Assembly (NCBI RefSeq): GCF_018595685.2
Contig: NZ_CP092334.1
Location: 2,818,001-2,882,000, forward strand
Reading direction: 5' to 3'
DNA length: 64,000 bases
From: Flavihumibacter rivuli
GTDB lineage: Bacteria > Bacteroidota > Bacteroidia > Chitinophagales > Chitinophagaceae
Shown: piece by piece, positions 1 through 64,000 of the stretch
Position numbering within the stretch: position 1 is the first letter of the stretch
How the letters are laid out: every line of letters begins with the position of its first letter
Program-made: the position numbers and the translations under genes
Notes under the pieces: model-generated
Databases searched by the model: none
The model's input: the letters and a program-made list of their open reading frames with translations, nothing else
What the model was told of the DNA's origin: nothing

Positions 1-1
1 C

Positions 2-1102
2 AAGTCCCTGAAACCACTGCCTGTGGTGAAGGAGGCTGAAGGACAGACCTTCGATGCGGTTACTGACCCCGAGTTCAAGTACCGCCAGCGCTATGCCGAC
101 CTGGTGATCAACCCCCAGGTGAAGGACACATTTGTGAAGCGCACCAAAATGATCAATACCATCCGGGAGTTCCTGAACGAAAGGGGCGCCCTGGAAGTGG
201 ATACCCCAGTACTGCAGGCGATTCCCGGTGGTGCTGCGGCCAGGCCGTTCATTACCCACCATAATGCCCTGGATGTCCCCTTCTACCTGCGCATCGCCAA
301 CGAATTGTACCTGAAACGCTGTATCGTGGGCGGGTTCGACTGGGTGTATGAATTCAGCCGCAATTTCCGTAATGAAGGAATGGACAGGACCCATAACCCG
401 GAATTCACCATCCTGGAATGGTACACTGCTTACAAGGATTACTTCTGGATGATGGAAACCACGGAACAGCTGCTCGAAAAAGTAGCCATCGCCCTGCATG
501 GTACGACAGATGTGACTGTTGGTGATAAGACCATCAGCTTCAAGGCTCCTTTCAAGCGCATCTCCATCATTGATGCCATCAAGGAAAATACCGGCATCGA
601 CATCAATGGTATGGATGAAGCCAGCCTGCGCGATGTTTGCAAGCAACTGAAGATCGATGTAGCCCCCAATATCGGTAAGGGCAAACTCATTGATGAGATC
701 TTTGGCGCTACCAGCGAACACACCTATATCATGCCGACCTTCATCACCGACTACCCCGTGGAGATGAGCCCGCTGACCAAGAAGCACCGCAGCAAACCCG
801 GACTGGTAGAGCGTTTCGAACTGATGGTGAATGGTAAGGAGATCGCAAATGCCTACTCCGAATTGAACGATCCCATTGACCAGCGTGAACGTTTCGAAGA
901 GCAGGTGAAACTGATGGAAAGAGGTGATGACGAAGCGATGTATATCGACTACGATTTCCTTCGCGCACTTGAATATGGCATGCCGCCGACCGCAGGTATT
1001 GGTATCGGTATCGACAGGCTCTGCATGCTGATGACCAACCAGCCTTCGATCCAGGATGTATTGCTCTTCCCGCAAATGCGCCCGGAACGATTTGATAGCT
1101 GA
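2..1102 (+). CDS. lysS: Lysyl-tRNA synthetase, class II (5' end outside window)
   Basis: Charges tRNA-Lys with lysine in the cytosol. The reading frame is open from base 2, so the start and the N-terminal OB-fold anticodon-binding domain lie outside the window; what remains is the class II catalytic core. Class II motif 2 is visible as [15 protein letters not shown] and motif 3 as [15 protein letters not shown] followed by the usual C-terminal [10 protein letters not shown]. The codon at 23 is an internal GTG, not a start. A rho-independent terminator follows 25 bases after the stop. The family assignment is secure. Confidence 0.96.
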
Positions 1103-1126
1103 TCAAGAATCTGATCTTACTCCATA

Positions 1127-1157
1127 AAAAAAGTGATGCCCAACAGCATCACTTTTT
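1127..1157. terminator. Rho-independent terminator after lysS, possibly bidirectional
   Basis: The arms AAAAAGTGATGC and GCATCACTTTTT enclose a short CCCAACA-type loop and are followed by T-rich sequence. It lies between the convergent lysS and the minus-strand dehydrogenase, so it can serve both. Confidence 0.85.
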
Positions 1158-1176
1158 CTTTTTATAATGAAAATGA

Positions 1177-2001
1177 TCAAACGAAAAGATCATTCATCAG
1201 CTTCATGGAAGGATTCACTGCATATTTGCTAAGGTCCGTGATCCCTTCTGCAGCCAGTACTTCCTCATCAATGAAAAAGTTACCGGTACAATCATAGGAA
1301 GGCCGCTTCAGGATATGGTAGGCCGCATCCGCAACGATCTCCGGAGTACGACTGCGTTGCATCAGGAAATCACCTCCCAACAGGTTCTCCACCGCGGCAG
1401 TGGCAATGGTCGTTTTGGGCCAAAGGGCATTCGCAGCGATCCGGTGGGGCTTCAATTCTTCGGCCAGTCCCAGGATCACCATGCTCATGCCATACTTGCT
1501 CATGGTATAGGCCAGGTGCGGCGCAAACCAGCGTGGATCCATATTCAGGGGCGGGGAAAGATTCAGGATATGCGGGTTATGCGATTGTTTGAGGTAGGGA
1601 ATGCAGGCCCTGGACATGAAAAAGGTACCCCTGACATTGATACCGTGCATCAGGTCCCAGCGCTTGGGCTCTGTTTGCTCGGTGGGCGTCAGGCTGATGG
1701 CGCTGGCATTATTGATCAGGATATCAATACCCCCAAAAGCTTTCACGGTCTCCTCTACCGCATTCTGGATACTGTCCTCGTACCTGATATCCACCTGGAG
1801 GGGAAGTACTTTTCCCGGACCGGCCTTATCGATCTCTTCGGCAGCACTATAAATGGTGCCCTCCAACTTGGGATGGGGCTCAACCGTTTTGGCAGCAATC
1901 GCAATATTGGCACCATCCTGCGCTAAACGCAGGGCTATGGCCTTACCAATGCCCCTGCTGGCGCCGGTTACCAATACATTCTTGTTCTGGAATAGCATCA
2001 T
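1177..2001 (-). CDS. SDR-family NAD(P)-dependent oxidoreductase (HSDL2-like)
   Basis: Classical-length short-chain dehydrogenase (274 aa) with a Rossmann fold. The nucleotide-binding glycine motif TGASRGIGKA is near residues 12-21, the structural NNAS motif is in the middle, and the catalytic pair appears as YTMSK. The unusual SPPLNMDPRW stretch before the catalytic Tyr and the ALWPKT segment after it are typical of the hydroxysteroid-dehydrogenase-like protein 2 (HSDL2) branch, whose substrate is unclear. The start is one of two adjacent ATG codons (2001 or 1998). It stands alone, convergent with lysS; I cannot name a substrate. Confidence 0.9.
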   Translation of the reverse strand: MMLFQNKNVLVTGASRGIGKAIALRLAQDGANIAIAAKTVEPHPKLEGTIYSAAEEIDKAGPGKVLPLQVDIRYEDSIQNAVEETVKAFGGIDILINNASAISLTPTEQTEPKRWDLMHGINVRGTFFMSRACIPYLKQSHNPHILNLSPPLNMDPRWFAPHLAYTMSKYGMSMVILGLAEELKPHRIAANALWPKTTIATAAVENLLGGDFLMQRSRTPEIVADAAYHILKRPSYDCTGNFFIDEEVLAAEGITDLSKYAVNPSMKLMNDLFV

Positions 2002-2150
2002 TTTCTCTTGGTTTATTCTTTGCTAAAGGTTTAAGAACCAATGTAAAAAGAAAGTTTTAAGAAAGATACGTGAGTTCTACCAATAGGCCTATCGTAAACT
2101 TACGATTCTGTCAGTAAAAAATGAAGACGGAAAATTCAGCAATAGTGCTC

Positions 2151-2181
2151 TTGTTCCGGGCATGCATTCCTTCTACTTTTG
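2151..2181 (+). promoter_or_regulatory. Bacteroidota-type promoter for the GNRA-hairpin RNA
   Basis: TTG at 2151-2153, a 20-base spacer, then TACTTTTG at 2174-2181, an exact match to the TAnnTTTG -7 box. Predicted transcription start is about 2187-2190. No ORF of credible length follows on this strand before the terminator at 2602-2632. Confidence 0.7.
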
Positions 2182-2187
2182 TATTGT

Positions 2188-2636
2188 CAGTTGATTGATA
2201 GCGATCAAAAAATCCTAAGAAAGACCAAGAACAAATCCTAAGAAAGACCAGACCGATGTAAATCGGACAATCCTAAATCCAAATCCCGAAAGGGAAGAAA
2301 AACCAAAAGAGATCCAATATCCTGAGACCCGGCAACGGGCAAGAAGAACCGAAACCAAGAAATCCAAGTCCAGACCCGGTAAGACGGGAAGAACAACCAG
2401 AAATCCAAAATCCAACCGCGAAAGCGGAAAAACCAAGTCCAGATCCAGATCTTACGAAAAACCACGAAGATCAGCATCTATCGAACTGACGCCGAGTTTA
2501 AAATCCAGTATCTGTAGTAATCCAAAATCCTTTGAACGACGAGAAAATTTGTACCTATTGATGACCGAGACCTTGATGGTTCTGAATCGTACAAAAACAT
2601 TAAACAACCCGGTGTGATCCACCGGGTTGTTTATTT
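2188..2636 (+). ncRNA. Candidate structured non-coding RNA with tandem GNRA-tetraloop hairpins
   Basis: A 450-base stretch with its own promoter and a strong terminator but no plausible plus-strand ORF. The sense strand is rich in A and C and poor in T. It contains a string of short perfect hairpins: CCGAT-GTAA-ATCGG (2253-2266), CCC-GAAA-GGG (2285-2294), CCCG-GCAA-CGGG (2328-2339), CCCG-GTAAGA-CGGG (2375-2388) and CCGC-GAAA-GCGG (2416-2427). Four of the five loops fit GNRA. Linkers are unpaired and repeat ATCC about 14 times (often AAATCC or CCAAAATCC). An 18-base direct repeat occurs at 2210-2227 and 2233-2250. Longer stems lie at 2448-2472 and 2548-2595. I do not recognise the family. The two minus-strand ORFs here have low-complexity translations and look spurious. 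Confidence 0.65.
2602..2632. terminator. Strong bidirectional terminator between the RNA and tolC
   Basis: A 13-bp perfect stem (AAACAACCCGGTG / CACCGGGTTGTTT) with a 5-base loop. It is followed by T-rich sequence on the plus strand, and on the minus strand by AATGTTTTTG about 20 bases past the tolC stop. It can end both the candidate RNA and the efflux operon. Confidence 0.88.
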
Positions 2637-2652
2637 TCCAAAGCCTGCCTGC

Positions 2653-3951
2653 TTACCAAATCTTCATCCCAACGATCTTATGACTTTCTATCTTATCCAG
2701 CTGCATCTGGTATTGCAACTGCACCATGCTTAATTGTGCATCTTCTACTGCCACCTGGGTGGTGAGTAATTCCACGCTGGTGATCAACCCCTCCTTGAAC
2801 CTCACCTGGGCCAATTGGAAGGCTTTCTCTGCCTGCCTTACCAAAACCTCCTGGTTCCTCAGTTTCTCTTCCAGGTTGCGGTAATCCTCATTCACCCTTG
2901 CCAGGTCCCTTTCCACCTGCTGTTCCAACGTGGTGATCGACTGCCTTGTGGCATCAATACTCACCTGGTTCATTTTCTGTTCCAGCTTTGGCCTATTGGC
3001 GCTGAAGATGGGAATACTGATCCCCACCCCTACCATTCCGTTCAGGCGCATCTGCCTGATATCGGGAACGAAACCATTCTTCACCCCACCTGCAGCCGTA
3101 CCGAAAACTGTCGGGCTAAAGTCTTTCCTGATCACCTGGTTATTGATGTTCAGCAGTTCCAACTGGTTGTTGATCTGCTTCAATTCCAGGCTGTAATTGC
3201 GCCAGGTTGCCGAATTGGCCATCTGGGTAAAATCTGTAGTCACAATATCCCTGATCTTGCCATGCTGGTCCTCGCCGGTCAATAACTTCAGCGCTATATA
3301 CTGTTGTTCCTGCTGGGATTGCAGGTCCTTCAACCTGTTCCTGGCATTGGCGATCCTCACCTGCGTGGTCAGCAGGTCGTATTCCAGGGCATCCCCGTTC
3401 CTGATCTTGGCCTGGATCAACTTCTCATTTTCCTGCAGGGCCTTGATCTGCCCTTCCTGTACAGCAATGGCCTTATTCAGGAAGAGAACAGTAAAATAGG
3501 CCTGGCTGACCTGGTAGGCAACCGCATTCTTGCTGAGGTCGATCCCGCCCTTCTGCCATTTCTTTTCAGACTGGCTGCGCTCCAATTGGATCCTGGTCTT
3601 CCCAAAATCATAGAGCAACTGGTTTACACCAACAGCCAGATTGTAATTGTCATTGGGTGCGAACTGCAGGTTCTTCCCATCAAAATTCACCTTGGGCACA
3701 GGAGCCACATAACTCACCATGGCATCTCCCTGCACGGTAGGCAGCCAGTTGCTACGGATCAGTTCCTGCTTCACATCATTCGATTGCAACTGGATCTCCA
3801 TTTCCCTGATCTTCGGGTAATTGTTTACGGCCTGCTGGATCAGGGTGGCCAATTGCTGGTCCTTCAATACCAGCGAATCCTGCGCTATGGTAACAGTTAC
3901 CAACAGGATCGCAGTAATGGTTACAACTATTCTTTTCATTATTGCATTCAT
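2653..3951 (-). CDS. TolC-family outer membrane efflux protein
   Basis: 432 aa with an N-terminal signal peptide (residues about 1-24, ending TIAQ). The rest is the long heptad-rich alpha-hairpin pattern of outer membrane efflux factors, with two similar halves (about residues 35-225 and 240-430). The C-terminal part has the usual AQVRFKEGLITSVELLTTQ element. It is the exit duct for the tripartite pump encoded just upstream (HlyD-type adaptor and DHA2 carrier); the gap to the carrier gene is 14 bases and all are presumably co-transcribed from the tetR promoter. Substrate is unknown. Confidence 0.92.
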   Translation of the reverse strand: MNAIMKRIVVTITAILLVTVTIAQDSLVLKDQQLATLIQQAVNNYPKIREMEIQLQSNDVKQELIRSNWLPTVQGDAMVSYVAPVPKVNFDGKNLQFAPNDNYNLAVGVNQLLYDFGKTRIQLERSQSEKKWQKGGIDLSKNAVAYQVSQAYFTVLFLNKAIAVQEGQIKALQENEKLIQAKIRNGDALEYDLLTTQVRIANARNRLKDLQSQQEQQYIALKLLTGEDQHGKIRDIVTTDFTQMANSATWRNYSLELKQINNQLELLNINNQVIRKDFSPTVFGTAAGGVKNGFVPDIRQMRLNGMVGVGISIPIFSANRPKLEQKMNQVSIDATRQSITTLEQQVERDLARVNEDYRNLEEKLRNQEVLVRQAEKAFQLAQVRFKEGLITSVELLTTQVAVEDAQLSMVQLQYQMQLDKIESHKIVGMKIW

Positions 3952-3965
3952 TTCAATTCATGTCT

Positions 3966-5549
3966 TTAATGTGCGGCCTCCATGGCTTCCTTCACTGCCT
4001 TGGCATCAACCGGCTGCTTCTTCTTCACTTTCATAAAGAAGGCCAAAGGCAAGACAGCAAGGAAGAACAGGCCGATCAGGTGGAACGTATCGAGGTAAGC
4101 GAGGTAATAGGCCTGCTTATCCACGGCCAGGTCAATAACCTTTTGCGCTTTCAGGCTGGCACCACTTATATCGCCTGTTTTGGCTGCAATGCCCTGGGTA
4201 AGCGCATTCAACCTTTCTGTGTAGGCCGGTGCGCCTTCATAGAAATTGGACACCAGGTCTGAACGGTGCTGGGCATGGCTATGGGCGATATAGTTATTGG
4301 CCATGGCTATCCCGAAAGCACCACCGATCTGGCGGATCATATTGTTAAGGGATATCCCTGCCGCATACTCGCTGGGATGCAATCCGGCTACTGCCTGGTT
4401 GATCAATGGCAGCTGTGCCATGGAGATACCAAAGGCCCGTACCATCAGGGCCGGGAAGAAATCCCACCTGCCTGCGTCCGGACTGACCGAAGCGCTCATC
4501 CAGGAGTAAAGCGAAAAGAGGATAAATCCTACGATCGTAAATGGGATCGGTGAAACCCCCTTGCTCATGGCCTTCCCGATGACCGGCATCATGAATACCC
4601 CGATCAGGGTGGGGAAGAGCAGGGATAGACCTGTTTCCAGGGGAGTATAACCTAATACCCTTTGGGCCAATACCGGGTACACAAATACCGATGTAAACAA
4701 TCCCAGACCGGCCACGAAGGTGAAGAGGGTGGTGAAGGCATAGCTTCGGTTGTTCATCACCTTTAGGTTGACAACAGGATGTGGTGTGGTCAATTCCCGC
4801 CAGATAAAACCCACTACTCCTACTATGGCAATGATGGCACTTATCCTGATGGTGTCACTGGCAAACCAGTCTTCTGACTCACCACGTTCCAGCACATACT
4901 GCAGGCATCCGATACCCGCCATCAGCAAGGCGATCCCCATATAGTCGATCTTGATGCTTTCCTTCTTCTCGCCCTCGCCTTCCTTTTTATCAATGAAGGT
5001 GATGGAGAGCAAGGTGGCGATGATACCGATGGGGATATTGATCATGAAGATCATGGGCCAGGAAAAATTATCGATCAGGTAACCACCCACTGTTGGACCA
5101 AGGGTCGGACCCAACACCAATCCCATCCCGAACAGGCCGGAGGCCATCGGGCGGTCTTCAGGAGCAAAAGCATCGAACAGGATGGCCTGGCTGGTGGACA
5201 ACAATGCGCCACCACCGATACCCTGCACAAAGCGCCATGCTGTGATCTCCATGAGCCCTGTTGATTCCGCACACATATACGATGCTGCGGTAAATATGAT
5301 CATGGAGGCGATATAATAATTCTTCCTGCCAAAGTACTCGGCAAGAAAGCCGGTCATGGGGATGATGATCACGTTGGCAATGGCATAGGCCGTTATCACC
5401 CAGCTCACATCTTCAATGTTCACCCCAAGGCTGCCGGCCATTTCATTCAGGCCAACGTTAACGATAGATGTATCGATCAACTCCATCACAGCTGCTGTCA
5501 CCGTGGTCAGCACTATGATGAACTTGGCGAATCCTTTTGGACTTGACAT
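3966..5549 (-). CDS. DHA2-family MFS drug transporter (EmrB/QacA type)
   Basis: 527 aa integral membrane protein with about 14 hydrophobic segments, as expected for the DHA2 drug:H+ antiporter family. The motif after TM2 is GFLAEYFGRKNYY (motif A-like), and the TM5 region carries GLVLGPTLGPTVGGYL (antiporter motif C). The acidic LIDTSIVNVGLNEMAGSLG at the N-terminus is the family's motif D1. It lies 4 bases after the adaptor gene and 14 before tolC, giving an EmrAB-TolC-like pump under a TetR repressor. Confidence 0.94.
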   Translation of the reverse strand: MSSPKGFAKFIIVLTTVTAAVMELIDTSIVNVGLNEMAGSLGVNIEDVSWVITAYAIANVIIIPMTGFLAEYFGRKNYYIASMIIFTAASYMCAESTGLMEITAWRFVQGIGGGALLSTSQAILFDAFAPEDRPMASGLFGMGLVLGPTLGPTVGGYLIDNFSWPMIFMINIPIGIIATLLSITFIDKKEGEGEKKESIKIDYMGIALLMAGIGCLQYVLERGESEDWFASDTIRISAIIAIVGVVGFIWRELTTPHPVVNLKVMNNRSYAFTTLFTFVAGLGLFTSVFVYPVLAQRVLGYTPLETGLSLLFPTLIGVFMMPVIGKAMSKGVSPIPFTIVGFILFSLYSWMSASVSPDAGRWDFFPALMVRAFGISMAQLPLINQAVAGLHPSEYAAGISLNNMIRQIGGAFGIAMANNYIAHSHAQHRSDLVSNFYEGAPAYTERLNALTQGIAAKTGDISGASLKAQKVIDLAVDKQAYYLAYLDTFHLIGLFFLAVLPLAFFMKVKKKQPVDAKAVKEAMEAAH

Positions 5550-5553
5550 AGGT

Positions 5554-6591
5554 TTACTTTAAGGGAACACTCACTTCAGCACTCAAACCGGCACGCAGGA
5601 CCTGCTTGTATTGATCCGCATCATTGATGGCGATCTTTACCGGCACACGCTGTGTCACCTTTACGAAATTGCCGCTGGCATTATCAGGGGGGAGAAGGGC
5701 GAAACGCGCCCCGGTAGCCTCACTCAGGCTTTCAATGGTTCCCTTCAGTTTGAGTTCATCATAGGCATCCAGGGTAATATCCACCTGCTGGCCGGGATGA
5801 AGTTTCCTGATCTGGTTCTCCTTAAAGTTCGCCACGATCCAGTAGGTGGTATCGTTCACGATGGTGAACAAGGGCATACCAGCCTGTACATACTGGCCAA
5901 CGGCAACATTCTTCTTACCGATCTTACCTGCCTGCGGCGCATATACCTTGGTGTAAGAGATCTTGAGTTCCTGCTGTTCGATCTGTGCCTTTCTCACTGC
6001 AATTCCTGCTTCGGCTTTCTTCACTGCAGCCTGCAATACAGCTATCCTGCTCTCTGCGGATGCCAGGTCGTTGTTGCTATTGTCCAGCTGCTTTACCAGT
6101 GTCTCATAGTTGAAGCGACTGTCTTCCAGCTGGCGCTGGGTGATGGCATTCTCTGCATAAAGGTTCTTATCGCGGCTGAAGTCCTTTTGCGCTTTCTCCA
6201 GCTTTACCCTGTTGATATCTATATTGCCTTTGTTTACCCTGAGGGAAACGAAGGCATTGTTCAGGGCAGCTTTCGCATTCTCCAGATCTGCCAATGCTGC
6301 ATTATAATCGGCTTGCATCTGCAGGAGCTGCGTTTGTAATTCTGCATCGTCCAGTTCTACCACCAACTGGTTGGCCTTTACCGAATCAAAATCCTTGATG
6401 GCAATGGTCTTTACATAGCCTGCCACCCTCGGTAGAACAGGCACCAGTTGCGTTTCGATCTGGGCATTGTCGGTTGACTCATGCGTCAGGGCAAAGTTGA
6501 TCTTCCTGTAGGCGAAGAAACCTACAGTCAGTAATACAACACTTAGAATGATCAGTCGGACAGGTGATTTCTTTTTTACTTCTTGTTCCAT
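5554..6591 (-). CDS. HlyD/EmrA-family membrane fusion (adaptor) protein
   Basis: 345 aa. A single membrane anchor at about residues 12-30 follows a lysine-rich cytoplasmic start. Then come a biotinyl-lipoyl-like half (VLPRVAGYVKTIAIKDFDSV), a long coiled coil (about 75-200), the second lipoyl half (YTKVYAPQAGKIGKKNVAVG) and a beta-barrel segment (IVANFKENQIRKLHPGQ). It links the inner-membrane carrier to TolC. It starts 20 bases after tetR and is the first structural gene of the efflux operon. Confidence 0.93.
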   Translation of the reverse strand: MEQEVKKKSPVRLIILSVVLLTVGFFAYRKINFALTHESTDNAQIETQLVPVLPRVAGYVKTIAIKDFDSVKANQLVVELDDAELQTQLLQMQADYNAALADLENAKAALNNAFVSLRVNKGNIDINRVKLEKAQKDFSRDKNLYAENAITQRQLEDSRFNYETLVKQLDNSNNDLASAESRIAVLQAAVKKAEAGIAVRKAQIEQQELKISYTKVYAPQAGKIGKKNVAVGQYVQAGMPLFTIVNDTTYWIVANFKENQIRKLHPGQQVDITLDAYDELKLKGTIESLSEATGARFALLPPDNASGNFVKVTQRVPVKIAINDADQYKQVLRAGLSAEVSVPLK

Positions 6592-6611
6592 ATATCACAT
6601 TTGAATAGGTC

Positions 6612-7256
6612 TTAGTTCTTGTTTTGCAAATGGGCATGCATCATGTCTTTCAGGTGCAGCTTCACGCGCTCCATGAAAGAATCATCTTCATAAGGTTTAA
6701 AATCCGCCGGGGCATCGGTCATTTTGATCACCATGCAATCGTTGATCAATACCTGGTAAATGGTGCCGATGAGGGATGAGAGGGTCATTTCAATATCTAC
6801 CTTCCTGAATTCGCCATCATCGATGCCTTTTTGGACGATATGCTTGATGATGCGCATGTTGCCAATGAAAATATTGGCCATGGTTTCATGGAAATGGGAC
6901 CGTTGCTGTACTGTCATTTCACGCATAATGGTCAACGTGAAGCCCCTGTGTGAGAACAGCCTTTCCACATAGCTGTCGATGATCCGGTTGATTTTTTCAG
7001 CAGCACTAAGGGACTGGTCATCCATCAATTGTTGCAGCTTTCCTTTCAGGAAGGAAGCCCTGCGCTCAATCATTTTCTCAAACAATCCCTCCTTGCTGCC
7101 GAAATAATAATTGACCATGGCCACGTTCACATTGGCCAGTTGGCAAACCTCCCTTACAGAAGTACCTTCAAATCCCTTATTAAAGAACAATTGCTCGGCC
7201 GCTTCCAGGATCTGGTCACGCTTTTCAACCTTTTCGATTTTCCCTTCCATAAACAT
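6612..7256 (-). CDS. TetR/AcrR-family transcriptional repressor of the efflux operon
   Basis: 214 aa. The N-terminal helix-turn-helix (about residues 31-60) shows the family signature GTSVREVCQLANVNVAMVNY followed by YFGSKEGLFEKM; the C-terminal half is a divergent ligand-binding helical domain. It is the first gene of the tetR-hlyD-emrB-tolC operon and lies directly downstream of two tandem palindromes that overlap its -7 box, so autorepression relieved by a pump substrate is the likely logic. A second ATG two codons in (7250) is also possible. Confidence 0.92.
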   Translation of the reverse strand: MFMEGKIEKVEKRDQILEAAEQLFFNKGFEGTSVREVCQLANVNVAMVNYYFGSKEGLFEKMIERRASFLKGKLQQLMDDQSLSAAEKINRIIDSYVERLFSHRGFTLTIMREMTVQQRSHFHETMANIFIGNMRIIKHIVQKGIDDGEFRKVDIEMTLSSLIGTIYQVLINDCMVIKMTDAPADFKPYEDDSFMERVKLHLKDMMHAHLQNKN

Positions 7257-7276
7257 GCTTTTTATGCAACCGGGGA

Positions 7277-7314
7277 CAAAATTAAACAGTTGTTTAAATT
7301 AAACGATTGTTTAA
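7277..7314 (-). promoter_or_regulatory. tetR promoter with two tandem TetR-type operators
   Basis: Two palindromes, TTAAACAGTTGTTTAA (7282-7297) and TTAAACGATTGTTTAA (7299-7314), share the arms TTAAAC/GTTTAA and are spaced 17 bases apart. The minus-strand -7 box TAATTTTG is at 7284-7277 and overlaps the first operator, so repressor binding would block transcription of tetR and the pump genes. I see no good -33 element. Confidence 0.75.
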
Positions 7315-7432
7315 GATTGGATTTTTTTGTTACCGATTAGTTAAAGAAATTAAGTGCTTGTTTATCAAATAATTATTTAGAAACGGAAAAAACTGCTTAG
7401 TGTCGGGCCTGTCAAACGCTAAGGGTAAGCAA

Positions 7433-7476
7433 TAAAAAACGCAGCCGACAAAGGGAAAATTCCCTGTCAGGCTGCG
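7433..7476 (-). terminator. Terminator of the YtcJ-type amidohydrolase gene
   Basis: On the minus strand, CGCAGCC and GGCTGCG close a long hairpin with an inner TGTC-a-GGGAA stem, followed by six T. It starts about 28 bases past the stop at 7505. Confidence 0.85.
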
Positions 7477-7504
7477 CTATGGGCAAGCAAACAAAGATGC
7501 TATT

Positions 7505-9082
7505 TTACCTGGACCAGACCTTCTGGCCGTCTACCCAGGTCTCGAGGACCTTGACCGCGGTGATCTGCCCCGGTTGCTGTTGCAGGGGATCACGGTCCAA
7601 TACCACCAGGTCAGCGAGATGACCTTCTTTCAGTGACCCAAAATCAGGGGCCACACTTATCCTGGCCGCATCAGCCGTATAGGCTTTCAGTGCTTCTGCA
7701 ATACTGATGCTTTCCTGCGGCGCAATCGAATCCCCTTCATTATTCTTCCGGGTAACAGCCGCCTCTACCCCCTTCATGGGGTTGAAGTCCTTCACCACCG
7801 GTGCGTCCGAGGAAAGTGCCACCAATACACCGCTGTCCAGGACAGACCGAACCGGGTAACAATGATCGAGATAGTGTTGGTCAAGGTACCTGATAAAATT
7901 CTTTCCCAATTCACTCAGGAAAACAGTTTGCATGGAAGTAGCTATATTATTAGCGGCCATCAGGTCAAGGTGTCGCTGTTCCGGTAAACCCAGGTGCTCG
8001 ATCCGTTTGATCAATTGGGGGAAGGATTGGTGCAGTTGCCTGTAAATGTCCACCACGAAATCAATCGCAGCATCACCAATGGCATGGGTGGCCAGTCCCA
8101 GTCCCTTTTCCATGGCTGCTGTACAAAGTCCGATATACTGTTCGCGCTTCAGCCGCAACACACCCTGCTCCTGTGAATCCTTATAATGCCCCTTCAATGC
8201 AGCGGTCTTGCCACTCAGTCCACCATCACTGAAAAACTTCACGGTATTGACCTTGAAAAAACCGGAATCGAAATAATCAGGTACGGGATAGGGTTGTTCC
8301 CCACCATCCGGTAACAAGATGGGAATGGCATTCAGCCTGATGCCCAATTCATTCCTTCGATGCAGGTCATAATAGGCTTCAAGCAATAACGGATCAACAG
8401 CCGGATCCGTCACTGCAGTAACGCCGTAGCTGTATAACTCTTCCCTGGCCGCCTTCACCATGGTCTGTAATTCGGCAATGGTATAGGGAGGGATCTGGTT
8501 CGCCACTAATCCCAATGCAGTTTCAGAAAAGATACCATTCGGACGGCCATCACTGCCCTTGTACATCACACCACCTTCAGGAACAACAGTGTCCGCTGAT
8601 ATCCCACAACGTTCAATGGCGCTGGTATTGGCCACGGCAATATGGGCACAGGTGCGGATCACATAAACCGGCTTGTCCTTCACTACCTTATCCAGGTCAG
8701 TCCGCTCCGGCATCCTGCCATTCGCCCAACCGGCCTCATTGAAGCCCCTCGCTACGATCCAGGCCACATCAGGGAAAGCCCGATGGTAGTCACTGATCAT
8801 GGACAACATCTCCTCCAAACTCCGCGCAGCACGAACATCGAGCATGAAGGTCTTCAGGTTACCTACCTTCCATACATGGATATGCGAATCATTCATGCCC
8901 GGCATCAGGGTCTTGCCCGACAGGTCAATAAGGTTGGCACCATCCTGCACAAATGATTGCAATGCATCAAACCTGCCAATAGCACTGATCCTGTTGCCCT
9001 CCACGACCAGCGTATCGGCACCCGGCTGGAATCCTTCATGGAAGGAAAGCATATTGGCATTATGGAAAACTGTAATTGACAT
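7505..9082 (-). CDS. YtcJ-type metal-dependent amidohydrolase
   Basis: 525 aa member of the amidohydrolase-3 (YtcJ) group, probably a cytosolic hydrolase as no signal peptide is seen. The metal-binding DSHIHVW is at residues 65-71, with H67 and H69 as ligands. Later conserved points are KFFSDGGLSGKTAALKG, the THAIGDAAIDFVV histidine motif and the ALSSDAPVV aspartate. The substrate is not evident; the family hydrolyses amide or formamide bonds. It lies downstream of the amine-catabolism operon but has its own -7 box and terminator and is separated by 405 bases of repeats, so a functional link is only suggestive. Confidence 0.88.
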   Translation of the reverse strand: MSITVFHNANMLSFHEGFQPGADTLVVEGNRISAIGRFDALQSFVQDGANLIDLSGKTLMPGMNDSHIHVWKVGNLKTFMLDVRAARSLEEMLSMISDYHRAFPDVAWIVARGFNEAGWANGRMPERTDLDKVVKDKPVYVIRTCAHIAVANTSAIERCGISADTVVPEGGVMYKGSDGRPNGIFSETALGLVANQIPPYTIAELQTMVKAAREELYSYGVTAVTDPAVDPLLLEAYYDLHRRNELGIRLNAIPILLPDGGEQPYPVPDYFDSGFFKVNTVKFFSDGGLSGKTAALKGHYKDSQEQGVLRLKREQYIGLCTAAMEKGLGLATHAIGDAAIDFVVDIYRQLHQSFPQLIKRIEHLGLPEQRHLDLMAANNIATSMQTVFLSELGKNFIRYLDQHYLDHCYPVRSVLDSGVLVALSSDAPVVKDFNPMKGVEAAVTRKNNEGDSIAPQESISIAEALKAYTADAARISVAPDFGSLKEGHLADLVVLDRDPLQQQPGQITAVKVLETWVDGQKVWSR

Positions 9083-9119
9083 GATTATTAGCGAATAATA
9101 CTTTTATCGTTAGCAGATC

Positions 9120-9127
9120 CAAAGTTA
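9120..9127 (-). promoter_or_regulatory. -7 box of the amidohydrolase gene
   Basis: TAACTTTG on the minus strand, an exact TAnnTTTG match, giving a leader of about 30 bases to the ATG at 9082. No convincing -33 element. Confidence 0.5.
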
Positions 9128-9128
9128 A

Positions 9129-9247
9129 CATCGGGGTCCCCTTTGGGAGTTGCCGTGTACCCACATTCTCACCTCAGCAGGGTCTCCCGCAGGGGACCCT
9201 GATGAATGGCAGGATGGTGTTCCATCGGGGACCCTCGAAGAGAACTC
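9129..9247. repeat. Family A palindromic repeats (GGGGTCTCC...GGACCCC)
   Basis: A half unit at 9129-9146 (CATCGGGGTCCCC) is followed by a degenerate full unit at 9171-9247 made of CCTCAGCAGGGTCTCCCGCA, GGGGACCCTGATGAA and a weakened inverted partner. Further copies occur at 9360-9396, 49487-49526, 49827-49909 and 57545-58110. Confidence 0.8.
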
Positions 9248-9277
9248 CTATGGTGTGATAATATGTAATAGCCCTTT

Positions 9278-9316
9278 GTCGCCCCCGTTGTGTCTTATGA
9301 AGAACAGGTAGTTAGA
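9278..9316 (+). repeat. Family C dispersed repeat (GTCGCCCC...TTGTGTCTTATGA)
   Basis: GTCGCCCCCGTTGTGTCTTA followed by TGAAGAACAGGTAG; related copies lie at 34203-34243 and, inverted, at 60076-60107. The better copies form a CCTGTTG/CAACAGG hairpin. Confidence 0.65.
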
Positions 9317-9359
9317 AGATGAGCTTAGCTGTTGGATGCATAAATTTTTCACCTTTTAT

Positions 9360-9396
9360 ACATCGGGGTCCCCTTCGGGAGACCCCGCTGAGGTTA
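9360..9396. repeat. Family A half-repeat
   Basis: CATCGGGGTCCCC-TTCG-GGAGACCCCGCTGAGG: a near-perfect hairpin with a TTCG loop, the same unit as in the arrays at 49.8 and 57.6 kb. Confidence 0.8.
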
Positions 9397-9403
9397 TAGG
9401 ACC

Positions 9404-9484
9404 ACATGTCCACATTTTCACATTTCCACATTTCCACATCTTCTCATCCTCTCACCTCGTCCGCCGTAGCTTCAGCGCAGGCGG
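9404..9484. repeat. Composite repeat: CACATTT-rich tract plus family D palindrome
   Basis: A quasi-periodic CACATTTTCACATTTCCACA-type tract (9404-9454) is joined to CCTCGTCCGCCGTAGCTTCA GCGCAGGCGG (9456-9484), which can fold on itself. The same pair, inverted, is at 34093-34166, and the tract alone is at 52124-52166. With the other repeats it accounts for most of the 405-base gap 9083-9487. Confidence 0.7.
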
Positions 9485-9487
9485 GTA

Positions 9488-10834
9488 TCATCCCCCTCTC
9501 CTCTCCTGGGCTCTGGCGATAGCGCCTTCCAATACTTCCAGGCCTTCTTTCAACTGCTCATCCGTGATCACTACAGGTGGCAGCAGCCGGATACAGTTAC
9601 TATAGAGACCGGCGCGGATAAGGATCAATCCTTTTGAGGTGGCATCCTTGATCACTTCCATGGCAAATTCCATATCCGGTTCGCGTGTATCACGATCCTT
9701 TACAAACTCTACCAGCTGCATGGAACCAGCCCCACGAACATCACCGATGGCGCGGTACTTCGACTTCCACCCATTCATGGTGGAGCTAATGATCTGGCCT
9801 ACTTCAATTGCCCTGTTCAGGAAGGCCTCACTCTTCAATTGTTTGATGGCCTCGATCGCTGCCACGCAAGCAACCGGGCTGCCACCATAGGTTCCACCTA
9901 CACCGCCCAGGTGAGGCGCATCCATCATCTCGGCCCTACCTGTTACGGCACTGATGGGCATTCCTGCGCCAATCGATTTCGCACTCACCACAATATCCGG
10001 AACAACCCCTGTGTGTTCAATGGCAAATAATTTACCGGTCCTGCCCGCACCACACTGGATCTCATCGGCAATGAAAACGATACCATACTTATCGCAGAGC
10101 TCACGCAGCTTCTGCAGGAATGGTGTGGGGATAGGAAGGAACCCACCTTCACCCTGGATGGGTTCAATGATAATGGCCGCCAATGATTCAGGATCAACCT
10201 GCGCGATCATGGCACGCTCCAGGTTACGGATACAGAACTGGATGTATTGCTCCTCGCTCATCCCTTCTTCCTTCCGGTACATATTGGGTGCAGGAATACG
10301 GTAGATATCCGAAACGTAGGATCCAAAACCTTTCTTGAACAAGGCATACTTACTGGTAAGGCTTAATGTAAGCAACGTACGGCCATGGTAAGCACCTTCG
10401 AAACACAATACCGCATTGCGCTTGGTGTAATACTTGGCAATATTCACGGCATTCTCCACTGCTTCCGAACCGGAATTGGCCAGCAAGGTCTTCTTGGGGA
10501 AATCACCGGGGGTAACACTATTCAATAATTCCGCGAGTTCGATATAGGGTTCTATGGTCGTTACCAGTGAACAGGTATGGATATACTTGTCAACCTGCTC
10601 CTTGATGGCATTAACAACTTGCGCATTGCAATGACCAACATTGATCATACCGATACCACCGGCGAAATCGATCAACTGGTTGCCATCCACATCCCATACC
10701 AGGGCGCCTTCTGCGCGCTCCACCGCTACTTCGGTGGATTTGGCGAGTCCTGATGGCAGGGCATTCTTCCTCCTTTCCAGGATGGCTTGTCCTTTAGGTC
10801 CCGGGATAGCTGTCTTCAACTGAATATGTGCCAT
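9488..10834 (-). CDS. gabT: Class III (PLP) aminotransferase, 4-aminobutyrate aminotransferase type
   Basis: 448 aa cytosolic fold-type I PLP enzyme. SGSEAVENAV (residues 121-130) binds the cofactor phosphate, FIADEIQCGAGRTG carries the pyridine-binding Asp257, and the Schiff-base lysine is K286 in VVSAKSIGAGMP. These match GABA/omega-amino-acid aminotransferases, which make succinate semialdehyde from GABA and 2-oxoglutarate. It is the last gene of the susC-led operon, 20 bases after the GNAT gene, and is a paralogue of the aminotransferase at 14386-15696. Exact amino donor is inferred. Confidence 0.85.
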   Translation of the reverse strand: MAHIQLKTAIPGPKGQAILERRKNALPSGLAKSTEVAVERAEGALVWDVDGNQLIDFAGGIGMINVGHCNAQVVNAIKEQVDKYIHTCSLVTTIEPYIELAELLNSVTPGDFPKKTLLANSGSEAVENAVNIAKYYTKRNAVLCFEGAYHGRTLLTLSLTSKYALFKKGFGSYVSDIYRIPAPNMYRKEEGMSEEQYIQFCIRNLERAMIAQVDPESLAAIIIEPIQGEGGFLPIPTPFLQKLRELCDKYGIVFIADEIQCGAGRTGKLFAIEHTGVVPDIVVSAKSIGAGMPISAVTGRAEMMDAPHLGGVGGTYGGSPVACVAAIEAIKQLKSEAFLNRAIEVGQIISSTMNGWKSKYRAIGDVRGAGSMQLVEFVKDRDTREPDMEFAMEVIKDATSKGLILIRAGLYSNCIRLLPPVVITDEQLKEGLEVLEGAIARAQERRGG

Positions 10835-10854
10835 AGCATGAAATTTTACTGCTG

Positions 10855-11514
10855 TTAAATTATTTTGTCGATGTCTATTTTGATCAATACCCCATAATTA
10901 CCACAAGCAGGATCGCTCAGGTATTCAGGTATGAGGGCGATGGGTTCAAACCCGATCTTCATCTGCGGGGTGATGGTGGGATCTGTCCGCTTTCCTTCCA
11001 CCAACTCCTTGAAATATTGTTCACCACTGATCTGGTGGGCAACGGCACCATAACCATTCATCATACCCACAGTGATCTGTCCTTTCAATCCCAATGACCT
11101 GGCCACTTCATGCCTCGCACGGTAAAGGATACGGGCCAGGCCCTTGCCGCGGTAATCGGGATGTACGCCGATATCCAACCCATATAACCATTCGCCATTA
11201 GGGTCATGGTTCGTGAGCCAGCCACCCGCAATGGTTTCCTTGAACGTATGGTGGTAATGGGAAAAATCAAAATTGCTGCGCATGGTGGTGGTCATGCCCA
11301 CTACTTTATCCCCATCCTTCACTACCAGTTGCCCTTCAGGGAACAGTTCAAGGTGACGCAGGTAATGCTTCGCCTTGATCAACTCGTCATCGGCCAGTGT
11401 AGGGAACACGATCTTCTGCAATTCCTCCAATTGCACCACATCCTCAGGCTGCATGCTTTGCACCACCAGGCCATTATCGAGTTCTTTGTAATAAGTTGTC
11501 TTCACTGTCATCAT
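10855..11514 (-). CDS. GNAT-family N-acetyltransferase
   Basis: 219 aa from the ATG at 11514 (a second ATG follows at 11511). The open frame extends further to 11625, but that would overlap the transporter gene by 103 bases and adds a non-domain tail, so the shorter start is preferred. The acetyl-CoA loop is HPDYRGKGLARILYRAR, preceded by the beta-4 strand GLDIGV. It could acetylate an amine, amino acid or polyamine met in this pathway, but the substrate is not readable from sequence. It lies 8 bases after the NhaC-type gene in the amine operon. Confidence 0.85.
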   Translation of the reverse strand: MMTVKTTYYKELDNGLVVQSMQPEDVVQLEELQKIVFPTLADDELIKAKHYLRHLELFPEGQLVVKDGDKVVGMTTTMRSNFDFSHYHHTFKETIAGGWLTNHDPNGEWLYGLDIGVHPDYRGKGLARILYRARHEVARSLGLKGQITVGMMNGYGAVAHQISGEQYFKELVEGKRTDPTITPQMKIGFEPIALIPEYLSDPACGNYGVLIKIDIDKII

Positions 11515-11522
11515 ATCATAGT

Positions 11523-12887
11523 TTAAGCAATCGTATACCCCAGGAGGATATAGACGAGGCAGGTAAGGGTAAATGAGATCAGGGCAAAGGGTAACTGGGT
11601 GATGCCATGCTGGAAATTGTTGCATTCCGCCCCCTGCGCAGCAAGGATGGTAGCATCACTATAAAAACAGGCATGGGCCCCGAATGCACCGGCACTTACG
11701 ATCGCACCAATACATAACCATACATTACAATCCAGTTCATGCGCCAATGGGATCACCAAAGGGATGGCGATGGCATACAAGCCCCAGCTGTTACCGGTTG
11801 TAAAGGATATCAGTCCGAGTGTCAGGAAAATGACCAGCGGCAGCCATTGTTTGCTGACCAAGGGCTCAACAGAACGGATCACATACTGGGTCATGCCCAT
11901 CTGGTCACCGAGTTCTTTCAGTAAGTAAGAGAAAAGTAGCAGCACCAGTGCAAACAACATGCTCTTCATCCCTTCAATGGTACTTTCAGAAAGCATCTTG
12001 AATGAAGCCACTTTCTTAATGCTGAAATAGATAAGTGTTACCACCAGCGTAACAATGATCCCTTTCAGTGCATCCAGGTCGAAGTAAACGGTGGAAGCGA
12101 TCAATACCACCACGGGCAGGATGAGGTACCAAATGCTGCCGGGCTTCGATTCATCATAGGCAGCTACATCTACCGCAAATTCTTCTGAATTATCAGGGAT
12201 CAGCTGGCCGGTTGTTGCTGCGCGATGATTGGCCTGTTTCATCTTGCCGATCATCGGGACGATTCCCATCACGACCAACGGCACCATCAGGTACTGGATC
12301 CAGCCATAGGAAATATATGGTATGATGCCAAGGTAGGAAGCGATCCCCTTTCCTGCCGGCACCAGTTGGTTCTCTTCCAGCAGTTTGGCAATAAAGATCA
12401 CCCAGGTAGAGATGGGTACGATCACGCAGATGGGAACGGCTGTTGAACTCACCACAAATGCCAGCATCTCCCTCGACACGCGGTAATGATCGGTGAGTTT
12501 CTTCATGGTAGTTCCGGTAGTCAGTGCATTCAGGTAATCATCCACAAACAGGAAGGTCCCGAATCCCCAGGTGGTGAGCAATGACTTCTTCCTGCTCCCC
12601 ACAAAGCGCAGCATGTATTCGCCAAATGCCTTCACCCCGCCGCTCCTGATCATCAACTGGATGAGCGCGCCGTATAAACTGCACACCATGATCACCCAGA
12701 CCATCAGGTCATTCTTCATCACCTTGGTGAAACCATCGATGATGGCATTGAAGAAATTCCATTTGCCCACGATAATAAATCCCACCAGGCATCCAATGAC
12801 CAGGGGCTCTAAAGAAAGCCTTGTCTTCAGCGCGATGGCTACCACCACCAGGGGTGGCACCAGTGATATGATTCCGTAATCGGTCAT
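11523..12887 (-). CDS. NhaC-family Na+/H+ antiporter-like transporter
   Basis: 454 aa inner-membrane protein with about 11-12 hydrophobic segments and the characteristic core FLFVDDYLNALTTGTTMKKL followed by SSTAVPICVIVPISTW. The second half repeats the theme (FTTGNSWGLYAIAIPLVIPL, GAFGAHACFYSDATILAAQG). NhaC-family members exchange Na+ for H+, and relatives in catabolic operons often carry amines or amino acids. Its place between aldehyde dehydrogenase and GNAT genes suggests it imports the operon's substrate across the inner membrane after SusCD, which is an inference. Confidence 0.82.
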   Translation of the reverse strand: MTDYGIISLVPPLVVVAIALKTRLSLEPLVIGCLVGFIIVGKWNFFNAIIDGFTKVMKNDLMVWVIMVCSLYGALIQLMIRSGGVKAFGEYMLRFVGSRKKSLLTTWGFGTFLFVDDYLNALTTGTTMKKLTDHYRVSREMLAFVVSSTAVPICVIVPISTWVIFIAKLLEENQLVPAGKGIASYLGIIPYISYGWIQYLMVPLVVMGIVPMIGKMKQANHRAATTGQLIPDNSEEFAVDVAAYDESKPGSIWYLILPVVVLIASTVYFDLDALKGIIVTLVVTLIYFSIKKVASFKMLSESTIEGMKSMLFALVLLLFSYLLKELGDQMGMTQYVIRSVEPLVSKQWLPLVIFLTLGLISFTTGNSWGLYAIAIPLVIPLAHELDCNVWLCIGAIVSAGAFGAHACFYSDATILAAQGAECNNFQHGITQLPFALISFTLTCLVYILLGYTIA

Positions 12888-12936
12888 TGACCAGTTGATT
12901 GGTAATTATTCATTTGTTTGACTGGATAGAACAGGA

Positions 12937-14367
12937 TCAAAGACCACCGATGCTGACCAGTTTCTTTTCCATGTACTCGAACAATCCTTCGCTTCCACTC
13001 TCATGGCCCTGGCCACTGCTCTTCCATCCGCCAAACGGCGACTCCGTTCCATGCGGCGCCCACTCATTGATGCCCACCATTCCAAACTCCAGCCTTTCCG
13101 ATGCATGGATGGCTGTACGCAGGTTGTTGGTGAAGACATAAGCCGCCAGGCCATATTCAGTATCATTAGCCTTCGCGATGGCATCATCCAGGTCGGAGAA
13201 GGAGAATAACGGTAAGATGGGACCGAAGATCTCATTGCGGGCGAGTGAGGAGGACTGGTCCAAACCAGCGACAACAGCCGGCTGGATGAAATAACCCTTA
13301 TCCTTATGCACCGGGACATGACCTCCGGTCAGGATCTTCGCATTTTCAGATTTAGCTTTCTCCAGCAATTCCATTACACTATCCCTTTGCTTCCGGGTGA
13401 TCAGGGGACCAACATTTACGCCTTCTTCCAGGCCACCGCCAACTTTCAGGTTGGACACATAAGCCGCCACTTTCCCTGCGAACAGGTCGAAGATCCTTTC
13501 GTGTACGTAGAACCTTTGCGGAGCAATGCAGACCTGGCCATTGTTCCTGAAGCGGGCAATGGCCGCAACTTTTGCTACCGCATCAACATCCACATCATCA
13601 AATATGAGCACAGGTGCATTTCCCCCCAGTTCGAGTGCTAGCTTGGTATGGGTGCGTGATGCCCCATCCATCAGGATCTTACCCACCCTGGTGCTGCCAG
13701 TAAAACTGATCTTCTTCAATTTCGGATGGTCAAGCATGGCCTGCCCAATGGAGGAGGACTCACCGGTCAGCACATTCAGTACGCCAGCCGGCAAACCTGC
13801 CTGCTCCAATGCCTTCACCATATGGTAACCACTGAGTGGGGTACTTTCGGAAGGCTTGGCCACAACGGTACAACCGGCTGCCAGGGCAGCAGCCCATGCA
13901 CGTGCCGGATTATAGGCCGGGAAATTCCATGCCGTGATCACGCCAATGACACCCATTGGTTGCCAGATCACCGAACTGCGCTTGTCAAGCCGGTTGGTCG
14001 GGATCACTTTTCCATAGGCTCGCTTGCCTTCTTCCGCATACCATTCAAACAGGTTGGCAGCAACAGTCCATTCTCCCTTTGCTTCCAACAAGGGCTTACC
14101 GCTTTCCATCACCATATCGCGGGCAAGTGTTTCGATATGCTCCCGGATATAGTTGGCGGCCTTCTTCAGGATCTCAGCCCTGGTATAGGGTGTGGTCTTG
14201 CTCCAGCTGTGGAAGGCCTGTTCTGCGACATCAATGGCGGCATGGCAATCCTTACCATTACCATAACTCAGCACTGTGATCAGCTCTTCGGTTGCGGGGT
14301 TGATCAGCTCGTGGGTACCGCCGTCAATGGCATCTACCCACTGGCCATTTATGTATTGCTTATTCAT
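12937..14367 (-). CDS. gabD: NAD(P)-dependent aldehyde dehydrogenase, succinate-semialdehyde type
   Basis: 476 aa, full-length ALDH superfamily. Visible residues: N148 in TAWNFPAYNPARAW, E246 in LALELGGNAP and the nucleophile C280 in FRNNGQVCIAPQRF. This pattern is typical of succinate-semialdehyde dehydrogenases, which would take the product of the neighbouring GABA-type aminotransferases to succinate. It is 18 bases downstream of the aminotransferase at 14386-15696 and 49 bases upstream of the transporter gene. The substrate is inferred from family and context. Confidence 0.86.
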   Translation of the reverse strand: MNKQYINGQWVDAIDGGTHELINPATEELITVLSYGNGKDCHAAIDVAEQAFHSWSKTTPYTRAEILKKAANYIREHIETLARDMVMESGKPLLEAKGEWTVAANLFEWYAEEGKRAYGKVIPTNRLDKRSSVIWQPMGVIGVITAWNFPAYNPARAWAAALAAGCTVVAKPSESTPLSGYHMVKALEQAGLPAGVLNVLTGESSSIGQAMLDHPKLKKISFTGSTRVGKILMDGASRTHTKLALELGGNAPVLIFDDVDVDAVAKVAAIARFRNNGQVCIAPQRFYVHERIFDLFAGKVAAYVSNLKVGGGLEEGVNVGPLITRKQRDSVMELLEKAKSENAKILTGGHVPVHKDKGYFIQPAVVAGLDQSSSLARNEIFGPILPLFSFSDLDDAIAKANDTEYGLAAYVFTNNLRTAIHASERLEFGMVGINEWAPHGTESPFGGWKSSGQGHESGSEGLFEYMEKKLVSIGGL

Positions 14368-14385
14368 GTTAGTAATTGGCTTGCA

Positions 14386-15696
14386 TTATTTGGTCAATGA
14401 TTCCAGTCCGGCCTCAATGATATCAAGGCCCTTATGCAACAATTCATCACTGATGATCAGTGGACTCAATACCCTGATGATATTACCGTTCACACCAGCG
14501 CTGATCACGATCAGTCCATGGTCTGCACAATAGGAGATCAGCTTCTTGCAGAGATCAGCATCCGGGGCGAAGGGATCGCCATTCTTAACGAGTTCGAAGG
14601 CCATCATCGCACCCAGTCCCCGCACGTCGCCAATAGCCGGGAAACGCTGTTTCATGGCATTGAAGCGGTCGCGTACGATCTCCCCAACCCTTTCTCCCAG
14701 GGCATTGATATCGATCTCCTCCATATACTTAATGGTGGCGATAGCTGCCGCACAACAAACGGGGTTTCCGGGATAGGTGCCGCCAATGGTGGAAGGCTTA
14801 CAGGCATCCATGATCGAAGCTTTACCGATCACGCAACCGATAGGCATTCCGCTACCCATGCTTTTTGCCCAGGTGGATAGATCAGGAACGATATCGTAAT
14901 GCTGGTAGGCAGCCCATTTACCGGTACGACCGAAACCACTCTGCACCTCATCAAGGATGAGCAGGATGCCATACTTATCACAGATCTCCCGCAAGCCCTG
15001 CAGGTATTTCCTCGGGGCCACATTGAAACCACCCTCCCCTTGCACCGGTTCGATGATGATGGCCGCCACCTGTTCAGCCGGCACATTGGTATGGAAGAAC
15101 TCTTCCAGCTCACGCAAATGGATATCCGAAAACTCATCCAGGTTCAGTCCGCTGCCATTCCGGTAATAATCAGGGAATGGAATGCGGTATACTTCCGGGG
15201 CAAAGGGACCGCATCCAAGTTTATAACCGACCTTTGAGGTCAGGGTCATGGCCATCATGGTACGGCCATGGAAGGCCCCGCCAAAGCAGACGATGGCTTG
15301 CCTGCCGGTAGCCTGCCGCGCGATCTTGATGGCATTCTCCACACTCTCCGCACCTGAATTGGTCAGCATTACCTTGGTGTGGTCACCATGCGGGAAAAGC
15401 GTCGCCAGTTTCTCGGCCAGTTGCATATAAAGTTCATAGGTCGCCACATTGAAACTGCAATGGATCAGGTTGGCCGCCTGTTTAGCAATGGCGTCCACCA
15501 CCGGTGCCGGGCAATGCCCTGCATTCACCACACCGATACCCCCTGCAAAGTCGATCATCTCCCTGCCATCGGCATCATAAATGACCGCGCCCTTGGCACT
15601 CACTGCCGTTGATGGATTAAAGATCCCGATCGCATTGGGAACGAATTGCCTTCTGCGATCCAGTATTTGTTGCGATTTGCTCATTGTAGCTTCCAT
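14386..15696 (-). CDS. Class III (PLP) aminotransferase, 4-aminobutyrate aminotransferase type (paralogue)
   Basis: 436 aa; cofactor loop SGAESVENAI (about 114-123), Asp249 in LILDEVQSGFGRTG and PLP lysine K278 in TWAKSMGSGMPIG. Residues around the active site differ from the aminotransferase at 9488-10834 (SGFGRTG against CGAGRTG), so the two may act on different omega-amines or in different directions. The start may be the ATG at 15684 (MSKSQQ). It lies between two aldehyde dehydrogenase genes in the susC-led operon, fitting an amine-to-semialdehyde step followed by oxidation. Confidence 0.86.
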   Translation of the reverse strand: MEATMSKSQQILDRRRQFVPNAIGIFNPSTAVSAKGAVIYDADGREMIDFAGGIGVVNAGHCPAPVVDAIAKQAANLIHCSFNVATYELYMQLAEKLATLFPHGDHTKVMLTNSGAESVENAIKIARQATGRQAIVCFGGAFHGRTMMAMTLTSKVGYKLGCGPFAPEVYRIPFPDYYRNGSGLNLDEFSDIHLRELEEFFHTNVPAEQVAAIIIEPVQGEGGFNVAPRKYLQGLREICDKYGILLILDEVQSGFGRTGKWAAYQHYDIVPDLSTWAKSMGSGMPIGCVIGKASIMDACKPSTIGGTYPGNPVCCAAAIATIKYMEEIDINALGERVGEIVRDRFNAMKQRFPAIGDVRGLGAMMAFELVKNGDPFAPDADLCKKLISYCADHGLIVISAGVNGNIIRVLSPLIISDELLHKGLDIIEAGLESLTK

Positions 15697-15747
15697 GATT
15701 TTCTGCTTTTCAATTCTTTTATTAATACCGGTTATCTATAACCGAAA

Positions 15748-17109
15748 TCAAGCCTCTACGGCGATGGTCTTCTGGTTAACGAATTCAAGGATACCCTGCC
15801 TGCTCAGCTCCCTGCCATAGCCCGATTTCTTGATGCCACCAAATGGCAGGCGAGGGTCACTTTTCACGAGGGAGTTGATGAACACAGCTCCTGTTTCGAT
15901 CTGCCTGGCAAGGGCCACACCCTTTTCCAGGTCGCCGGTCCAGATGCTGCCTCCCAATCCGTAACGGGAATCATTGGCGAGGGCGATGGCTTCTGCCTCA
16001 TCCTGTGCCACGATAACTGCGGCCAACGGGCCAAATGTTTCTTCATCGAAGGCTGGCATGCCTTTTTGCACATTCAGCAATAAGGAAGGACTGAACTGGC
16101 ATCCACTGACCTGCCCTCCGTGCACCAGTCCTGCCCCCTTCGCAACCGAACCCTGCAGTTGCTTTTCAAGGCTCTGTGCCAGGTCGAGCCGGGCCATTGG
16201 TCCTACCTTGACAGTTGGGTCAAATGGGTCACCATACTTATAGGCGTTGATACCTGACTCCAATTCATGGATGAAATCATTCAGGGCATCCTTCAGTACG
16301 ATGAATCGCTTGGAGCCGATGCAGGACTGTCCCGCATTCAGCAAACGCGATTGCAAAGCGGTAGCCGCCGCCTTCTGCATGTTGGCATCGGGCAATACGA
16401 TCAATGCGTCCGAACCACCCAATTCAAGGACCGATGTCTTAATATGCTTACCTGCCAGGGCAGCCACCGAACTACCGGCCCTTTCACTGCCAGTCAGGGT
16501 AACGGCCTGTACGATATCAGCAGTAATGATCCTTTCTACCTCAGGGGTGTCGATGATCAGGGACTGGAAAACACCTTCGGGTGCACCTGCTTCCCTGAAT
16601 ATCCCCTCGATGGCCAGGGAGCAACCGCATACATTGGGTGCATGCTTTAGCAGGGTTACATTGCCTGCCATCAATGTTGGCGCGGCATAGCGGAACACCT
16701 GCCAGAAGGGGAAGTTCCAGGGCATGATGGCCAGTACCGCCCCGATAGGTTCATGGCTCACAAAGCTTCTCACGTAACCGGCCTCCAGCAATTCATCTGC
16801 AAGAAAGCCTTCCGCATGTGCTGCATAATATTCGCATACCCACGCACACTTCTCCACTTCACCAATGGCTTCCGGCAATACCTTACCCATTTCCTTTACG
16901 ATCAGGGTTGCCAACTCCGACTTTTTATTGCGTAAGATGGCCGCAGCATTGATCAATACAGATGCCCTCTCACCAAAGGTCCTTCGCTTCCAATCCTTAA
17001 AGGCCATAGTGGAAAGCTCCAACGCTTTATTCAGCTGTTGCTCACCCATGAGTTCATAAGTGCCGATCAGCTGCTGGTCAAAAGGATTGATAGAATTAAA
17101 TACTGCCAT
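15748..17109 (-). CDS. NAD-dependent aldehyde dehydrogenase, short Sad/YneI-like type
   Basis: 453 aa ALDH with N132 in IMPWNFPFWQVFRY, E229 in SVLELGGSDA and nucleophile C263 in LNAGQSCIGSKRF. These blocks are diagnostic of the short Sad/YneI-type succinate-semialdehyde and aminoaldehyde dehydrogenases. It starts 6 bases after the amine oxidase gene, so the simplest reading is that it oxidises the aminoaldehyde that the oxidase makes (for example 4-aminobutanal to GABA). The second ALDH (12937-14367) would then handle succinate semialdehyde. Roles could be swapped. Confidence 0.86.
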   Translation of the reverse strand: MAVFNSINPFDQQLIGTYELMGEQQLNKALELSTMAFKDWKRRTFGERASVLINAAAILRNKKSELATLIVKEMGKVLPEAIGEVEKCAWVCEYYAAHAEGFLADELLEAGYVRSFVSHEPIGAVLAIMPWNFPFWQVFRYAAPTLMAGNVTLLKHAPNVCGCSLAIEGIFREAGAPEGVFQSLIIDTPEVERIITADIVQAVTLTGSERAGSSVAALAGKHIKTSVLELGGSDALIVLPDANMQKAAATALQSRLLNAGQSCIGSKRFIVLKDALNDFIHELESGINAYKYGDPFDPTVKVGPMARLDLAQSLEKQLQGSVAKGAGLVHGGQVSGCQFSPSLLLNVQKGMPAFDEETFGPLAAVIVAQDEAEAIALANDSRYGLGGSIWTGDLEKGVALARQIETGAVFINSLVKSDPRLPFGGIKKSGYGRELSRQGILEFVNQKTIAVEA

Positions 17110-17115
17110 TATTTT

Positions 17116-18678
17116 TTAGTCTTTTATAGTCGCTTTTTCCACACCTATTTTTTCCGCGATGGCCCAGGCTGCCAACCTTCCGGTTTGCGCGGCACCATTC
17201 ATGTAGCCCTGGAATTCACTGCTCACATGTTCACCCGCAAACAGGATGTTTCCAACCGGCTGCGCTTCCCATCCGGCGAGTGTACTCCACTGCCCCACCT
17301 TAAAAGAGCTATAGCCTGCCAAACTGAATGGGTTCTTGCCCCAGCAATACTTGATGGGATTCCCTGAGTAAGCAGCTGCGATTCCCGGGAACACCTTGTC
17401 GGCTGTTTGCAATACCGATTCTGCCAACGGACCTACCCTGGTCGCATTTACTTTCTCCGCAAATGCTCCCCCGCCAAACACAGAGAAACTTCCTTTATCC
17501 AGACTTTGCAAGTGGGTACTATCCCATCCTGATCCAAAGAAGCCATCTGTAAAGGTATAGCCCTGGAAATGCTGGTCCCGCCATGGTTTGGCCTTCATAC
17601 CCATGATGAACTTGCAGCTGGTGCCATACCCTTGCTCATGGATGCATTTGCGTTTGCCTTCCGGCATTTCCACCTTCATCTCTATGTTGCGAAGTATGGA
17701 GAAGGGCAATGCCAGTATCACATGATCTGCCAACACCTGCTGCTGTTTACCCTTTCCTTCAAAATGCAGGCGGTACTGTCCATTCGGTCCTTCTTCCAGC
17801 TTCACCAACTTATGGGAATAGCTTACCTGCTTCGACAGCTTTGCGGTCAGGGCATGGGTCAGTGCCTGGCTTCCCCCCTTTATCTTCAATACTTCATGGT
17901 CATCGCCAAACATCCTGTATTTCCCATCCCCATTCTCCGGCGCGGTGAACATGATCAGGAAATTGATAGCAGATTGCTCTGATGCTTCCATGCCATACTC
18001 ACCGGTCAATACCACATTGATAAAATCATAGATCCAACCACTCATTCCAATGGAACGGATATAGGTGAGGATCGACTGGTTATCGAGGTGGCGAAAGGCC
18101 TCTGCTGTTGCGTAGGACCGCTCCTCCGGAAGGGATTCAATATCCTTTACCATTTGCAGCACATAAGGCTCCAGGGCTTTGCTGAGATCAGCTTCCGTCA
18201 ACCTTTGGCCACTGAAGTGGAATACCATCGGCTCCAATGTATCCTTACGCAGGTCCCAGAAGTCAAGTCCCAGTTCTTCTACCAATCCGATGATATCCTT
18301 ATGGGTCAGGTCAACAAACTCCCCTCCAATATCAGTGGTCAGTCCCTCCCCGAAATAGCCGGTCATGGTAAACATCCTTCCCCCTGTCCTGTCAGAAGCC
18401 TCATAAATGGTCGCTTCAATACCTAGTTTCTTCAACTGCCAGGCGGCATTCAGGCCGGCAATGCCACCGCCGATGATGGCGATCTTATTGGCAGTTGCCA
18501 GCGGCATCGCCTGGATGAAAGGAGGTACCAGTACAGTACCTGCTGCGGCAAGTGCTGTATTACGGATAAACTTCCTCCTGCTTTCGTTATTAACACGCCC
18601 TTGTTTCCTGCCTTTGCTATTTCTCAGGGCTGATTCAAAAGCGCGTTGAAGGATAATGGTTAGTGGATGCCTTGGCAT
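17116..18678 (-). CDS. Flavin monoamine oxidase with Tat-type signal
   Basis: 520 aa FAD-dependent amine oxidase. A twin-arginine motif, SRRKFIRNTALAAAG, sits at about residues 33-47 and is followed by a hydrophobic run. The dinucleotide fold is IAIIGGGIAGLNAAWQLKKL with the downstream YEASDRTGGRM, and the C-terminal FAD segment is LFAGEHVSSEFQGYMNGAAQ. The n-region is long, but I find no internal start before the twin arginines (the codon at 18594 is GTT). The enzyme would deaminate amines to aldehydes with H2O2 and NH3, probably in the periplasm. It lies 23 bases after susD. Confidence 0.87.
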   Translation of the reverse strand: MPRHPLTIILQRAFESALRNSKGRKQGRVNNESRRKFIRNTALAAAGTVLVPPFIQAMPLATANKIAIIGGGIAGLNAAWQLKKLGIEATIYEASDRTGGRMFTMTGYFGEGLTTDIGGEFVDLTHKDIIGLVEELGLDFWDLRKDTLEPMVFHFSGQRLTEADLSKALEPYVLQMVKDIESLPEERSYATAEAFRHLDNQSILTYIRSIGMSGWIYDFINVVLTGEYGMEASEQSAINFLIMFTAPENGDGKYRMFGDDHEVLKIKGGSQALTHALTAKLSKQVSYSHKLVKLEEGPNGQYRLHFEGKGKQQQVLADHVILALPFSILRNIEMKVEMPEGKRKCIHEQGYGTSCKFIMGMKAKPWRDQHFQGYTFTDGFFGSGWDSTHLQSLDKGSFSVFGGGAFAEKVNATRVGPLAESVLQTADKVFPGIAAAYSGNPIKYCWGKNPFSLAGYSSFKVGQWSTLAGWEAQPVGNILFAGEHVSSEFQGYMNGAAQTGRLAAWAIAEKIGVEKATIKD

Positions 18679-18701
18679 ATCTTCCTGATTAGGTCACTCA
18701 A

Positions 18702-20087
18702 TTAAAATCCGGGATTCTGAACCACCTTACCCTGAGTAGCGATCAGCTCCCGCTGGGGAATGGGGAACACCCCTTTCTGGTCAGAAACGCCCAACACTTC
18801 ATCGATCTTTCCCCATCTTGCCAGGTCGAAGAATCGATGGCCTTCAAAATTCAGTTCTGCCAGGCGCTCATCGGCCAATACCTGCAGGAACACAGTGGCA
18901 TTGGGCACATCTGCAAGGGTCAGGTCTTCGAGTCCCCTATTGGCCCTTAATTCGTTGATATAATCGAGTCCACCACCCGCACGTCCCCTTGCCTCCGCAG
19001 CGATCAGGTACAGTTCTGCAATCCTGAGGATATACGCCGGGTTGTCCTTGGCTTCTTCACCGCGGTATTTCTGGGTGCGCCCATCAGGAAGGATACTCAC
19101 GTCATTGTTCTCAAAATCCAGCAACGCGGCACGCTTATCCCCTGCCCTGTCCTCAAAGAATGTCTTCAATCCTTCACTGGCAATAAAGAGCAGTTCTGAA
19201 CGGATCGCATCTTCACGCGCATAGGTTGTTCCATTGAAAGAGCTTGGGTTCTGCGCATCGAAGGCCAGTTCGAAAATGCTTTCGCTGCTCAGGCGGCCGG
19301 AATAGATAGTAGTGAAATTATCCGCATCCAGCAGGCTGAAACTGCCTTCATCGATCACTTCCTTCGCATAGGCAAATGCGTTAGTATTGTCCTTGCTGTA
19401 GAGGTAAACCCTTGCCAGCAGGCCTTTTACCGCCAGTACGTTCATGTACTTCTGGTTAACTTCAATGCCATCTAGCAGGGTCTCGGCTTCCTTCAGGTCC
19501 TGGATGATAGCCGTATAGGTTTCACCCACTGTACTTCTTTCCACCACATCATAGGGTCCCTGTACAGTTGTCACTACCGGTATACCATATTCGGAATTCT
19601 TGTCCCAATGGTAGCCAAACATCCGCAGCAGGTCGAAATGCACCATCGCCCTGATGGCCAGTGCCTCGCCCTTGATCCTTCCCCTTTCCACATCGTCCAG
19701 GTTGGGATCTTCCACTTCATCTACAGCAGCCAGGATGGAGTTGGCGGTATTGATACACTTGTACATGGCGATATACATCTGCTCGCCAAACACATTGGAA
19801 GGAGTGATGGCATGGTCACCGATCTCATTCAGGGCCGGGTTGTCATAACCACCAGCCTTGGCCACATCGCTGTTGAGGTCGGCCATCAGTGGATAATAAC
19901 CGCCGTAATAATCCCGTTGCTGCAGGGTATTGTACAGACCGATCAGGCCCGACCTTAATCCATCACCATTCTTGAATACATCCTCACTGGCCACATCGTT
20001 GGGCGAAACCACATCCAGCTTCTGGCAGGAGAACAGGCCCATGATGGCCAGCAGTAATACACTTATATGTTTTATTGATCGTTTCAT
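18702..20087 (-). CDS. SusD/RagB-family nutrient-binding outer membrane lipoprotein
   Basis: 461 aa. Lipoprotein signal peptide with lipobox LFSC (cysteine near residue 21). The N-terminal SusD segment runs from about 40-200 with TPR-like helices, and the C-terminal family block ends in ERLAELNFEGHRFFDLARWG and the IPQRELIATQGKVVQNPGF tail. It caps the SusC channel encoded 17 bases upstream and binds the substrate at the cell surface. The downstream genes are amine-catabolic, with no glycoside hydrolase nearby, so an amine, peptide or amino-sugar-like ligand is more plausible here than a plain polysaccharide; this is inference. Confidence 0.94.
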   Translation of the reverse strand: MKRSIKHISVLLLAIMGLFSCQKLDVVSPNDVASEDVFKNGDGLRSGLIGLYNTLQQRDYYGGYYPLMADLNSDVAKAGGYDNPALNEIGDHAITPSNVFGEQMYIAMYKCINTANSILAAVDEVEDPNLDDVERGRIKGEALAIRAMVHFDLLRMFGYHWDKNSEYGIPVVTTVQGPYDVVERSTVGETYTAIIQDLKEAETLLDGIEVNQKYMNVLAVKGLLARVYLYSKDNTNAFAYAKEVIDEGSFSLLDADNFTTIYSGRLSSESIFELAFDAQNPSSFNGTTYAREDAIRSELLFIASEGLKTFFEDRAGDKRAALLDFENNDVSILPDGRTQKYRGEEAKDNPAYILRIAELYLIAAEARGRAGGGLDYINELRANRGLEDLTLADVPNATVFLQVLADERLAELNFEGHRFFDLARWGKIDEVLGVSDQKGVFPIPQRELIATQGKVVQNPGF

Positions 20088-20104
20088 TTTTCAGCTTTTT
20101 TTGG

Positions 20105-23100
20105 TTAGAAACCTACATTCAATCCAAACGTGATGACCCTTGGCTGGGGATAGGCAGCATAGTCCACACCCGCGGTACGGTCATTGTTACCACCAGTAGA
20201 ACTCACCTCAGGATCAAATCCTTTGTAGTTCGTGATCACAGCAAGGTTTTGCACCTGTCCATACAGGCGAAGGCTGCTGATGAACTTTTTATTGCTGCGG
20301 TTGAATGTATAACCAAGGTTCAGGGTCCTGAAGCGGAAGAAGGAAGCATCTTCGAGGTACATGGATGAATTTTCGAAATAGTTCTTTTCCACAAAGGAAG
20401 CCCTTGGAACATCGGTGCGGTCACCGGGCTGGCGCCAACGCTTCAGCACATTGGTGCTGTTATTGGCAAACACCTGGTCCAATCCGCCATCGTTGCTGTA
20501 ACCCAGGTTTTCGTATACCGGACGGATCAGGTTGTACACATCGTTACCGATACTGAACGTACAGGCCAGCATGAAATCCCAGTTACCAAACCTCAGGTTG
20601 TTGGTGAGGCCACCGTAAAAATCAGGCCTTGCCTTACCAATGATCTGCGCATCATTGAAATCGATCACGCCATCCTTATTGATGTCCTCGAACTGTGCGT
20701 CACCGGTCTGCTCATCCACACCCAGGTATTTCACACCCCAGAAGGTTCCTACGGCTTCGCCAATTTTCATGATATGCGTGGGGGCGAGGTCGTTATAGGC
20801 ACTCAGGAGTTCCCCGTCAACCGGAAGCTTCTTGATCGTATTCTTCTGGTAGGAGATGTTGAAATTGGTTGTCCAGCGGAAATTCTTCTTCCAGATATTC
20901 TTGCTGGTAACATTGAATTCCCAACCCTTGTCCTGCACTTCCCCACCATTGGTGGTAAGGGTGGCGAAACCGGTGGTGCCGGCTATGGGGATATTGCTGA
21001 GCAGGTCTGTACGGTCGGCCACGAAGTATTCGAGTGAACCACTGATCACACCGCCCCACATTTCAAAATCGGTACCGATATTGAAGGACCTGTTCTTCTG
21101 CCAGGTAAGGTTGGGATCGGCAATGTTCCTTGGCCTCAATCCGGACGTACCATCATAGCGTCCGGGCTGCCAGAATGAAATGTTCTGGAAGTCACCGATC
21201 TCCTGGTCACCGGTATAACCATAGCTGGCGCGCAGTTTCAAGGCTGTGAATACTTTGCTGTTGGCCATGAATCCTTCACGGTCCAGGTTCCAGCCTACAC
21301 TTCCTGAAGGGAAGAATCCGTAACGGTTACCCTCAGCGAAACGCGAGGAACCATCTGCGCGGAAGGTGAAACTGGCAAGGAAACGACCATCAAAATCATA
21401 ATTGACCCTTCCCAGGTAGGACATCAACCTCCAGCTGCTCTTCGTTTGTGCGGCACCTGTAATAACGGCTGCACTGGAAATATTGGTCAGTCCACTACCC
21501 AGCGGGAAACCCTGGCCTGCAATACTGGCGCGTTCTGAATTGGATTCCTGTTGCGTGAAACCCACCAGTGCTCCCAGGTTATGGTCACCAAATGCGCGCT
21601 GGTAGTTGAAGGTGTTCTCATTCAACCAGGTCATGTTCCTGAAGTTGGCATTGAAGGCCTTTCCGCCCACTGCTTCCGCATCGGTGGTAAGGGCCGACAA
21701 GAACAATTCATCACCCAGGTCGGTGAAGTCTGCACTCCATGAGGTCTTGAAGCGCAGGTAAGGATTGATCTTGTATTCACCATAGATGGTTCCAAGGAAT
21801 CGGTTGGTGGTAGTGAAACCACGGATCTCCTTGGCAGATTTTACCGGGTTATCGCTTAACCAGTTGGCCTGGTAGTCTTCAAACCTGGCATAGTTACCAT
21901 TCTCATCATACACGGGCATCAGGGGTGATGCACCGATCGCGTTGGTGATGATACCGGTATAGGTATTGTCGTTAAAGCTTCTCCTGTTATTGGTGCGGGA
22001 AACAGCGATATTGGTTCCCACCAGGAACTTATCGGTGATGGAATGGTCCAGGTTCAGGCGCGCATTCATCCGCTTATAATAGTTCTCGATCACGATACCT
22101 TCCTGGTTGAAATAACCACCACTCAAATAGAAACGGGTCTTCTCATTACCTCCCTTAAGGCTTAGTTCATAATTGGACATAGGTGCCGTACGCATCACCT
22201 CATCCAGCCAAACGGTATTTTGTGCACCCGGACCTGCTGCATAATTCAGCGGTTCGGTCAACACGGATGGATCAAAATCGGGTCCGAAAATAGTAGGGTC
22301 GGCCTGGTAACGGGCAAGGTCATTCGCCCTTGCTTCTTCCACCAACTCAACGAACTGGTCGGAGTTCATGAAATCGATCTTGCGGGCCACTTTCTGGAAA
22401 CCCATATAGGTATTGAAGTTCACCTGGGTCTTGCCCGACTTGCCCTTCTTGGTGGTGATCAGCACCACGCCGTTAGCGGCACGGGCACCATAGATGGCAG
22501 CCGAAGCAGCATCCTTCAGGATCTCGATCGACTCGATATCATCTGGATTGATATCCGCGATGGAACTGAGGTTCTGTCCATTACCTACCTGGTCGCCATT
22601 GGTATCGAAAGAAGTGGACAAAGATGAATTGCTCTCACTTAACATGGGAATTCCATCCACAACATAGAGCGGGTTCTGTGCCCCACGGATGCTAACCAGC
22701 AAACCGGCACCGGGCGTACCCGATGGAGTGGTCACGTTCATACCGGAAACCTTTCCCTGGATGCTCTGTGCCAGGTTCACCACCGGTTGGTCCTTGAAGT
22801 CCTTGTTGTTGACAGAACTGATGGCGCCAGTCAGGTTGGATTTTTTCTGGGTACCATAACCAATCACCACTACATCGCCCAGCTGGCTTTTGCTTTCTTC
22901 CATTGTGATGCTGATAGTGGTAACACCTTCTACCTTCACACTCTTACTCTTATACCCAACCGAAGACACTTCAATAGTGGCATCCGGTGAAGGAAGGGTG
23001 ATGGTGAAACTACCGTCCTCCGCAGTGGATACACCTGTTTGCAGGCCTTTCACCACTATGGAGGCTCCCGATACGGGCTTTCCGTCCTGGTCTTTGATTA

Positions 23101-23209
23101 CTCCTTTCAGGACCGTGGTTTGCGCCCAAAGGATAAGGGGGCAACAAATGATCAGCGCTGCCAGTGAAAGCAGCTTAACCAATTTTCTCAATTGTTTGGT
23201 CATAAGCAT
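20105..23209 (-). CDS. SusC/RagA-family TonB-linked outer membrane transporter
   Basis: 1034 aa. Signal peptide to about residue 30, a carboxypeptidase-regulatory-like domain (GVIKDQDGKPVSGASIVVKG), a TonB-box region VVVIGYGTQKKSNLTGAISS, then the plug (QNPLYVVDGIPM, AAIYGARAANGVVLITTKKG) and a 22-strand barrel ending in PRVITFGLNVGF. The start is 23209 or the ATG two codons in (23203). There is no extra N-terminal STN domain, so it is not built for an ECF-sigma/anti-sigma relay; regulation may come from the divergent gene at 23459. It is the first gene of the nine-gene amine operon. Confidence 0.95.
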   Translation of the reverse strand: MLMTKQLRKLVKLLSLAALIICCPLILWAQTTVLKGVIKDQDGKPVSGASIVVKGLQTGVSTAEDGSFTITLPSPDATIEVSSVGYKSKSVKVEGVTTISITMEESKSQLGDVVVIGYGTQKKSNLTGAISSVNNKDFKDQPVVNLAQSIQGKVSGMNVTTPSGTPGAGLLVSIRGAQNPLYVVDGIPMLSESNSSLSTSFDTNGDQVGNGQNLSSIADINPDDIESIEILKDAASAAIYGARAANGVVLITTKKGKSGKTQVNFNTYMGFQKVARKIDFMNSDQFVELVEEARANDLARYQADPTIFGPDFDPSVLTEPLNYAAGPGAQNTVWLDEVMRTAPMSNYELSLKGGNEKTRFYLSGGYFNQEGIVIENYYKRMNARLNLDHSITDKFLVGTNIAVSRTNNRRSFNDNTYTGIITNAIGASPLMPVYDENGNYARFEDYQANWLSDNPVKSAKEIRGFTTTNRFLGTIYGEYKINPYLRFKTSWSADFTDLGDELFLSALTTDAEAVGGKAFNANFRNMTWLNENTFNYQRAFGDHNLGALVGFTQQESNSERASIAGQGFPLGSGLTNISSAAVITGAAQTKSSWRLMSYLGRVNYDFDGRFLASFTFRADGSSRFAEGNRYGFFPSGSVGWNLDREGFMANSKVFTALKLRASYGYTGDQEIGDFQNISFWQPGRYDGTSGLRPRNIADPNLTWQKNRSFNIGTDFEMWGGVISGSLEYFVADRTDLLSNIPIAGTTGFATLTTNGGEVQDKGWEFNVTSKNIWKKNFRWTTNFNISYQKNTIKKLPVDGELLSAYNDLAPTHIMKIGEAVGTFWGVKYLGVDEQTGDAQFEDINKDGVIDFNDAQIIGKARPDFYGGLTNNLRFGNWDFMLACTFSIGNDVYNLIRPVYENLGYSNDGGLDQVFANNSTNVLKRWRQPGDRTDVPRASFVEKNYFENSSMYLEDASFFRFRTLNLGYTFNRSNKKFISSLRLYGQVQNLAVITNYKGFDPEVSSTGGNNDRTAGVDYAAYPQPRVITFGLNVGF

Positions 23210-23268
23210 TGTTTAGGTTGTTTGTGAACTTTTCGCTCCACAAATGCATCAATCGTTGGGAAACTAAA

Positions 23269-23412
23269 TTTGATTAAGTCAAACCAGTCCAGATCTTGGT
23301 CAAATGTTTTTTTGAAAAAATATTAAAACGTTAATTATCAATGATTTGAGATTGGTAAAATATTGGGGGAACATTTGGTCAAATAATTTGACCAGCTTTT
23401 CCTAATTTGACC
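23269..23412. promoter_or_regulatory. Cluster of TTTGACC/GGTCAAA sites between susC and the divergent regulator
   Basis: Within 150 bases there are TTTGA-TTAAG-TCAAA (23269-23283), GGTCAAATG (23298-23306) followed by TTTGA, the 17-base perfect palindrome GGTCAAAT-A-ATTTGACC (23377-23393) and a half-site ATTTGACC (23405-23412). The arrangement looks like an operator array for a dimeric regulator, most simply the product of the gene at 23459. I could not find a clear TAnnTTTG box for susC. Confidence 0.6.
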
Positions 23413-23458
23413 CAAACCAAAACGCTGAAGGGGAAACCAACATCCCTTTTGTATAACC

Positions 23459-24466
23459 ATGCATCTTTCTGAGAAAATAAAGAAGGCGGTAGAGCAACAC
23501 CCCATGGTGATCGCAGCCCTTAAGACCAAGGGTCGCGACAACTGGAAGGTCTTTACCCGCACGCAATTCAACCTGGTGGCCAGGGTGATCAACCGCGAGA
23601 TCTCCCGTGAGGTACTGGCCAATCCCGACCTGGTGGAAATGAACCTGCTGATCGGTAAACAAAAGCTGGAGAAGGAAATGTACCGGCTGAGGTGCCATAG
23701 TATCTTCGACTTCCTGAAATGGCTGGCCAACGTCAGTGAATTCAGGGGTTTCAGCTGGGTAAGCGGTAAGACGCTTCAAAGCTATTGGAATGCAGGCGAG
23801 GCCAAGGATATTAAAGTGAACGCCTTGCTGGTCTTCCTGAAGGTCCCTTTCAAGGATTGGGATTTATGGTTGAAGGATACGGGGCGAACGAGCGACCGCT
23901 ATACCTCTGCCATGGAGAAACTGCCCTCCACCGGCACGGGCTTCAGCAAGTCCTCCCTCCAGATCGTGAAGAGCTATTACCTCGGCAATTATTTTCTTTA
24001 TTACCAAAAAACGGACGGCAGCAAGAACATCATCAAGACCCCTTTCATCCTGAAAGAACACGAGAGCGGACAAGTGATCGTGAAATCGGTTTCCGAAGGG
24101 CATCGCTATAGCGGGAAAGTGATCGGCATCCGCGATGGCTGCCTCTATATCAATTGCCAGAACCTCGATTTTGAGGAGATGGAGCAATATGTTTTCAATA
24201 TCGGGCTGGAGACCAAACCCCAGGTGCTTTTTGGGGTATCCACCACCGTTAGTGTTAAGACCAGGCAGGCGGTTGCACTGAAGAATATATTGGTCAAGCA
24301 GAAGACACTCGACCCGGCTTTCGATAATATCCAGGAAACGGAGATCCCCTTCTCCAAAAAATACAATTCCGATACCGAGGAAGCCATTATTGTGAACTAC
24401 CTCAAGCAATCGGAAGCAAATATCCTGACGGCCCCTAGCTGCTGCAACCTGGAGGACCTGCTCTAA
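23459..24466 (+). CDS. Unrecognised protein, probable regulator of the amine operon
   Basis: 335 aa, soluble, no signal peptide or membrane segment. I do not recognise a named family. The N-terminal third (1-150) is helical and basic. Residues about 102-135 (GKTLQSYWNAGEAKDIKVNA then LLVFLKVPFKDW) resemble the small helix-turn-helix found in some Bacteroidota proteins, where a Ser/Thr-Leu-x-R/S-Y/F helix is followed by LNALAxxLGxxSWDDF. The C-terminal part (about 165-300) looks like a beta-rich sensor domain. Divergent placement against susC across an operator cluster supports a regulator role. The call is inference; a hairpin terminator follows the stop. Confidence 0.55.
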   Translation: MHLSEKIKKAVEQHPMVIAALKTKGRDNWKVFTRTQFNLVARVINREISREVLANPDLVEMNLLIGKQKLEKEMYRLRCHSIFDFLKWLANVSEFRGFSWVSGKTLQSYWNAGEAKDIKVNALLVFLKVPFKDWDLWLKDTGRTSDRYTSAMEKLPSTGTGFSKSSLQIVKSYYLGNYFLYYQKTDGSKNIIKTPFILKEHESGQVIVKSVSEGHRYSGKVIGIRDGCLYINCQNLDFEEMEQYVFNIGLETKPQVLFGVSTTVSVKTRQAVALKNILVKQKTLDPAFDNIQETEIPFSKKYNSDTEEAIIVNYLKQSEANILTAPSCCNLEDLL

Positions 24467-24472
24467 AAGCAA

Positions 24473-24501
24473 GTGTCCGGCACCGTTAGGCTGCCGGACA
24501 C
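24473..24501. terminator. Bidirectional hairpin terminator
   Basis: Perfect 10-bp stem GTGTCCGGCA / TGCCGGACAC with a 9-base loop between the convergent regulator gene (stop at 24466) and the aldo/keto reductase gene (stop at 24518). It is followed by weak T-rich sequence on both sides. Confidence 0.7.
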
Positions 24502-24517
24502 CCGGTTTATTAAGTTC

Positions 24518-25507
24518 TTATGCCAGGTTCAGGACCGGCTTATTACCCAGGATCCCATCGATCCTGTTCATCACTTCATCCGTCAACAAGGGCAGGACTT
24601 CCAATGCCTTGAAGTTCTCCAGCAATTGTTCCCTGCGGGTCGCGCCCAGGATAGCAGTGGTCACATTGGGATTCCTGATGCACCAGGCGATGGCCAGTGC
24701 GGCCAGGCTCACACCAAGGTCCTTGGCTACCTGGTCGATCTGCTTCAGTTTCGCGATCTTCTCCTCCTGCATCCAGCGCTCCTTCAACCATTCGAAACCC
24801 TCCAATCCCAACCTTGATCCTTCAGGGAAACCATCCAGGTATTTGCCGGTCAGGAAGCCCGCTGCCAATGGGCTCCAGATGGTGGTACCCAGTCCTACAT
24901 TCTGGTAGACCGGCACATAATCCATCTCCATCTTATACCTTTCGAACATATTGTATTGCGGCTGCTCCACCACGGGCCCGATCAGGTTATACTGCTGGGC
25001 CACACGATGGGCTTCCATGATCTCCGCACCGCTCCACATGCTGGTACCCCAGTACAGCACCTTGCCCTGCTGGATCAGGTTATGCATGGTCCATACCACT
25101 TCCTCAATGGGAACATTGGGGTCGGGGCGATGACAGAAAAAGATATCGAGGTAATCCAGTTGCAAACGGCCCAAAGCCTCATGGCAGGCCTCGAAAATAT
25201 GCTTGCGGCTAAGTCCCGTCTGGTTGGGCTTATTGTCCTTGCCCCTCCAGCCAAAGAAAACCTTGGAAGAAACGGTGTAGGAAGTCCGGTCCCAATGCTT
25301 TGCCTTCAATACACGGCCCATCATCTTCTCGCTTTCCCCCAGCGCATAGCCTTCCGCGTTATCAAAGAAATTGATCCCATTGTCATAGGCAATGCCCATC
25401 AGTTCATCGGCAATGCTATCATCGATCTGCTTGTGGAAACTTACCCAGCTGCCAAAGCTCAATACGCTTAACTGGAGGCCTGAGCGGCCCATACGACGGT
25501 ATTCCAT
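24518..25507 (-). CDS. Aldo/keto reductase (Kv-beta-like AKR)
   Basis: 329 aa TIM-barrel NADPH oxidoreductase. The catalytic tetrad is visible: Asp in NFFDNAEGYALGESE (with the Tyr in the same block), Lys in VSSKVFFGW and His in FFCHRPDPNVPIEE. The C-terminal cofactor segment AILGATRREQLLENFKALE matches the Kv-beta/YghZ branch, which reduces carbonyls such as methylglyoxal. It follows lptC by 34 bases and may be the last gene of the LON-coaX-omp-lptC transcript, though its function is unrelated to envelope assembly. Confidence 0.9.
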   Translation of the reverse strand: MEYRRMGRSGLQLSVLSFGSWVSFHKQIDDSIADELMGIAYDNGINFFDNAEGYALGESEKMMGRVLKAKHWDRTSYTVSSKVFFGWRGKDNKPNQTGLSRKHIFEACHEALGRLQLDYLDIFFCHRPDPNVPIEEVVWTMHNLIQQGKVLYWGTSMWSGAEIMEAHRVAQQYNLIGPVVEQPQYNMFERYKMEMDYVPVYQNVGLGTTIWSPLAAGFLTGKYLDGFPEGSRLGLEGFEWLKERWMQEEKIAKLKQIDQVAKDLGVSLAALAIAWCIRNPNVTTAILGATRREQLLENFKALEVLPLLTDEVMNRIDGILGNKPVLNLA

Positions 25508-25541
25508 CTTGCTGCTATTTAGGTATGAAGAATATGCTGCC

Positions 25542-26180
25542 TTATCGCTTAATGCTAGTATCCCCTGCAGGCGGTGCCGGCCTGGTGGAATCGATCACCG
25601 GTCCGCTGTCCATTCCATTCCTGGGCACCAGCACTTCCCCCGTTACACTCTTGATGACCCACCAGCTGAAATCCTGGCCGGCTTCAAGTCCATTGCCAAA
25701 AATGATCTTATCGGGTTGGTGGATCTCCACCGGTTTATCGGTGTAAAATTTCGCTGTTGCCTGGTCCCACCAAAGCTCCTTGCACTTCAGGGTATCCTTC
25801 TTGATATTGAAGACCACCACACTGTCACGGAGGTAAACCTTGTTCTCGGTCTCCCTGTAGCGGCCATATTTGGCATTGAGCTGGCTCTCCACTTTCAGGG
25901 AGTCATTGAAGAAATCAACATGCAGGTTCCTGGGAAATTCTACATAAGGCGAATCGGTCTGGTAACGATTCATCACGGGTGCGGTCAGCCTGGCACGCAT
26001 CTTTCCGCCCTGGCTCAGGTAGCTTTCGATCATCTTTCCTTCTTCCACTGCAACCCTGTTCTTCGATAGTTCCTTGATCTCCTCCTCGGTATTCTCGCAA
26101 GCAAGGAAAAAAAGGCAGCATACCATTCCGGTAGCTGCCACTTTTATGGATCGAATATACTTGTTCAATTCCTTAATCAT
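25542..26180 (-). CDS. lptC: LptC-like LPS export protein
   Basis: 212 aa. N-terminal signal ends in a lipobox-like FFLAC, so it may be a lipoprotein in this lineage. The body is beta-rich, with the Lpt-fold hallmarks of short repeated strands (MRARLTAPVMNRYQTDSPYV, AKYGRYRETENKVYLRDSVV and the later TLKCKELWWDQATAKFYTDK). LptC passes lipopolysaccharide from the LptFGB extractor to LptA across the periplasm. It overlaps the upstream outer-membrane-protein gene by 8 bases, indicating tight co-expression. A proline-rich tail of about 25 residues is extra. Confidence 0.85.
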   Translation of the reverse strand: MIKELNKYIRSIKVAATGMVCCLFFLACENTEEEIKELSKNRVAVEEGKMIESYLSQGGKMRARLTAPVMNRYQTDSPYVEFPRNLHVDFFNDSLKVESQLNAKYGRYRETENKVYLRDSVVVFNIKKDTLKCKELWWDQATAKFYTDKPVEIHQPDKIIFGNGLEAGQDFSWWVIKSVTGEVLVPRNGMDSGPVIDSTRPAPPAGDTSIKR

Positions 26181-27534
26181 ACTTCCGCTTGATGAACCAA
26201 AGGTCGCTCAGGGTGAAGCCCACTGAAACCACGAAGAAGTTCTCCCTCAGCAGGGTACTACTATTACCGCGTTTCATATACTCAAAGGCAAGGTTGATAT
26301 TGGTGTACTGGTTACTGAACCTGTTGGGTCTCACCGGGAAGGCAAAACCAGCAGAAAGGCCATAAAGGTCTAACTGCGTACCATCATACTTGATATTGTC
26401 TTTTCCGTAGTTGAAACCCAGGCGGTAGGTGATCCTTCCCCAGTAATTGGTACCAAACGCATTGGGCACGAATTGTCCTCCTGCCCTGAGGCGCCAGGTA
26501 CTGGCAACGGAATCCTTTGAACCATAGAAACGGTAATCATCCCAACTGGTAGCGGTATAATCGGCACCGAAAAGCCATTTATCGTTCTTCTGGAGGGTGA
26601 AGCCAACGGAGTAGGATCCCGGGTAATCGATCTTCCCCTTGATATCATCTTCTACATAAACACTGTCAATGGGGTTGAAGCCACCATTACCATCATCCGC
26701 AATGGTCCTGCGGATCACATCGGCCTTGGCATTGTAGGACTGCTTGAGCGAAGCTGAAGCACCCAATACCAGCGACACGTCCTTGGTCAACTTTGCGGTA
26801 TACTGGATACCTCCCTGCAGGTAAAGGCCGCCAAAGTTCACGCGGTTCTGGAAATTACCGGTATAGTAGAGGACGGAGTCATTGATGAAGTCCTTCCTGG
26901 TACCGAAATCCTTGGTACCCCAGAAATAGCCCACATTGGCCCCGATGCTCAGGTTGCCAAATGCCTTGCCAAAGCCGGTATAGGCCTGGTAGGAGCCGCC
27001 ATTTCCTTCGTAAGTGGTGATGGTTGAATCAATATTCTCCCCGGTAATGGGATTCAGCGCACGGCCGAACTCCAGGACCTTGTAATTGATCCGGCTCATT
27101 GGCCTCAAGCCCAACACCATCCCGAAATTATGCTTACGGCTGACAGGGATACCCAACTGCACGTAAGAGATATTGGCGTAGGACGCCTTGTATTTATCGG
27201 TAGAAGTCTGTGACCTGAGGGTCTGGTTCGCCACCTGGATGCCCACATCAAAGGAAGTGATGCGCATTTTGGCATAGCTGGCCGGGTTCAGGAAGTTGAT
27301 GGTCTGGGAACGGGGATAGACCTGCTTGAAGTCGTATCGTTTATCATAGTCTACATAACCGGTAGAAATCCCCCCCATTCCCCTTGTCGCAATCGGAGTA
27401 CTGTTCACCTCGTTACCCCATCCATACCTGGAATATGGGGAGTTTTCCTGGGCAACGGAAGCCAGTCCTGAAAGTAAAAATGCCGTTACCAGCAGTTGGG
27501 TGATGGGTTGTTTAATTGCACTCACTGATCGCAT
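26173..27534 (-). CDS. Outer membrane beta-barrel protein (FadL/OmpP1-like), function unknown
   Basis: 453 aa. Signal peptide to about residue 28 (ASVAQ), then alternating amphipathic strands to a C-terminal aromatic-rich end. The N-terminal ENSPYSRYGWGNEVNSTPIA and NFLNPASYAKM resemble a Bacteroidota family distantly related to FadL-type channels. No substrate can be inferred. The gene overlaps coaX by 23 bases upstream and lptC by 8 bases downstream, an arrangement that suggests an envelope-assembly role or mere co-regulation. Confidence 0.75.
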   Translation of the reverse strand: MRSVSAIKQPITQLLVTAFLLSGLASVAQENSPYSRYGWGNEVNSTPIATRGMGGISTGYVDYDKRYDFKQVYPRSQTINFLNPASYAKMRITSFDVGIQVANQTLRSQTSTDKYKASYANISYVQLGIPVSRKHNFGMVLGLRPMSRINYKVLEFGRALNPITGENIDSTITTYEGNGGSYQAYTGFGKAFGNLSIGANVGYFWGTKDFGTRKDFINDSVLYYTGNFQNRVNFGGLYLQGGIQYTAKLTKDVSLVLGASASLKQSYNAKADVIRRTIADDGNGGFNPIDSVYVEDDIKGKIDYPGSYSVGFTLQKNDKWLFGADYTATSWDDYRFYGSKDSVASTWRLRAGGQFVPNAFGTNYWGRITYRLGFNYGKDNIKYDGTQLDLYGLSAGFAFPVRPNRFSNQYTNINLAFEYMKRGNSSTLLRENFFVVSVGFTLSDLWFIKRKYD

Positions 27535-28237
27535 ACAGTCCTTTAAAAATTAAATTAGGGTCCGCAAATATCTTGTTTTTTAGGTGCGGCACAAAATAGC
27601 CTGAATTACCCCCGGTTAAGAGCACGTTAAAGTTCCCATACCTTGATTTATAGGCATCAATGAAGCCATCTATCTCCTTGGCCATGCCCAAAATGACCCC
27701 ACTGGTGATATTGGTGACCGTATCATAGCCTACCAAGGGGAAATTCCAGTCCTCCTTTACCAGGGGCAGTTTGGCCGTATAATCCTTCAAACTCCTGAAC
27801 CTCATGTCCATTCCCGGCGAAATGCCCCCACCCAGGAACTCGTGCTGGCTGTTCACAAAATTGTAGGTGATGCAGGTCCCCAGGGCAATGGCCAGGTTGT
27901 TCTTTTTCGGGAAAAGCAATACGGAAGCCGCTATCAGTGCCAGCCGGTCCGCCCCGATGGTCTCGGGTTTACCTACCGGGGTGGTAAAGGGCAGTCGGGT
28001 AAGGTGCGAAAGCTTGTGGAAATGGCTACCTACCGACATCCGCTCTTCTACGGCCGGGTCATGGTTGATCACCGAAGAAAGAATGGTCTTGTCCGGACGG
28101 TGCAGCTCCATCACTTTATCGATCGCTTCCACACCGGTATCTTCCAGCAGGATCACCTCCTGTAAAGCATCATCCTTGAAAAGGGCATATTTCTGGCGGG
28201 TATTGCCAAAGTCGAAACAAAGCGTTGTAACGGCCAT
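27512..28237 (-). CDS. coaX: Type III pantothenate kinase
   Basis: 241 aa, first step of CoA synthesis: pantothenate to 4'-phosphopantothenate. The ASKHA-fold phosphate-1 motif is CFDFGNTRQKYALF (Asp9), followed by IGADRLALIAAS and the ALGTCITYNFV block and the GGGISPGMDMRFRSL loop, all diagnostic for CoaX. The gene begins 2 bases after the LON-domain gene and overlaps the outer membrane protein gene by 23 bases. Confidence 0.95.
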   Translation of the reverse strand: MAVTTLCFDFGNTRQKYALFKDDALQEVILLEDTGVEAIDKVMELHRPDKTILSSVINHDPAVEERMSVGSHFHKLSHLTRLPFTTPVGKPETIGADRLALIAASVLLFPKKNNLAIALGTCITYNFVNSQHEFLGGGISPGMDMRFRSLKDYTAKLPLVKEDWNFPLVGYDTVTNITSGVILGMAKEIDGFIDAYKSRYGNFNVLLTGGNSGYFVPHLKNKIFADPNLIFKGLYAISECN

Positions 28238-28239
28238 TC

Positions 28240-28884
28240 CTAAAGTTCTAAGTCGAGCGAAGATAGGTTTTTAAAATGGCCATTGAGTTTGACCCTGTCC
28301 TTCAGCTGTTCCATTTCCGTGATCACCGGGATCACCTTCTGGAGATGGCGTTTCAGGTATTCCTGCCGCTGCATTTCGGTCATCAGGCCCAATAATTCAT
28401 ACTCTTCTTCCAGCGAGAGACCGGCATGGTGGGCCACATCATAAACATTGAGCAGTTCATCCGGCTTCTTGAACTCCTTGGAAAGTTTCAGCAGGCGGTG
28501 CAATTCCCTGATCCCCGTGATCACCATCCGCATCAGGTCTGGCCGGCCGCGGCCCTCCTCATTATCCGGATAGGTGACAATGGCCCCGCTGTACAATTTA
28601 TCCGGGATGGACTTCACGACCTCCAGTATGCGAAAAACCTTCACCCCTTCTGTCTTGATATCCATCTCTCCGTTCTCGTACACTTTGCTGATCTCCGTGA
28701 TCCGCATCAGGGTGCCCAGTTCGTTCACTTTCTTCTCCATGACAGTAGGGATCCCGAAGAGCTTTTGCTGTGCATGGCAGTCCGTAATCATCTGCTTGTA
28801 CCGGGGCTCAAAAATGTGCAGGTTAAGCTGCTCACCGGGGTATATTACTACGCCCAAAGGAAATATGGGGATGAAATTTGTCAT
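28240..28884 (-). CDS. LON-protease substrate-binding-domain protein
   Basis: 214 aa consisting of the N-terminal LON substrate-binding domain (FIPIFPLGVVIYPGEQLNLH, followed by IFEPRYKQMI) without the AAA or protease parts. Such stand-alone proteins are common; their role is unproven but is thought to involve protein or peptide binding. First gene of the operon with coaX, the outer membrane protein, lptC and probably the aldo/keto reductase. Divergent from the glycosyltransferase operon. Confidence 0.9.
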   Translation of the reverse strand: MTNFIPIFPLGVVIYPGEQLNLHIFEPRYKQMITDCHAQQKLFGIPTVMEKKVNELGTLMRITEISKVYENGEMDIKTEGVKVFRILEVVKSIPDKLYSGAIVTYPDNEEGRGRPDLMRMVITGIRELHRLLKLSKEFKKPDELLNVYDVAHHAGLSLEEEYELLGLMTEMQRQEYLKRHLQKVIPVITEMEQLKDRVKLNGHFKNLSSLDLEL

Positions 28885-28916
28885 TGGCTTTCAATATCGC
28901 TAAAACACTAGTTTTG
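28884..28916 (+). promoter_or_regulatory. Promoter of the glycosyltransferase operon
   Basis: TTG at 28884-28886, a 22-base spacer and TAGTTTTG at 28909-28916, an exact -7 match. Predicted start about 28922, leaving a leader of about 95 bases to the preferred ATG at 29018. Confidence 0.6.
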
Positions 28917-29017
28917 TAGCTTCCCGAAAGGAAAGCATTCCCACCGGATAAAATTAAGGAAACCGCGGGGGAATGGTTCCATCGGTTCAATTTACCGGAT
29001 CACTAACCCAGGCAGGC

Positions 29018-29815
29018 ATGTTACCCAAATGCAGTTTAGTCATATCAACCTATAACTGGCCCGAAGCCCTTGAGCTCTGCCTGCTCAGTGTTTTGCAGCA
29101 ATCGCGGCAACCGGATGAAATTGTCATTGCCGACGATGGCTCTGCCGACGCTACCAAAGACCTGGTAGAACTTTTCAAAAGCCGCACCACCATTCCCATC
29201 AGGCATGTATGGCATGAAGATACCGGCTTCCGCCTGGCGGCCATCCGCAACAAGGCCAATGCCGCTGCTGCTTTTGAGTACATCATCCAGATCGATGGCG
29301 ACCTGGTCCTTCATCCCGATTTCGTGAAAGACCATGTGGAAGCCGCAAGACCGGGATATTTTATTGGTGGCAGCAGGACCCTCATGAGTCCGGAATTATC
29401 GGCTGAGCTGCTGCGAACCAAACAAACCAGCCTGAACCCCTTCACCACTGGCGTCAGCAATAAACTGAACGGGATGCATTCGGGGGTGATCGGCAAACTC
29501 CTGGGGACCCTTATCAGGACAGCTAATGCCTACAATATCCGTGGCTGTAACATGAGCTACTGGAAGAAGGATTTCATCGCCGTCAATGGTTATGATGAAC
29601 ATTATAGGGGATGGGGAAGGGAAGATACCGACCTCGTGTTCCGCTTCTACCATGCCGGGTTCAGGCGGACCTATTTCAAGTTGCGCGGGGTGGTTTACCA
29701 TATCTGGCATAAAGAGGCCGACCGCGACAGCCTGCTCAAGAATGACAGCATCCTGGAAGCCACCATCCGGGAAAAGAAAACCAGTTGTGCACTGGGGGTG
29801 GCGCAATACCTTTAA
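29018..29815 (+). CDS. Family 2 glycosyltransferase
   Basis: 265 aa from the ATG at 29018, where the GT-A fold begins directly (CSLVISTYNWPEALELCLLS). An in-frame upstream start at 28973 adds 15 residues outside the domain. The donor-binding IADDGSADAT and metal-binding IQIDGDLVLHPDFV (DxD-like) are clear, with a C-terminal galactosyltransferase-like block NGYDEHYRGWGREDTDLVFR. The acceptor is unknown; such enzymes make lipopolysaccharide core or surface glycans. It lies 3 bases upstream of a second glycosyltransferase gene. Confidence 0.92.
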   Translation: MLPKCSLVISTYNWPEALELCLLSVLQQSRQPDEIVIADDGSADATKDLVELFKSRTTIPIRHVWHEDTGFRLAAIRNKANAAAAFEYIIQIDGDLVLHPDFVKDHVEAARPGYFIGGSRTLMSPELSAELLRTKQTSLNPFTTGVSNKLNGMHSGVIGKLLGTLIRTANAYNIRGCNMSYWKKDFIAVNGYDEHYRGWGREDTDLVFRFYHAGFRRTYFKLRGVVYHIWHKEADRDSLLKNDSILEATIREKKTSCALGVAQYL

Positions 29816-29818
29816 CGA

Positions 29819-30691
29819 ATGAACATGAAGATAGCCGGATTTACCATTATCAAGAACGCTGTTAAGAATGACTACCCGATCGTGGAAGCCATTCGCTCCA
29901 TCCTGCCCGTAGTGGACACCATGATCGTGCTGGTGGGCGATTGCAATGATGGTACCGAGGAACTGGTCAGGTCCATCGGGTCCGACAAGATCCGGATCCA
30001 CCATTCCATCTGGGACCCCGGCCTTTCCAAGGGCGGTGTGGTGCTGGCTGCCGAAACCGACAAGGCCTTCGACCTGGTCGGGCCGGAATATGACTGGGCC
30101 TTCTATATCCAGGCCGATGAATGTGTGCACGAACAATACCATGCCAATATCATCGAAGCCTGTAAAAAATACAAGGATGATAAAAGGGTGGAAGGGCTGC
30201 TCTTCAACTACCTCCACTTCTATGGCACTTTCGACTATGTGGGCGACAGCCGTAAATGGTACCACAAGGAAGTAAGGATCATCCGTAATGACAAGTCGAT
30301 CCGCTCCTACCGCGATGCACAGGGCTTCCGCAAGAACGGCAATAAGGTACAGGTGAAACAGATCGATGCCTATATCTATCATTACGGTTGGGTGAAAAGC
30401 CCCGAGCAGATGAAGGAGAAGATCCGCAATGCCACTTCCAATTATTGGACCGAATACCAGGACAAGCCCGTTTCCCCGGTCGATCTTTTTGATGTGAACG
30501 ATTACGATTCATTGGTGAAGTTCACCGGCACCCATCCGTCCGTGATGAAGGAGAGACTAGAACACAAGAGCTGGACTATTGAACTGGACACCACCAGGAA
30601 GAAATTTTCCCTGAAGGACCGCATCCTGTACTGGTTTGAAAAGACCACCGGCATCCGGCCATTCGATTTCAAGAACTATAAGGTGATCTGA
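29819..30691 (+). CDS. Glycosyltransferase family 2-like protein
   Basis: 290 aa. Starts with AGFTIIKNAVKNDYPIVEAI, the shortened GT-A opening of a Bacteroidota group; GDCNDGTEELV is the donor-site equivalent, and FYIQADECVHEQ holds the acidic metal site. An ATG two codons in (29825) could also be used. It probably modifies the same surface glycan as the preceding gene, with which it is translationally coupled; meaB follows after 37 bases. Confidence 0.82.
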   Translation: MNMKIAGFTIIKNAVKNDYPIVEAIRSILPVVDTMIVLVGDCNDGTEELVRSIGSDKIRIHHSIWDPGLSKGGVVLAAETDKAFDLVGPEYDWAFYIQADECVHEQYHANIIEACKKYKDDKRVEGLLFNYLHFYGTFDYVGDSRKWYHKEVRIIRNDKSIRSYRDAQGFRKNGNKVQVKQIDAYIYHYGWVKSPEQMKEKIRNATSNYWTEYQDKPVSPVDLFDVNDYDSLVKFTGTHPSVMKERLEHKSWTIELDTTRKKFSLKDRILYWFEKTTGIRPFDFKNYKVI

Positions 30692-30728
30692 CCTTTCATT
30701 AACCACCATCTGATACACGATACCAACT

Positions 30729-31628
30729 ATGTGGGAAGCATCACTCAAAGGCATCCAGGAGGGAGATACAAGGATAATAGCCCGCGCCATTTCCCTGGTA
30801 GAGAATGAAGCGCCAGGCTATGAAACGCTGATGCTTGCCCTTCCCCATACCCATACGCCGGTGATCGGGATCACCGGTCCTCCCGGTGCGGGCAAAAGCA
30901 CCCTGGTAGATGCGCTCATAGGATCCTATATCAGGACCGGTAAAAGGGTGGCGGTGCTTTGCGTGGATCCCTCCTCCCCCTTCAACCTTGGGGCAGTGTT
31001 GGGTGATCGCATCCGGATGAATGAATGGTACACCCATCCCGATGTATTCATCAGGTCCCTCGCCACAAGGGGATCATTGGGAGGACTGCATCCCCATATC
31101 ATTGAGATCACCGAATTGCTCAAGGCTGCACCTTTTGATGTCATCATCGTGGAAACGGTGGGTGTTGGCCAAAGCGAAGTAGAGATCATTGGACTGGCAG
31201 ACATAACAGCAGTGGTACTGGTGCCCGAGGCGGGTGATGAGGTGCAGACCATGAAGGCCGGACTGATGGAGATCGCCGACCTCTTTGTGGTGAACAAATG
31301 CGACCGACCCGATGCCGATATATTTGTCAGGAACCTGCGGTCCATGCTGGCCCCAACCTTCAGCAGGCATAAGGAAGAAGTGGCCATACTCAAGACCATT
31401 GCTGCCAATGGAACGGGTGTGGATGCTCTCAGGCAGGCACTCGACGAGGCCCTCACCCTTCACCATACCAGCGACAAGAAAGCCTGGTTATTGGCGGAAC
31501 GCGCTTACCACCTGATTGAGCGCAACCGCATGAAGGATATCAATAAAAAAAGATTGAAAGAAGCCATTGAGCATTTGCAGCAACAGCATGCTTTCAATCT
31601 TTATCGTTTTGTACAGCAGTTCCAGTAA
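30729..31628 (+). CDS. meaB: MeaB/ArgK-type GTPase, methylmalonyl-CoA mutase chaperone
   Basis: 299 aa G3E-family P-loop GTPase. Walker A is GPPGAGKS (residues 50-57), the switch region follows in VETVGVGQSEVEI and the base-specificity motif is VVNKCDRPDAD. These proteins guard B12 loading and repair of methylmalonyl-CoA mutase. No mutase gene is in the window, so the partner must lie elsewhere. It follows the glycosyltransferase pair by 37 bases and may share their promoter. Confidence 0.93.
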   Translation: MWEASLKGIQEGDTRIIARAISLVENEAPGYETLMLALPHTHTPVIGITGPPGAGKSTLVDALIGSYIRTGKRVAVLCVDPSSPFNLGAVLGDRIRMNEWYTHPDVFIRSLATRGSLGGLHPHIIEITELLKAAPFDVIIVETVGVGQSEVEIIGLADITAVVLVPEAGDEVQTMKAGLMEIADLFVVNKCDRPDADIFVRNLRSMLAPTFSRHKEEVAILKTIAANGTGVDALRQALDEALTLHHTSDKKAWLLAERAYHLIERNRMKDINKKRLKEAIEHLQQQHAFNLYRFVQQFQ

Positions 31629-31649
31629 CAACCTTCGCCCTGTCATCCA

Positions 31650-34058
31650 CTACTCCTCACAACCGATCGGCGCACCCGGCGGAATGACCGCATGTTGCGA
31701 AGGCTTGGCCTTATCGGGAGCTTTCATGCGCTCCAGGGCCAATGCATAATGCGCTTTGATGGTCGGGTCTGTAGCTAATTTATCCTGCTGGGTGATATAG
31801 GTTTTCAGATCGTTCAGCACCTTTACCGCCACACCCCTGGCAGCGAAATTCGCCTGCTCATTCACCGATAATGCCAGTATATAAGTAAGCAGGAGCTGTT
31901 CATTCTGCAATTGCACGAGCAATTCCATTCCCTTTGCCCTTGGGGCCATGAAGGTGGCCTTCACCAGGCGGTCCATCATCTCAGCGGCACCCAGTCCGCC
32001 TTTGAGGGCATATTCCTCCATCCGGCTAACGCGCTCAGGATGGAAAAGGAATGACAATGGCAGGTCAGCAGCCGTCTCCGCAGGAGACAGCGCATCAAAT
32101 GCTAACCCGGTGCGCTTGCGGAACAACTCCCTTGTGAATTCATACCCTGCAGGACGGGGAGGGATCATATCAACAATGGCATCTGGCAAGACGAGGAAAG
32201 AAGGCTGGAGGCATTTGATCACTGCATCCAGGGCTTCCAATTGCTTCGCCTTGGGAAGGAAACGCGTTATCGGTTGTCCATCACCGCGAGTAGCATAGGT
32301 ATAATACATACCACCCACCAGTTTGGTTGCGGCTTCCAGTTGGTAGCGATGGTAGAGGTAAACGGGAACCAATACATCTTCCAGCATGGCCATGGGCATG
32401 CCCTCCCGGATATTCTTTTCACCGAACTGCTGCAATGCCTTTGTCCTCACCTTCATCACATGCTCCAATTCCTTCACCGCATCTGCCCCATTATCCCAAA
32501 GATGCGCTTGCGGATGCAGGCCACCTGGCGCACGGGCATCGCGGTCGCTGATGAATTGTAAGCCTTTCCGGGAAGCAGCATCCAATATGCCTTTCAGGGC
32601 TTCGGGTTCATTGGTGCCTTCAGGGAAATCCTGGTAGCCCCAGGTGATCGCCACCTTATCCCATTCGCCGATCTTATTATCATAGGCATTCTCCATGCTG
32701 ATATTACCATTGGCATCGAGTGATACGGCAGGATGGGGATAATCCATCACGCTCGCCAGGTCGTTCACGCTGGAAGCATAGTTGTGCATCATGCCCAGTG
32801 TATGGCCTACTTCATGGGCCGACAGCTGCCTTAACCTGGCCAGGGCCATTTTCATCATCTTGTCATCGGCCGGCACGCCTTTCTCGAAAGGCGCCAGCAA
32901 TCCCTGTGCGATCAGGTAATCCTGCCGTACCCTTAAGGATCCCAGCGTTACATTGCCCTTGATGATCTCACCGGTGCGGGGATCCACCACGGAATAGCCA
33001 TAGCTCCATCCCCTGGTGCTGCGGTGTACCCAGTTGATCATGTTATAACGGATATCCATAGGGTCTGCACTATCGGGAAGGATCCTTACCTGGAAAGCAT
33101 TCCGGTAACCGGCCGCTTCAAAGGCCTGGTTCCACCAGGATGCCCCTTCCAGCAAAGCGCTGCGGATGGGCTCGGGGGTACCATTATCGAGGTAGTAGAC
33201 GATCGGCTTTACCGGTTCACTCACCGCGGCCTTGGGATCCTTTTTCTCAAGGCGGTGGCGGGTGACCAGATACTTGACGATCAGCTCCGATACCGGTGTG
33301 CTGTAATCAAAATAGGAAACCGGGATAAAGCTGGAGCGCGGATCGAATATCCTTGGCTGGTAGTTGTTATCGGGCAGCTGCACAAAGGAATGGTGCATCC
33401 GCAGGCTGATGGCGTCAGGACTGGGTGCTACTTCCTGTACATAATTACCCACTTCCCCATCAGCGTTCACGAGCGTGATGGTTGCTTCCAGTTCTGTGTT
33501 CAGGGGGAAGTTCTTTGATGCCTGGAAATAGATCCAGGACCTGTTCTTGTCAAGGCTAAAGTTTCCCTGTTTGGTGCCTTTGATGCGCAGTGCAGCTTTC
33601 ATGGCATCGCGCAGCAGAAAGTCGGTGGCATCCACCAGCACCTTGCCGGCTGTTTCGGCTTCAATGGTGAAGGCCCACAGGGTGCTCTGGGCAAAGGATT
33701 GCTCCACTGCCCTGCGCTCTGCCGGGTCCTTGCTGAGGGCACGGTAGCCATAGTTGGGCTGGACCATCATTAATTTCTTCCCGGAACGGATGAATTTTAC
33801 TACGGCTTCCTGGCCCAGTAGTCCACGGTCCAGGCCAATATCATTGGAGCCTAGTCCTGCAGGCAAAGAGGGAACATAGAGGATCTCTTCATTCAGCCTT
33901 TCGATCTGCAGGTATAGCTTACCGTTGATTTCGTCTTTGTAGAAGGGGATAAATCCATCGGTACGGGCCAGACCCTTGGTCTTTTCTTCTATGGACACCG
34001 GAGCCTGGGCATGCAGCATGGCCGGCATACAGATGAATAGCAATAAATAGCGCAGCAT
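31650..34058 (-). CDS. Secreted zinc-dependent metalloprotease (DUF5117/DUF4953 type)
   Basis: 802 aa from the ATG at 34058. The longer frame to 34193 runs through repeat DNA and lacks a signal peptide, whereas MLRYLLLFICMPAMLHAQ is a clean signal peptide. The zinc site is HEVGHTLGMMH at residues 415-425 (metzincin-like HExxHxxGxxH). The N-terminal region (about 30-250) matches the DUF5117/5118-like prodomain found in Bacteroidota, and the C-terminal half is helical. Probably periplasmic or surface; the substrate is unknown. Confidence 0.88.
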   Translation of the reverse strand: MLRYLLLFICMPAMLHAQAPVSIEEKTKGLARTDGFIPFYKDEINGKLYLQIERLNEEILYVPSLPAGLGSNDIGLDRGLLGQEAVVKFIRSGKKLMMVQPNYGYRALSKDPAERRAVEQSFAQSTLWAFTIEAETAGKVLVDATDFLLRDAMKAALRIKGTKQGNFSLDKNRSWIYFQASKNFPLNTELEATITLVNADGEVGNYVQEVAPSPDAISLRMHHSFVQLPDNNYQPRIFDPRSSFIPVSYFDYSTPVSELIVKYLVTRHRLEKKDPKAAVSEPVKPIVYYLDNGTPEPIRSALLEGASWWNQAFEAAGYRNAFQVRILPDSADPMDIRYNMINWVHRSTRGWSYGYSVVDPRTGEIIKGNVTLGSLRVRQDYLIAQGLLAPFEKGVPADDKMMKMALARLRQLSAHEVGHTLGMMHNYASSVNDLASVMDYPHPAVSLDANGNISMENAYDNKIGEWDKVAITWGYQDFPEGTNEPEALKGILDAASRKGLQFISDRDARAPGGLHPQAHLWDNGADAVKELEHVMKVRTKALQQFGEKNIREGMPMAMLEDVLVPVYLYHRYQLEAATKLVGGMYYTYATRGDGQPITRFLPKAKQLEALDAVIKCLQPSFLVLPDAIVDMIPPRPAGYEFTRELFRKRTGLAFDALSPAETAADLPLSFLFHPERVSRMEEYALKGGLGAAEMMDRLVKATFMAPRAKGMELLVQLQNEQLLLTYILALSVNEQANFAARGVAVKVLNDLKTYITQQDKLATDPTIKAHYALALERMKAPDKAKPSQHAVIPPGAPIGCEE

Positions 34059-34092
34059 GTTTTGGTATTTATTTGGAAAGATAGGAAAGAGG

Positions 34093-34166
34093 GGAGGATG
34101 TGGAGATGTGAAAATGTGGAGGTGTGGAAATGTGATCCACCTGCGCTGAAGCTTCGGCGGACGAGG
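34093..34166. repeat. Composite repeat: family D palindrome and CACATTT-type tract (inverted copy)
   Basis: The tract GGATGTGGAGATGTGAAAAT (and on to 34131) and CACCTGCGCTGAAGCTTCGG CGGACGAGG (34137-34166) repeat the composite at 9404-9484 in the opposite orientation. CGCTGAAGCTTCGGCG is an imperfect palindrome. Together with families C and B it fills the 353-base gap before the next gene. Confidence 0.72.
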
Positions 34167-34202
34167 TGTGGAGATGAGACTATAGTGGCGCAAACATTTT
34201 CC

Positions 34203-34243
34203 CGTCGCCCCTGTTGTGTCTTATGACCAACAGGTAGTTGGAA
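34203..34243 (+). repeat. Family C dispersed repeat
   Basis: GTCGCCCCTGTTGTGTCTTA followed by TGACCAACAGGTAGTTGGAAG. CCTGTTG and CAACAGG form a hairpin around TGTCTTATGAC. Confidence 0.65.
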
Positions 34244-34292
34244 GCGAGGGGTGCTATTGGAAACAATATTAACAGGGTGGAAAAACAACAAT

Positions 34293-34397
34293 AACGCAAA
34301 GGGCGCGAAGGAAGCGCGAAGAACGCAAAGGATGATAGTACATTGGCGTAGCCAATGCTTTGCGGTCTTTGCGCGATTCTCTGCGCTCTTTGCGTTA
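34293..34397. repeat. Family B inverted repeat (CGCAAAGG arms around ATTGGCGTAGCCAAT)
   Basis: A left arm of CGCAAAGG/CGCGAAGG units, a central ATTGGCGTAGCCAAT palindrome and a right arm of CTTTGCG units make one long imperfect hairpin of about 105 bases. Related elements are at 49581-49706 and 60198-60328. Confidence 0.75.
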
Positions 34398-34411
34398 CTT
34401 CTTCCTGAAAA

Positions 34412-34630
34412 CTACAAGCTATCCTTATTCGCCTTGTACCAGCGGATACCAATGAAAGTGAAGATGGCCAACGGAGCCGCTGCCAGGTAAACAATACCCG
34501 TATTAAGTGCCTTGGCAGGCTTCTCTCCCAGTTGCTGGGCGGTCTTGGTACAAATGGAACACTGGGCCTGCGACTCAACAGCACCAACCATTGCAAACAC
34601 CAAAAGGCTCAGGGAGATCCAGCGCTTCAT
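34412..34630 (-). CDS. Small membrane protein with CSIC motif, function unknown
   Basis: 72 aa from the ATG at 34630; the upstream frame to 34744 adds residues with no domain character. N-terminal signal-like segment to AESQAQ, then QCSICTKTAQQLGEKPAKAL, and one C-terminal membrane segment (YLAAAPLAIFTFIGIRW). The Cys-x-x-Cys pair just outside the membrane suggests a redox or metal role, but none is demonstrated. I have the impression that such short proteins are widespread in the phylum. It stands alone, divergent from the TPR gene. Confidence 0.7.
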   Translation of the reverse strand: MKRWISLSLLVFAMVGAVESQAQCSICTKTAQQLGEKPAKALNTGIVYLAAAPLAIFTFIGIRWYKANKDSL

Positions 34631-34818
34631 ATCGGGGGAATTTTCCACAAAATTAGGGCATCCCCCAAAACCTTTGCCCGCTGTTCCCGAATATTCCCCC
34701 AAAATCTGGAAATCCTTAACAAAAGGTCCCGCCAACAATTTCATATTACCAATTTGCCAAATGTTTTAACTTCACCTCCTGAATCCTTTCTGAGCTTTAT
34801 CCGAATTCAATTAGTGTT

Positions 34819-35640
34819 ATGAAAAAGATCTCCCTACTACTACTCTGCGTAACCATCGCCTATCTCTCCAAGGCCCAGTCCCTCATCACCATGTCGAACA
34901 AATGCATGGACATGATGAAAGCCGGTGACCTGGCCAATACCGAAGGAAGGTATGAGGATGCCGTCAAGACCTTTGAAGATGCCCTCAAGAAATGCACCGC
35001 CCGCGATGCCAAGGAAAGGGGGAATGTGGGTATGGCCCATGCCCTGAATGGACTGGGCAGGCATGAAGATGCGATCGTTGCCGCCAATGCCGCGATCAAG
35101 GCTTCCAAGCAAACCAATATTGCCGGTTTCTTCGAAAGGGCCGATGCCAATTACTCCCTCCGCAACGGCGATGCCGCCAAGGCGGATTTTGAAAAGATCA
35201 TCAGCCTCTCCGAAAAGAACAAGAATATCTCCGAGCGGGCCAGCATCTATGCCAAACTGGGGGAACTCTCCTACCGCATGGGCAATAAGGATAGCGCCGA
35301 CTATTACCTGGTCAAGGCCAGCGAAACAGACCCGCAGAACCCCGAGTTCTATATCCTCCGCGGCGACCTGAAAGCCAAGCAGGGTGACCTTAACGGTGCC
35401 TTTACCTACTACGACAAGGCACTGGAGACCACTGCGGATAAGAACGAAGTATACAAACTGAGGGCACTGGCCTTTACCCGCGCCATGCAGGAAAAGCACG
35501 GCACCAAAGAAGAAAAGGAACTGAAGAGCCGCATGAGTAAGGATGAATTATCCCGTTTCTGCGGGGAATGGAAACGCCTCTTCGACAGCGGCTATAAGAA
35601 CATGAAGCAGGACCTCTATTACACGATGATCTGTCAGTAA
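34819..35640 (+). CDS. Secreted tetratricopeptide-repeat protein
   Basis: 273 aa with a signal peptide (to about residue 20, LSKAQS) and at least four TPR-like helix pairs, for example NTEGRYEDAVKTFEDALKK and HALNGLGRHEDAIVAANAAI and the AKQGDLNGAFTYYDKALE copy near 190. TPR arrays mediate protein contacts; no partner is obvious. Likely periplasmic. The following 200 bases are repeats and the typA terminator. Confidence 0.83.
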   Translation: MKKISLLLLCVTIAYLSKAQSLITMSNKCMDMMKAGDLANTEGRYEDAVKTFEDALKKCTARDAKERGNVGMAHALNGLGRHEDAIVAANAAIKASKQTNIAGFFERADANYSLRNGDAAKADFEKIISLSEKNKNISERASIYAKLGELSYRMGNKDSADYYLVKASETDPQNPEFYILRGDLKAKQGDLNGAFTYYDKALETTADKNEVYKLRALAFTRAMQEKHGTKEEKELKSRMSKDELSRFCGEWKRLFDSGYKNMKQDLYYTMICQ

Positions 35641-35654
35641 AATTTTTATTCCGC

Positions 35655-35772
35655 GATGAGTGAAGGGCCACGAAGGCACAAAGACTCAAAGTTTCACTAA
35701 GGCGTCTTAGTGCTCCTTCGAGTCTTCGTGTCTTAGTGGCCTAGTGGCCTGGTGGCCTGGTGGCCTCAACAT
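35655..35772. repeat. CACTAAGG/CTTAGTG inverted repeat with GGTGGCCT units
   Basis: CCACGAAGGCACAAAGACTC opposes GAGTCTTCGTGTCTTAGTGG around a central CACTAAGGCGTCTTAGTG palindrome, then the near-tandem CTAGTGGCC/CTGGTGGCC units follow. The window's last bases (63984-64000, GCCACTAAGACTCGAA) start another member. Confidence 0.7.
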
Positions 35773-35773
35773 G

Positions 35774-35808
35774 GAAAAAAAATCAGGGCCGGTAACCCGA
35801 CCCTGATT
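35774..35808 (-). terminator. Terminator of typA
   Basis: On the minus strand AATCAGGG and CCCTGATT close a hairpin that runs straight into eight T, 28 bases after the typA stop. Confidence 0.88.
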
Positions 35809-35836
35809 CGACTATAGACTACAGACTAATGATCAA

Positions 35837-37651
35837 TTATCCTACTTCCTCCGCCTTCATCATCTTCGCAAAACGGTTACGATCGTTCTCATCGAGATAG
35901 ATCTTACGCATGCGGATGAAGTTCGGCGTAACCTCGATACACTCATCATGCTGGATATACTCCATGCACTCTTCCAGAGTCATCAGGGTCTTGGGAGCTA
36001 TACGGGTAGCATCATCACTACCGCTTGCACGGTGGTTGGTGAGCTTCTTACCTTCGGTTACGTTCACCACCAGGTCACCCGGTTTGATGTTCTCCGCCAC
36101 GATCTGGCCGGCATACACATCTTCTCCCGGATCTACAAAGAAGGTTCCCCTGTCCTGCAGCTTATCGATGGAATAACCTGTTGTCTTTTCCGTATTCTTG
36201 GAGATCAATACACCGTTGTTACGACCGGGGATGGGTCCTTTCCAGGGCTTGTACTCGCTGAAACGGTGGGCCATAACGGCTTCACCCGTAGTAGCGGTCA
36301 GCATCTGGGTACGCAGACCGATCAGGCCACGTGAAGGGATCTCAAATTCCAGGTGTTGCATTTCACCCTTGGTTTCCATCACGAGCATTTCGCCCTTACG
36401 ACGGGTACAAAGGTCAATAACTTTAGAAGCGAACTCCTGCGGCACATCCACTACCAGGATCTCATAAGGCTCACATTTCTTCCCGTCAATGGTCTTCACA
36501 ATTACCTGTGGCTGGCCTACGGTCAGTTCATAGCCTTCGCGACGCATGGTCTCGATCAATACACCCAGGTGGAGGATACCCCTTCCATATACCTGGAAGC
36601 TGTCCCCACTATCGGTATCGAACACACGAAGTGCAAGGTTCTTTTCTGTTTCTTTCATCAGGCGGTCGCGCAGGTGGCGTGAGGTCACGAACTTACCATC
36701 GCGGCCGAAGAAAGGAGAGTTGTTGATGCTGAACAGCATGTTCATGGTCGGCTCGTCAACGCTGATCACCGGCAGTGCTTCAGGGTTATCCTGGTCGGCA
36801 ATGGTATCACCGATATTGAAATCTTCCAGGCCAACCACTGCACAAAGGTCACCGGCCAATACTTCCGTTACCTTACGCTTGCCCATTCCTTCAAACACGT
36901 ACAATTCCTTTACGCGCTGCTTCTTGATGGTGCCGTCAGCCTGCATCAATGCGATCGGCTGGTTCTCCTTGATGCTTCCGCGGGTTACCTTACCAATGGC
37001 GATACGGCCAAGGAAAGAAGAGTAATCCAGTGAAGTGATCTGCATTTGCAGCGGACCTTCTTCTACTTTGGGAAGGGGAACATATTTAATGATACCATCC
37101 ATCAGCGGGGTGATGTCTTCACTTGGGGTCAGGCTATCGTTGAACCAGCCATTCTTACCACTTCCATAGAAAGTGGGGAAGTCCAGCTGCTCTTCAGTGG
37201 CATCGAGGTTGAAGAAAAGTTCGAATACCGCATCATGTACTTCATCAGGGCGACAGTTAGGCTTGTCCACCTTGTTGATCACTACGATGGGCTTGAGGTT
37301 CAGTTGCAGGGCTTTCTGCAATACGAAACGGGTCTGGGGCATGGGTCCTTCAAAGGCATCCACCAGCAGGATCACCCCGTCTGCCATTTTCAATACGCGT
37401 TCTACCTCACCACCGAAATCGGCGTGGCCCGGAGTATCGATCACATTGATCTTCACTCCGTTATAGGTAACCGCAGCGTTCTTACTGAAGATGGTGATAC
37501 CCCTCTCCCTTTCCAGGTCGTTGTTGTCCATGATCAACTCACCTGTTTCCTGGTTTTCCCTGAACACCTTGGTAGTGTGCAGGATCCTGTCAACCAGTGT
37601 AGTCTTACCATGGTCAACGTGTGCAATAATTGCTATGTTTCTGATATCCAT
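35837..37651 (-). CDS. typA: Translational GTPase TypA/BipA
   Basis: 604 aa from the ATG at 37651 (MDIRNIAIIAHVDHGKTTLV); the extra 16 upstream codons to 37699 are non-conserved. GTPase motifs: AHVDHGKT (G1), RERGITI (G2 region), DTPGHADFGGEVE (G3) and NKVDKPNCRPDEV (G4). EF-G-like domains III and V and the BipA-specific C-terminal domain (GRNNGVLISKNTEKTTGYS onward) follow. It is a ribosome-binding assembly and stress factor. Its promoter has an exact -7 box and a TTG. Confidence 0.96.
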   Translation of the reverse strand: MDIRNIAIIAHVDHGKTTLVDRILHTTKVFRENQETGELIMDNNDLERERGITIFSKNAAVTYNGVKINVIDTPGHADFGGEVERVLKMADGVILLVDAFEGPMPQTRFVLQKALQLNLKPIVVINKVDKPNCRPDEVHDAVFELFFNLDATEEQLDFPTFYGSGKNGWFNDSLTPSEDITPLMDGIIKYVPLPKVEEGPLQMQITSLDYSSFLGRIAIGKVTRGSIKENQPIALMQADGTIKKQRVKELYVFEGMGKRKVTEVLAGDLCAVVGLEDFNIGDTIADQDNPEALPVISVDEPTMNMLFSINNSPFFGRDGKFVTSRHLRDRLMKETEKNLALRVFDTDSGDSFQVYGRGILHLGVLIETMRREGYELTVGQPQVIVKTIDGKKCEPYEILVVDVPQEFASKVIDLCTRRKGEMLVMETKGEMQHLEFEIPSRGLIGLRTQMLTATTGEAVMAHRFSEYKPWKGPIPGRNNGVLISKNTEKTTGYSIDKLQDRGTFFVDPGEDVYAGQIVAENIKPGDLVVNVTEGKKLTNHRASGSDDATRIAPKTLMTLEECMEYIQHDECIEVTPNFIRMRKIYLDENDRNRFAKMMKAEEVG

Positions 37652-37735
37652 TTGCTTGATTATTAAATGGTTACTTAAAATCCTGCGGATCCGGTCCATC
37701 CTTCACTACAGGGCATAAGACTCCCATTCGGGGCG

Positions 37736-37765
37736 CAAAGGTACGCCAATTCCACGGGGTGGCAA
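37736..37765 (-). promoter_or_regulatory. Promoter of typA
   Basis: On the minus strand, TTG (37765-37763), a 19-base spacer and TACCTTTG (37743-37736). Predicted leader is about 78 bases. Confidence 0.65.
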
Positions 37766-37804
37766 GCAAATAAACGTGAATATTATGTTACGGAATAATA
37801 TGAC

Positions 37805-39124
37805 CTAGCGGACCTGGGGCAGTTTATACCCGTTCTGGTAGGCCGGGGTGATCAGCGCATCGGCCGCTTTATTCCCAAATATACCCTTTTGCGCGTTCCA
37901 TTCCAGGGTCTGCCCGGTACGGAAGGCAATATTTCCCATCTGGCAGACCTGCGCGGTCAGCGAAGCCTGCTGGACCGGTGTCTTCAGGATCGAAGGATCG
38001 CCGGCCCTGATGGCATCCACAAAATTCTGCATATGCCTGACAAGGGCATTGCCCTGGTCCTTCTGCATGGGAACCTCCTCCATCTTCTTGCCCTCCGGCT
38101 TCACGTACCAGCCATCCCGGTTCAACACCAGCGTACCATTGTTGCCAATGAAGGCCGTACCATGGGTCAGGCCATAGGGTCCAAGGTCAATACCGGTGGC
38201 ATGTTCCCATACCATATTGAACTTGTCAAATTCATAGATGGCCGTAAGGGTATCAGGGGTTTCAGAAGCATCATCCGGGTAAGCCATCTTCCCACCCGCA
38301 GACATAACGCGCTTGGGATAGCTCACATTCATGCCCAACAAGGCATAGTCCACCATATGCACGCCCCAGTCCGTCATCAGGCCACCGGCATAATCCCAGA
38401 ACCAGCGGAAATTGAAATGGAAACGGTTGGCGTTGAAGGGCCGCTTGCTGGCAGGTCCCAGCCAACGCGCATAATCCACCCCTTCGGGCGGGGTGCCATC
38501 GGGCTTGATGGGCACGGGCTTCATCCAGCCCATATAGGCCCATGATTTTACGGTGCGGATATTACCCAGTTTACCGGAGCGGACAAAATCAACCGCGTCC
38601 TGGAAATGCGGGGCGCTGCGTTGCCACTGGCCTACCTGCACAATACTTTTGTAGCGCTGCTGTGCCGCTTCCATGATCCGGCATTCGGCGATGGAATTGC
38701 CCACCGGCTTTTCAACATACACCTGCTTACCCGCTGCACAGGCATCCACCATCATCAGGCAATGCCAGTGATCAGGGGTGCCGATGATCACGATGTCCAC
38801 ATCCTTGTTATCGAGTAACTGCCGGTAATCGGAATAGGTCTTCACCGGCATATTCTTTTTGGCCAATTCATCCGCCCTTTCCGCAAGGCGCTTGCTGTCT
38901 ACGTCACAGAGCGCCACACAGGTCGCACCCGGTATCTTCAGCAGGGCATTCAGGTTGCTCCAGCCCATGCCGTTCACGCCGATCACCCCGAAGTTCAGGC
39001 GGTCGGATGCCGCCACCCTTCGCTGAATGGCCGCCATCAGGTCATTGGTGACAAAGGGGACCATACCGGCACCGAGCAGGAGGCCACCGGAATTTTTCAG
39101 GAAAGAACGCCTTGAGTTAGCCAT
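37805..39124 (-). CDS. Gfo/Idh/MocA-family oxidoreductase with Tat-type leader
   Basis: 439 aa. Twin-arginine leader NSRRSFLKNSGGLLLGAG at the N-terminus, then a Rossmann domain (NFGVIGVNGMGWSNLNALLK) and the conserved EKPVG (cofactor lysine) block in VYVEKPVGNS. The C-terminal half is the usual alpha/beta dimer domain. Exported Gfo/Idh/MocA enzymes act on sugars or sugar alcohols; the substrate is unknown. It follows the NagX-like gene by 26 bases and ends about 105 bases before the typA start region on the same strand. Confidence 0.9.
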   Translation of the reverse strand: MANSRRSFLKNSGGLLLGAGMVPFVTNDLMAAIQRRVAASDRLNFGVIGVNGMGWSNLNALLKIPGATCVALCDVDSKRLAERADELAKKNMPVKTYSDYRQLLDNKDVDIVIIGTPDHWHCLMMVDACAAGKQVYVEKPVGNSIAECRIMEAAQQRYKSIVQVGQWQRSAPHFQDAVDFVRSGKLGNIRTVKSWAYMGWMKPVPIKPDGTPPEGVDYARWLGPASKRPFNANRFHFNFRWFWDYAGGLMTDWGVHMVDYALLGMNVSYPKRVMSAGGKMAYPDDASETPDTLTAIYEFDKFNMVWEHATGIDLGPYGLTHGTAFIGNNGTLVLNRDGWYVKPEGKKMEEVPMQKDQGNALVRHMQNFVDAIRAGDPSILKTPVQQASLTAQVCQMGNIAFRTGQTLEWNAQKGIFGNKAADALITPAYQNGYKLPQVR

Positions 39125-39150
39125 ATTCGATCAGTTTATGATTTACATAG

Positions 39151-40278
39151 TTATACCCTGACATAGATCCGCTTGCGGTCCATGAACCATCCCACCAACC
39201 AGCAGGTAAGCATCACCGTTAGGGCGAACAGGAAGGAACCCAGGTAGTCACCAAAATGACTGAACACATTCTGGTAGAGTGCAGTATACCAGGCTGTACC
39301 ATCACTGGTCTTGAAGAACCAGAGCAGCATGGCAATGATCTCCGACAGCAGGTAAATGAACAGCGGGTTCTTGCCAAACACTTCAAAGAAATAGGTCCAG
39401 CGCGTCTGGTGGCGGAAATCAATGATATAGATGATGGTGGCCAGGATGACACAATCCAGTCCTACGGTCAGCAGCACAAAGGAGCCGGTCCATAATTTCT
39501 TGTTGATCGGGAAATAAGGGTTCCAGCAATAGGCCAGGAACATCAGGAAAGCGCCTGTCAGCAAGAGCAGGCCCAGGGTCTCCCAGGTCTTTCCCTTGCG
39601 CTGGATAAAACTTCCCGCCCAGAACCCAAGCGTCACATTGGCAATGGCAGGGATGGTGCTCAGCAAGCCTTCGGGATCAAAAGCGATTCCCTCCCCATGG
39701 TACATATGTCGCTCGCCTATCAAAGCGCGGTCAAGACTCAATACGGCATTGCCCTGCAGGCTGAGCGGGTCGGCCGCATCACCCCAGGCATAGAGCATGC
39801 CCCAATAGGCAAAGAGCAATAACCCGGAAAGGATATAGGTCCATTTGGGTTTAAGGTAATAGAACATCAGTGCCGCAATGCCATAACAAAGCCCGATACG
39901 TTGCAAGACACCAAATATGCGGGTGTCTGATATGGGAGCCGCTACCAGTTCACCATTCTCCCATTTTACGAAGGGGAACCAATACATCAGGAAGCCCAGC
40001 AGGAAGATGATGAATGTTCGTTTAAGGATTTTCGTTAGTACCTCCCGCTGGCTCATGCCCGACCATTTGTTCATCACAAAGCTCAGGGCATTCCCTACAG
40101 CAAAGAGGAAGGAAGGGAAAACAAGATCGGTTGGGGTAAACCCATGCCAGTTGGCATGCAGCAAGGGGGCAAAGGTGGTTTCATAGTTACCGGGTGTATT
40201 CACGATGATCATGAAACAGACGGTCATCCCCCTGAATACATCAAGGGCAAGAAATCGTTGGGTATTCGGTTGGCTCAT
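39151..40278 (-). CDS. NagX/HGSNAT-like membrane acyltransferase (DUF5009/DUF1624)
   Basis: 375 aa with about 10 hydrophobic segments. The N-terminal RFLALDVFRGMTVCFMIIVN and WHGFTPTDLVFPSFLFAVG are the signature of the heparan-alpha-glucosaminide N-acetyltransferase/NagX group, including the conserved histidine after NW. These proteins acetylate or export glucosamine-type sugars across the inner membrane. Pairing with a Tat-type Gfo/Idh/MocA gene suggests a periplasmic sugar-modification step; the partner sugar is unknown. Confidence 0.85.
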   Translation of the reverse strand: MSQPNTQRFLALDVFRGMTVCFMIIVNTPGNYETTFAPLLHANWHGFTPTDLVFPSFLFAVGNALSFVMNKWSGMSQREVLTKILKRTFIIFLLGFLMYWFPFVKWENGELVAAPISDTRIFGVLQRIGLCYGIAALMFYYLKPKWTYILSGLLLFAYWGMLYAWGDAADPLSLQGNAVLSLDRALIGERHMYHGEGIAFDPEGLLSTIPAIANVTLGFWAGSFIQRKGKTWETLGLLLLTGAFLMFLAYCWNPYFPINKKLWTGSFVLLTVGLDCVILATIIYIIDFRHQTRWTYFFEVFGKNPLFIYLLSEIIAMLLWFFKTSDGTAWYTALYQNVFSHFGDYLGSFLFALTVMLTCWLVGWFMDRKRIYVRV

Positions 40279-40321
40279 GCAGTTAGATTGGATTCCCTAA
40301 TTTAAATAGAAATCCATCAAC

Positions 40322-41452
40322 TCAGGGCCTGAAGTAATGCGGTACGAACCTGCTGGTATTGCCGGTAACATAGCCCTCCGTTTCCCTGATGCCGATCCCG
40401 GCTGCTTCCCCGCCGATCACCCAGGAGCCGATAACAGGACGCATGCCATCAAAGACAGGCAGTTCGAAATAGCGCTGGAAGACAAAACCCTCCCGGCCAT
40501 ATTCGCCACCTGTCCCTTCCAGCAATTGACCATCCCTCACAACGGTAAGGTTGGCACCCTCCCTGGAGAAGATGGGCTTCTTCACAAAATCGCCGCCAAT
40601 GGGCTGCCAGGAGGCTTCCAGCAACAAGGGATGGCCGGGATACATTTCCCAGAGCAGGGGTAGCAGCGATTTATTGGAAAGGATCATCTTCCAGGCCGGT
40701 TCTATCCACCAGGTATTTTCCTTTGAGGGCAACAAGGCCTGGCCATATTCTTCCTGCACCATGAACTCATATGGATAGAGCTTGAAGAGGGTATGGATGG
40801 GTTCATCCTTTACCCCCAGGAACTGCCGCCTTTCCGCATCGTAGCCGATATTGGGGATATAGAGCAACTGCGGCTGCAAACCTGCCTGCTCAGCCGTATC
40901 CATCAGGTAGGCCACATTCATGTAATCCTCCACCGCATCGGGCATGCAGGCGAAATGGATGGCGGGTGATGCGAGGTAAGGCTTGATCACTTCCCAATGC
41001 TTCACCAGTCTTTCATGGATGGCATTGAACTGGTCCATGGCCGGGAACACATCCTTCAACCAAAACCATTGCACCACGCTCGCTTCCAGTAGTGAAGTGG
41101 GAGTATCGGCATTGAACTCCAGCAATTTCACCTGGCCATCGCGGAAAGCCAGGTCAAAGCGGCCGTAGATAGAAGGCATATCTTCTTTCCAGCTATATTC
41201 GATCAGTGGTGCCACCCATTCGGGTATCCGGAACTGGGCATAGCGCTTCTCCTTCATCACCAATTCCACCGCCTCCAGGCACATGCCGAAAAGCTCATTG
41301 GTAGCGGCTTCCAGCTGGTCCACTTCAGCAGCGGTAAAGGCATAGCAGGCCGACTCCTCCCAATAAGGGGATTCGAGGGAATGGTAAAGGAATCCCTGTG
41401 CGCTAACCTTGTCCTGCCATCCCGGCCTGGGCTCGATCAATTCTCTTTTCAT
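40322..41452 (-). CDS. Glutathionylspermidine synthase-like ATP-grasp protein (YgiC-type)
   Basis: 376 aa from the ATG at 41452; the frame reaches 41491 but would overlap the preceding gene. ATP-grasp core elements: SIYGRFDLAFRDGQVKLLEF with ADTPTSLLEASVVQW, the central PSKENTWWIEPAWKMILSNK and the LEASWQPIGGDFVKKPIFSR block. It belongs to the glutathionylspermidine synthase preATP-grasp group without the amidase domain; related YgiC proteins have no proven reaction. Third gene of a small operon with a lipoprotein and a DUF2905 gene. Confidence 0.88.
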   Translation of the reverse strand: MKRELIEPRPGWQDKVSAQGFLYHSLESPYWEESACYAFTAAEVDQLEAATNELFGMCLEAVELVMKEKRYAQFRIPEWVAPLIEYSWKEDMPSIYGRFDLAFRDGQVKLLEFNADTPTSLLEASVVQWFWLKDVFPAMDQFNAIHERLVKHWEVIKPYLASPAIHFACMPDAVEDYMNVAYLMDTAEQAGLQPQLLYIPNIGYDAERRQFLGVKDEPIHTLFKLYPYEFMVQEEYGQALLPSKENTWWIEPAWKMILSNKSLLPLLWEMYPGHPLLLEASWQPIGGDFVKKPIFSREGANLTVVRDGQLLEGTGGEYGREGFVFQRYFELPVFDGMRPVIGSWVIGGEAAGIGIRETEGYVTGNTSRFVPHYFRP

Positions 41453-41456
41453 GTGC

Positions 41457-41747
41457 TTATCCCCCGTAATACCTGAAACCTGAACTGCCAAAGCCGCCTA
41501 CCTTCTTTGGGGTATACCCAGGTGTATTAATATTGTTCATCACATCGCCCCGGTAGGTACTGGGGGAGATCAGGCCATTGATCACGGGATAATAGAGCCC
41601 GCGGTACATACGATAGGTATGGCCATGTACCGTCGTATCACTGGCATTGGTCTCGCCATAGATCCATTCATCTTGCTGCTCCTCCTCATTACAGGCCGCA
41701 GCCAATAGAATGGTAAGACCCAGGAGGATCTTATGGGAATGTTTCAT
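41457..41747 (-). CDS. Small lipoprotein, glycine-rich C-terminus (possible YgiB-like partner)
   Basis: 96 aa. Lipobox LAAAC (cysteine at about residue 19) followed by an acidic stretch and a C-terminal VGGFGSSGFRYYGG tail. It sits 4 bases before the YgiC-like gene. In E. coli, YgiC pairs with YgiB, a lipoprotein-like DUF1190 protein with a Gly/Ser-rich tail; the resemblance here is contextual and compositional only. Function unknown. Confidence 0.6.
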   Translation of the reverse strand: MKHSHKILLGLTILLAAACNEEEQQDEWIYGETNASDTTVHGHTYRMYRGLYYPVINGLISPSTYRGDVMNNINTPGYTPKKVGGFGSSGFRYYGG

Positions 41748-41756
41748 ATCGGCTAA

Positions 41757-41981
41757 TTAAAACAATTTATTGAGGATACGCAAAAGGACGCTCACCAATA
41801 CACTGGCGAGGATCATGGTGGTGATTGGGAAATAGAAACGGAAATGCTCCTTTTCTATCCTGATATCGCCCGGTAACCTGCCGATCCAATGGAACTTATC
41901 GCCGAAAAAATAGGCAATGAGCCCAACGATGACCAGCAGGAGGCCGGCGGCTATGATGATCTTTGCGGTGGAAGGTGACAT
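41757..41981 (-). CDS. DUF2905 membrane protein
   Basis: 74 aa with two membrane segments (TAKIIIAAGLLLVIVGLIAY and FYFPITTMILASVLVSVLLR) joined by KFHWIGRLPGDIRIEKEHF, the hallmark loop of the DUF2905 family. Function unknown. It starts the operon with the lipoprotein and the glutathionylspermidine-synthase-like gene, 9 bases upstream of the former. Confidence 0.88.
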   Translation of the reverse strand: MSPSTAKIIIAAGLLLVIVGLIAYFFGDKFHWIGRLPGDIRIEKEHFRFYFPITTMILASVLVSVLLRILNKLF

Positions 41982-42059
41982 GGTTGCAGTTAGTTTTTCC
42001 GGTCAACAAATCGTAGCTTGTAGGGTTGATCTGTCTTCCCTGGACAAACGAAAATATAG

Positions 42060-43049
42060 ATGACTATGCAAAAAAAATGGTTGCTTGCTATCCCGGTTGT
42101 ATTGGGCATCGCCTATATAGCCGGCCCCAACCCCTCCACCCCTGTCTATGACCCTGCATTACCGGAAGTTCCGGCATCTGCAACGGAACTGGAAAACCAT
42201 ATCAAGACGATGGAGGCTGCGCATAAACTGCGTCCCGACAATGAGGCCAGGATCGTTTGGGCCAATGACAGCACCAGGGAGCAAACGGAATATGCCATCG
42301 TTTACCTGCATGGTTTCTCGGCTTCCCAATTCGAAGGAGCGCCTACCCATACCAATATTGCGAAGCAGTTTGGCTGCAACCTCTACCTGGCCAGGCTGGC
42401 AGAGCACGGCATCGATACCACGGATGCCCTGGTGAACCTGACACCGGATAATTACTGGGAGTCAGCAAAGGAAGCACTGGCCATCGGGAAAAGGATCGGC
42501 AAGAAAGTGATCCTGATGGGAACTTCCACCGGTGGCTCCAATGCCCTGCAGCTGGCCGCCACCTATCCAAGTGATGTATTTGCGCTGGTATTGCTGTCGC
42601 CTAATATCGCCATCAATGATCCCAATGCCTGGCTGCTGAACAATCCATGGGGACTGCAGATCGCCAAGCTCGTTACGGGTAGCCTTTACCGTTATAGTGA
42701 CGATACCCGTCCCACCTATGTCCAATACTGGAACCGCCCTTACCGGCTCGAAGCCGTGGTGGCACTGGAAGAATACCTGGAAACGGCCATGACACCTGAA
42801 ACCTTCGCCAGGGTGAAACAGCCCACGCTGGTCCTGTATTATTACAAGGATGAAGCCCACCAGGACCCGGTGGTGAAGGTTTCCGCCATGCAGGAAATGT
42901 TCAAGCAATTGGGAACGCCCGCCGACAGGAAATTCGAGGTGCCCATGCCCAATACAGGCGACCATGTCATTGGGTCTCCCTTCAAGTCGAAGGACGCAGC
43001 CGGGGTGGAGAAGGAGATCGAAAAATTCATCGGAAGGATCACTCAATGA
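42060..43049 (+). CDS. Alpha/beta hydrolase (esterase/lipase type), membrane-anchored or exported
   Basis: 329 aa. N-terminal hydrophobic segment (about 6-20) acts as anchor or signal. The alpha/beta-hydrolase core has the oxyanion HG pair in YLHGFSASQ, nucleophile elbow GTSTGGSNAL, an acid near LYYYKDEAHQDPVV and the histidine in GDHVIGSPF. Substrate is unknown; carboxylesters or monoacylglycerol-like lipids are typical. It is monocistronic, with a strong terminator after the stop. Confidence 0.87.
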   Translation: MTMQKKWLLAIPVVLGIAYIAGPNPSTPVYDPALPEVPASATELENHIKTMEAAHKLRPDNEARIVWANDSTREQTEYAIVYLHGFSASQFEGAPTHTNIAKQFGCNLYLARLAEHGIDTTDALVNLTPDNYWESAKEALAIGKRIGKKVILMGTSTGGSNALQLAATYPSDVFALVLLSPNIAINDPNAWLLNNPWGLQIAKLVTGSLYRYSDDTRPTYVQYWNRPYRLEAVVALEEYLETAMTPETFARVKQPTLVLYYYKDEAHQDPVVKVSAMQEMFKQLGTPADRKFEVPMPNTGDHVIGSPFKSKDAAGVEKEIEKFIGRITQ

Positions 43050-43064
43050 TCCGTGAAGCAGGAT

Positions 43065-43101
43065 AAAAAAACTGCACCTCTTGCGGGGTGCAGTTTTTTT
43101 T
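43065..43101 (+). terminator. Rho-independent terminator of the alpha/beta hydrolase gene
   Basis: The stem ACTGCACC / GGTGCAGT around a short TCTTGCGG loop is flanked by A-run and T-run, so it can also serve the minus-strand TM2 gene that ends at 43125. Confidence 0.9.
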
Positions 43102-43124
43102 TGTCAGTTATCTCCTTATGATGA

Positions 43125-43478
43125 TTATCGCTGCAGGCCGACCATCCTTGCCGCCTCATACATTTGGGTGAGGTTGTAATCGTTCGCCAGTTTCTTATAA
43201 TTCACCACATCAATAATGGTCCCGATCAGGCAGAGGCCGCCGGTGAACAGGTAAAGGATGCCCATCCCGATCTGGCCGATCACGATGCGCTGGATGCCCG
43301 CTACCACTACAAATCCCAGGCAGGTCAGCAGTAGGATCTCCTGGGGCTTCTTGCGCTTGCCGCTGTAGAGTAAGATGAATTGTTGTTGTTGCTCAATACT
43401 CATGTCTTTGATCAGGTCATTGATTCCTCCCAGTTCTTCTGGTTGCAGGTCAGGAATACTCATTAACAGGTTGTTCAT
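43125..43478 (-). CDS. TM2-domain membrane protein
   Basis: 117 aa. A polar, Gln-rich N-terminal third (helical, about 1-45) precedes the TM2 domain with two membrane helices (ILLLTCLGFVVVAGIQRIVI and MGILYLFTGGLCLIGTIIDV) and the conserved D-V-V-N end. Role unknown. Its start overlaps the DUF2752 gene by 29 bases. Confidence 0.88.
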   Translation of the reverse strand: MNNLLMSIPDLQPEELGGINDLIKDMSIEQQQQFILLYSGKRKKPQEILLLTCLGFVVVAGIQRIVIGQIGMGILYLFTGGLCLIGTIIDVVNYKKLANDYNLTQMYEAARMVGLQR

Positions 43479-43761
43479 TCAGGTTGGTTTGAAATGTTGG
43501 TTTTAATAATGTGAGGATCCGGTAAACGATCGTGAATATAGCAGGTATCCCGAACCAATGCAAGTCCCATGACCTTTTCCATTCACCGACCATGGCCGCA
43601 TGCATGCTCCTGCCCAGTCCGCAGCCGGGACAATGCTCCCAGCCCAGCCAGTTGAAAAAACAGAGGCTGGTCTCCCCGGGTTGGTCATCAATACCAAAAG
43701 CCAGCACTACCAGTGCTGCCAGCCAGATGATCCATTCATTGTTTCGCCTTAGCCATTGCAT
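43450..43761 (-). CDS. DUF2752 membrane protein
   Basis: 103 aa with three hydrophobic segments. The family hallmark CPGCGLGRSMHAAM follows WLGWEH, giving a CxxC pair at the membrane face. DUF2752 proteins have no established function. Translationally coupled to the TM2 gene. Confidence 0.9.
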   Translation of the reverse strand: MQWLRRNNEWIIWLAALVVLAFGIDDQPGETSLCFFNWLGWEHCPGCGLGRSMHAAMVGEWKRSWDLHWFGIPAIFTIVYRILTLLKPTFQTNLNEQPVNEYS

Positions 43762-43920
43762 GGGATTAAATTAACGGATTTTGCCGAGATGCCCGCATTG
43801 GGTTAGTGGGGATTCTTAACTGCCCTTCACTTTCCCCATAAAAATGCAGGCAGCGCTGTACTGAGTCAAAAACGAATCATCTGAAACTGTTTCACTTCCT
43901 GCATAATTTTCGGTTTTCCC

Positions 43921-43928
43921 TATTTTTG
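43921..43928 (+). promoter_or_regulatory. -7 box of fabH
   Basis: TATTTTTG, an exact TAnnTTTG match. It overlaps the in-frame ATG at 43926, which argues for the downstream ATG at 43947 as the true start. Confidence 0.55.
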
Positions 43929-43946
43929 AAGACTAAACAGCTTGCT

Positions 43947-44990
43947 ATGATTCGTTCCAGGATTACCGGGATCGGGATGTATGTCCCTAACAATGTGGTG
44001 ACCAACAATGACCTCACCAAGTATATGGATACCAGTGATGAGTGGATCCAGGAACGGACCGGAATCAAGGAAAGGCGCTATGCCGACCGGACCGGCGAGA
44101 CCACTACTACCATGGCAGTGGAAGCCGCAAAAATAGCGATCGAAAGGGCCGGCATCACTCCCCAGGACATCGACTTCATCATCTTCGCTACACTCTCCCC
44201 TGATTATTATTTCCCCGGCTGCGGGGTATTGGTACAAAGGGCCATGAAGATGAAAGAGATCGGCGCCCTCGATATCCGCAACCAGTGCAGCGGTTTCGTT
44301 TATGCCTTATCGGTAGGCGACCAGTTCATCCGCACCGGCATGTACAAGAATATCCTGGTGATCGGCAGTGAGAAGCATTCCTTCGGGCTCGATTTCTCTA
44401 CCCGTGGCCGTAATGTGGCTGTGATCTTTGGGGATGGCGCAGGGGCTGTAGTATTGCAGCCCACTGAAAAGGAGGGCCAGGGCATCCTGAGCACCCACCT
44501 GCACAGCGATGGCGAAAGCGCCGAGATCCTGGCCATGTACAATCCCGGCACCCATGCCAACCATTGGGGCAACTATGCCAGCTTCGATGAAGCCGAAATA
44601 GGCCAGATGTTCATGAGCCATGCCATGATCGATACTGCGCAGAACTTCCCCTTCATGGACGGACCTTCCGTATTCAAGAAGGCCGTGGTGAAATTCCCGG
44701 AAGTGATCATGGAAGCCCTGGAAGCCAATGGACTCCAACCTGCAGACATCAATATGCTGATCCCCCACCAGGCCAACCTGCGCATCGCCCAATTCGTGCA
44801 GCAAAAACTGGGCTTAAGTGATGACCAGGTGTACAACAATATCCAGCAATACGGCAATACCACGGCTGCATCAGTACCCATCGCCCTCTGCGAAGCCTGG
44901 GAAAAGGGAAAGATCAGGGAAGGCGATCTCGTTTGCCTGGCCGCATTCGGCAGTGGATTTACCTGGGCCAGTGCATTGCTGCGTTGGTAA
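43947..44990 (+). CDS. fabH: Beta-ketoacyl-ACP synthase III
   Basis: 347 aa from the ATG at 43947 (MIRSRITGIGMYVPNNVVTN); the earlier ATG at 43926 lies inside the -7 box. It condenses acetyl-CoA (or a branched acyl-CoA) with malonyl-ACP to start fatty acid synthesis. Catalytic triad: Cys in RNQCSGFVYAL, His in IPHQANLRIAQ, Asn in YGNTTAASVPIAL. It is not in a fab cluster, so it may be a second FabH paralogue. Confidence 0.93.
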   Translation: MIRSRITGIGMYVPNNVVTNNDLTKYMDTSDEWIQERTGIKERRYADRTGETTTTMAVEAAKIAIERAGITPQDIDFIIFATLSPDYYFPGCGVLVQRAMKMKEIGALDIRNQCSGFVYALSVGDQFIRTGMYKNILVIGSEKHSFGLDFSTRGRNVAVIFGDGAGAVVLQPTEKEGQGILSTHLHSDGESAEILAMYNPGTHANHWGNYASFDEAEIGQMFMSHAMIDTAQNFPFMDGPSVFKKAVVKFPEVIMEALEANGLQPADINMLIPHQANLRIAQFVQQKLGLSDDQVYNNIQQYGNTTAASVPIALCEAWEKGKIREGDLVCLAAFGSGFTWASALLRW

Positions 44991-45014
44991 GCCCTAATGA
45001 TCCTGGGTAATTTA

Positions 45015-45046
45015 TTGTTTAATCCATCGGGCTAATCCTACCTTTG
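45015..45046 (+). promoter_or_regulatory. Promoter of the lipid kinase gene, very close to its ATG
   Basis: TTG at 45015-45017, a 21-base spacer and TACCTTTG at 45039-45046. The ATG at 45052 is only 5 bases past the box, so the transcript would be leaderless or nearly so. Confidence 0.65.
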
Positions 45047-45051
45047 GCTCC

Positions 45052-45957
45052 ATGCCGGATAAGAAATTCATATTCCTGGTCAACCCGATCGCGGGTACCC
45101 AATCCAAAGCCTCGCTGGAGGATAAGGTGATGGCTGCTGCACGGCAATACGGCTGCTATGCCATTGTATTGCCAACTGTTGCCAGCGGTGATTACGAATT
45201 CGTTCGCCATAAGATCAGCGAGGAAGGCTATACAGATATCATTATCTGTGGTGGCGATGGCACGGTCAACCTGGTCACCCACCAACTGGCCGATACCGGT
45301 GTACGCTTCGGTATCATCCCAATGGGTTCAGGAAATGGACTGGCTTTTTCGGCAGGCATCCCCAAGGATATCAGCAAAGCACTGGAATTGGCCTTCACCG
45401 GCAAGGCAAGGTTCATTGATGCCTTCATGGTCAACGACCAGTTTGCCTGCATGCTCTGCGGCCTTGGCTTCGATGCCAAAGTGGCCCATGATTTCGCGCA
45501 GCAGCCCACACGCGGATTGCTCACCTATACCCAGCAGACCCTCAAGAATTATTTCACCGCCACCCCTTACCGCTTTGAGCTAGTGGTGGGTGATGAAGTG
45601 ATCCTGACCGATGCCTTCTTCATCAGCATTGCCAATTCCAACCAGTTCGGCAACCAGTTCACCATCGCACCCAGGGCAAGCCTGAACGACGGCCTGCTCG
45701 ATATCGTAGTGGTGCCTAAGATGAACAAGGCCATCCTTCCCTTTGCGCTGATCCAGCAGGTGAGCGGGGGAAAGCTGACCGGGACCCATCCCGGGCCAAC
45801 CCGCACCATCCAGTATTTCCAGACCGATAAACTCAAGATCAGGAATAAGGACGGCGCACCCCTGCACATCGATGGTGAACCCAGGGAATCCGTGGACCAG
45901 TTGCACATCAGGATCCTGCCCCGCTGTTTTCAACTCATCCAGCCGGAACGTCAATAA
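45052..45957 (+). CDS. Diacylglycerol/lipid kinase (YegS-like, DAGK catalytic domain)
   Basis: 301 aa. ATP-binding signature IICGGDGTVNLVTHQL with the preceding FLVNPIAGTQSK, a MGSGNGLAFSAGIP substrate loop and a C-terminal beta-sandwich with HIDGEPRE. These enzymes phosphorylate diacylglycerol or related lipids. The start at 45052 gives the family-typical N-terminus and lies just past a good -7 box. Confidence 0.93.
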   Translation: MPDKKFIFLVNPIAGTQSKASLEDKVMAAARQYGCYAIVLPTVASGDYEFVRHKISEEGYTDIIICGGDGTVNLVTHQLADTGVRFGIIPMGSGNGLAFSAGIPKDISKALELAFTGKARFIDAFMVNDQFACMLCGLGFDAKVAHDFAQQPTRGLLTYTQQTLKNYFTATPYRFELVVGDEVILTDAFFISIANSNQFGNQFTIAPRASLNDGLLDIVVVPKMNKAILPFALIQQVSGGKLTGTHPGPTRTIQYFQTDKLKIRNKDGAPLHIDGEPRESVDQLHIRILPRCFQLIQPERQ

Positions 45958-45982
45958 ATGATTTCAATCGGAAATAAGCAGG

Positions 45983-48241
45983 TCAACGCTCTGTAAGCAT
46001 TTGCTTCTCTTTGGAAGCATTTGTAAACGACTGGAAAGCCTTAATAGATGCTTTATTGTCGGCATTATCCAGGGCTGCGATGATATCGAGTTTCTCCCTC
46101 CTGGTGAGGTGGAAGTTCAGCGCCGCCTTTGCTTCTTCCCTGGCAGGGATATATTGGAAGGTGAGTTTTGTGAGGTTGCCTTCTAATGCTGTTTCTGTCA
46201 GCGCCTGCAGGTCACCCTGGTTGTATTCCTGCATCTTGTACCAGTTGTATTGCAGCAGGAGCAAGGGTTTGGTCACCAGCTCAGAGATATTCTTGGACTC
46301 AAAGGGGAAATCCCATGCACCACCTTTCCTGTCACGGATCTGCAGCAACACCACTCCTTTGGTATTGGCCTTGATCCAGTCGCGGAACACATGCATCATC
46401 CGCAGGGAGGTTTCCAACCCGAAATTATCGCGCAGACCGGCATCCATCACATCGATCACCGGTGTGGAGGGCAGCCATACATTCGGCAACACATAAGGGA
46501 AGGTCGCATTCATCCGCAGGGCCGTGAGTAACCGAAGATTCATCGGGTCCTGTTCGCGGAACAGGGCCGCGAAATCAACCGCATCGGGTTCGATATGCAT
46601 GTTCTCCGTACCCGGCGCATGGGGCTTCATCAGGTAACTCACCGGCAGGGTGCTCAGGATCATCTTCCGGCCATCGCGCGTGATCACCGAATTGAAAAGC
46701 ATCAGTGGCACCCTTGCTTCGCGTTCATCTTTCGCGACATCACTGAGTTCCTTGTCCATCAGGAAGCGCGTATTCTCATTCAGCTTCTGTTCGAAGGAAT
46801 AGGCACGGTCCTTTACATAGGAATACTTCCCTACTTCAAACTTCTGAGCTGGCGCCGCCAGGTCGCGGGCCACAAAGGAAGAGAAGGTGGGATTCAGCAG
46901 GTCCTTCGATATGTCCTCGATATAGGCCGGGTCGCGGATGTCGGTGATAAAACCCTGCTCTTTCTGCAAGGTCAGTTCCCTGTAATAGGCTGCGCCCAGC
47001 ATGCCGCCGGATGCGCCATTGATCATGAACACCTTCCGCATCAGGTCGCCCCCGCAAACGCTATCCAGTTTCTGCAAGACCCCCAGCGTGAAAGTGGCAC
47101 TCCGGGTTCCACCGCCGCTCACACAAACCATGTAGAGATAGGGTTTCTCTTCCTTCTGCCTCGCCTTCCATTTCTCCAGCACCGCCAGCATTGCCTGCTT
47201 GTCCTGCTCCATCCGTTCAGGGCTACACAAGGATTGCACTTCTTCCGGCGAATAGTTGGCCCTTGGGGTTGTTGCACTGTAATCCAGTCCATAGGCCTTA
47301 TTGCTGGGATCGATCACCCCGGTCCGGTAAAGGATATTGAGGAAGATGACCAACACCACCAGGAAGGGCATGCTCCAGCTTTGCAGGAAATAGGAGAAGG
47401 CCCCGGCAACAGCCACCAGGATGGCAAAGAAGATGGTGATGCTTGCCGCCGCCGGCAGCTGGAAGATGGGATAATCCAGCAGGTAACCAATGACCATCAG
47501 GAACACAAAAGCAATGAAGATCGACAGCACTGCTGCAAAATGGTGGCGACTGAAAATACTCTCCAGGAATTCCTTGCTGTAATGGGTGACATCCCGTACG
47601 GTCCTTACTGAAAAAGGGCCATTGAGATAAGAGGTCACTTTGATGAGCCTGCTGCCCCCGCTGTTCAAGACGATATGCGGCCTTACGCCTTTCTGATAGG
47701 CCATGGGCACCGAATCCAGGCTGATCATCCGCCGGGCAATGGTAAGGTCTGCCCCGAAGAAATAGGCGAAGGAAACAAAAACGATGAAGAGAAAGCCGAC
47801 CAGGAAGCCACTGACCAGCACCACGATCTCTGCTGTCCCGAGTAATTCCCTATGCAGGTCGAACCGCACCGCCTTCACAAGGTAGAAGAAGAGGAAGACC
47901 AGCGGGATGATGGCATTGTTGATGCAATACTTCAGGAAGGGCCGGGTGGTGGTGGCCAGGAAACGGAAATGACGGCTGAACAGGATGAAGGTGGTGATGT
48001 TCCAGCTCATGATGAAGATACCAATGGCAATCCCCACGATACCTGCACTCATGGCGCTCACCTCACCCAGGTATTCCGGGGCCAGGTAGAGGGAATCCAC
48101 CCCAAAGGCCTGCATGAAGGAGCCGTTCACCGCGCCGAACAGCACCAGCCAGAAGATCAGCAGGATCTGGAATTTCTTCAGGTGAAGCAATACCAGCTGA
48201 ACCGGGAAGGAATAGAATATGGTTTTCAAGGTTTGCTTCAT
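45983..48241 (-). CDS. Membrane-embedded patatin-like phospholipase
   Basis: 752 aa. About six to eight N-terminal membrane segments (residues 20-310) precede a cytosolic patatin-like domain. The oxyanion motif is VSGGGTRSATFTLGVLQ, the nucleophile is Ser in INGASGGMLGAAYY (G-x-S-x-G) and the Asp is in MDAGLRDNFGLE, where Ala replaces the usual Gly of the D-G dyad. Membrane-fused patatins occur in Bacteroidota and have no clear role. A hairpin lies just upstream. Confidence 0.85.
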   Translation of the reverse strand: MKQTLKTIFYSFPVQLVLLHLKKFQILLIFWLVLFGAVNGSFMQAFGVDSLYLAPEYLGEVSAMSAGIVGIAIGIFIMSWNITTFILFSRHFRFLATTTRPFLKYCINNAIIPLVFLFFYLVKAVRFDLHRELLGTAEIVVLVSGFLVGFLFIVFVSFAYFFGADLTIARRMISLDSVPMAYQKGVRPHIVLNSGGSRLIKVTSYLNGPFSVRTVRDVTHYSKEFLESIFSRHHFAAVLSIFIAFVFLMVIGYLLDYPIFQLPAAASITIFFAILVAVAGAFSYFLQSWSMPFLVVLVIFLNILYRTGVIDPSNKAYGLDYSATTPRANYSPEEVQSLCSPERMEQDKQAMLAVLEKWKARQKEEKPYLYMVCVSGGGTRSATFTLGVLQKLDSVCGGDLMRKVFMINGASGGMLGAAYYRELTLQKEQGFITDIRDPAYIEDISKDLLNPTFSSFVARDLAAPAQKFEVGKYSYVKDRAYSFEQKLNENTRFLMDKELSDVAKDEREARVPLMLFNSVITRDGRKMILSTLPVSYLMKPHAPGTENMHIEPDAVDFAALFREQDPMNLRLLTALRMNATFPYVLPNVWLPSTPVIDVMDAGLRDNFGLETSLRMMHVFRDWIKANTKGVVLLQIRDRKGGAWDFPFESKNISELVTKPLLLLQYNWYKMQEYNQGDLQALTETALEGNLTKLTFQYIPAREEAKAALNFHLTRREKLDIIAALDNADNKASIKAFQSFTNASKEKQMLTER

Positions 48242-48269
48242 GGCAGGCTGAATGAAATGAGGGACAATT

Positions 48270-48288
48270 CCTCAACAGTTTGTTGAGG
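48270..48288 (-). terminator. Hairpin after the heme A synthase gene
   Basis: CCTCAACA-GTT-TGTTGAGG, an 8-bp perfect stem about 45 bases past the stop at 48332 on the minus strand. No T-run follows, so termination is uncertain. Confidence 0.4.
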
Positions 48289-48331
48289 CAAAAGTTGTGC
48301 CCTTCCTTATAACGATAAGACAAAACCGAAA

Positions 48332-49405
48332 TTATGCCTGCTGCTTGTTTCTTCCCAATAGATATAACTGAAACACAAGGGCTAAGAGCAGGAACATGGC
48401 GACCACCTGGTGCAGTTGCGCCATCCACTCAAAACTGCCCCAGCGATTGGGGACGATACCGGGACTCATCAACACCGAAAGGATACCCAGCATCACCTGG
48501 ATGACCACCAATACCAAAGGCAGGCGTTGGTATTTCTTCAGCCAGCCGGTCGGGTTGCTGCGCAGGATGTACCTATAGCCAACAAGAATGAGGATGGTGA
48601 TGATATAGGCCAGGTTGCGGTGGACAAAATGGATGGTGGTGGTGTTGTCGATGAAATTGATCAGCCAGGGCTGGTCGCGGAACAATCCTTCTGGCAGGAA
48701 AGAACCGTTGATACTGGGCCAGGTAGGGGCGGCAGTGGCTGCTTTATGGCCGGCCATCAAGGCTCCATAGATCAACTGGATACCCAGCAAGCCGATGAGG
48801 ATGGCCGTGAACCGGGCCAGTCTGGGTTCGCCTTTGCGCTCTGCAGGCGGCACCAGCAATTGGAGGGCAAACCAGAAGGTATAGCAAAGCAGTCCTAAGG
48901 CGAAAATGAAATGCAAAGCCAAACGGGTGGGTTTCACATATACCGCATCCCCTACCAGTCCGCTGGCCACCATGATCCAGCCAATGGCACCCTGCAGTCC
49001 GCCGAGCAGGAAGAGGATGAGCATGGGGTTCACCATATCGCGGCGGAGGTACTTCTTCGCAATGAGGTAAACGAAGCCTACCAGGAAGACGATCCCGATC
49101 AGGCGGGCCCAAACGCGGTGGAACCATTCCCAGAAAAAGATGAATTTGAAATCGCCCAGCGAGAAATCGGTATTGAGCAATCGGTATTGGGGGGTCTGCT
49201 GGTATTTCTGGAATTCCTGCATCCAGCCGGCTTCATTCAGGGGCGGGAGGGCACCGGTAACAACATCCCATTCCGTGATGGACAACCCGGAGCCGGTCAA
49301 CCGGGTAATACCGCCTAAAACAACCTGTACAATGATCATCCCAACACCGATCAATAACCAGGTGGCTACCGCCTTATTGCCTTTCTGAGTATGCAGTGGT
49401 TCCAT
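48332..49405 (-). CDS. ctaA: Heme A synthase (COX15/CtaA family)
   Basis: 357 aa with eight predicted membrane helices. The GGITRLTGSGLSITEWDVVT and EFQKYQQTPQYRLLN blocks near the N-terminus, the ERFHR-like EWFHRVWARLIG, HFIFALGLL and HFVHRNLAYIITI carry the conserved heme-ligand histidines. Oxidises the C8 methyl of heme O for cytochrome c oxidase. No oxidase or ctaB gene is nearby. The minus-strand -7 box TAACTTTG ends 7 bases before the ATG. Confidence 0.94.
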   Translation of the reverse strand: MEPLHTQKGNKAVATWLLIGVGMIIVQVVLGGITRLTGSGLSITEWDVVTGALPPLNEAGWMQEFQKYQQTPQYRLLNTDFSLGDFKFIFFWEWFHRVWARLIGIVFLVGFVYLIAKKYLRRDMVNPMLILFLLGGLQGAIGWIMVASGLVGDAVYVKPTRLALHFIFALGLLCYTFWFALQLLVPPAERKGEPRLARFTAILIGLLGIQLIYGALMAGHKAATAAPTWPSINGSFLPEGLFRDQPWLINFIDNTTTIHFVHRNLAYIITILILVGYRYILRSNPTGWLKKYQRLPLVLVVIQVMLGILSVLMSPGIVPNRWGSFEWMAQLHQVVAMFLLLALVFQLYLLGRNKQQA

Positions 49406-49412
49406 AGCGCGG

Positions 49413-49420
49413 CAAAGTTA
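49413..49420 (-). promoter_or_regulatory. -7 box of the heme A synthase gene
   Basis: TAACTTTG on the minus strand, ending 7 bases upstream of the ATG at 49405, predicting a leaderless or near-leaderless transcript. No clear -33 element. Confidence 0.45.
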
Positions 49421-49434
49421 GGGGATTGGTGCTT

Positions 49435-49540
49435 GGTGGGGGCGCTTTGTGGAAGGAGAAAACTTTGCGATCTCTGCCCACATTTATACCTCAGCGGGGT
49501 CTCTCGAAGAGGACCCCGATGAACTATCCTCCTACTATTC
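49435..49540 (+). repeat. Direct repeat, copy 1, with family A half-unit
   Basis: GGTGGGGGCGCTTTGTGGAA through AGGAGAAAACTTTGCG, then CCTCAGCGGGGTCTCTCGAA and GAGGACCCCGATGAACTATC. Repeated with few changes at 49772-49880. Confidence 0.8.
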
Positions 49541-49580
49541 GTCTCGGCTCCTTTCAGAAGATTATGATTGGGTGAGCAGC

Positions 49581-49706
49581 TTCACGCAAAGCCGCAACGA
49601 CCGCGAAGACGCAACGCATGGGGTAACGCAAAGGCCGCAAAGGAGGATTTTTTGCTTTTGAGGGGTTTTTAAGAACGCAAAGCTTTGGCTACGCCAAAGG
49701 AATAGC
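49581..49706. repeat. Family B element with TTTGGCTACGCCAAA palindrome
   Basis: TTCACGCAAAGCCGCAACGA arms, a TTTTGAGGGGTTTTTAAGAA segment and the TTTGGCTACGCCAAAG palindrome. The last 55 bases recur almost unchanged, inverted, at 60198-60255. Confidence 0.78.
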
Positions 49707-49771
49707 AGTGCAATGATACCAGTCTAAAAAGTATGATGTAAAATTCTTTCAGATCTATAGGAAGAAAATTG

Positions 49772-49909
49772 GGTGGGGGCGCTTTGTGGAAGGAGAAAAC
49801 TTTGCGGGCTTTGCCCACATTTCTACCTCAGCGGGGTCTCTCGTAGAGGACCCCGATGAACTATTATCCTACTATTCATCAGGGTCCCCTGCGGGAGACC
49901 CTGCTGAGG
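49772..49909 (+). repeat. Direct repeat copy 2 plus a complete family A unit
   Basis: The 105-base segment of 49435-49540 is repeated, and the family A unit is complete here (49827-49909): CCTCAGCGGGGTCTCTCGTA, GAGGACCCCGATGAACTATT and the inverted arm TCATCAGGGTCCCCTGCGGG AGACCCTGCTGAGG. With the other repeats it fills the 520-base gap 49406-49926. Confidence 0.82.
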
Positions 49910-49926
49910 TGAGAAATTATATGTAA

Positions 49927-50757
49927 CTACTTATGTTCTGCTGGAATAGCCAATAAAGGAATATGCACCCCATCTGCTACACGGGAAGTGACACTGTAAT
50001 TGAACAATTTTTCCAGCACCGTACGCTCGTGCACGAACATCGCCAGTACCGCATCCTTGCGGTCGGCGGAGAACTGCACCAGGTTGCGCCACATGGGGAT
50101 ATCATTCTTCTTCGGGATCAGGGTGGTCTTCACCTCCGGGAATGCCTTCATGGCCTCCTCCACTTTCTCCTTATCCACTTCCGGCAGGGTGCTCACGGTC
50201 ACCACTTCACAATCGGATCCCATCCAGGCCGACCATTGTTGCACAGCAGGAATGCGCTTCTTCAGTTCCTTCAGGGTCACTGCAGCAATGATCTCCCTGA
50301 TCGCCACCGGTTGCCAATGGGGCGGGATCGCCAGCACCGGGAACAGGGCATGGTTGATCATGGTAGAGGTATTGCTTCCCCAGAAACGCTCCACTGCATT
50401 GGTGGCACCATGGGTACCCATCACGATCAGGTCGCAATTGTTCTGCAACACATGGTTGATGATTCCGCCATTCACCATCACACTGTGACGTACACTGTAG
50501 CTGGTCTCGATGGTCTTGCCGGGAACAACTGTCTTCATGCGCGCTTCCACCGCATCGACCAATTGGGCGGTCACCTTACGCTCATCAATGGCGTGCGGGT
50601 CTACTTCCCAATGGGGCGGATAGACCAGCGCCGCACTCATATTCATGATATGCAGTACTTCGATGGAATAATTATGCGTAGCAGCGATCAATAATGCCTG
50701 GTCCAGGGCAGTAACCGCATTGGGTGAAAAATCAAACGGAACAAGAATATTTGCCAT
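49927..50757 (-). CDS. Universal stress protein, two tandem UspA domains
   Basis: 276 aa. Domain 1 (about 1-147) starts NILVPFDFSPNAVTALDQAL and has the ATP-binding loop VMGTHGATNAVERFWGSNTS; domain 2 (about 150-276) is divergent. It lies 52 bases downstream of the sulfide:quinone oxidoreductase gene on the same strand and may be co-transcribed, as stress proteins often are with redox genes in this phylum. Confidence 0.92.
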   Translation of the reverse strand: MANILVPFDFSPNAVTALDQALLIAATHNYSIEVLHIMNMSAALVYPPHWEVDPHAIDERKVTAQLVDAVEARMKTVVPGKTIETSYSVRHSVMVNGGIINHVLQNNCDLIVMGTHGATNAVERFWGSNTSTMINHALFPVLAIPPHWQPVAIREIIAAVTLKELKKRIPAVQQWSAWMGSDCEVVTVSTLPEVDKEKVEEAMKAFPEVKTTLIPKKNDIPMWRNLVQFSADRKDAVLAMFVHERTVLEKLFNYSVTSRVADGVHIPLLAIPAEHK

Positions 50758-50809
50758 AATGATAGGGTTATGTTCTTTGGCATTTCGAGTCCGAAAGATA
50801 CACAGATTA

Positions 50810-52009
50810 TCAGGCCGTTCCCTTTAAAATTTTATGCCAGTACAGCCAGGGTAACACATATTTCTTCAACGCCCACATGGACCACCTTGGTTTAGCCTGG
50901 TCGAAGGGGAAGGTCTCCGTTGGATTATTGTCATAATCGAACTCCGCCAGGATCAGTTTGCCATAACCCACGATGAGCGGACAGCTGCCATAACCATTAT
51001 AATTTCCTGAAAGCTGCTTGCCATCGATGAAATCGAGCAGGTTCTTTACCAGCACCGGGGCCTGCTTGCGTACGGCCGCGCCGGTCTTGGCATTGGGCGT
51101 ACTGGTGGCATCGCCCAGTGCGAAAACATTCGGGTATTTGTTGTGCTGCAGGGTATGCTTGTCCACATCGATCCATCCTGCCTCATTGGCCAACGGGCTC
51201 TTGCGGATGAAGTCAGGGGCGCTCTGCGGCGGCACCACATGGATCATATCGAATTGATGCACGACTTCATGGCTCACGCCTTCAGCATCGGTCACCTTGA
51301 AGGTCGCTTCTTTCTTCTCGCCATCGATCGCGATCAGGTCATGCTTGAAATTGGTCTTGATCTGGTATTCATCCACTTTCTTCTGTAGCTCTACCGCATA
51401 CTTCTTGATCCCAAAGATCACCCCGCCTGCCGTATCGAACAGGATATTGACCTTGCCGGTCCATCCCTTGCGTTTCAGGTAGTCAGCCGCCAGGTACATG
51501 ATCTTCTGCGGTGCGCCACCACATTTTACCGGGGTACCCGGACTGGTGAAGATGGCGGTCTGGCCGGGCTGCAGTTTCTGGATCAGTTCCCAGGTATAAG
51601 GTGCATAATCGAAGGAATAGTTGCTGGTCACGCCATTGCGGCCAAGGGTTTCCTTGAGGCCTTTCACCAGGTGCCAGTTCAACTGGATACCCGGCGCAGC
51701 GATCAGCTGGTCGTAGGTATACGTATTGCCTTCACGCGTGATCACGGTATTCTTCTCCGGCTCTAGTGTCTCTGCCGCTTCTTTGATCCAGGTCACCCCT
51801 TGGGGGATCACCGAACTCTCCGCGCGAACGGTCTTGTGGATATCAAAGGTTCCGCCGCCCACCAATGACCAGGCCGGCTGGTAGTAATGACGGTCAGAAG
51901 GTTCTATGATCGCTATTTGTAATCCTGGTCGCTTCAGCAATAGTTGTGCCGCTACAGAAATACCGGCATTACCACCGCCAATGATCAGGATCTGAAAATG
52001 CTGGGACAT
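50810..52009 (-). CDS. Sulfide:quinone oxidoreductase-like FAD enzyme
   Basis: 399 aa from the ATG at 52009 (MSQHFQILIIGGGNAGISVA); extension to 52054 runs into non-conserved sequence. FAD motif GGGNAG at residues 11-16. Conserved Cys are found in SPGTPVKCGGAPQKIMY and in YGSCPLIVGYGKLILAEFDY, which match the mitochondrial-type (SQRDL) sulfide:quinone oxidoreductases. It oxidises sulfide to persulfide-level sulfur and feeds electrons to the quinone pool. It follows the MFS-led end of the persulfide operon by a 400-base gap and precedes a UspA gene. Confidence 0.87.
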   Translation of the reverse strand: MSQHFQILIIGGGNAGISVAAQLLLKRPGLQIAIIEPSDRHYYQPAWSLVGGGTFDIHKTVRAESSVIPQGVTWIKEAAETLEPEKNTVITREGNTYTYDQLIAAPGIQLNWHLVKGLKETLGRNGVTSNYSFDYAPYTWELIQKLQPGQTAIFTSPGTPVKCGGAPQKIMYLAADYLKRKGWTGKVNILFDTAGGVIFGIKKYAVELQKKVDEYQIKTNFKHDLIAIDGEKKEATFKVTDAEGVSHEVVHQFDMIHVVPPQSAPDFIRKSPLANEAGWIDVDKHTLQHNKYPNVFALGDATSTPNAKTGAAVRKQAPVLVKNLLDFIDGKQLSGNYNGYGSCPLIVGYGKLILAEFDYDNNPTETFPFDQAKPRWSMWALKKYVLPWLYWHKILKGTA

Positions 52010-52056
52010 ATGATAAAATTTGTACCTAAAAGTACCAAGGCCCCGAGGGGGCATGC

Positions 52057-52070
52057 GTGACAGGTATCAC
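52057..52070. promoter_or_regulatory. Possible Crp/Fnr-family site upstream of the sulfide:quinone oxidoreductase gene
   Basis: GTGA-CAGGTA-TCAC, a perfect palindrome of the Crp type, about 48 bases upstream of the SQR ATG. The remaining gap 52071-52413 holds a GTGGACATGTGGACATGTGG-type tract (52124-52166) and a CCCTCGTAGCGCAGCGGAGG hairpin (52371-52392), but no ORF or terminator I would defend. Confidence 0.35.
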
Positions 52071-52123
52071 AAAAGAGCATGAGGTTGGGCAGGGGGTGGG
52101 GTGATTTTGGACAGGGAAGAAGA

Positions 52124-52166
52124 GAGCATGTGGACGTGTGAACATGTGGACATGTGGACATGTGGC
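52124..52166. repeat. Family E tract (CACATGTCCACATG type)
   Basis: On the minus strand a quasi-periodic CCACATGTCCACATGTCCAC run, similar to those at 9404-9454 and 34093-34131 but without the family D palindrome. Confidence 0.55.
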
Positions 52167-52413
52167 ACTCTCGCCAACCAGTGGGATTCTGGAGTTTTTG
52201 TTGCCGCACAAATAAGGAGACCCTAACGGGGCTGGGGGAATCGAAACCAGGATCATCAATAATTCAATCAATGAAAAATAGTTGGGTAATAACACCTACA
52301 TCTGCCTAGGTCAGCGAAGAGGATGCCCTACAATCTAATGGTTAGCGTAAAGATCACATATCCACACCGTGCCCTCGTAGCGCAGCGGAGGGGGTGACCA
52401 CATCCTTCATTCA

Positions 52414-53661
52414 TTAATAAACTTCCAAACAAGTTGTATCGCCCCAAAACTGCTTATTCGTACAACACATCCTGGAATGCGCCATCAGTCCCGCACCGGC
52501 GGTGAGGAAGGCAACGAGTAAAAGGGTGGCGCTGAGGCCGAAGAAGCTGGTGAGCAGGGCGGCCATGAGGGCGCCGATCACATAACCGGAATCGCGCCAG
52601 AAGCGGAAGATGCCGAGGGCCTTCGCGCGCTGCTGCGGATGCATTTGTTCGGCGATGGAGGAAAGGAAATTGGGATAGACAAGGGCGGTTCCTATTCCCA
52701 TCAATACCATGCTCACAGCAAGCAGGTAATACTGGCTGGTGAAGACCAGCATCGCCAGGGCAAGAGCTTGCAGCAACATGCCTGTCGTGATCAGTTGTTT
52801 CTTGCAATGCGTATCGCCCATCCTGCCGGTGAAGAGCTGGCCGAAGCCCCAGATAGCAGGGTACAATCCTGCCAGCACGCCGGTCTCGGTAAGACTATAA
52901 CCTTTGGTGGCCAACAACACCGGCAACAGGCCCCAGATCACTCCATCATTGAGGTTGTTCATCAATCCATTGATGGTCACTGTGCCAATGGTAGGATGCT
53001 GGTAGCTGGTCGCTTTCCAGACATTATCGAGCAGGGGTCGCTTGCTGAGCTGGGTCTCCTTTTGCACGTGGTGATGCGTATCCTTTACCCAGATCCAGCT
53101 GACCAATAAACCTGCTATTGAGAAGAGAATGCCCGGTACGAAAGGTGCTGCACGAAAGCCATAGTTGGAAGCGAGTGAAGTAGCCAGGTAGGCTGCAAGT
53201 CCAACTGCGGCATAACCCGCGAATTCATTGATGCCCATGGCGAGACCGCGGTTCTTCTCCCCTACCAGGTCGATCTTCATCACCACGGTGGATGACCATG
53301 CCAGTCCCTGGTTGAGGCCCAAAAAGATATTGGCCAGGATCACCAATCCCCAGTGTTCTGCATACATCAATAAGAAGGGAACGGGAATTGCGGCTATCCA
53401 TCCCAGTAAGAGCAGGTGCTTGCGCGTGAAGCGTTCGCTCAACATGCCCATCATCAGGTTGGCCAGGGCCTTACTGGTACCGAAGGCCATGATGAATGAA
53501 AGCAGGACCACCTGGCCCTGCTTCCCAAAAATATGCTCCGCAAAGCCGGGCATCACCGCACGTTCAAGTCCCACCATGGCGCCGACGAATGCATTCACCA
53601 GCACCAATAAACTGAACTGCTTCCAGTTCTGACCCAGTCCTTGCTGAAGATCGGTTTTCAT
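52414..53661 (-). CDS. MFS transporter, last gene of the persulfide operon
   Basis: 415 aa with about 12 membrane segments; motif A-like LMMGMLSERFTRKHLLLLG after TM2 and MNEFAGYAAVGLAAYLATSL-like residues later. No specific family is recognisable. It ends the operon (5 bases after the second YeeE-like gene) and may export a sulfur oxyanion or import a thiol, which is inferred from location only. Confidence 0.85.
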   Translation of the reverse strand: MKTDLQQGLGQNWKQFSLLVLVNAFVGAMVGLERAVMPGFAEHIFGKQGQVVLLSFIMAFGTSKALANLMMGMLSERFTRKHLLLLGWIAAIPVPFLLMYAEHWGLVILANIFLGLNQGLAWSSTVVMKIDLVGEKNRGLAMGINEFAGYAAVGLAAYLATSLASNYGFRAAPFVPGILFSIAGLLVSWIWVKDTHHHVQKETQLSKRPLLDNVWKATSYQHPTIGTVTINGLMNNLNDGVIWGLLPVLLATKGYSLTETGVLAGLYPAIWGFGQLFTGRMGDTHCKKQLITTGMLLQALALAMLVFTSQYYLLAVSMVLMGIGTALVYPNFLSSIAEQMHPQQRAKALGIFRFWRDSGYVIGALMAALLTSFFGLSATLLLVAFLTAGAGLMAHSRMCCTNKQFWGDTTCLEVY

Positions 53662-53666
53662 TTTGC

Positions 53667-54191
53667 TTAGTGGGGTAACCTGTCCCTGAATTTACCATAC
53701 ACCCAGGTACCGGCAATGGCACTCAACAGGGTGACGATGATCACGGTAGCGCCGGAGCCGATCTGTGCGAAGAGCGGACCAGGACAGGCACCGGTGATGG
53801 CCCAGCCCAGGCCGAAGGTCAGGCCGCCATAGATCTGTCCCTTGTTGAATTTCTTGTCATGGAACTCAACCTTCTCGCCCTGGAGGGTCTTGATGTTGAA
53901 CTTCTTGATCAGGAAGACAGAGAGCATACCCACCGCAACCGCAGAGCCGATCACACCATACATGTGGAAGCTTTGCAGGCGGAACATTTCCTGGATACGG
54001 AACCATGAAATGATCTCTGCCTTGATGAATACGATACCGAAGAGGATACCAACGACCAGGTATTTCACATTGGCATACCAGGGCTCCTTTACATGTGATT
54101 CGTTGATGCACATGGTATCCAGGGAACGCACTTCAAAATCGGTGTTCTCCTGTTGTGTTTGTGGTTGTACAAAACTTGTATTGGTCGACAT
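53667..54191 (-). CDS. YeeE/YedE-family protein, second half (DUF6691-like)
   Basis: 174 aa from the ATG at 54191 (MSTNTSFVQPQTQ); the frame continues to 54293 but that would overlap the first half gene. About four membrane segments and the conserved GWAITGACPGPLFAQIGSG, whose cysteine is the thiosulfate-handling site in TsuA/YeeE channels. It pairs with the gene at 54206-54775 to make one full YeeE-type transporter split in two. Confidence 0.88.
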   Translation of the reverse strand: MSTNTSFVQPQTQQENTDFEVRSLDTMCINESHVKEPWYANVKYLVVGILFGIVFIKAEIISWFRIQEMFRLQSFHMYGVIGSAVAVGMLSVFLIKKFNIKTLQGEKVEFHDKKFNKGQIYGGLTFGLGWAITGACPGPLFAQIGSGATVIIVTLLSAIAGTWVYGKFRDRLPH

Positions 54192-54205
54192 AATCTTAGC
54201 TGCTT

Positions 54206-54775
54206 TTAGAGTCTTAAAATGAAGGGAAGGATCACATTGGCCATCAGGAAACCACCGGCCATGAAACAACAGGTAGCTACTACGGAAGGCCACTGCAGGT
54301 TAGAGATGCCCATGATAGCATGTCCCGAAGTACAACCACCGGCATAACGGGTACCGAAGCCCACCATGAAACCACCCACCACCATCATGAGGAAACCACG
54401 AAGGGTGAACAGTGCTGTCCAGTTGAACACATCCCTGGGCACGAGACCGCTGTAGTCATTGATACCATACCCTGCGAGTTCATTCACCAGGTTGGGATGC
54501 ACTTCGATGGGGTTGGGGTTCGACAACAGCAGGGTTGTCAGGATCCCCCCCAGGAAGATCCCGAAAACGAAGAAGAGGTTCCAGACTTCCTTTTTCCAAT
54601 CATATTGGAAGAAGGGGATCTTGGCTGGCAGGCAAGCCGCACATACGTGACGCAATGAGGAGGAGATGCCAAAAGACTTATTTCCCAGCAACAACAATGT
54701 GGGAACCGTTAACCCGATCAGGGGGCCTGCTACATACCAGGGCCAGGGTTGTTTGAGCCATTCAATAAAACTCAT
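54206..54775 (-). CDS. YeeE/YedE-family protein, first half
   Basis: 189 aa with five membrane segments and the signature [20 protein letters not shown], whose cysteine corresponds to the first thiosulfate-binding site of TsuA-type channels. The second half is encoded 14 bases downstream. Together they probably import thiosulfate or another sulfane-sulfur compound. Confidence 0.9.
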
Positions 54776-54802
54776 ATGCTACTATTTGTTTGTTTGTGTT
54801 GA

Positions 54803-55099
54803 TCAGTGAATATTCTGCAATACTTGTTGCAATTGCTTCGCGGGCACTACCCCACTCTGGCGCCATTTGACCTGTCCGCGCTGGAAGACCATTAGGGTGG
54901 GCACCCCCTGGATCTGGAATTGCTGCGCTGCGGCAGGATTCTTGTCCACATCCACCTTGATGATGCTGACGGAATCCCCCAATGAGGCCTTCACTTCCTT
55001 CAGGATGGGGGCCATCATCTTACAGGGGCCGCACCATTCTGCAAAGAAATCAACCAGCACCGGTTTTTCCGAATTGATCATGTCCTGGAAACTTGCCAT
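54803..55099 (-). CDS. Thioredoxin
   Basis: 98 aa, single thioredoxin domain with the active site [10 protein letters not shown] near residue 21 and the cis-proline in [11 protein letters not shown]. It starts 11 bases after the DUF2892 gene inside the persulfide operon, so it likely reduces protein persulfides or rhodanese intermediates made here. Confidence 0.93.
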
Positions 55100-55110
55100 A
55101 CAAACTCAAT

Positions 55111-55359
55111 TTAGGGTTTCACTTCTTCAAAAACTATTTCATCGGTATCAGCAGCCTTACTGCGTTTAACCGGCGGCGTGGTATAACAGGCACCACTTCC
55201 ACAGCAACCGATATTGAACAGTGCTGTCAGGAAGAGGAAGCCCCCGGCCGCGGCCAACAACTTATCCGATCCGGTATAGGCCGACGCCAGCGCGTAGGCA
55301 CCGACGCCCAACCTTAACCATCTCATGAAATTCCATCCTGTCGTTATTGTCCTTAACAT
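55111..55359 (-). CDS. DUF2892-like small membrane protein
   Basis: 82 aa from the ATG at 55359. An in-frame start at 55392 would overlap the rhodanese gene by 28 bases. Two hydrophobic segments (LGVGAYALASAYTGSD and LLAAAGGFLFLTALFNIGCC) with the CCGSGACY motif after the second, as in the membrane part of YgaP-type rhodaneses. It probably works with the adjacent rhodanese gene, 5 bases upstream. Confidence 0.78.
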   Translation of the reverse strand: MLRTITTGWNFMRWLRLGVGAYALASAYTGSDKLLAAAGGFLFLTALFNIGCCGSGACYTTPPVKRSKAADTDEIVFEEVKP

Positions 55360-55364
55360 GTGTG

Positions 55365-55673
55365 TTATAATCTGTTTTGTAAACTGGTCCATGCACCGCC
55401 ATTATAGGCTTCGATGCCGGCCTGCTTCAGCTGGGCGACAGCCATGCTACTGCGGTTGCCCGAACGGCATACGGCGATCACCGGCACCTGCATGTTCCTC
55501 AACTTGGTAATGTTCTGCTTCAGGGTGTCGAGGGGAATATTCACCGATTGGTTGATATGACCAGAACCGAATTCACCCGGTGTCCGCACATCAACGATCA
55601 CGGCTCCCTTGCCCACCAGCTCCTTAAAGTCGACCGGTGTACCACCCAACAGTCTCTTGATCCATCCAAACAT
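55365..55673 (-). CDS. Single-domain rhodanese
   Basis: 102 aa. Sulfurtransferase fold with the active-site loop VCRSGNRSSMAV (Cys near residue 71) preceded by the DVRTPGEFGSGHINQSVNI block. It begins 2 bases after the other single rhodanese gene in the persulfide operon. Confidence 0.93.
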   Translation of the reverse strand: MFGWIKRLLGGTPVDFKELVGKGAVIVDVRTPGEFGSGHINQSVNIPLDTLKQNITKLRNMQVPVIAVCRSGNRSSMAVAQLKQAGIEAYNGGAWTSLQNRL

Positions 55674-55675
55674 AA

Positions 55676-55960
55676 TTAATGCATTACAGGTTTAGGTAAA
55701 GCAGACAGGGCACCACCATTGTAGGTTTCGGTTACACCTGCCTGTTGCAGTATCATTTGGGCCAGGCCGGAACGGTTACTGGAGCGGCAATACAATACGA
55801 TCGGCTTGCCCAGTTGCTGGAACTCATCGATCCTGTTCATGATCTGGTCCAATGGAATATTGATGGCACCGGGATAGTGTTCCATTTCATATTCCCAGTC
55901 ATTCCGCACATCCACCACCGTAGCAGTGGGTTCCGTCAGCAACTCATTTATTGTCTTCAT
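55676..55960 (-). CDS. Single-domain rhodanese
   Basis: 94 aa with active-site loop YCRSSNRSGLAQMIL (Cys near residue 58) and the DVRNDWEYEMEHYPGAINI block. A paralogue of the neighbouring rhodanese with a different loop (CRSSNRS against CRSGNRS), so the pair may differ in sulfur donor or acceptor. Starts 24 bases after the MBL-rhodanese gene. Confidence 0.93.
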   Translation of the reverse strand: MKTINELLTEPTATVVDVRNDWEYEMEHYPGAINIPLDQIMNRIDEFQQLGKPIVLYCRSSNRSGLAQMILQQAGVTETYNGGALSALPKPVMH

Positions 55961-55984
55961 GGTAATTCTTTTAACTGTTATTCA

Positions 55985-57400
55985 TTAGAGCAAGGTAGAA
56001 GGACATACATAGTCGCTCACCTTAAAGAGGCCGCTATCCTTGATGGCTTTGAAGCCACCCTTCACATCCACCAGGTTATCGTAACCACGTGCCCTCAGGA
56101 TGGAGTTGAAGATCATGGAGCGGTAGCCGCCTGCACAATGAACGAAGTAGGTCTTGTTCTTATCTACCTGCAGCATGCTTTCATTCACAAAATCCAGGGG
56201 TGCGTTCTCCGCATCCACCACGTGCTCGCTCAGGTATTCACTCTTCTTGCGCACATCCAGTACCTCGCCTTCCCCCTTCTTCAGGCGTTCGGCCAGTTCT
56301 TCGGCAGTGATTGAGGTGATGCTGTCCACTTCCTTACCGGACTGCTTCCAGTTCTCAAACCCACCTTCGAGGTAGCCGATGGTGAAGTCGTAACCAACAC
56401 GTGCCAAACGGGTAACCACTTCTTCTACGCGATCGGGTTCAGCTACGATCAGGAGTTGTTGCTTCACATCGGGGATCAGGGCACCTACCCATGGGGCGAA
56501 GCTGCCGTCGATACCGATATTGATGGAATTGGGAACGAAGCCTTTGGCGAAGGTTTGCGGATCGCGGGTATCGATGATGAGCGCGCCGGTCTCATTGGCT
56601 GCTGCCTCGAAAGCCTCGGGGCTCAGGGCATGCTGGCCACGCTTCAGCACTTCATCAATGCTGTCATAACCCTGCTTGTTCATCATCACGTTCAGCGGGA
56701 AGTAAGCAGGAGGCGGCATCAGGCCGGTGGTCACTTCCTTCACAAATTCTTCCTTCGTCATATTGGCACGCAGGGCATAGTTGGTTTCCTTCTGGTGACC
56801 CAGGGTATCGGTTGTTTCCTTGCTCATGTTCTTACCACAAGCGGAACCGGCACCGTGAGCCGGATACACAATGATATCATCACTCAAGGGCATGATCTTG
56901 TTGCGCAGGGAATCAAAAAGGGTCTCGGCCAATTGCTCCTGTGTCATGTGCGCGGCCTTCTGTGCCAGGTCGGGACGACCAACATCGCCGATGAACAGGG
57001 TATCGCCGGAGAAGAGGCCAATATCCTTACCGTTCTCATCTTTCAACAGGTAACAGGTACTTTCCATGGTATGGCCGGGGGTATGCAAAACCTTGAAGGT
57101 AAGCTTACCAACTTTCAGCTCTTCGCCATCCGTCGCGATATGCGCATCGAAACTGGGATTGGCATTGGGACCATACACGATCGGGGCACCGGTCTTCTTC
57201 GACAGGTCGAGGTGACCACTCACGAAGTCGGCATGGAAGTGCGTTTCCAGCACATACTTGATCTTCGCCTTGTCCTTCTCTGCACGTTGGATATAAGGTT
57301 CCACTTCGCGCAGCGGATCGATCACCACTGCTTCCCCTTCGCTTTCGATGTAATAGGCACCCTGTGCCAGACAACCGGTGTAGATCTGTTCTATTTTCAT
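55985..57400 (-). CDS. CstB-like MBL-fold persulfide dioxygenase with two rhodanese domains
   Basis: 471 aa from the ATG at 57400; the frame extends to 57454 without domain content. The MBL domain (about 1-250) has THFHADFVSGHLDLSK, the ETHE1/CstB-type metal site, with HTPGHTMESTCYLLKDENGK following. Two rhodanese domains follow: the first (about 260-355) lacks the active-site Cys (LLIVAEPDRVEEV), the second (about 370-465) keeps HCAGGYRSMIF. That exact inactive-then-active arrangement matches S. aureus CstB, which oxidises persulfide and transfers sulfur. First gene of an eight-gene operon. Confidence 0.92.
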   Translation of the reverse strand: MKIEQIYTGCLAQGAYYIESEGEAVVIDPLREVEPYIQRAEKDKAKIKYVLETHFHADFVSGHLDLSKKTGAPIVYGPNANPSFDAHIATDGEELKVGKLTFKVLHTPGHTMESTCYLLKDENGKDIGLFSGDTLFIGDVGRPDLAQKAAHMTQEQLAETLFDSLRNKIMPLSDDIIVYPAHGAGSACGKNMSKETTDTLGHQKETNYALRANMTKEEFVKEVTTGLMPPPAYFPLNVMMNKQGYDSIDEVLKRGQHALSPEAFEAAANETGALIIDTRDPQTFAKGFVPNSINIGIDGSFAPWVGALIPDVKQQLLIVAEPDRVEEVVTRLARVGYDFTIGYLEGGFENWKQSGKEVDSITSITAEELAERLKKGEGEVLDVRKKSEYLSEHVVDAENAPLDFVNESMLQVDKNKTYFVHCAGGYRSMIFNSILRARGYDNLVDVKGGFKAIKDSGLFKVSDYVCPSTLL

Positions 57401-57464
57401 GACGCTCGTTTTTACTGTTGTTATTTGTATGTGCAAATTTGATGCAAAGTTCATCCGCCATCTA

Positions 57465-57476
57465 TGACTTTTGTCA
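57465..57476. promoter_or_regulatory. Possible Crp/Fnr-family operator of the persulfide operon
   Basis: TGAC-TTTT-GTCA, a perfect palindrome with FNR-like spacing, about 65 bases upstream of the MBL-rhodanese ATG. The Crp/Fnr gene at 58129-58764 lies on the same strand upstream. No TAnnTTTG box is clear here, so the regulatory link is tentative. Confidence 0.4.
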
Positions 57477-57544
57477 CATTATCAACGCCACGGGAAGGCG
57501 GTGATTTACAGTAGGGAAGAGGGGATTGGGGAGGCCTTTGTTTT

Positions 57545-58110
57545 TCACCTCAGCGGGGTCTTATTTCATTACACCTCAGCGGGGTCTCCCGAAGGGGACC
57601 CCGATGAACTACATCCTACTATTCATCAGGGTCCCCTACGGGAGACCCTGCTGGGGTAAAGGAGTAATAGAGCACCTGATGGGGTGAGAAGTGCATCGAA
57701 TGATCGCACACAAAACCTCAGCGGGGTCTCATTTCTCTACTCCTCAGCGGGGTCTCTCGCAGAGGACCCCGATGAACCTCATCCTACTATTCATCAGGGT
57801 CCCTTGCAGGAGACCCTGATGGGGTGGGAAGTGCATCGAATGATCACACACATAACCTCAGCGGGGTCTCATTTCTTTACTCCTCAGCGGGGTCTCTCGC
57901 AGAGGACCCCGATGAACCTCATCCTACTATTCATCAGGGTCCCTTTCAGAAGACCCTGATGGGGTGAGAAGTGCATCGAATGATCACACACATAACCTCA
58001 GCGGGGTCTCATTTCTCTACTCCTCAGCGGGGTCTCTCGCAGAGGACCCCGATGAACCCCATCCTACTATTCATCAGGGTCCCCTACGGGAGACCCTGCT
58101 GGGGTAATGA
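57545..58110. repeat. Array of family A compound palindromes including three 140-bp tandem units
   Basis: One full unit at 57571-57655, then three 140-bp tandem units at 57691-57830, 57831-57970 and 57971-58110. Each unit is GTGCATCGAATGATC plus a short AACCTCAGCGGGGTCTCATT stub plus a full family A compound palindrome (CCTCAGCGGGGTCTCTCGCA, GAGGACCCCGATGAAC, and the inverted TCATCAGGGTCCC arm). Each half of the palindrome is itself a hairpin. It lies exactly between the regulator gene and the persulfide operon; with the operon leader it fills the 728-base gap 57401-58128. Confidence 0.85.
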
Positions 58111-58128
58111 AAAAAAAATACTATCAAC

Positions 58129-58764
58129 CTATTTCAGATTAATAATCTCCACCGCATTGCGGTGCAGCCTGACCTTGCCCATCTGCTCCATTTTCTTGAG
58201 GAGGCGGGAGATCACTTCGCGGGAGGAATTCAGCTCATCTGCGATTTCCTGGTGACTGAGGTTGATGGTGTTCGACTTGAGGGTGTCGCGGTGTTTCTTG
58301 AGGTAGAATTCGAGGCGTTCGTCCATGGCGCGGAAGGCAATATGGTCGATGGTGACCAACAGTTCCTCAAAGCGGGAACGATAGGTCTCCAGGACGAAAT
58401 GGTACCAGCTCTTGTACTTACCCATCCATTCTTCCATGTACTGCAGGGGCACGGCGATCACTTCGGTATCCTTCACGGCCTTGGCCATGATCTGGCTGGT
58501 CTCCTGCTTGGTGGCGCAGACCATGCTGAGCGCACAGGCCTGTCCGGGCTGCAGGTAATACATGAAGAACTCATTGCCCTGGTCGTCTTCGCGGTATACT
58601 TTCACCAGTCCATCCACGATCAGCATGGTGTTGCGGAAATACTGCCCGGTCCGCATCAGCTGGTCGCCCGCACGGAAACTCTTGAACTCACTATGCGCCA
58701 GCAGGTCGTCCTGGAGGCCTTTTTCAAAATCGGGGAAATGTTCGGCAAGTATGGTAGAGGACAT
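58129..58764 (-). CDS. Crp/Fnr-family transcriptional regulator
   Basis: 211 aa. N-terminal cyclic-nucleotide-binding-like beta-barrel (about 10-115) without the cysteine cluster of true FNR, and a C-terminal winged helix with recognition region LSHQEIADELNSSREVISRL (about 165-185). Same strand as, and upstream of, the persulfide operon, from which it is separated by a repeat array; it is the natural candidate regulator. Its -7 box TAATTTTG lies at 58797-58790, back to back with the rnhB promoter. Confidence 0.9.
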   Translation of the reverse strand: MSSTILAEHFPDFEKGLQDDLLAHSEFKSFRAGDQLMRTGQYFRNTMLIVDGLVKVYREDDQGNEFFMYYLQPGQACALSMVCATKQETSQIMAKAVKDTEVIAVPLQYMEEWMGKYKSWYHFVLETYRSRFEELLVTIDHIAFRAMDERLEFYLKKHRDTLKSNTINLSHQEIADELNSSREVISRLLKKMEQMGKVRLHRNAVEIINLK

Positions 58765-58789
58765 GTTGGATGCTTGTTTGGATAAGATA

Positions 58790-58822
58790 CAAAATTAGGC
58801 AAATGCTTTAGTATTACATTTG
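58790..58822. promoter_or_regulatory. Divergent promoters of the Crp/Fnr gene and rnhB
   Basis: Minus strand TAATTTTG at 58797-58790 for the regulator (leader about 20 bases) and plus strand TACATTTG at 58815-58822 for rnhB. The rnhB ATG at 58829 is only 6 bases past its box. Confidence 0.5.
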
Positions 58823-58828
58823 GGGCCG

Positions 58829-59434
58829 ATGGCGAAACTGAAAGCCTGGTACCAGGACCAACTGATCGAAGCCGGCTGCGACGAGGCAGGCCGGGGATGC
58901 TATGCAGGCCCCGTGTACGCTGCTGCGGTTATCCTTCCCCGTAAGTTCAAGCACCCGTTGTTAAACGACTCCAAGCAATTGAAGGCGTCGCAACGCGATG
59001 AGCTCCGATGGGTGATCGAGGAGAAGGCAGTGGCCTGGGCGGTGGCTTCGGTGAGTGTGGAGGAGATCGACCGCATCAATATCCTGCAGGCTTCCTTCCT
59101 GGCCATGCACCGGGCGCTGGACCAGCTCTCTGTGAAGGCTGGCTTGTTGCTGATCGATGGCAACCGCTTCAAGGCTTATAAGGATATCCCGCACCAGTGC
59201 ATCATCAAGGGTGATGCCACCTATGCGTCCATCGCCGCCGCCAGCATCCTTGCGAAAACCTATCGTGATGCATGGATGGACCAACTCCACGATTCCTTCC
59301 CACAGTACGATTGGATCAATAACAAGGGCTATGGTACGCCTTCGCATAGAAGGGCGATCGAGGAGTTCGGGTTGTGCGAGCATCATCGAAGGAGTTTCGA
59401 TATTGTACCGAAACAGGGGAAGCTGTTTTTATAA
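58829..59434 (+). CDS. rnhB: Ribonuclease HII
   Basis: 201 aa. The in-frame TTG at 58820 lies inside the promoter box, so the ATG at 58829 is chosen. Active-site aspartates and glutamate: [15 protein letters not shown] (the DEAGRG signature), LLIDGNRF and a late Asp in [10 protein letters not shown]. Removes ribonucleotides and RNA from RNA:DNA hybrids. The stop is followed directly by repeat DNA. Confidence 0.95.
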
Positions 59435-59469
59435 CACACCGTGGTTGTCTCACGCAAGGGCGAAATAAC

Positions 59470-60060
59470 GGATTCACGCAAAGGCGCCAAGGACCGCAAA
59501 GGCGCAACGCGCACGCTATTATAAAGCGAGGGCGGGAAGAAGCGAAGGGACGGACTTCATTTGAGGAATCATGCGGACGCAACGCATTGGCTCTGCCAAT
59601 TTAAACTCATCCCTTGATAATCGAAAGGATGTGTTTTCACCAGAGGCCTATTCTGTATACTAAAGGCATTGATTGGATTCACGCAAAGGTATTTAGCGGA
59701 TTCACGCAAAGGCGCCAAGGACCGCAAAGGCGCAACGCGCACGCTATTATAAAGCGAGGGCGGGAAGAAGCGAAGGGACGGACTTCATTTGAGGAATCAT
59801 GCGGACGCAACGCATTGGCTCTGCCAATTTAAACTCATCCCTTGATAATCGAAAGGATGTGTTTTCACCAGAGGCCTATTCTGTATACTAAAGGCATTGA
59901 TTGGATTCACGCAAAGGTATTTAGCGGATTCACGCAAAGGCGCGAAGGAACGCAAAGGCGCAACGCGCACGCTATTACAAAGCGAAGGCGGGAAGAAGCC
60001 AAGGGACGAACTTCATTTGAGGTACTATGCGACGCAACGCATTGGCTGCGCCAATTTAAA
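59470..60060 (+). repeat. 228-bp tandem repeat, two exact copies and a diverged third
   Basis: Copies start at 59470, 59698 and 59926. The first two appear identical; the third keeps the first 135 bases with several changes. Each begins GGATTCACGCAAAGGCGCCA and contains an ATTGGCTCTGCCAAT palindrome (ATTGGCTGCGCCAAT in the third). ORFs reading NGFTQRRQGPQRRNAHA run through it but are translations of the repeat. Confidence 0.9.
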
Positions 60061-60075
60061 CTCATCCTATTTTTA

Positions 60076-60107
60076 CCCGTTGGTCATAAGGGACAACGAG
60101 GGTGACG
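60076..60107 (-). repeat. Family C dispersed repeat (inverted copy)
   Basis: ACCCGTTGGTCATAAGGGAC then AACGAGGGTGAC, the reverse complement of the GTCGCCCCTGTTGTGTCTTATGA unit seen at 34203. Confidence 0.6.
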
Positions 60108-60197
60108 TGATACAATTCATACACAACTGCATACACTTTCGAAGGCTGCTGTTGTGTGATACCACCAACAGCTATTTTAACGAGATCTTCAAGAAAG

Positions 60198-60328
60198 TAT
60201 TCCTTTGGCGCAGCCAAAGCGTTGCGCTCTTAAAAACCCCTCAAAAGCCATAACCCGCCCTTTGCGGCTTTGCGTCCCTTTACCTGCCTTAGCAAAAGCT
60301 AAGGCAGGCGTTGCGCCTTTGCGTGAAG
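60198..60328. repeat. Family B element (inverted copy of 49581-49706) with a CCTGCCTTAGC hairpin
   Basis: ATTCCTTTGGCGCAGCCAAA GCGTTGCG, TCTTAAAAACCCCTCAAAAG and CTTTGCG arms, ending in the 11-bp perfect stem CCTGCCTTAGC-AAAA-GCTAAGGCAGG (60283-60308). Its CTTTGCGTGAA end opposes the TTCACGCAAAG start of the 228-bp repeats, so the whole 59470-60328 block is flanked by inverted arms. Confidence 0.78.
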
Positions 60329-60399
60329 CCCAACGAATCTAGCGTCATCATATTCCATGCGAGCAACTAACGTTAATCATCACACGCAATGCACCCGCC

Positions 60400-60430
60400 A
60401 AAAAAAATGCCAGCGATGGAGATCGCCGGC
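60400..60430 (-). terminator. Terminator of the candidate minus-strand RNA
   Basis: A 9-bp stem (one G-T type mismatch) with a CTCC loop, directly followed by eight T on the minus strand. No protein gene on this strand ends near it, which is why a small RNA is proposed. Confidence 0.75.
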
Positions 60431-60645
60431 CTGTGCTTACCTCTGAAACCACAAAAAGAAAGAGGTTAGTGTATTTGGGTTTTCAATAATCCAATGTTGT
60501 CAATAAGGAGATCAAGTAAATTAACGGAACAGTTTGTCAGGGGGATGATCGGTGTAAAGCCTTCAACAGGAATTGGAATGAATGCAGAAAGGAGAGATCA
60601 GACAGGAAACCAACACCTTCAGAACAGATACCTTAACGTTTTCCT
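60400..60645 (-). ncRNA. Candidate small RNA on the minus strand
   Basis: Minus-strand promoter: TTG (60680-60678), a 20-base spacer and TAATTTAG (60657-60650, one change from TAnnTTTG), giving a start near 60644. The transcript would run to a GCCGGCGAT-CTCC-ATCGCTGGC hairpin (60430-60409) followed by eight T. No ATG-initiated ORF is visible in between. An ACCTCT/AGAGGT stem lies near the 3' end. Family unknown; it could also be a leader or a chance pairing of signals. Confidence 0.45.
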
Positions 60646-60687
60646 AAGCCTAAATTAGGTCCTGTTTGATGATAAAACAAGAAATTA

Positions 60688-60714
60688 TCAAAAAAATTCA
60701 AATGATTTTTTTGA
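60688..60714 (-). terminator. A/T-only hairpin downstream of the JmjC-like gene
   Basis: TCAAAAAAA / TTTTTTTGA, a 9-bp stem about 22 bases after the stop at 60736 on the minus strand. Probably the terminator, though the stem is weak. Confidence 0.45.
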
Positions 60715-60735
60715 ACCCGCCATTTTTCGTATATC

Positions 60736-61611
60736 TCAATGACCCGCCGCTTCGAAGGTCTTATCTTTCTTGTAGTTGTACCACCACTCCGGCGCGGTCT
60801 TCTTCATGAGGGTATCGATGTTCCGCATGCCAAAAAGGTTCCATACCCCTTTCAGCTTGCCGCCCATCGAGCGCTGCATGGCGCGAAGGCTCATGGCAAA
60901 GCCACTGTCGAGGTATTCCATATGGTGCCAGTAACCGGCCGGCATGAAGAGGGTATCACCATGCTCCAGGATGATATCATACCCCTGCGCATCCTTCAGG
61001 GCAGGGAACTTCTCGTAATCGATCTTGCTCTTACCGGGTTCGTAATACTTCTCAAAATTCGCCATGCTCAACACTTCCCAGGGCTTGCGGTAGAGCTTGT
61101 GCTGTTCTTCAAAAGGGAAGAGCAATACCCGCTTGCGACCCATGAACTGGGTGTGCAGGATATGCGACATGTCGATATCGAAATGCATATGCGTCACCGA
61201 ACCTTCTCCCCCCACGAACAACATGGGGAAGCGCTTCACGAATCCCTTCATCAGTTGGTCAGGCCAGGTGAAATCCTGCGTCAGCTGCGGCGCATGGGTA
61301 AAGAGATTGAAGAGGAAGATCCTTAGCTCAACTGGACCCTGCTTCACCTTGTCGAGGTAGTCGCCGAACAACATATAGTCATCCGCCTTATTGATGGGCG
61401 TGTAGGCATCACTCTTCACGTTATTGTATACACCTACCTCTACCTGGCCTACGATCTGCTTGAAGTAATCCCAATCCCATTTCCTGAACGCCGGCCAGTC
61501 CTTGGCCATGTTCCGGATCACGAGGGGTTTACCAGGTTCATAGTAGTGCTTACTAAATGCCTCACCAGTAATTTGATCCACTACATCTACGGGTCTCAAT
61601 TGCATGGTCAA
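60736..61611 (-). CDS. JmjC/cupin-like (Cupin_8) 2-oxoglutarate-Fe(II) oxygenase family protein
   Basis: 291 aa. The double-stranded beta-helix core has the Fe ligands in GSVTHMHFDIDMSHILH (H-x-D) and the distal His in LFMPAGYWHHMEYLDSG; the conserved KPLVIRNMAKDWPA opening is the Cupin_8 N-terminus. Bacterial members hydroxylate ribosomal or other proteins, or small molecules; the substrate is unknown. Monocistronic. Confidence 0.9.
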   Translation of the reverse strand: MTMQLRPVDVVDQITGEAFSKHYYEPGKPLVIRNMAKDWPAFRKWDWDYFKQIVGQVEVGVYNNVKSDAYTPINKADDYMLFGDYLDKVKQGPVELRIFLFNLFTHAPQLTQDFTWPDQLMKGFVKRFPMLFVGGEGSVTHMHFDIDMSHILHTQFMGRKRVLLFPFEEQHKLYRKPWEVLSMANFEKYYEPGKSKIDYEKFPALKDAQGYDIILEHGDTLFMPAGYWHHMEYLDSGFAMSLRAMQRSMGGKLKGVWNLFGMRNIDTLMKKTAPEWWYNYKKDKTFEAAGH

Positions 61612-61806
61612 AATTTTGAGCTGTGCAAAACTAGGATGAATTTTTTGTTAACAACGCCAGCCCCTGTTAAAATCAATACGACCCGACAATCGGTGTAAGC
61701 TCCTTCCCTTCTACCCCCCTTCTTAACCCGCATCCCTGCTCTACCAGCCTCGCTTCTGCCTTTCAAGCCACCCAATAGCATTAATCTATTTTATAATATA
61801 TTTTGT

Positions 61807-61814
61807 TACCTTGG
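61807..61814 (+). promoter_or_regulatory. Putative -7 box of the OmpA-family gene
   Basis: TACCTTGG, one mismatch from TAnnTTTG, about 48 bases upstream of the preferred ATG at 61862. Confidence 0.35.
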
Positions 61815-61861
61815 CATACATTATGAAGTATCATAATATTTTATTACCAAAACCAAGCTAT

Positions 61862-63265
61862 ATGAAAAAGGGAATGCTTGCTTTCTCGCTGCTGCTGGCC
61901 CTTGCCGGCCGGGCACAGGAGATTAAGATCGTGAAGGACCATTACACGGTGAGCGGCGGGTTACTGGGTGCCGCCAACTTCAGCAAATTCAGGATCACCG
62001 ATAACAGTAACCTCGACTATAACATGAAGGTCGGCTGGGGCGCCGGCGGCTGGGTCAATATCCCCCTCGGCAAGGTGGTGAGCCTGGAACCCCAACTCAT
62101 GTACAATAGCCTGCGCTACGAAACCGACGCCGCTACTGCCCTGCTCAAGAACTCCAATGTCGGCTACCTTTCCCTTCCCGTCCTGTTCAAGATCCATGCA
62201 GGCAAGAAACTCGCCTTCACCCTCGGGCCTCAGTTCGACTTCCTGTTGAATGTGAATGACGACAACAACAACTGGGGCACCAATGATGTGGAAAGCTTCA
62301 GCACCAGCCTCTCCGGCGGCATCGAACTCTTCCCCCATGGCAAGTTGACCCCTTATGCCCGCTATATCCATGGCCTCACCAATATGGACGGTACCGGCAA
62401 TCCCAATAACGTGGGCAAATACTATAACCAGAATATCCAGGCCGGCCTCAAGTTCAGGCTCTTCGGCAAGCATGTGCTGCCCGATTCCGATGGCGATGGC
62501 GTGCTGGACAAGGATGACCAATGCCCGGGTGTGGTGGGACTGGCCCGTTACCAGGGATGCCCCATTCCCGATACTGATAAAGATGGCGTGAACGATGAAG
62601 AAGACAAGTGCAAGGATGTTCCCGGACTGACCCGCTATGGCGGTTGTCCCATTCCAGATACCGACAAGGATGGCATCAACGACGAGGACGACAAGTGTAA
62701 GGATGTTCCCGGCATCGCCAAGTATGGCGGCTGTCCCATCCCCGATACCGATAAGGATGGCATCAATGACGAAGAAGACAAGTGCCCGAACGAACCCGGC
62801 ACGGCCCAGTACAATGGCTGTCCCATCCCCGACCGCGACAATGATGGCGTGAATGACAATGAAGACCGCTGTCCCGATATCGCCGGCGATCCGAACAATG
62901 GTGGCTGTCCTACCTTGGAAGCGTCCAAGTTCAATGCCAGCAATGTGCAGTTCGCCACCGGCAGTGCCACCCTGACCGCAGGGGCGAAGAAAGAGCTGGA
63001 CAAAGCTGCCCGCATCCTGACCGAGCAATACCCGCAGCTGAAACTGGAGATCGGCGGCCATACCGACAATACAGGCAAGGCCGAGACCAACCGCACCCTC
63101 AGCCAGAAGCGTGCAGAAGCCGTGAGAGCCTATCTCGTGAAGAAGGGGGTTACTGAAGACCGCATGAGCGCAGTGGGTTATGGTCCCGACCAACCCATCG
63201 ACGACAATGCCACCAAGGAAGGCCGCGCGAAGAACAGGCGCGTGGAATTCAAGGTGAGCCAGTAA
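61862..63265 (+). CDS. OmpA-family outer membrane protein with thrombospondin type 3 repeats
   Basis: 467 aa from the ATG at 61862, which begins a signal peptide (MKKGMLAFSLLLALAGRAQE); starts at 61811 and 61823 add a leader that would mask it. Residues about 25-205 form an eight-strand-like barrel. Then five calcium-binding thrombospondin type 3 repeats (DSDGDGVLDKDDQCPG, then DTDKDGVNDEEDKCKD and similar). The C-terminal OmpA domain (about 350-467) has NRTLSQKRAEAVRAYLVKKG for peptidoglycan binding. A cell-envelope anchor; repeat number may vary among strains. Terminator follows. Confidence 0.93.
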   Translation: MKKGMLAFSLLLALAGRAQEIKIVKDHYTVSGGLLGAANFSKFRITDNSNLDYNMKVGWGAGGWVNIPLGKVVSLEPQLMYNSLRYETDAATALLKNSNVGYLSLPVLFKIHAGKKLAFTLGPQFDFLLNVNDDNNNWGTNDVESFSTSLSGGIELFPHGKLTPYARYIHGLTNMDGTGNPNNVGKYYNQNIQAGLKFRLFGKHVLPDSDGDGVLDKDDQCPGVVGLARYQGCPIPDTDKDGVNDEEDKCKDVPGLTRYGGCPIPDTDKDGINDEDDKCKDVPGIAKYGGCPIPDTDKDGINDEEDKCPNEPGTAQYNGCPIPDRDNDGVNDNEDRCPDIAGDPNNGGCPTLEASKFNASNVQFATGSATLTAGAKKELDKAARILTEQYPQLKLEIGGHTDNTGKAETNRTLSQKRAEAVRAYLVKKGVTEDRMSAVGYGPDQPIDDNATKEGRAKNRRVEFKVSQ

Positions 63266-63289
63266 GACAAGAAGAACCCATGAACCTAC

Positions 63290-63324
63290 AAGGCCCTATG
63301 CTGTCGTTGATGGCATAGGGCCTT
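63290..63324 (+). terminator. Terminator of the OmpA-family gene
   Basis: Perfect 12-bp stem AAGGCCCTATGC / GCATAGGGCCTT with an 11-base loop, followed by TCTGTTT. Confidence 0.85.
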
Positions 63325-63347
63325 TCTGTTTAACGCCCCGGTTTTCT

Positions 63348-63355
63348 TACCTTCG
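63348..63355 (+). promoter_or_regulatory. Putative -7 box of the Sua5/YciO-family gene, almost touching the ATG
   Basis: TACCTTCG, one mismatch from consensus, with the ATG three bases later at 63359. Either a leaderless transcript or a chance match. Confidence 0.35.
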
Positions 63356-63358
63356 GTC

Positions 63359-63970
63359 ATGCTCGTTCATGTCCATCCCGATAATCCCCAGCCCCGGGCC
63401 ATCCGCACCGTTGTGGACACCCTGGAGAAAGGCGGGATCATCATCTACCCTACCGACACCATCTATGGTATTGGTTGCGATATCTTCCAGCCCAAGGCCA
63501 TCGATCGGATCTGCCGCATCAAGGGGGTGGACCCGCAGAAGGCCCAGCTCTCCTTTATCTGTTACGACCTGAGCGATATGAGCCAGTACACCAAGAGCAT
63601 CTCCACCCCACTGTACCGGATGCTGAAGAGCCACCTGCCGGGGCCTTATACCTTCATCCTGCCGGCGAGCAAGGAGGTACCGAAACTTTTAAAGAGCAAG
63701 AAGGACACCATTGGTTTGCGGGTACCGGACAACGAGATCGCCCGGACGATCGTGAAGGAATTGGGGAGGCCTATCCTGAGTGCTTCCCTACCGGGGGATA
63801 TGGTGGAGGAGTATACCGAACCGGAATTGATGCATGATAATTTCCATAAACTGGTGGACCTGGTGGTGGATGGCGGGATCGGTGGCTGGGTGCCGTCGAC
63901 CATCGTGGACTGCACGCAAGACCCGCCGGTGGTTACACGTCAAGGTGCTGGTGAGTGGATGGAGGAGTAG
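63359..63970 (+). CDS. Sua5/YciO/YrdC-family protein (L-threonylcarbamoyladenylate synthase type)
   Basis: 203 aa. YrdC fold: GGIIIYPTDTIYGIGCDIFQ (nucleotide/threonine site), KAQLSFICYDLSDMSQYT, then HLPGPYTFILPASKEVPKLL and the VGLRVPDN-like TIGLRVPDNEIARTI. The family makes the tRNA t6A precursor threonylcarbamoyl-AMP from Thr, bicarbonate and ATP; the YciO branch is less well characterised and this protein is close to it (no Sua5 C-terminal domain). Complete; stop at 63968. Confidence 0.9.
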   Translation: MLVHVHPDNPQPRAIRTVVDTLEKGGIIIYPTDTIYGIGCDIFQPKAIDRICRIKGVDPQKAQLSFICYDLSDMSQYTKSISTPLYRMLKSHLPGPYTFILPASKEVPKLLKSKKDTIGLRVPDNEIARTIVKELGRPILSASLPGDMVEEYTEPELMHDNFHKLVDLVVDGGIGGWVPSTIVDCTQDPPVVTRQGAGEWMEE

Positions 63971-64000
63971 GTTCTTTTTTTTTCGCCACTAAGACTCGAA

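Follow-up and report, generated by a model that had tools for sequence, protein, structure and literature searches.

A multi-copy family of repeat-bearing noncoding RNAs in Chitinophagaceae, often located beside response-regulator genes

An unannotated RNA gene, consisting of a promoter, an RNA of ~450 nucleotides and a terminator, lies at positions 2151-2636 of the window, by which we mean the whole 64,000-nucleotide stretch of Flavihumibacter rivuli DNA that was analysed. Judged from sequence, the gene is one of at least three copies in its own genome of a multi-copy RNA family, which within the limits of our searches is found only in the Chitinophagaceae. This family is present in several copies per genome in soil and water bacteria, has one elaborate shared promoter and is often located beside signalling genes. 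An earlier note on the same DNA, made from the letters alone, had proposed a standalone RNA gene under selection; our comparisons place that gene, beyond what the note says, in a family whose copies share a promoter and are often divergent from response-regulator genes. The features of the locus are as follows.

1177..2001, minus strand: divergent SDR oxidoreductase gene, the conserved neighbour
2091..2106, no strand assigned: upstream element 1, the palindrome ATCGTAAACTTACGAT; across the family its consensus is about TCGTAAnnTTACGA
2114..2125, no strand assigned: upstream element 2, GTAAAAAATGAA (GTAAataaTGaA in SDR-type copies, GTAAaTaCcGaA in other copies)
2138..2150, no strand assigned: upstream element 3, imperfect palindrome AGCAATAGTGCTC, which abuts the -33 box
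2151..2181, plus strand: promoter TTG-N20-TACTTTTG (TTG at 2151-2153, N20, TACTTTTG at 2174-2181)
2186..2633, plus strand: predicted noncoding RNA, its 5' end placed from the -7 box and its 3' end from the terminator
2186..2206, plus strand: 5' arm of the closing helix P1 (predicted fold and arm-pairing tests)
2207..2468, plus strand: AUCC / GAAA(A/G)ACC repeat region inside P1 (motif counts)
2253..2266, plus strand: hairpin 1, GUAA loop (tetraloop starts at 2258)
2284..2295, plus strand: hairpin 2, GAAA loop (tetraloop starts at 2288)
2328..2339, plus strand: hairpin 3, GCAA loop (tetraloop starts at 2332)
2375..2388, plus strand: hairpin 4, GUAAGA loop (2379-2384)
2416..2427, plus strand: hairpin 5, GAAA loop (tetraloop starts at 2420)
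2469..2490, plus strand: 3' arm of P1 (predicted fold and arm-pairing tests)
2496..2545, plus strand: conserved 3' repeat unit, GTTTAAAATCCAGTATC ... ATCCAAAATCCTTTGAACGAC (general anatomy TTTAAAATCCAGTATC ... ATCCAAGATCCTAAGAAACGAC)
2548..2595, plus strand: invariant 3' hairpin UUUGUAC...GUACAAA, with a conserved internal CUAUYGAUGRCC
2601..2633, plus strand: intrinsic terminator with a 14-pair stem (predicted fold)

The region has the make-up expected of a standalone noncoding RNA gene, with its own predicted promoter and terminator, without a conserved open reading frame (ORF) and kept in relatives. There is no plus-strand ORF of 40 or more amino acids within 2151-2636, in agreement with the earlier note, and the longest ATG-initiated ORF of the window RNA spans a single amino acid. 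Among 54 SDR-type copies, the type to which the window copy belongs, the longest such ORF has a median length of 17.5 amino acids and a maximum of 81. The plus strand folds more stably than any of 100 shuffles (z = -2.70), a value to which the included terminator contributes, and 15 of 100 shuffles are as stable as the minus strand (z = -1.06, terminator also included). The terminator itself had been described with a 13-bp stem; it is present, but the stem comprises 14 pairs. A terminator-like hairpin is found downstream in all 56 SDR-type loci that have enough sequence, compared with 45 of 600 random stretches of the F. rivuli genome. Further downstream, a row of genes at 2653-7256 reads, by inspection without a family search, as TolC, an MFS efflux pump, an HlyD-type adaptor and a TetR regulator. 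The gene downstream of the RNA differs in several relatives, where it is for example aldo/keto-reductase-like.

The promoter TTG-N20-TACTTTTG is located exactly where it had been reported, and its architecture is one that we take to be of the Bacteroidota type. TTG-N19/20-TAnnTTTG is present in 53 of the 57 distinct SDR-type loci; the exceptions are three loci with a final A (L059, L071 and L082) and one that is cut off (L090). About 60 bp of additional conserved promoter elements lie upstream of 2151, outside the bounds of the earlier note. Whether or not a copy is of the SDR type, its three upstream elements keep a nearly fixed distance to the -33 TTG, and their general order is about TCGTAAnnTTACGA, then GTAAAnnnTGAA, then AGCAnnnnTGCTCTTG (whose TTG is the -33 box), followed by TAnnTTTG.

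A sequence-only model of this promoter and the first 22 nucleotides of the RNA (R3) finds three strong sites in the genome of F. rivuli (E values 3.2e-23, 1.3e-15 and 1.4e-15), namely the window copy and positions 1,674,305 and 206,279. The next best site scores E=0.043, and thus the promoter seems to serve almost nothing but these RNAs. Both additional sites head RNAs of the same make, with GAAGUUGAUUGA..., AUCC repeats, UCAAUCAACUU and further repeats. One of these copies (L192, 2306-2433 onward, plus strand) points away from a LuxR-type response regulator gene and towards rpsA, with which it is convergent, and the other (L193, 4280-4153 onward, minus strand) lies upstream of a BtuF-like gene. 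Across the family, an R3 site at E<=0.05 occurs in 235 of 324 genomes, weak look-alikes included, with up to 10 sites per genome among the best 10 scored. Three loci (L195, L196 and L204) each carry an array of four consecutive copies next to a BtuF-like (periplasmic-binding-protein) gene; every copy has a promoter of its own and most, by eye, also a terminator. At E<=0.001, searches of 295 genomes of the class and 169 of the order also produced 13 loci outside the family (L227-L236 and L249-L251, best E 5.5e-6), all of which were rejected because by eye they are coding DNA or mRNA promoters lacking a repeat body. One locus within the family, L248, is doubtful.

A DNA search of 59 relatives gave a match at E<=1e-5 in 13 of the 14 other genomes of the genus and one at E=3.5e-5 in another genus; the single genus genome without a match (G006) is 55% complete. 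A covariance model (R1) built on the 3' domain has matches in at least 37 of 294 family genomes and at least 11 of 101 genera, one copy in each genome, whereas the promoter model finds several copies per genome. A wider model (R2) matched at least 17 of 396 genomes of the order, all within the family and including one further genus (L131), and at least 3 of 395 genomes of the class, where the only match outside the family (L132) is a coding look-alike by eye. These many-genome searches used stricter filters, and their copy counts and absences are limits that err on the low side, since only 10 to 20 candidates were scored per genome.

Scanning named genomes with a pattern yielded 52 stretches, spread over Flavihumibacter, Puia, Niastella, Pinibacter, Flavitalea, Pseudoflavitalea, Paraflavitalea, Pseudobacter and relatives, two of which (L072 and L074) are chance coding matches and were discarded. 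The SDR-type comparison set comprises 57 distinct loci; the strict pattern left out one genuine copy, L078. The SDR gene is located divergently upstream in 55 of the 57 loci, the other two being the locus that is cut off (L090) and one with lysS instead (L059). Of 23 SDR loci whose genomes lack an R1 match, two (L138 and L145) still contain a divergent version of the RNA that can be recognized by eye. The conserved core consists of the promoter, the closing helix, the AUCC/GAAAnACC linkers, the 3' hairpin and the terminator.

Read from 5' to 3', the copies present TAnnTTTG, the P1 5' arm, a variable A/C-rich region, the P1 3' arm, the 3' unit, the hairpin and the terminator. Compared with dissimilar arms taken from other copies, the P1 5' arm of a copy pairs with its own interior better by a mean of 5.7 kcal/mol. 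When arms were swapped among the 54 + 55 copies with corrected 5' starts, at most 1 of 30 swapped arms was equally good for 53 of the 109 copies, and more than 1 in 30 was equally good for the other 56. By energy, 68 of 125 copies beat all 50 of their shuffles, in a set where some SDR-type rows have a wrong 5' start. In the regulator-adjacent group, 96.9% of cells pair, compared with at most 47% when the arms are slid; 9 of the 13 pairs never vary and compensatory change is seen in one of the 13, in four cells. RNAalifold predicted no structure for group A4. P1 is thus well supported by complementarity and weakly by covariation. In many copies (for example L195, L225 and L239), a 5' GAUUGAU may, by eye, pair with a nearby AUCAAUC; the resulting hairpin may rival part of P1 and so act as a possible switch.

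The five short hairpins on which the earlier note dwelt, with GTAA, GAAA, GCAA, GTAAGA and GAAA loops, were all located at 2253-2427. The window RNA carries four tetraloop hairpins (four perfect pairs, at least two of them G-C) and all four are GNRA, compared with a mean of 0.035 in 200 dinucleotide shuffles, none of which reaches four; the claim that these loops are unlikely to arise by chance is therefore borne out. Among 14 SDR-type copies of the same genus, 10 of 10 tetraloop hairpins are GNRA, and they are present in 7 of the 14 copies. None was found in 40 SDR-type copies from other genera, which does not support their being the key feature that the earlier note took them to be. The GNRA hairpins are real and exceed chance, yet they are genus-specific. 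The hairpins are positioned as spacers between the AUCC / GAAA(A/G)ACC elements, and a compensatory change is visible by eye in hairpin 1, which is CCGAU/AUCGG in the window and CUGAU/AUCAG in L005. The 3' hairpin has no covariation, its stem hardly varying, in part because some rows were found with a pattern that holds the stem. In non-SDR copies (for example L193, L195 and L196), the P1 3' arm was located 50 times and is followed by five or more U residues in 40 of them, which would be compatible with an additional 3' end ahead of the main one or with a U-tail binding site.

There are exactly 14 ATCC units in the window RNA, where about 14 had been noted, and they start between 2212 and 2527. 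The 18-base direct repeat AAATCCTAAGAAAGACCA, also reported earlier, is present at 2210-2227 and 2233-2250. The 54 SDR-type copies together contain 485 ATCC units, where dinucleotide shuffles give 162 (s.d. 11), an excess of about threefold, and 90 GAAA[AG]ACC elements, where shuffles give 4. The corresponding counts for the first 200 nucleotides of 55 other copies are 331 against 121 and 37 against 1.8. GAAA(A/G)ACC is missing from many copies, with a median of 1.5 per SDR-type copy and 0 per other copy. SDR-type copies contain 4 to 14 ATCC units whose number and places vary while the motif stays. Pairs of ATCC favour a spacing of 6-8 nucleotides (ATCC-N2..4-ATCC, 192 against 103, s.d. 10, in shuffles that keep ATCC). 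A composite element, ATCC-N2..4-[AG]TCC-N2..7-GAAA, occurs 75 times in 56 of the 109 copies, compared with 1.5 occurrences expected from dinucleotide shuffles of these copies and 7.8 from shuffles that keep ATCC. These statistics fit the multivalent sponge that the earlier note had suggested.

The linkers are A-rich and G-poor. In two samples of 30 copies each from the 109, the predicted unpairedness of ATCC sites is 0.72 and 0.69, compared with 0.57 and 0.51 for the average base and with 0.62 and 0.61 for ATCC in shuffles. Runs of the GAATGAATGAA type were seen in the repeat region of five copies of the Puia/Flavitalea group (L083, L086, L109, L110 and L114) and in none of the Flavihumibacter copies.

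Gene context was assessed for 57 copies in 32 loci, a set drawn from the strongest R3 matches and hence not random, in which the L216 copy at 1161 is weak (E 6.5e-4). There are 22 copies divergent from two-component genes, of which 19 are LuxR-type regulators and three are LytTR systems; the other 35 copies have no two-component neighbour. The LuxR-type neighbours have receiver and GerE domains where scanned. Four loci (L200, L201, L216 and L221) contain two different regulators, each with its own RNA copy, one of these copies being weak. A LytS/LytTR-like pair is divergent from the copies L199 10174, L202 5459 and L214 4284, as judged by eye for L202 and by Pfam for L199 and L214. These three copies form a subfamily of their own, in which GUUGAUUAAUUGAUACGGUUUCC is an example of the 5' end. 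The remaining context copies comprise 21 in loci with a BtuF-like gene and 14 in neither group, and no regulator was found beside the SDR-type and BtuF-type copies. The LuxR-type regulator query returned only two distant relatives (28-31% identity) in a 464-kb sample of the F. rivuli genome, and thus such regulators are not everywhere.

Going beyond the observed gene structure, conservation, promoter, motif enrichment, copy number and neighbourhood, we propose, with a confidence that falls a little short of even, that these RNAs are activated by a response regulator and titrate a single-strand RNA-binding protein, much as CsrB and RsmZ do but unrelated to them in sequence. A two-component response regulator, most likely the divergent LuxR-type one, would bind the upstream elements and thereby switch on the RNAs, whose transcription is itself presumed. 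The closing helix and the 3' hairpin would hold the long unpaired linkers open. The many AUCC and fewer GAAA(A/G)ACC elements of the linkers would then bind the protein, perhaps one resembling KH, RRM or cold-shock proteins, and titrate it away from mRNAs by the logic of CsrB and RsmZ with a different protein. A multi-operator promoter that seems almost reserved for these RNAs, multiple copies, short motifs that stay numerous as their places shift, linkers predicted to be open and the association with regulators together fit titrating RNAs under two-component control. However, adjacency to a regulator does not prove control.

More tentatively, the family may constitute a Gac/Rsm-like circuit in a phylum from which, in the case of Bacteroides, CsrA has been reported absent. 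Bacteroides are described, in a portion of PMC12119571, as generally lacking Hfq, ProQ and CsrA and as using KH, RRM and cold-shock proteins. In such a circuit, response regulators would activate the RNA copies, the element AUCC-N3-AUCC-N4-GAAAnACC would titrate a putative global RNA-binding protein, and the adjacency of RNA and regulator would have been kept through the Chitinophagaceae.

The main rival is antisense action. The repeats could equally be antisense seeds. The unpaired AUCC/GAAAnACC linkers would pair with many mRNAs and the copies would be redundant siblings, as with the multicopy FopS sRNAs of Bacteroides, which act by pairing according to the part of PMC11697453 available to us. 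Predicted unpaired repeats and multiple copies are both compatible with this arrangement. However, GGAT occurs 68 times in 303 start regions of the own genome and 121 times in 310 mid-gene stretches, and TTGGAT (2 versus 5) and GGTCTT (0 versus 4) likewise show no excess at starts in the 303 genes, a comparison that covers one mode of pairing only. The same GGAT counts give no support, at start codons, to the decoy for GGAT-containing transcripts that the earlier note had offered. Moreover, the positions of the repeats and their flanks turn over. We consider multi-seed antisense regulation unlikely, but it retains real weight.

Another possibility is an RNA that serves a housekeeping machine, such as a 6S-like RNA for RNA polymerase, a decoy for the ribosome or Rho, or a scaffold. 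Its near-universal presence in the genus and its strongly conserved promoter would suit such a role, as would the composition of the linkers and the five Flavihumibacter loci (L192, L205 and L207-L209) in which a regulator-adjacent copy is convergent with rpsA. The rpsA link is loose, however, since other genes separate the copy from the stretch that reads as rpsA in L211 and L212. In addition, the shape is not the long bulged hairpin of 6S RNA, and no 6S-type family matches. This explanation seems to us rather improbable. We give still less credence to a cis element, in which transcription through the unit controls a divergent or downstream gene (SDR, regulator or BtuF-like) and the RNA product does little. 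Such an element could explain why the SDR gene is the neighbour at 55 of 57 loci and why regulators are found alongside copies in several genera, and intergenic sites could serve both sides. Against it are the terminators in all 56 informative SDR-type loci, the occurrence of RNAs of the same make beside unrelated genes, and the conservation of repeats and 3' hairpin within the RNA. Finally, the sequence is repetitive and A-rich, but a non-functional repeat-rich intergenic region or a mis-read coding gene is very hard to reconcile with a promoter, 3' hairpin and terminator conserved across genera and with the lack of a conserved ORF.

If the titration proposal is true, an environmental family of Bacteroidota carries a multi-copy regulatory RNA system that is missing from the current RNA library, and the protein that they bind would represent a new sort of global regulator acting after transcription. 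Direct experimental handles are offered by the repeat element, by the promoter and by the response regulator. A promoter-anchored model can also uncover families of RNAs that ordinary searches miss because the RNA bodies diverge too quickly. The proposed working principle, that of multi-copy titrating RNAs, is a known one, and would operate here with a new family, motif, host group and partner.

Neither the window nor 18 paralogue loci gave any Rfam match at the curated cut-off. Two permissive searches, which covered the region and 14 homologous loci, gave 40 and 6 matches, all below the cut-offs, and most of the 40 involve microRNA models that fit hairpins in other parts of the loci. Long hairpins around 2850-3010 in L008 and L011-L013, which are other intergenic inverted repeats, score as microRNA models in this way. 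The best permissive match in the region, to the sRNA ncr1015 at 2532-2637, reaches 30.4 bits (cut-off 60) with E=0.027; it was set aside as a terminator look-alike because ncr1015 also scores on the other strand of the terminator. No description of these RNAs was found in the literature, as judged from titles and the openings of abstracts.

In copy number and phylum, the family resembles the multicopy FopS/GibS sRNAs that operate with RbpB in Bacteroides thetaiotaomicron, and an RbpB-like RRM protein, which would recognize single-stranded regions, is one kind of candidate partner (both from a portion of PMC11697453). FopS is presented there as a single-stranded 5' stretch plus a terminator, and that part of PMC11697453 mentions neither a closing helix nor AUCC repeats. 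It also states that FopS was deposited in Rfam; no Rfam family matched in our comparison, for which the release used may not contain FopS. 6S RNA and its Bacteroidota variants are likewise standalone conserved RNAs with a closing helix. They differ from the present family, which has an unpaired repeat-rich interior and several copies, and which gave no match to the 6S-type family, curated or permissive, in the window, its homologues or the 18 paralogue loci. A 6S-Flavo search of 20 genomes was also without a match, but its controls were silent too.

CsrB/CsrC and RsmX/Y/Z are sponges for CsrA/RsmA that are controlled by GacA/UvrY. Membership in the Csr/Rsm families is excluded by sequence, in that no model matches at the curated cut-off or among the permissive matches and the window loops (GUAA, GAAA, GCAA, GUAAGA and GAAA) lack GGA; it is only the working mode that we compare. 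The motif here is AUCC/GAAAnACC and resides in linkers. The palindrome also has a different spacer, and the elements are close to the promoter at nearly fixed spacing. The UvrY consensus TGTAAGNNNNNNCTTACA, as given in an excerpt of PMC4682653, shares GTAA/TTAC half sites with TCGTAAnnTTACGA, a resemblance rather than a test. What the present family has in common with CsrB and RsmZ is that a genome encodes several such RNAs, that short motifs recur many times in them, that a palindrome lies upstream of the promoter, and that there is an association with a LuxR-type response regulator, which here takes the form of adjacency.
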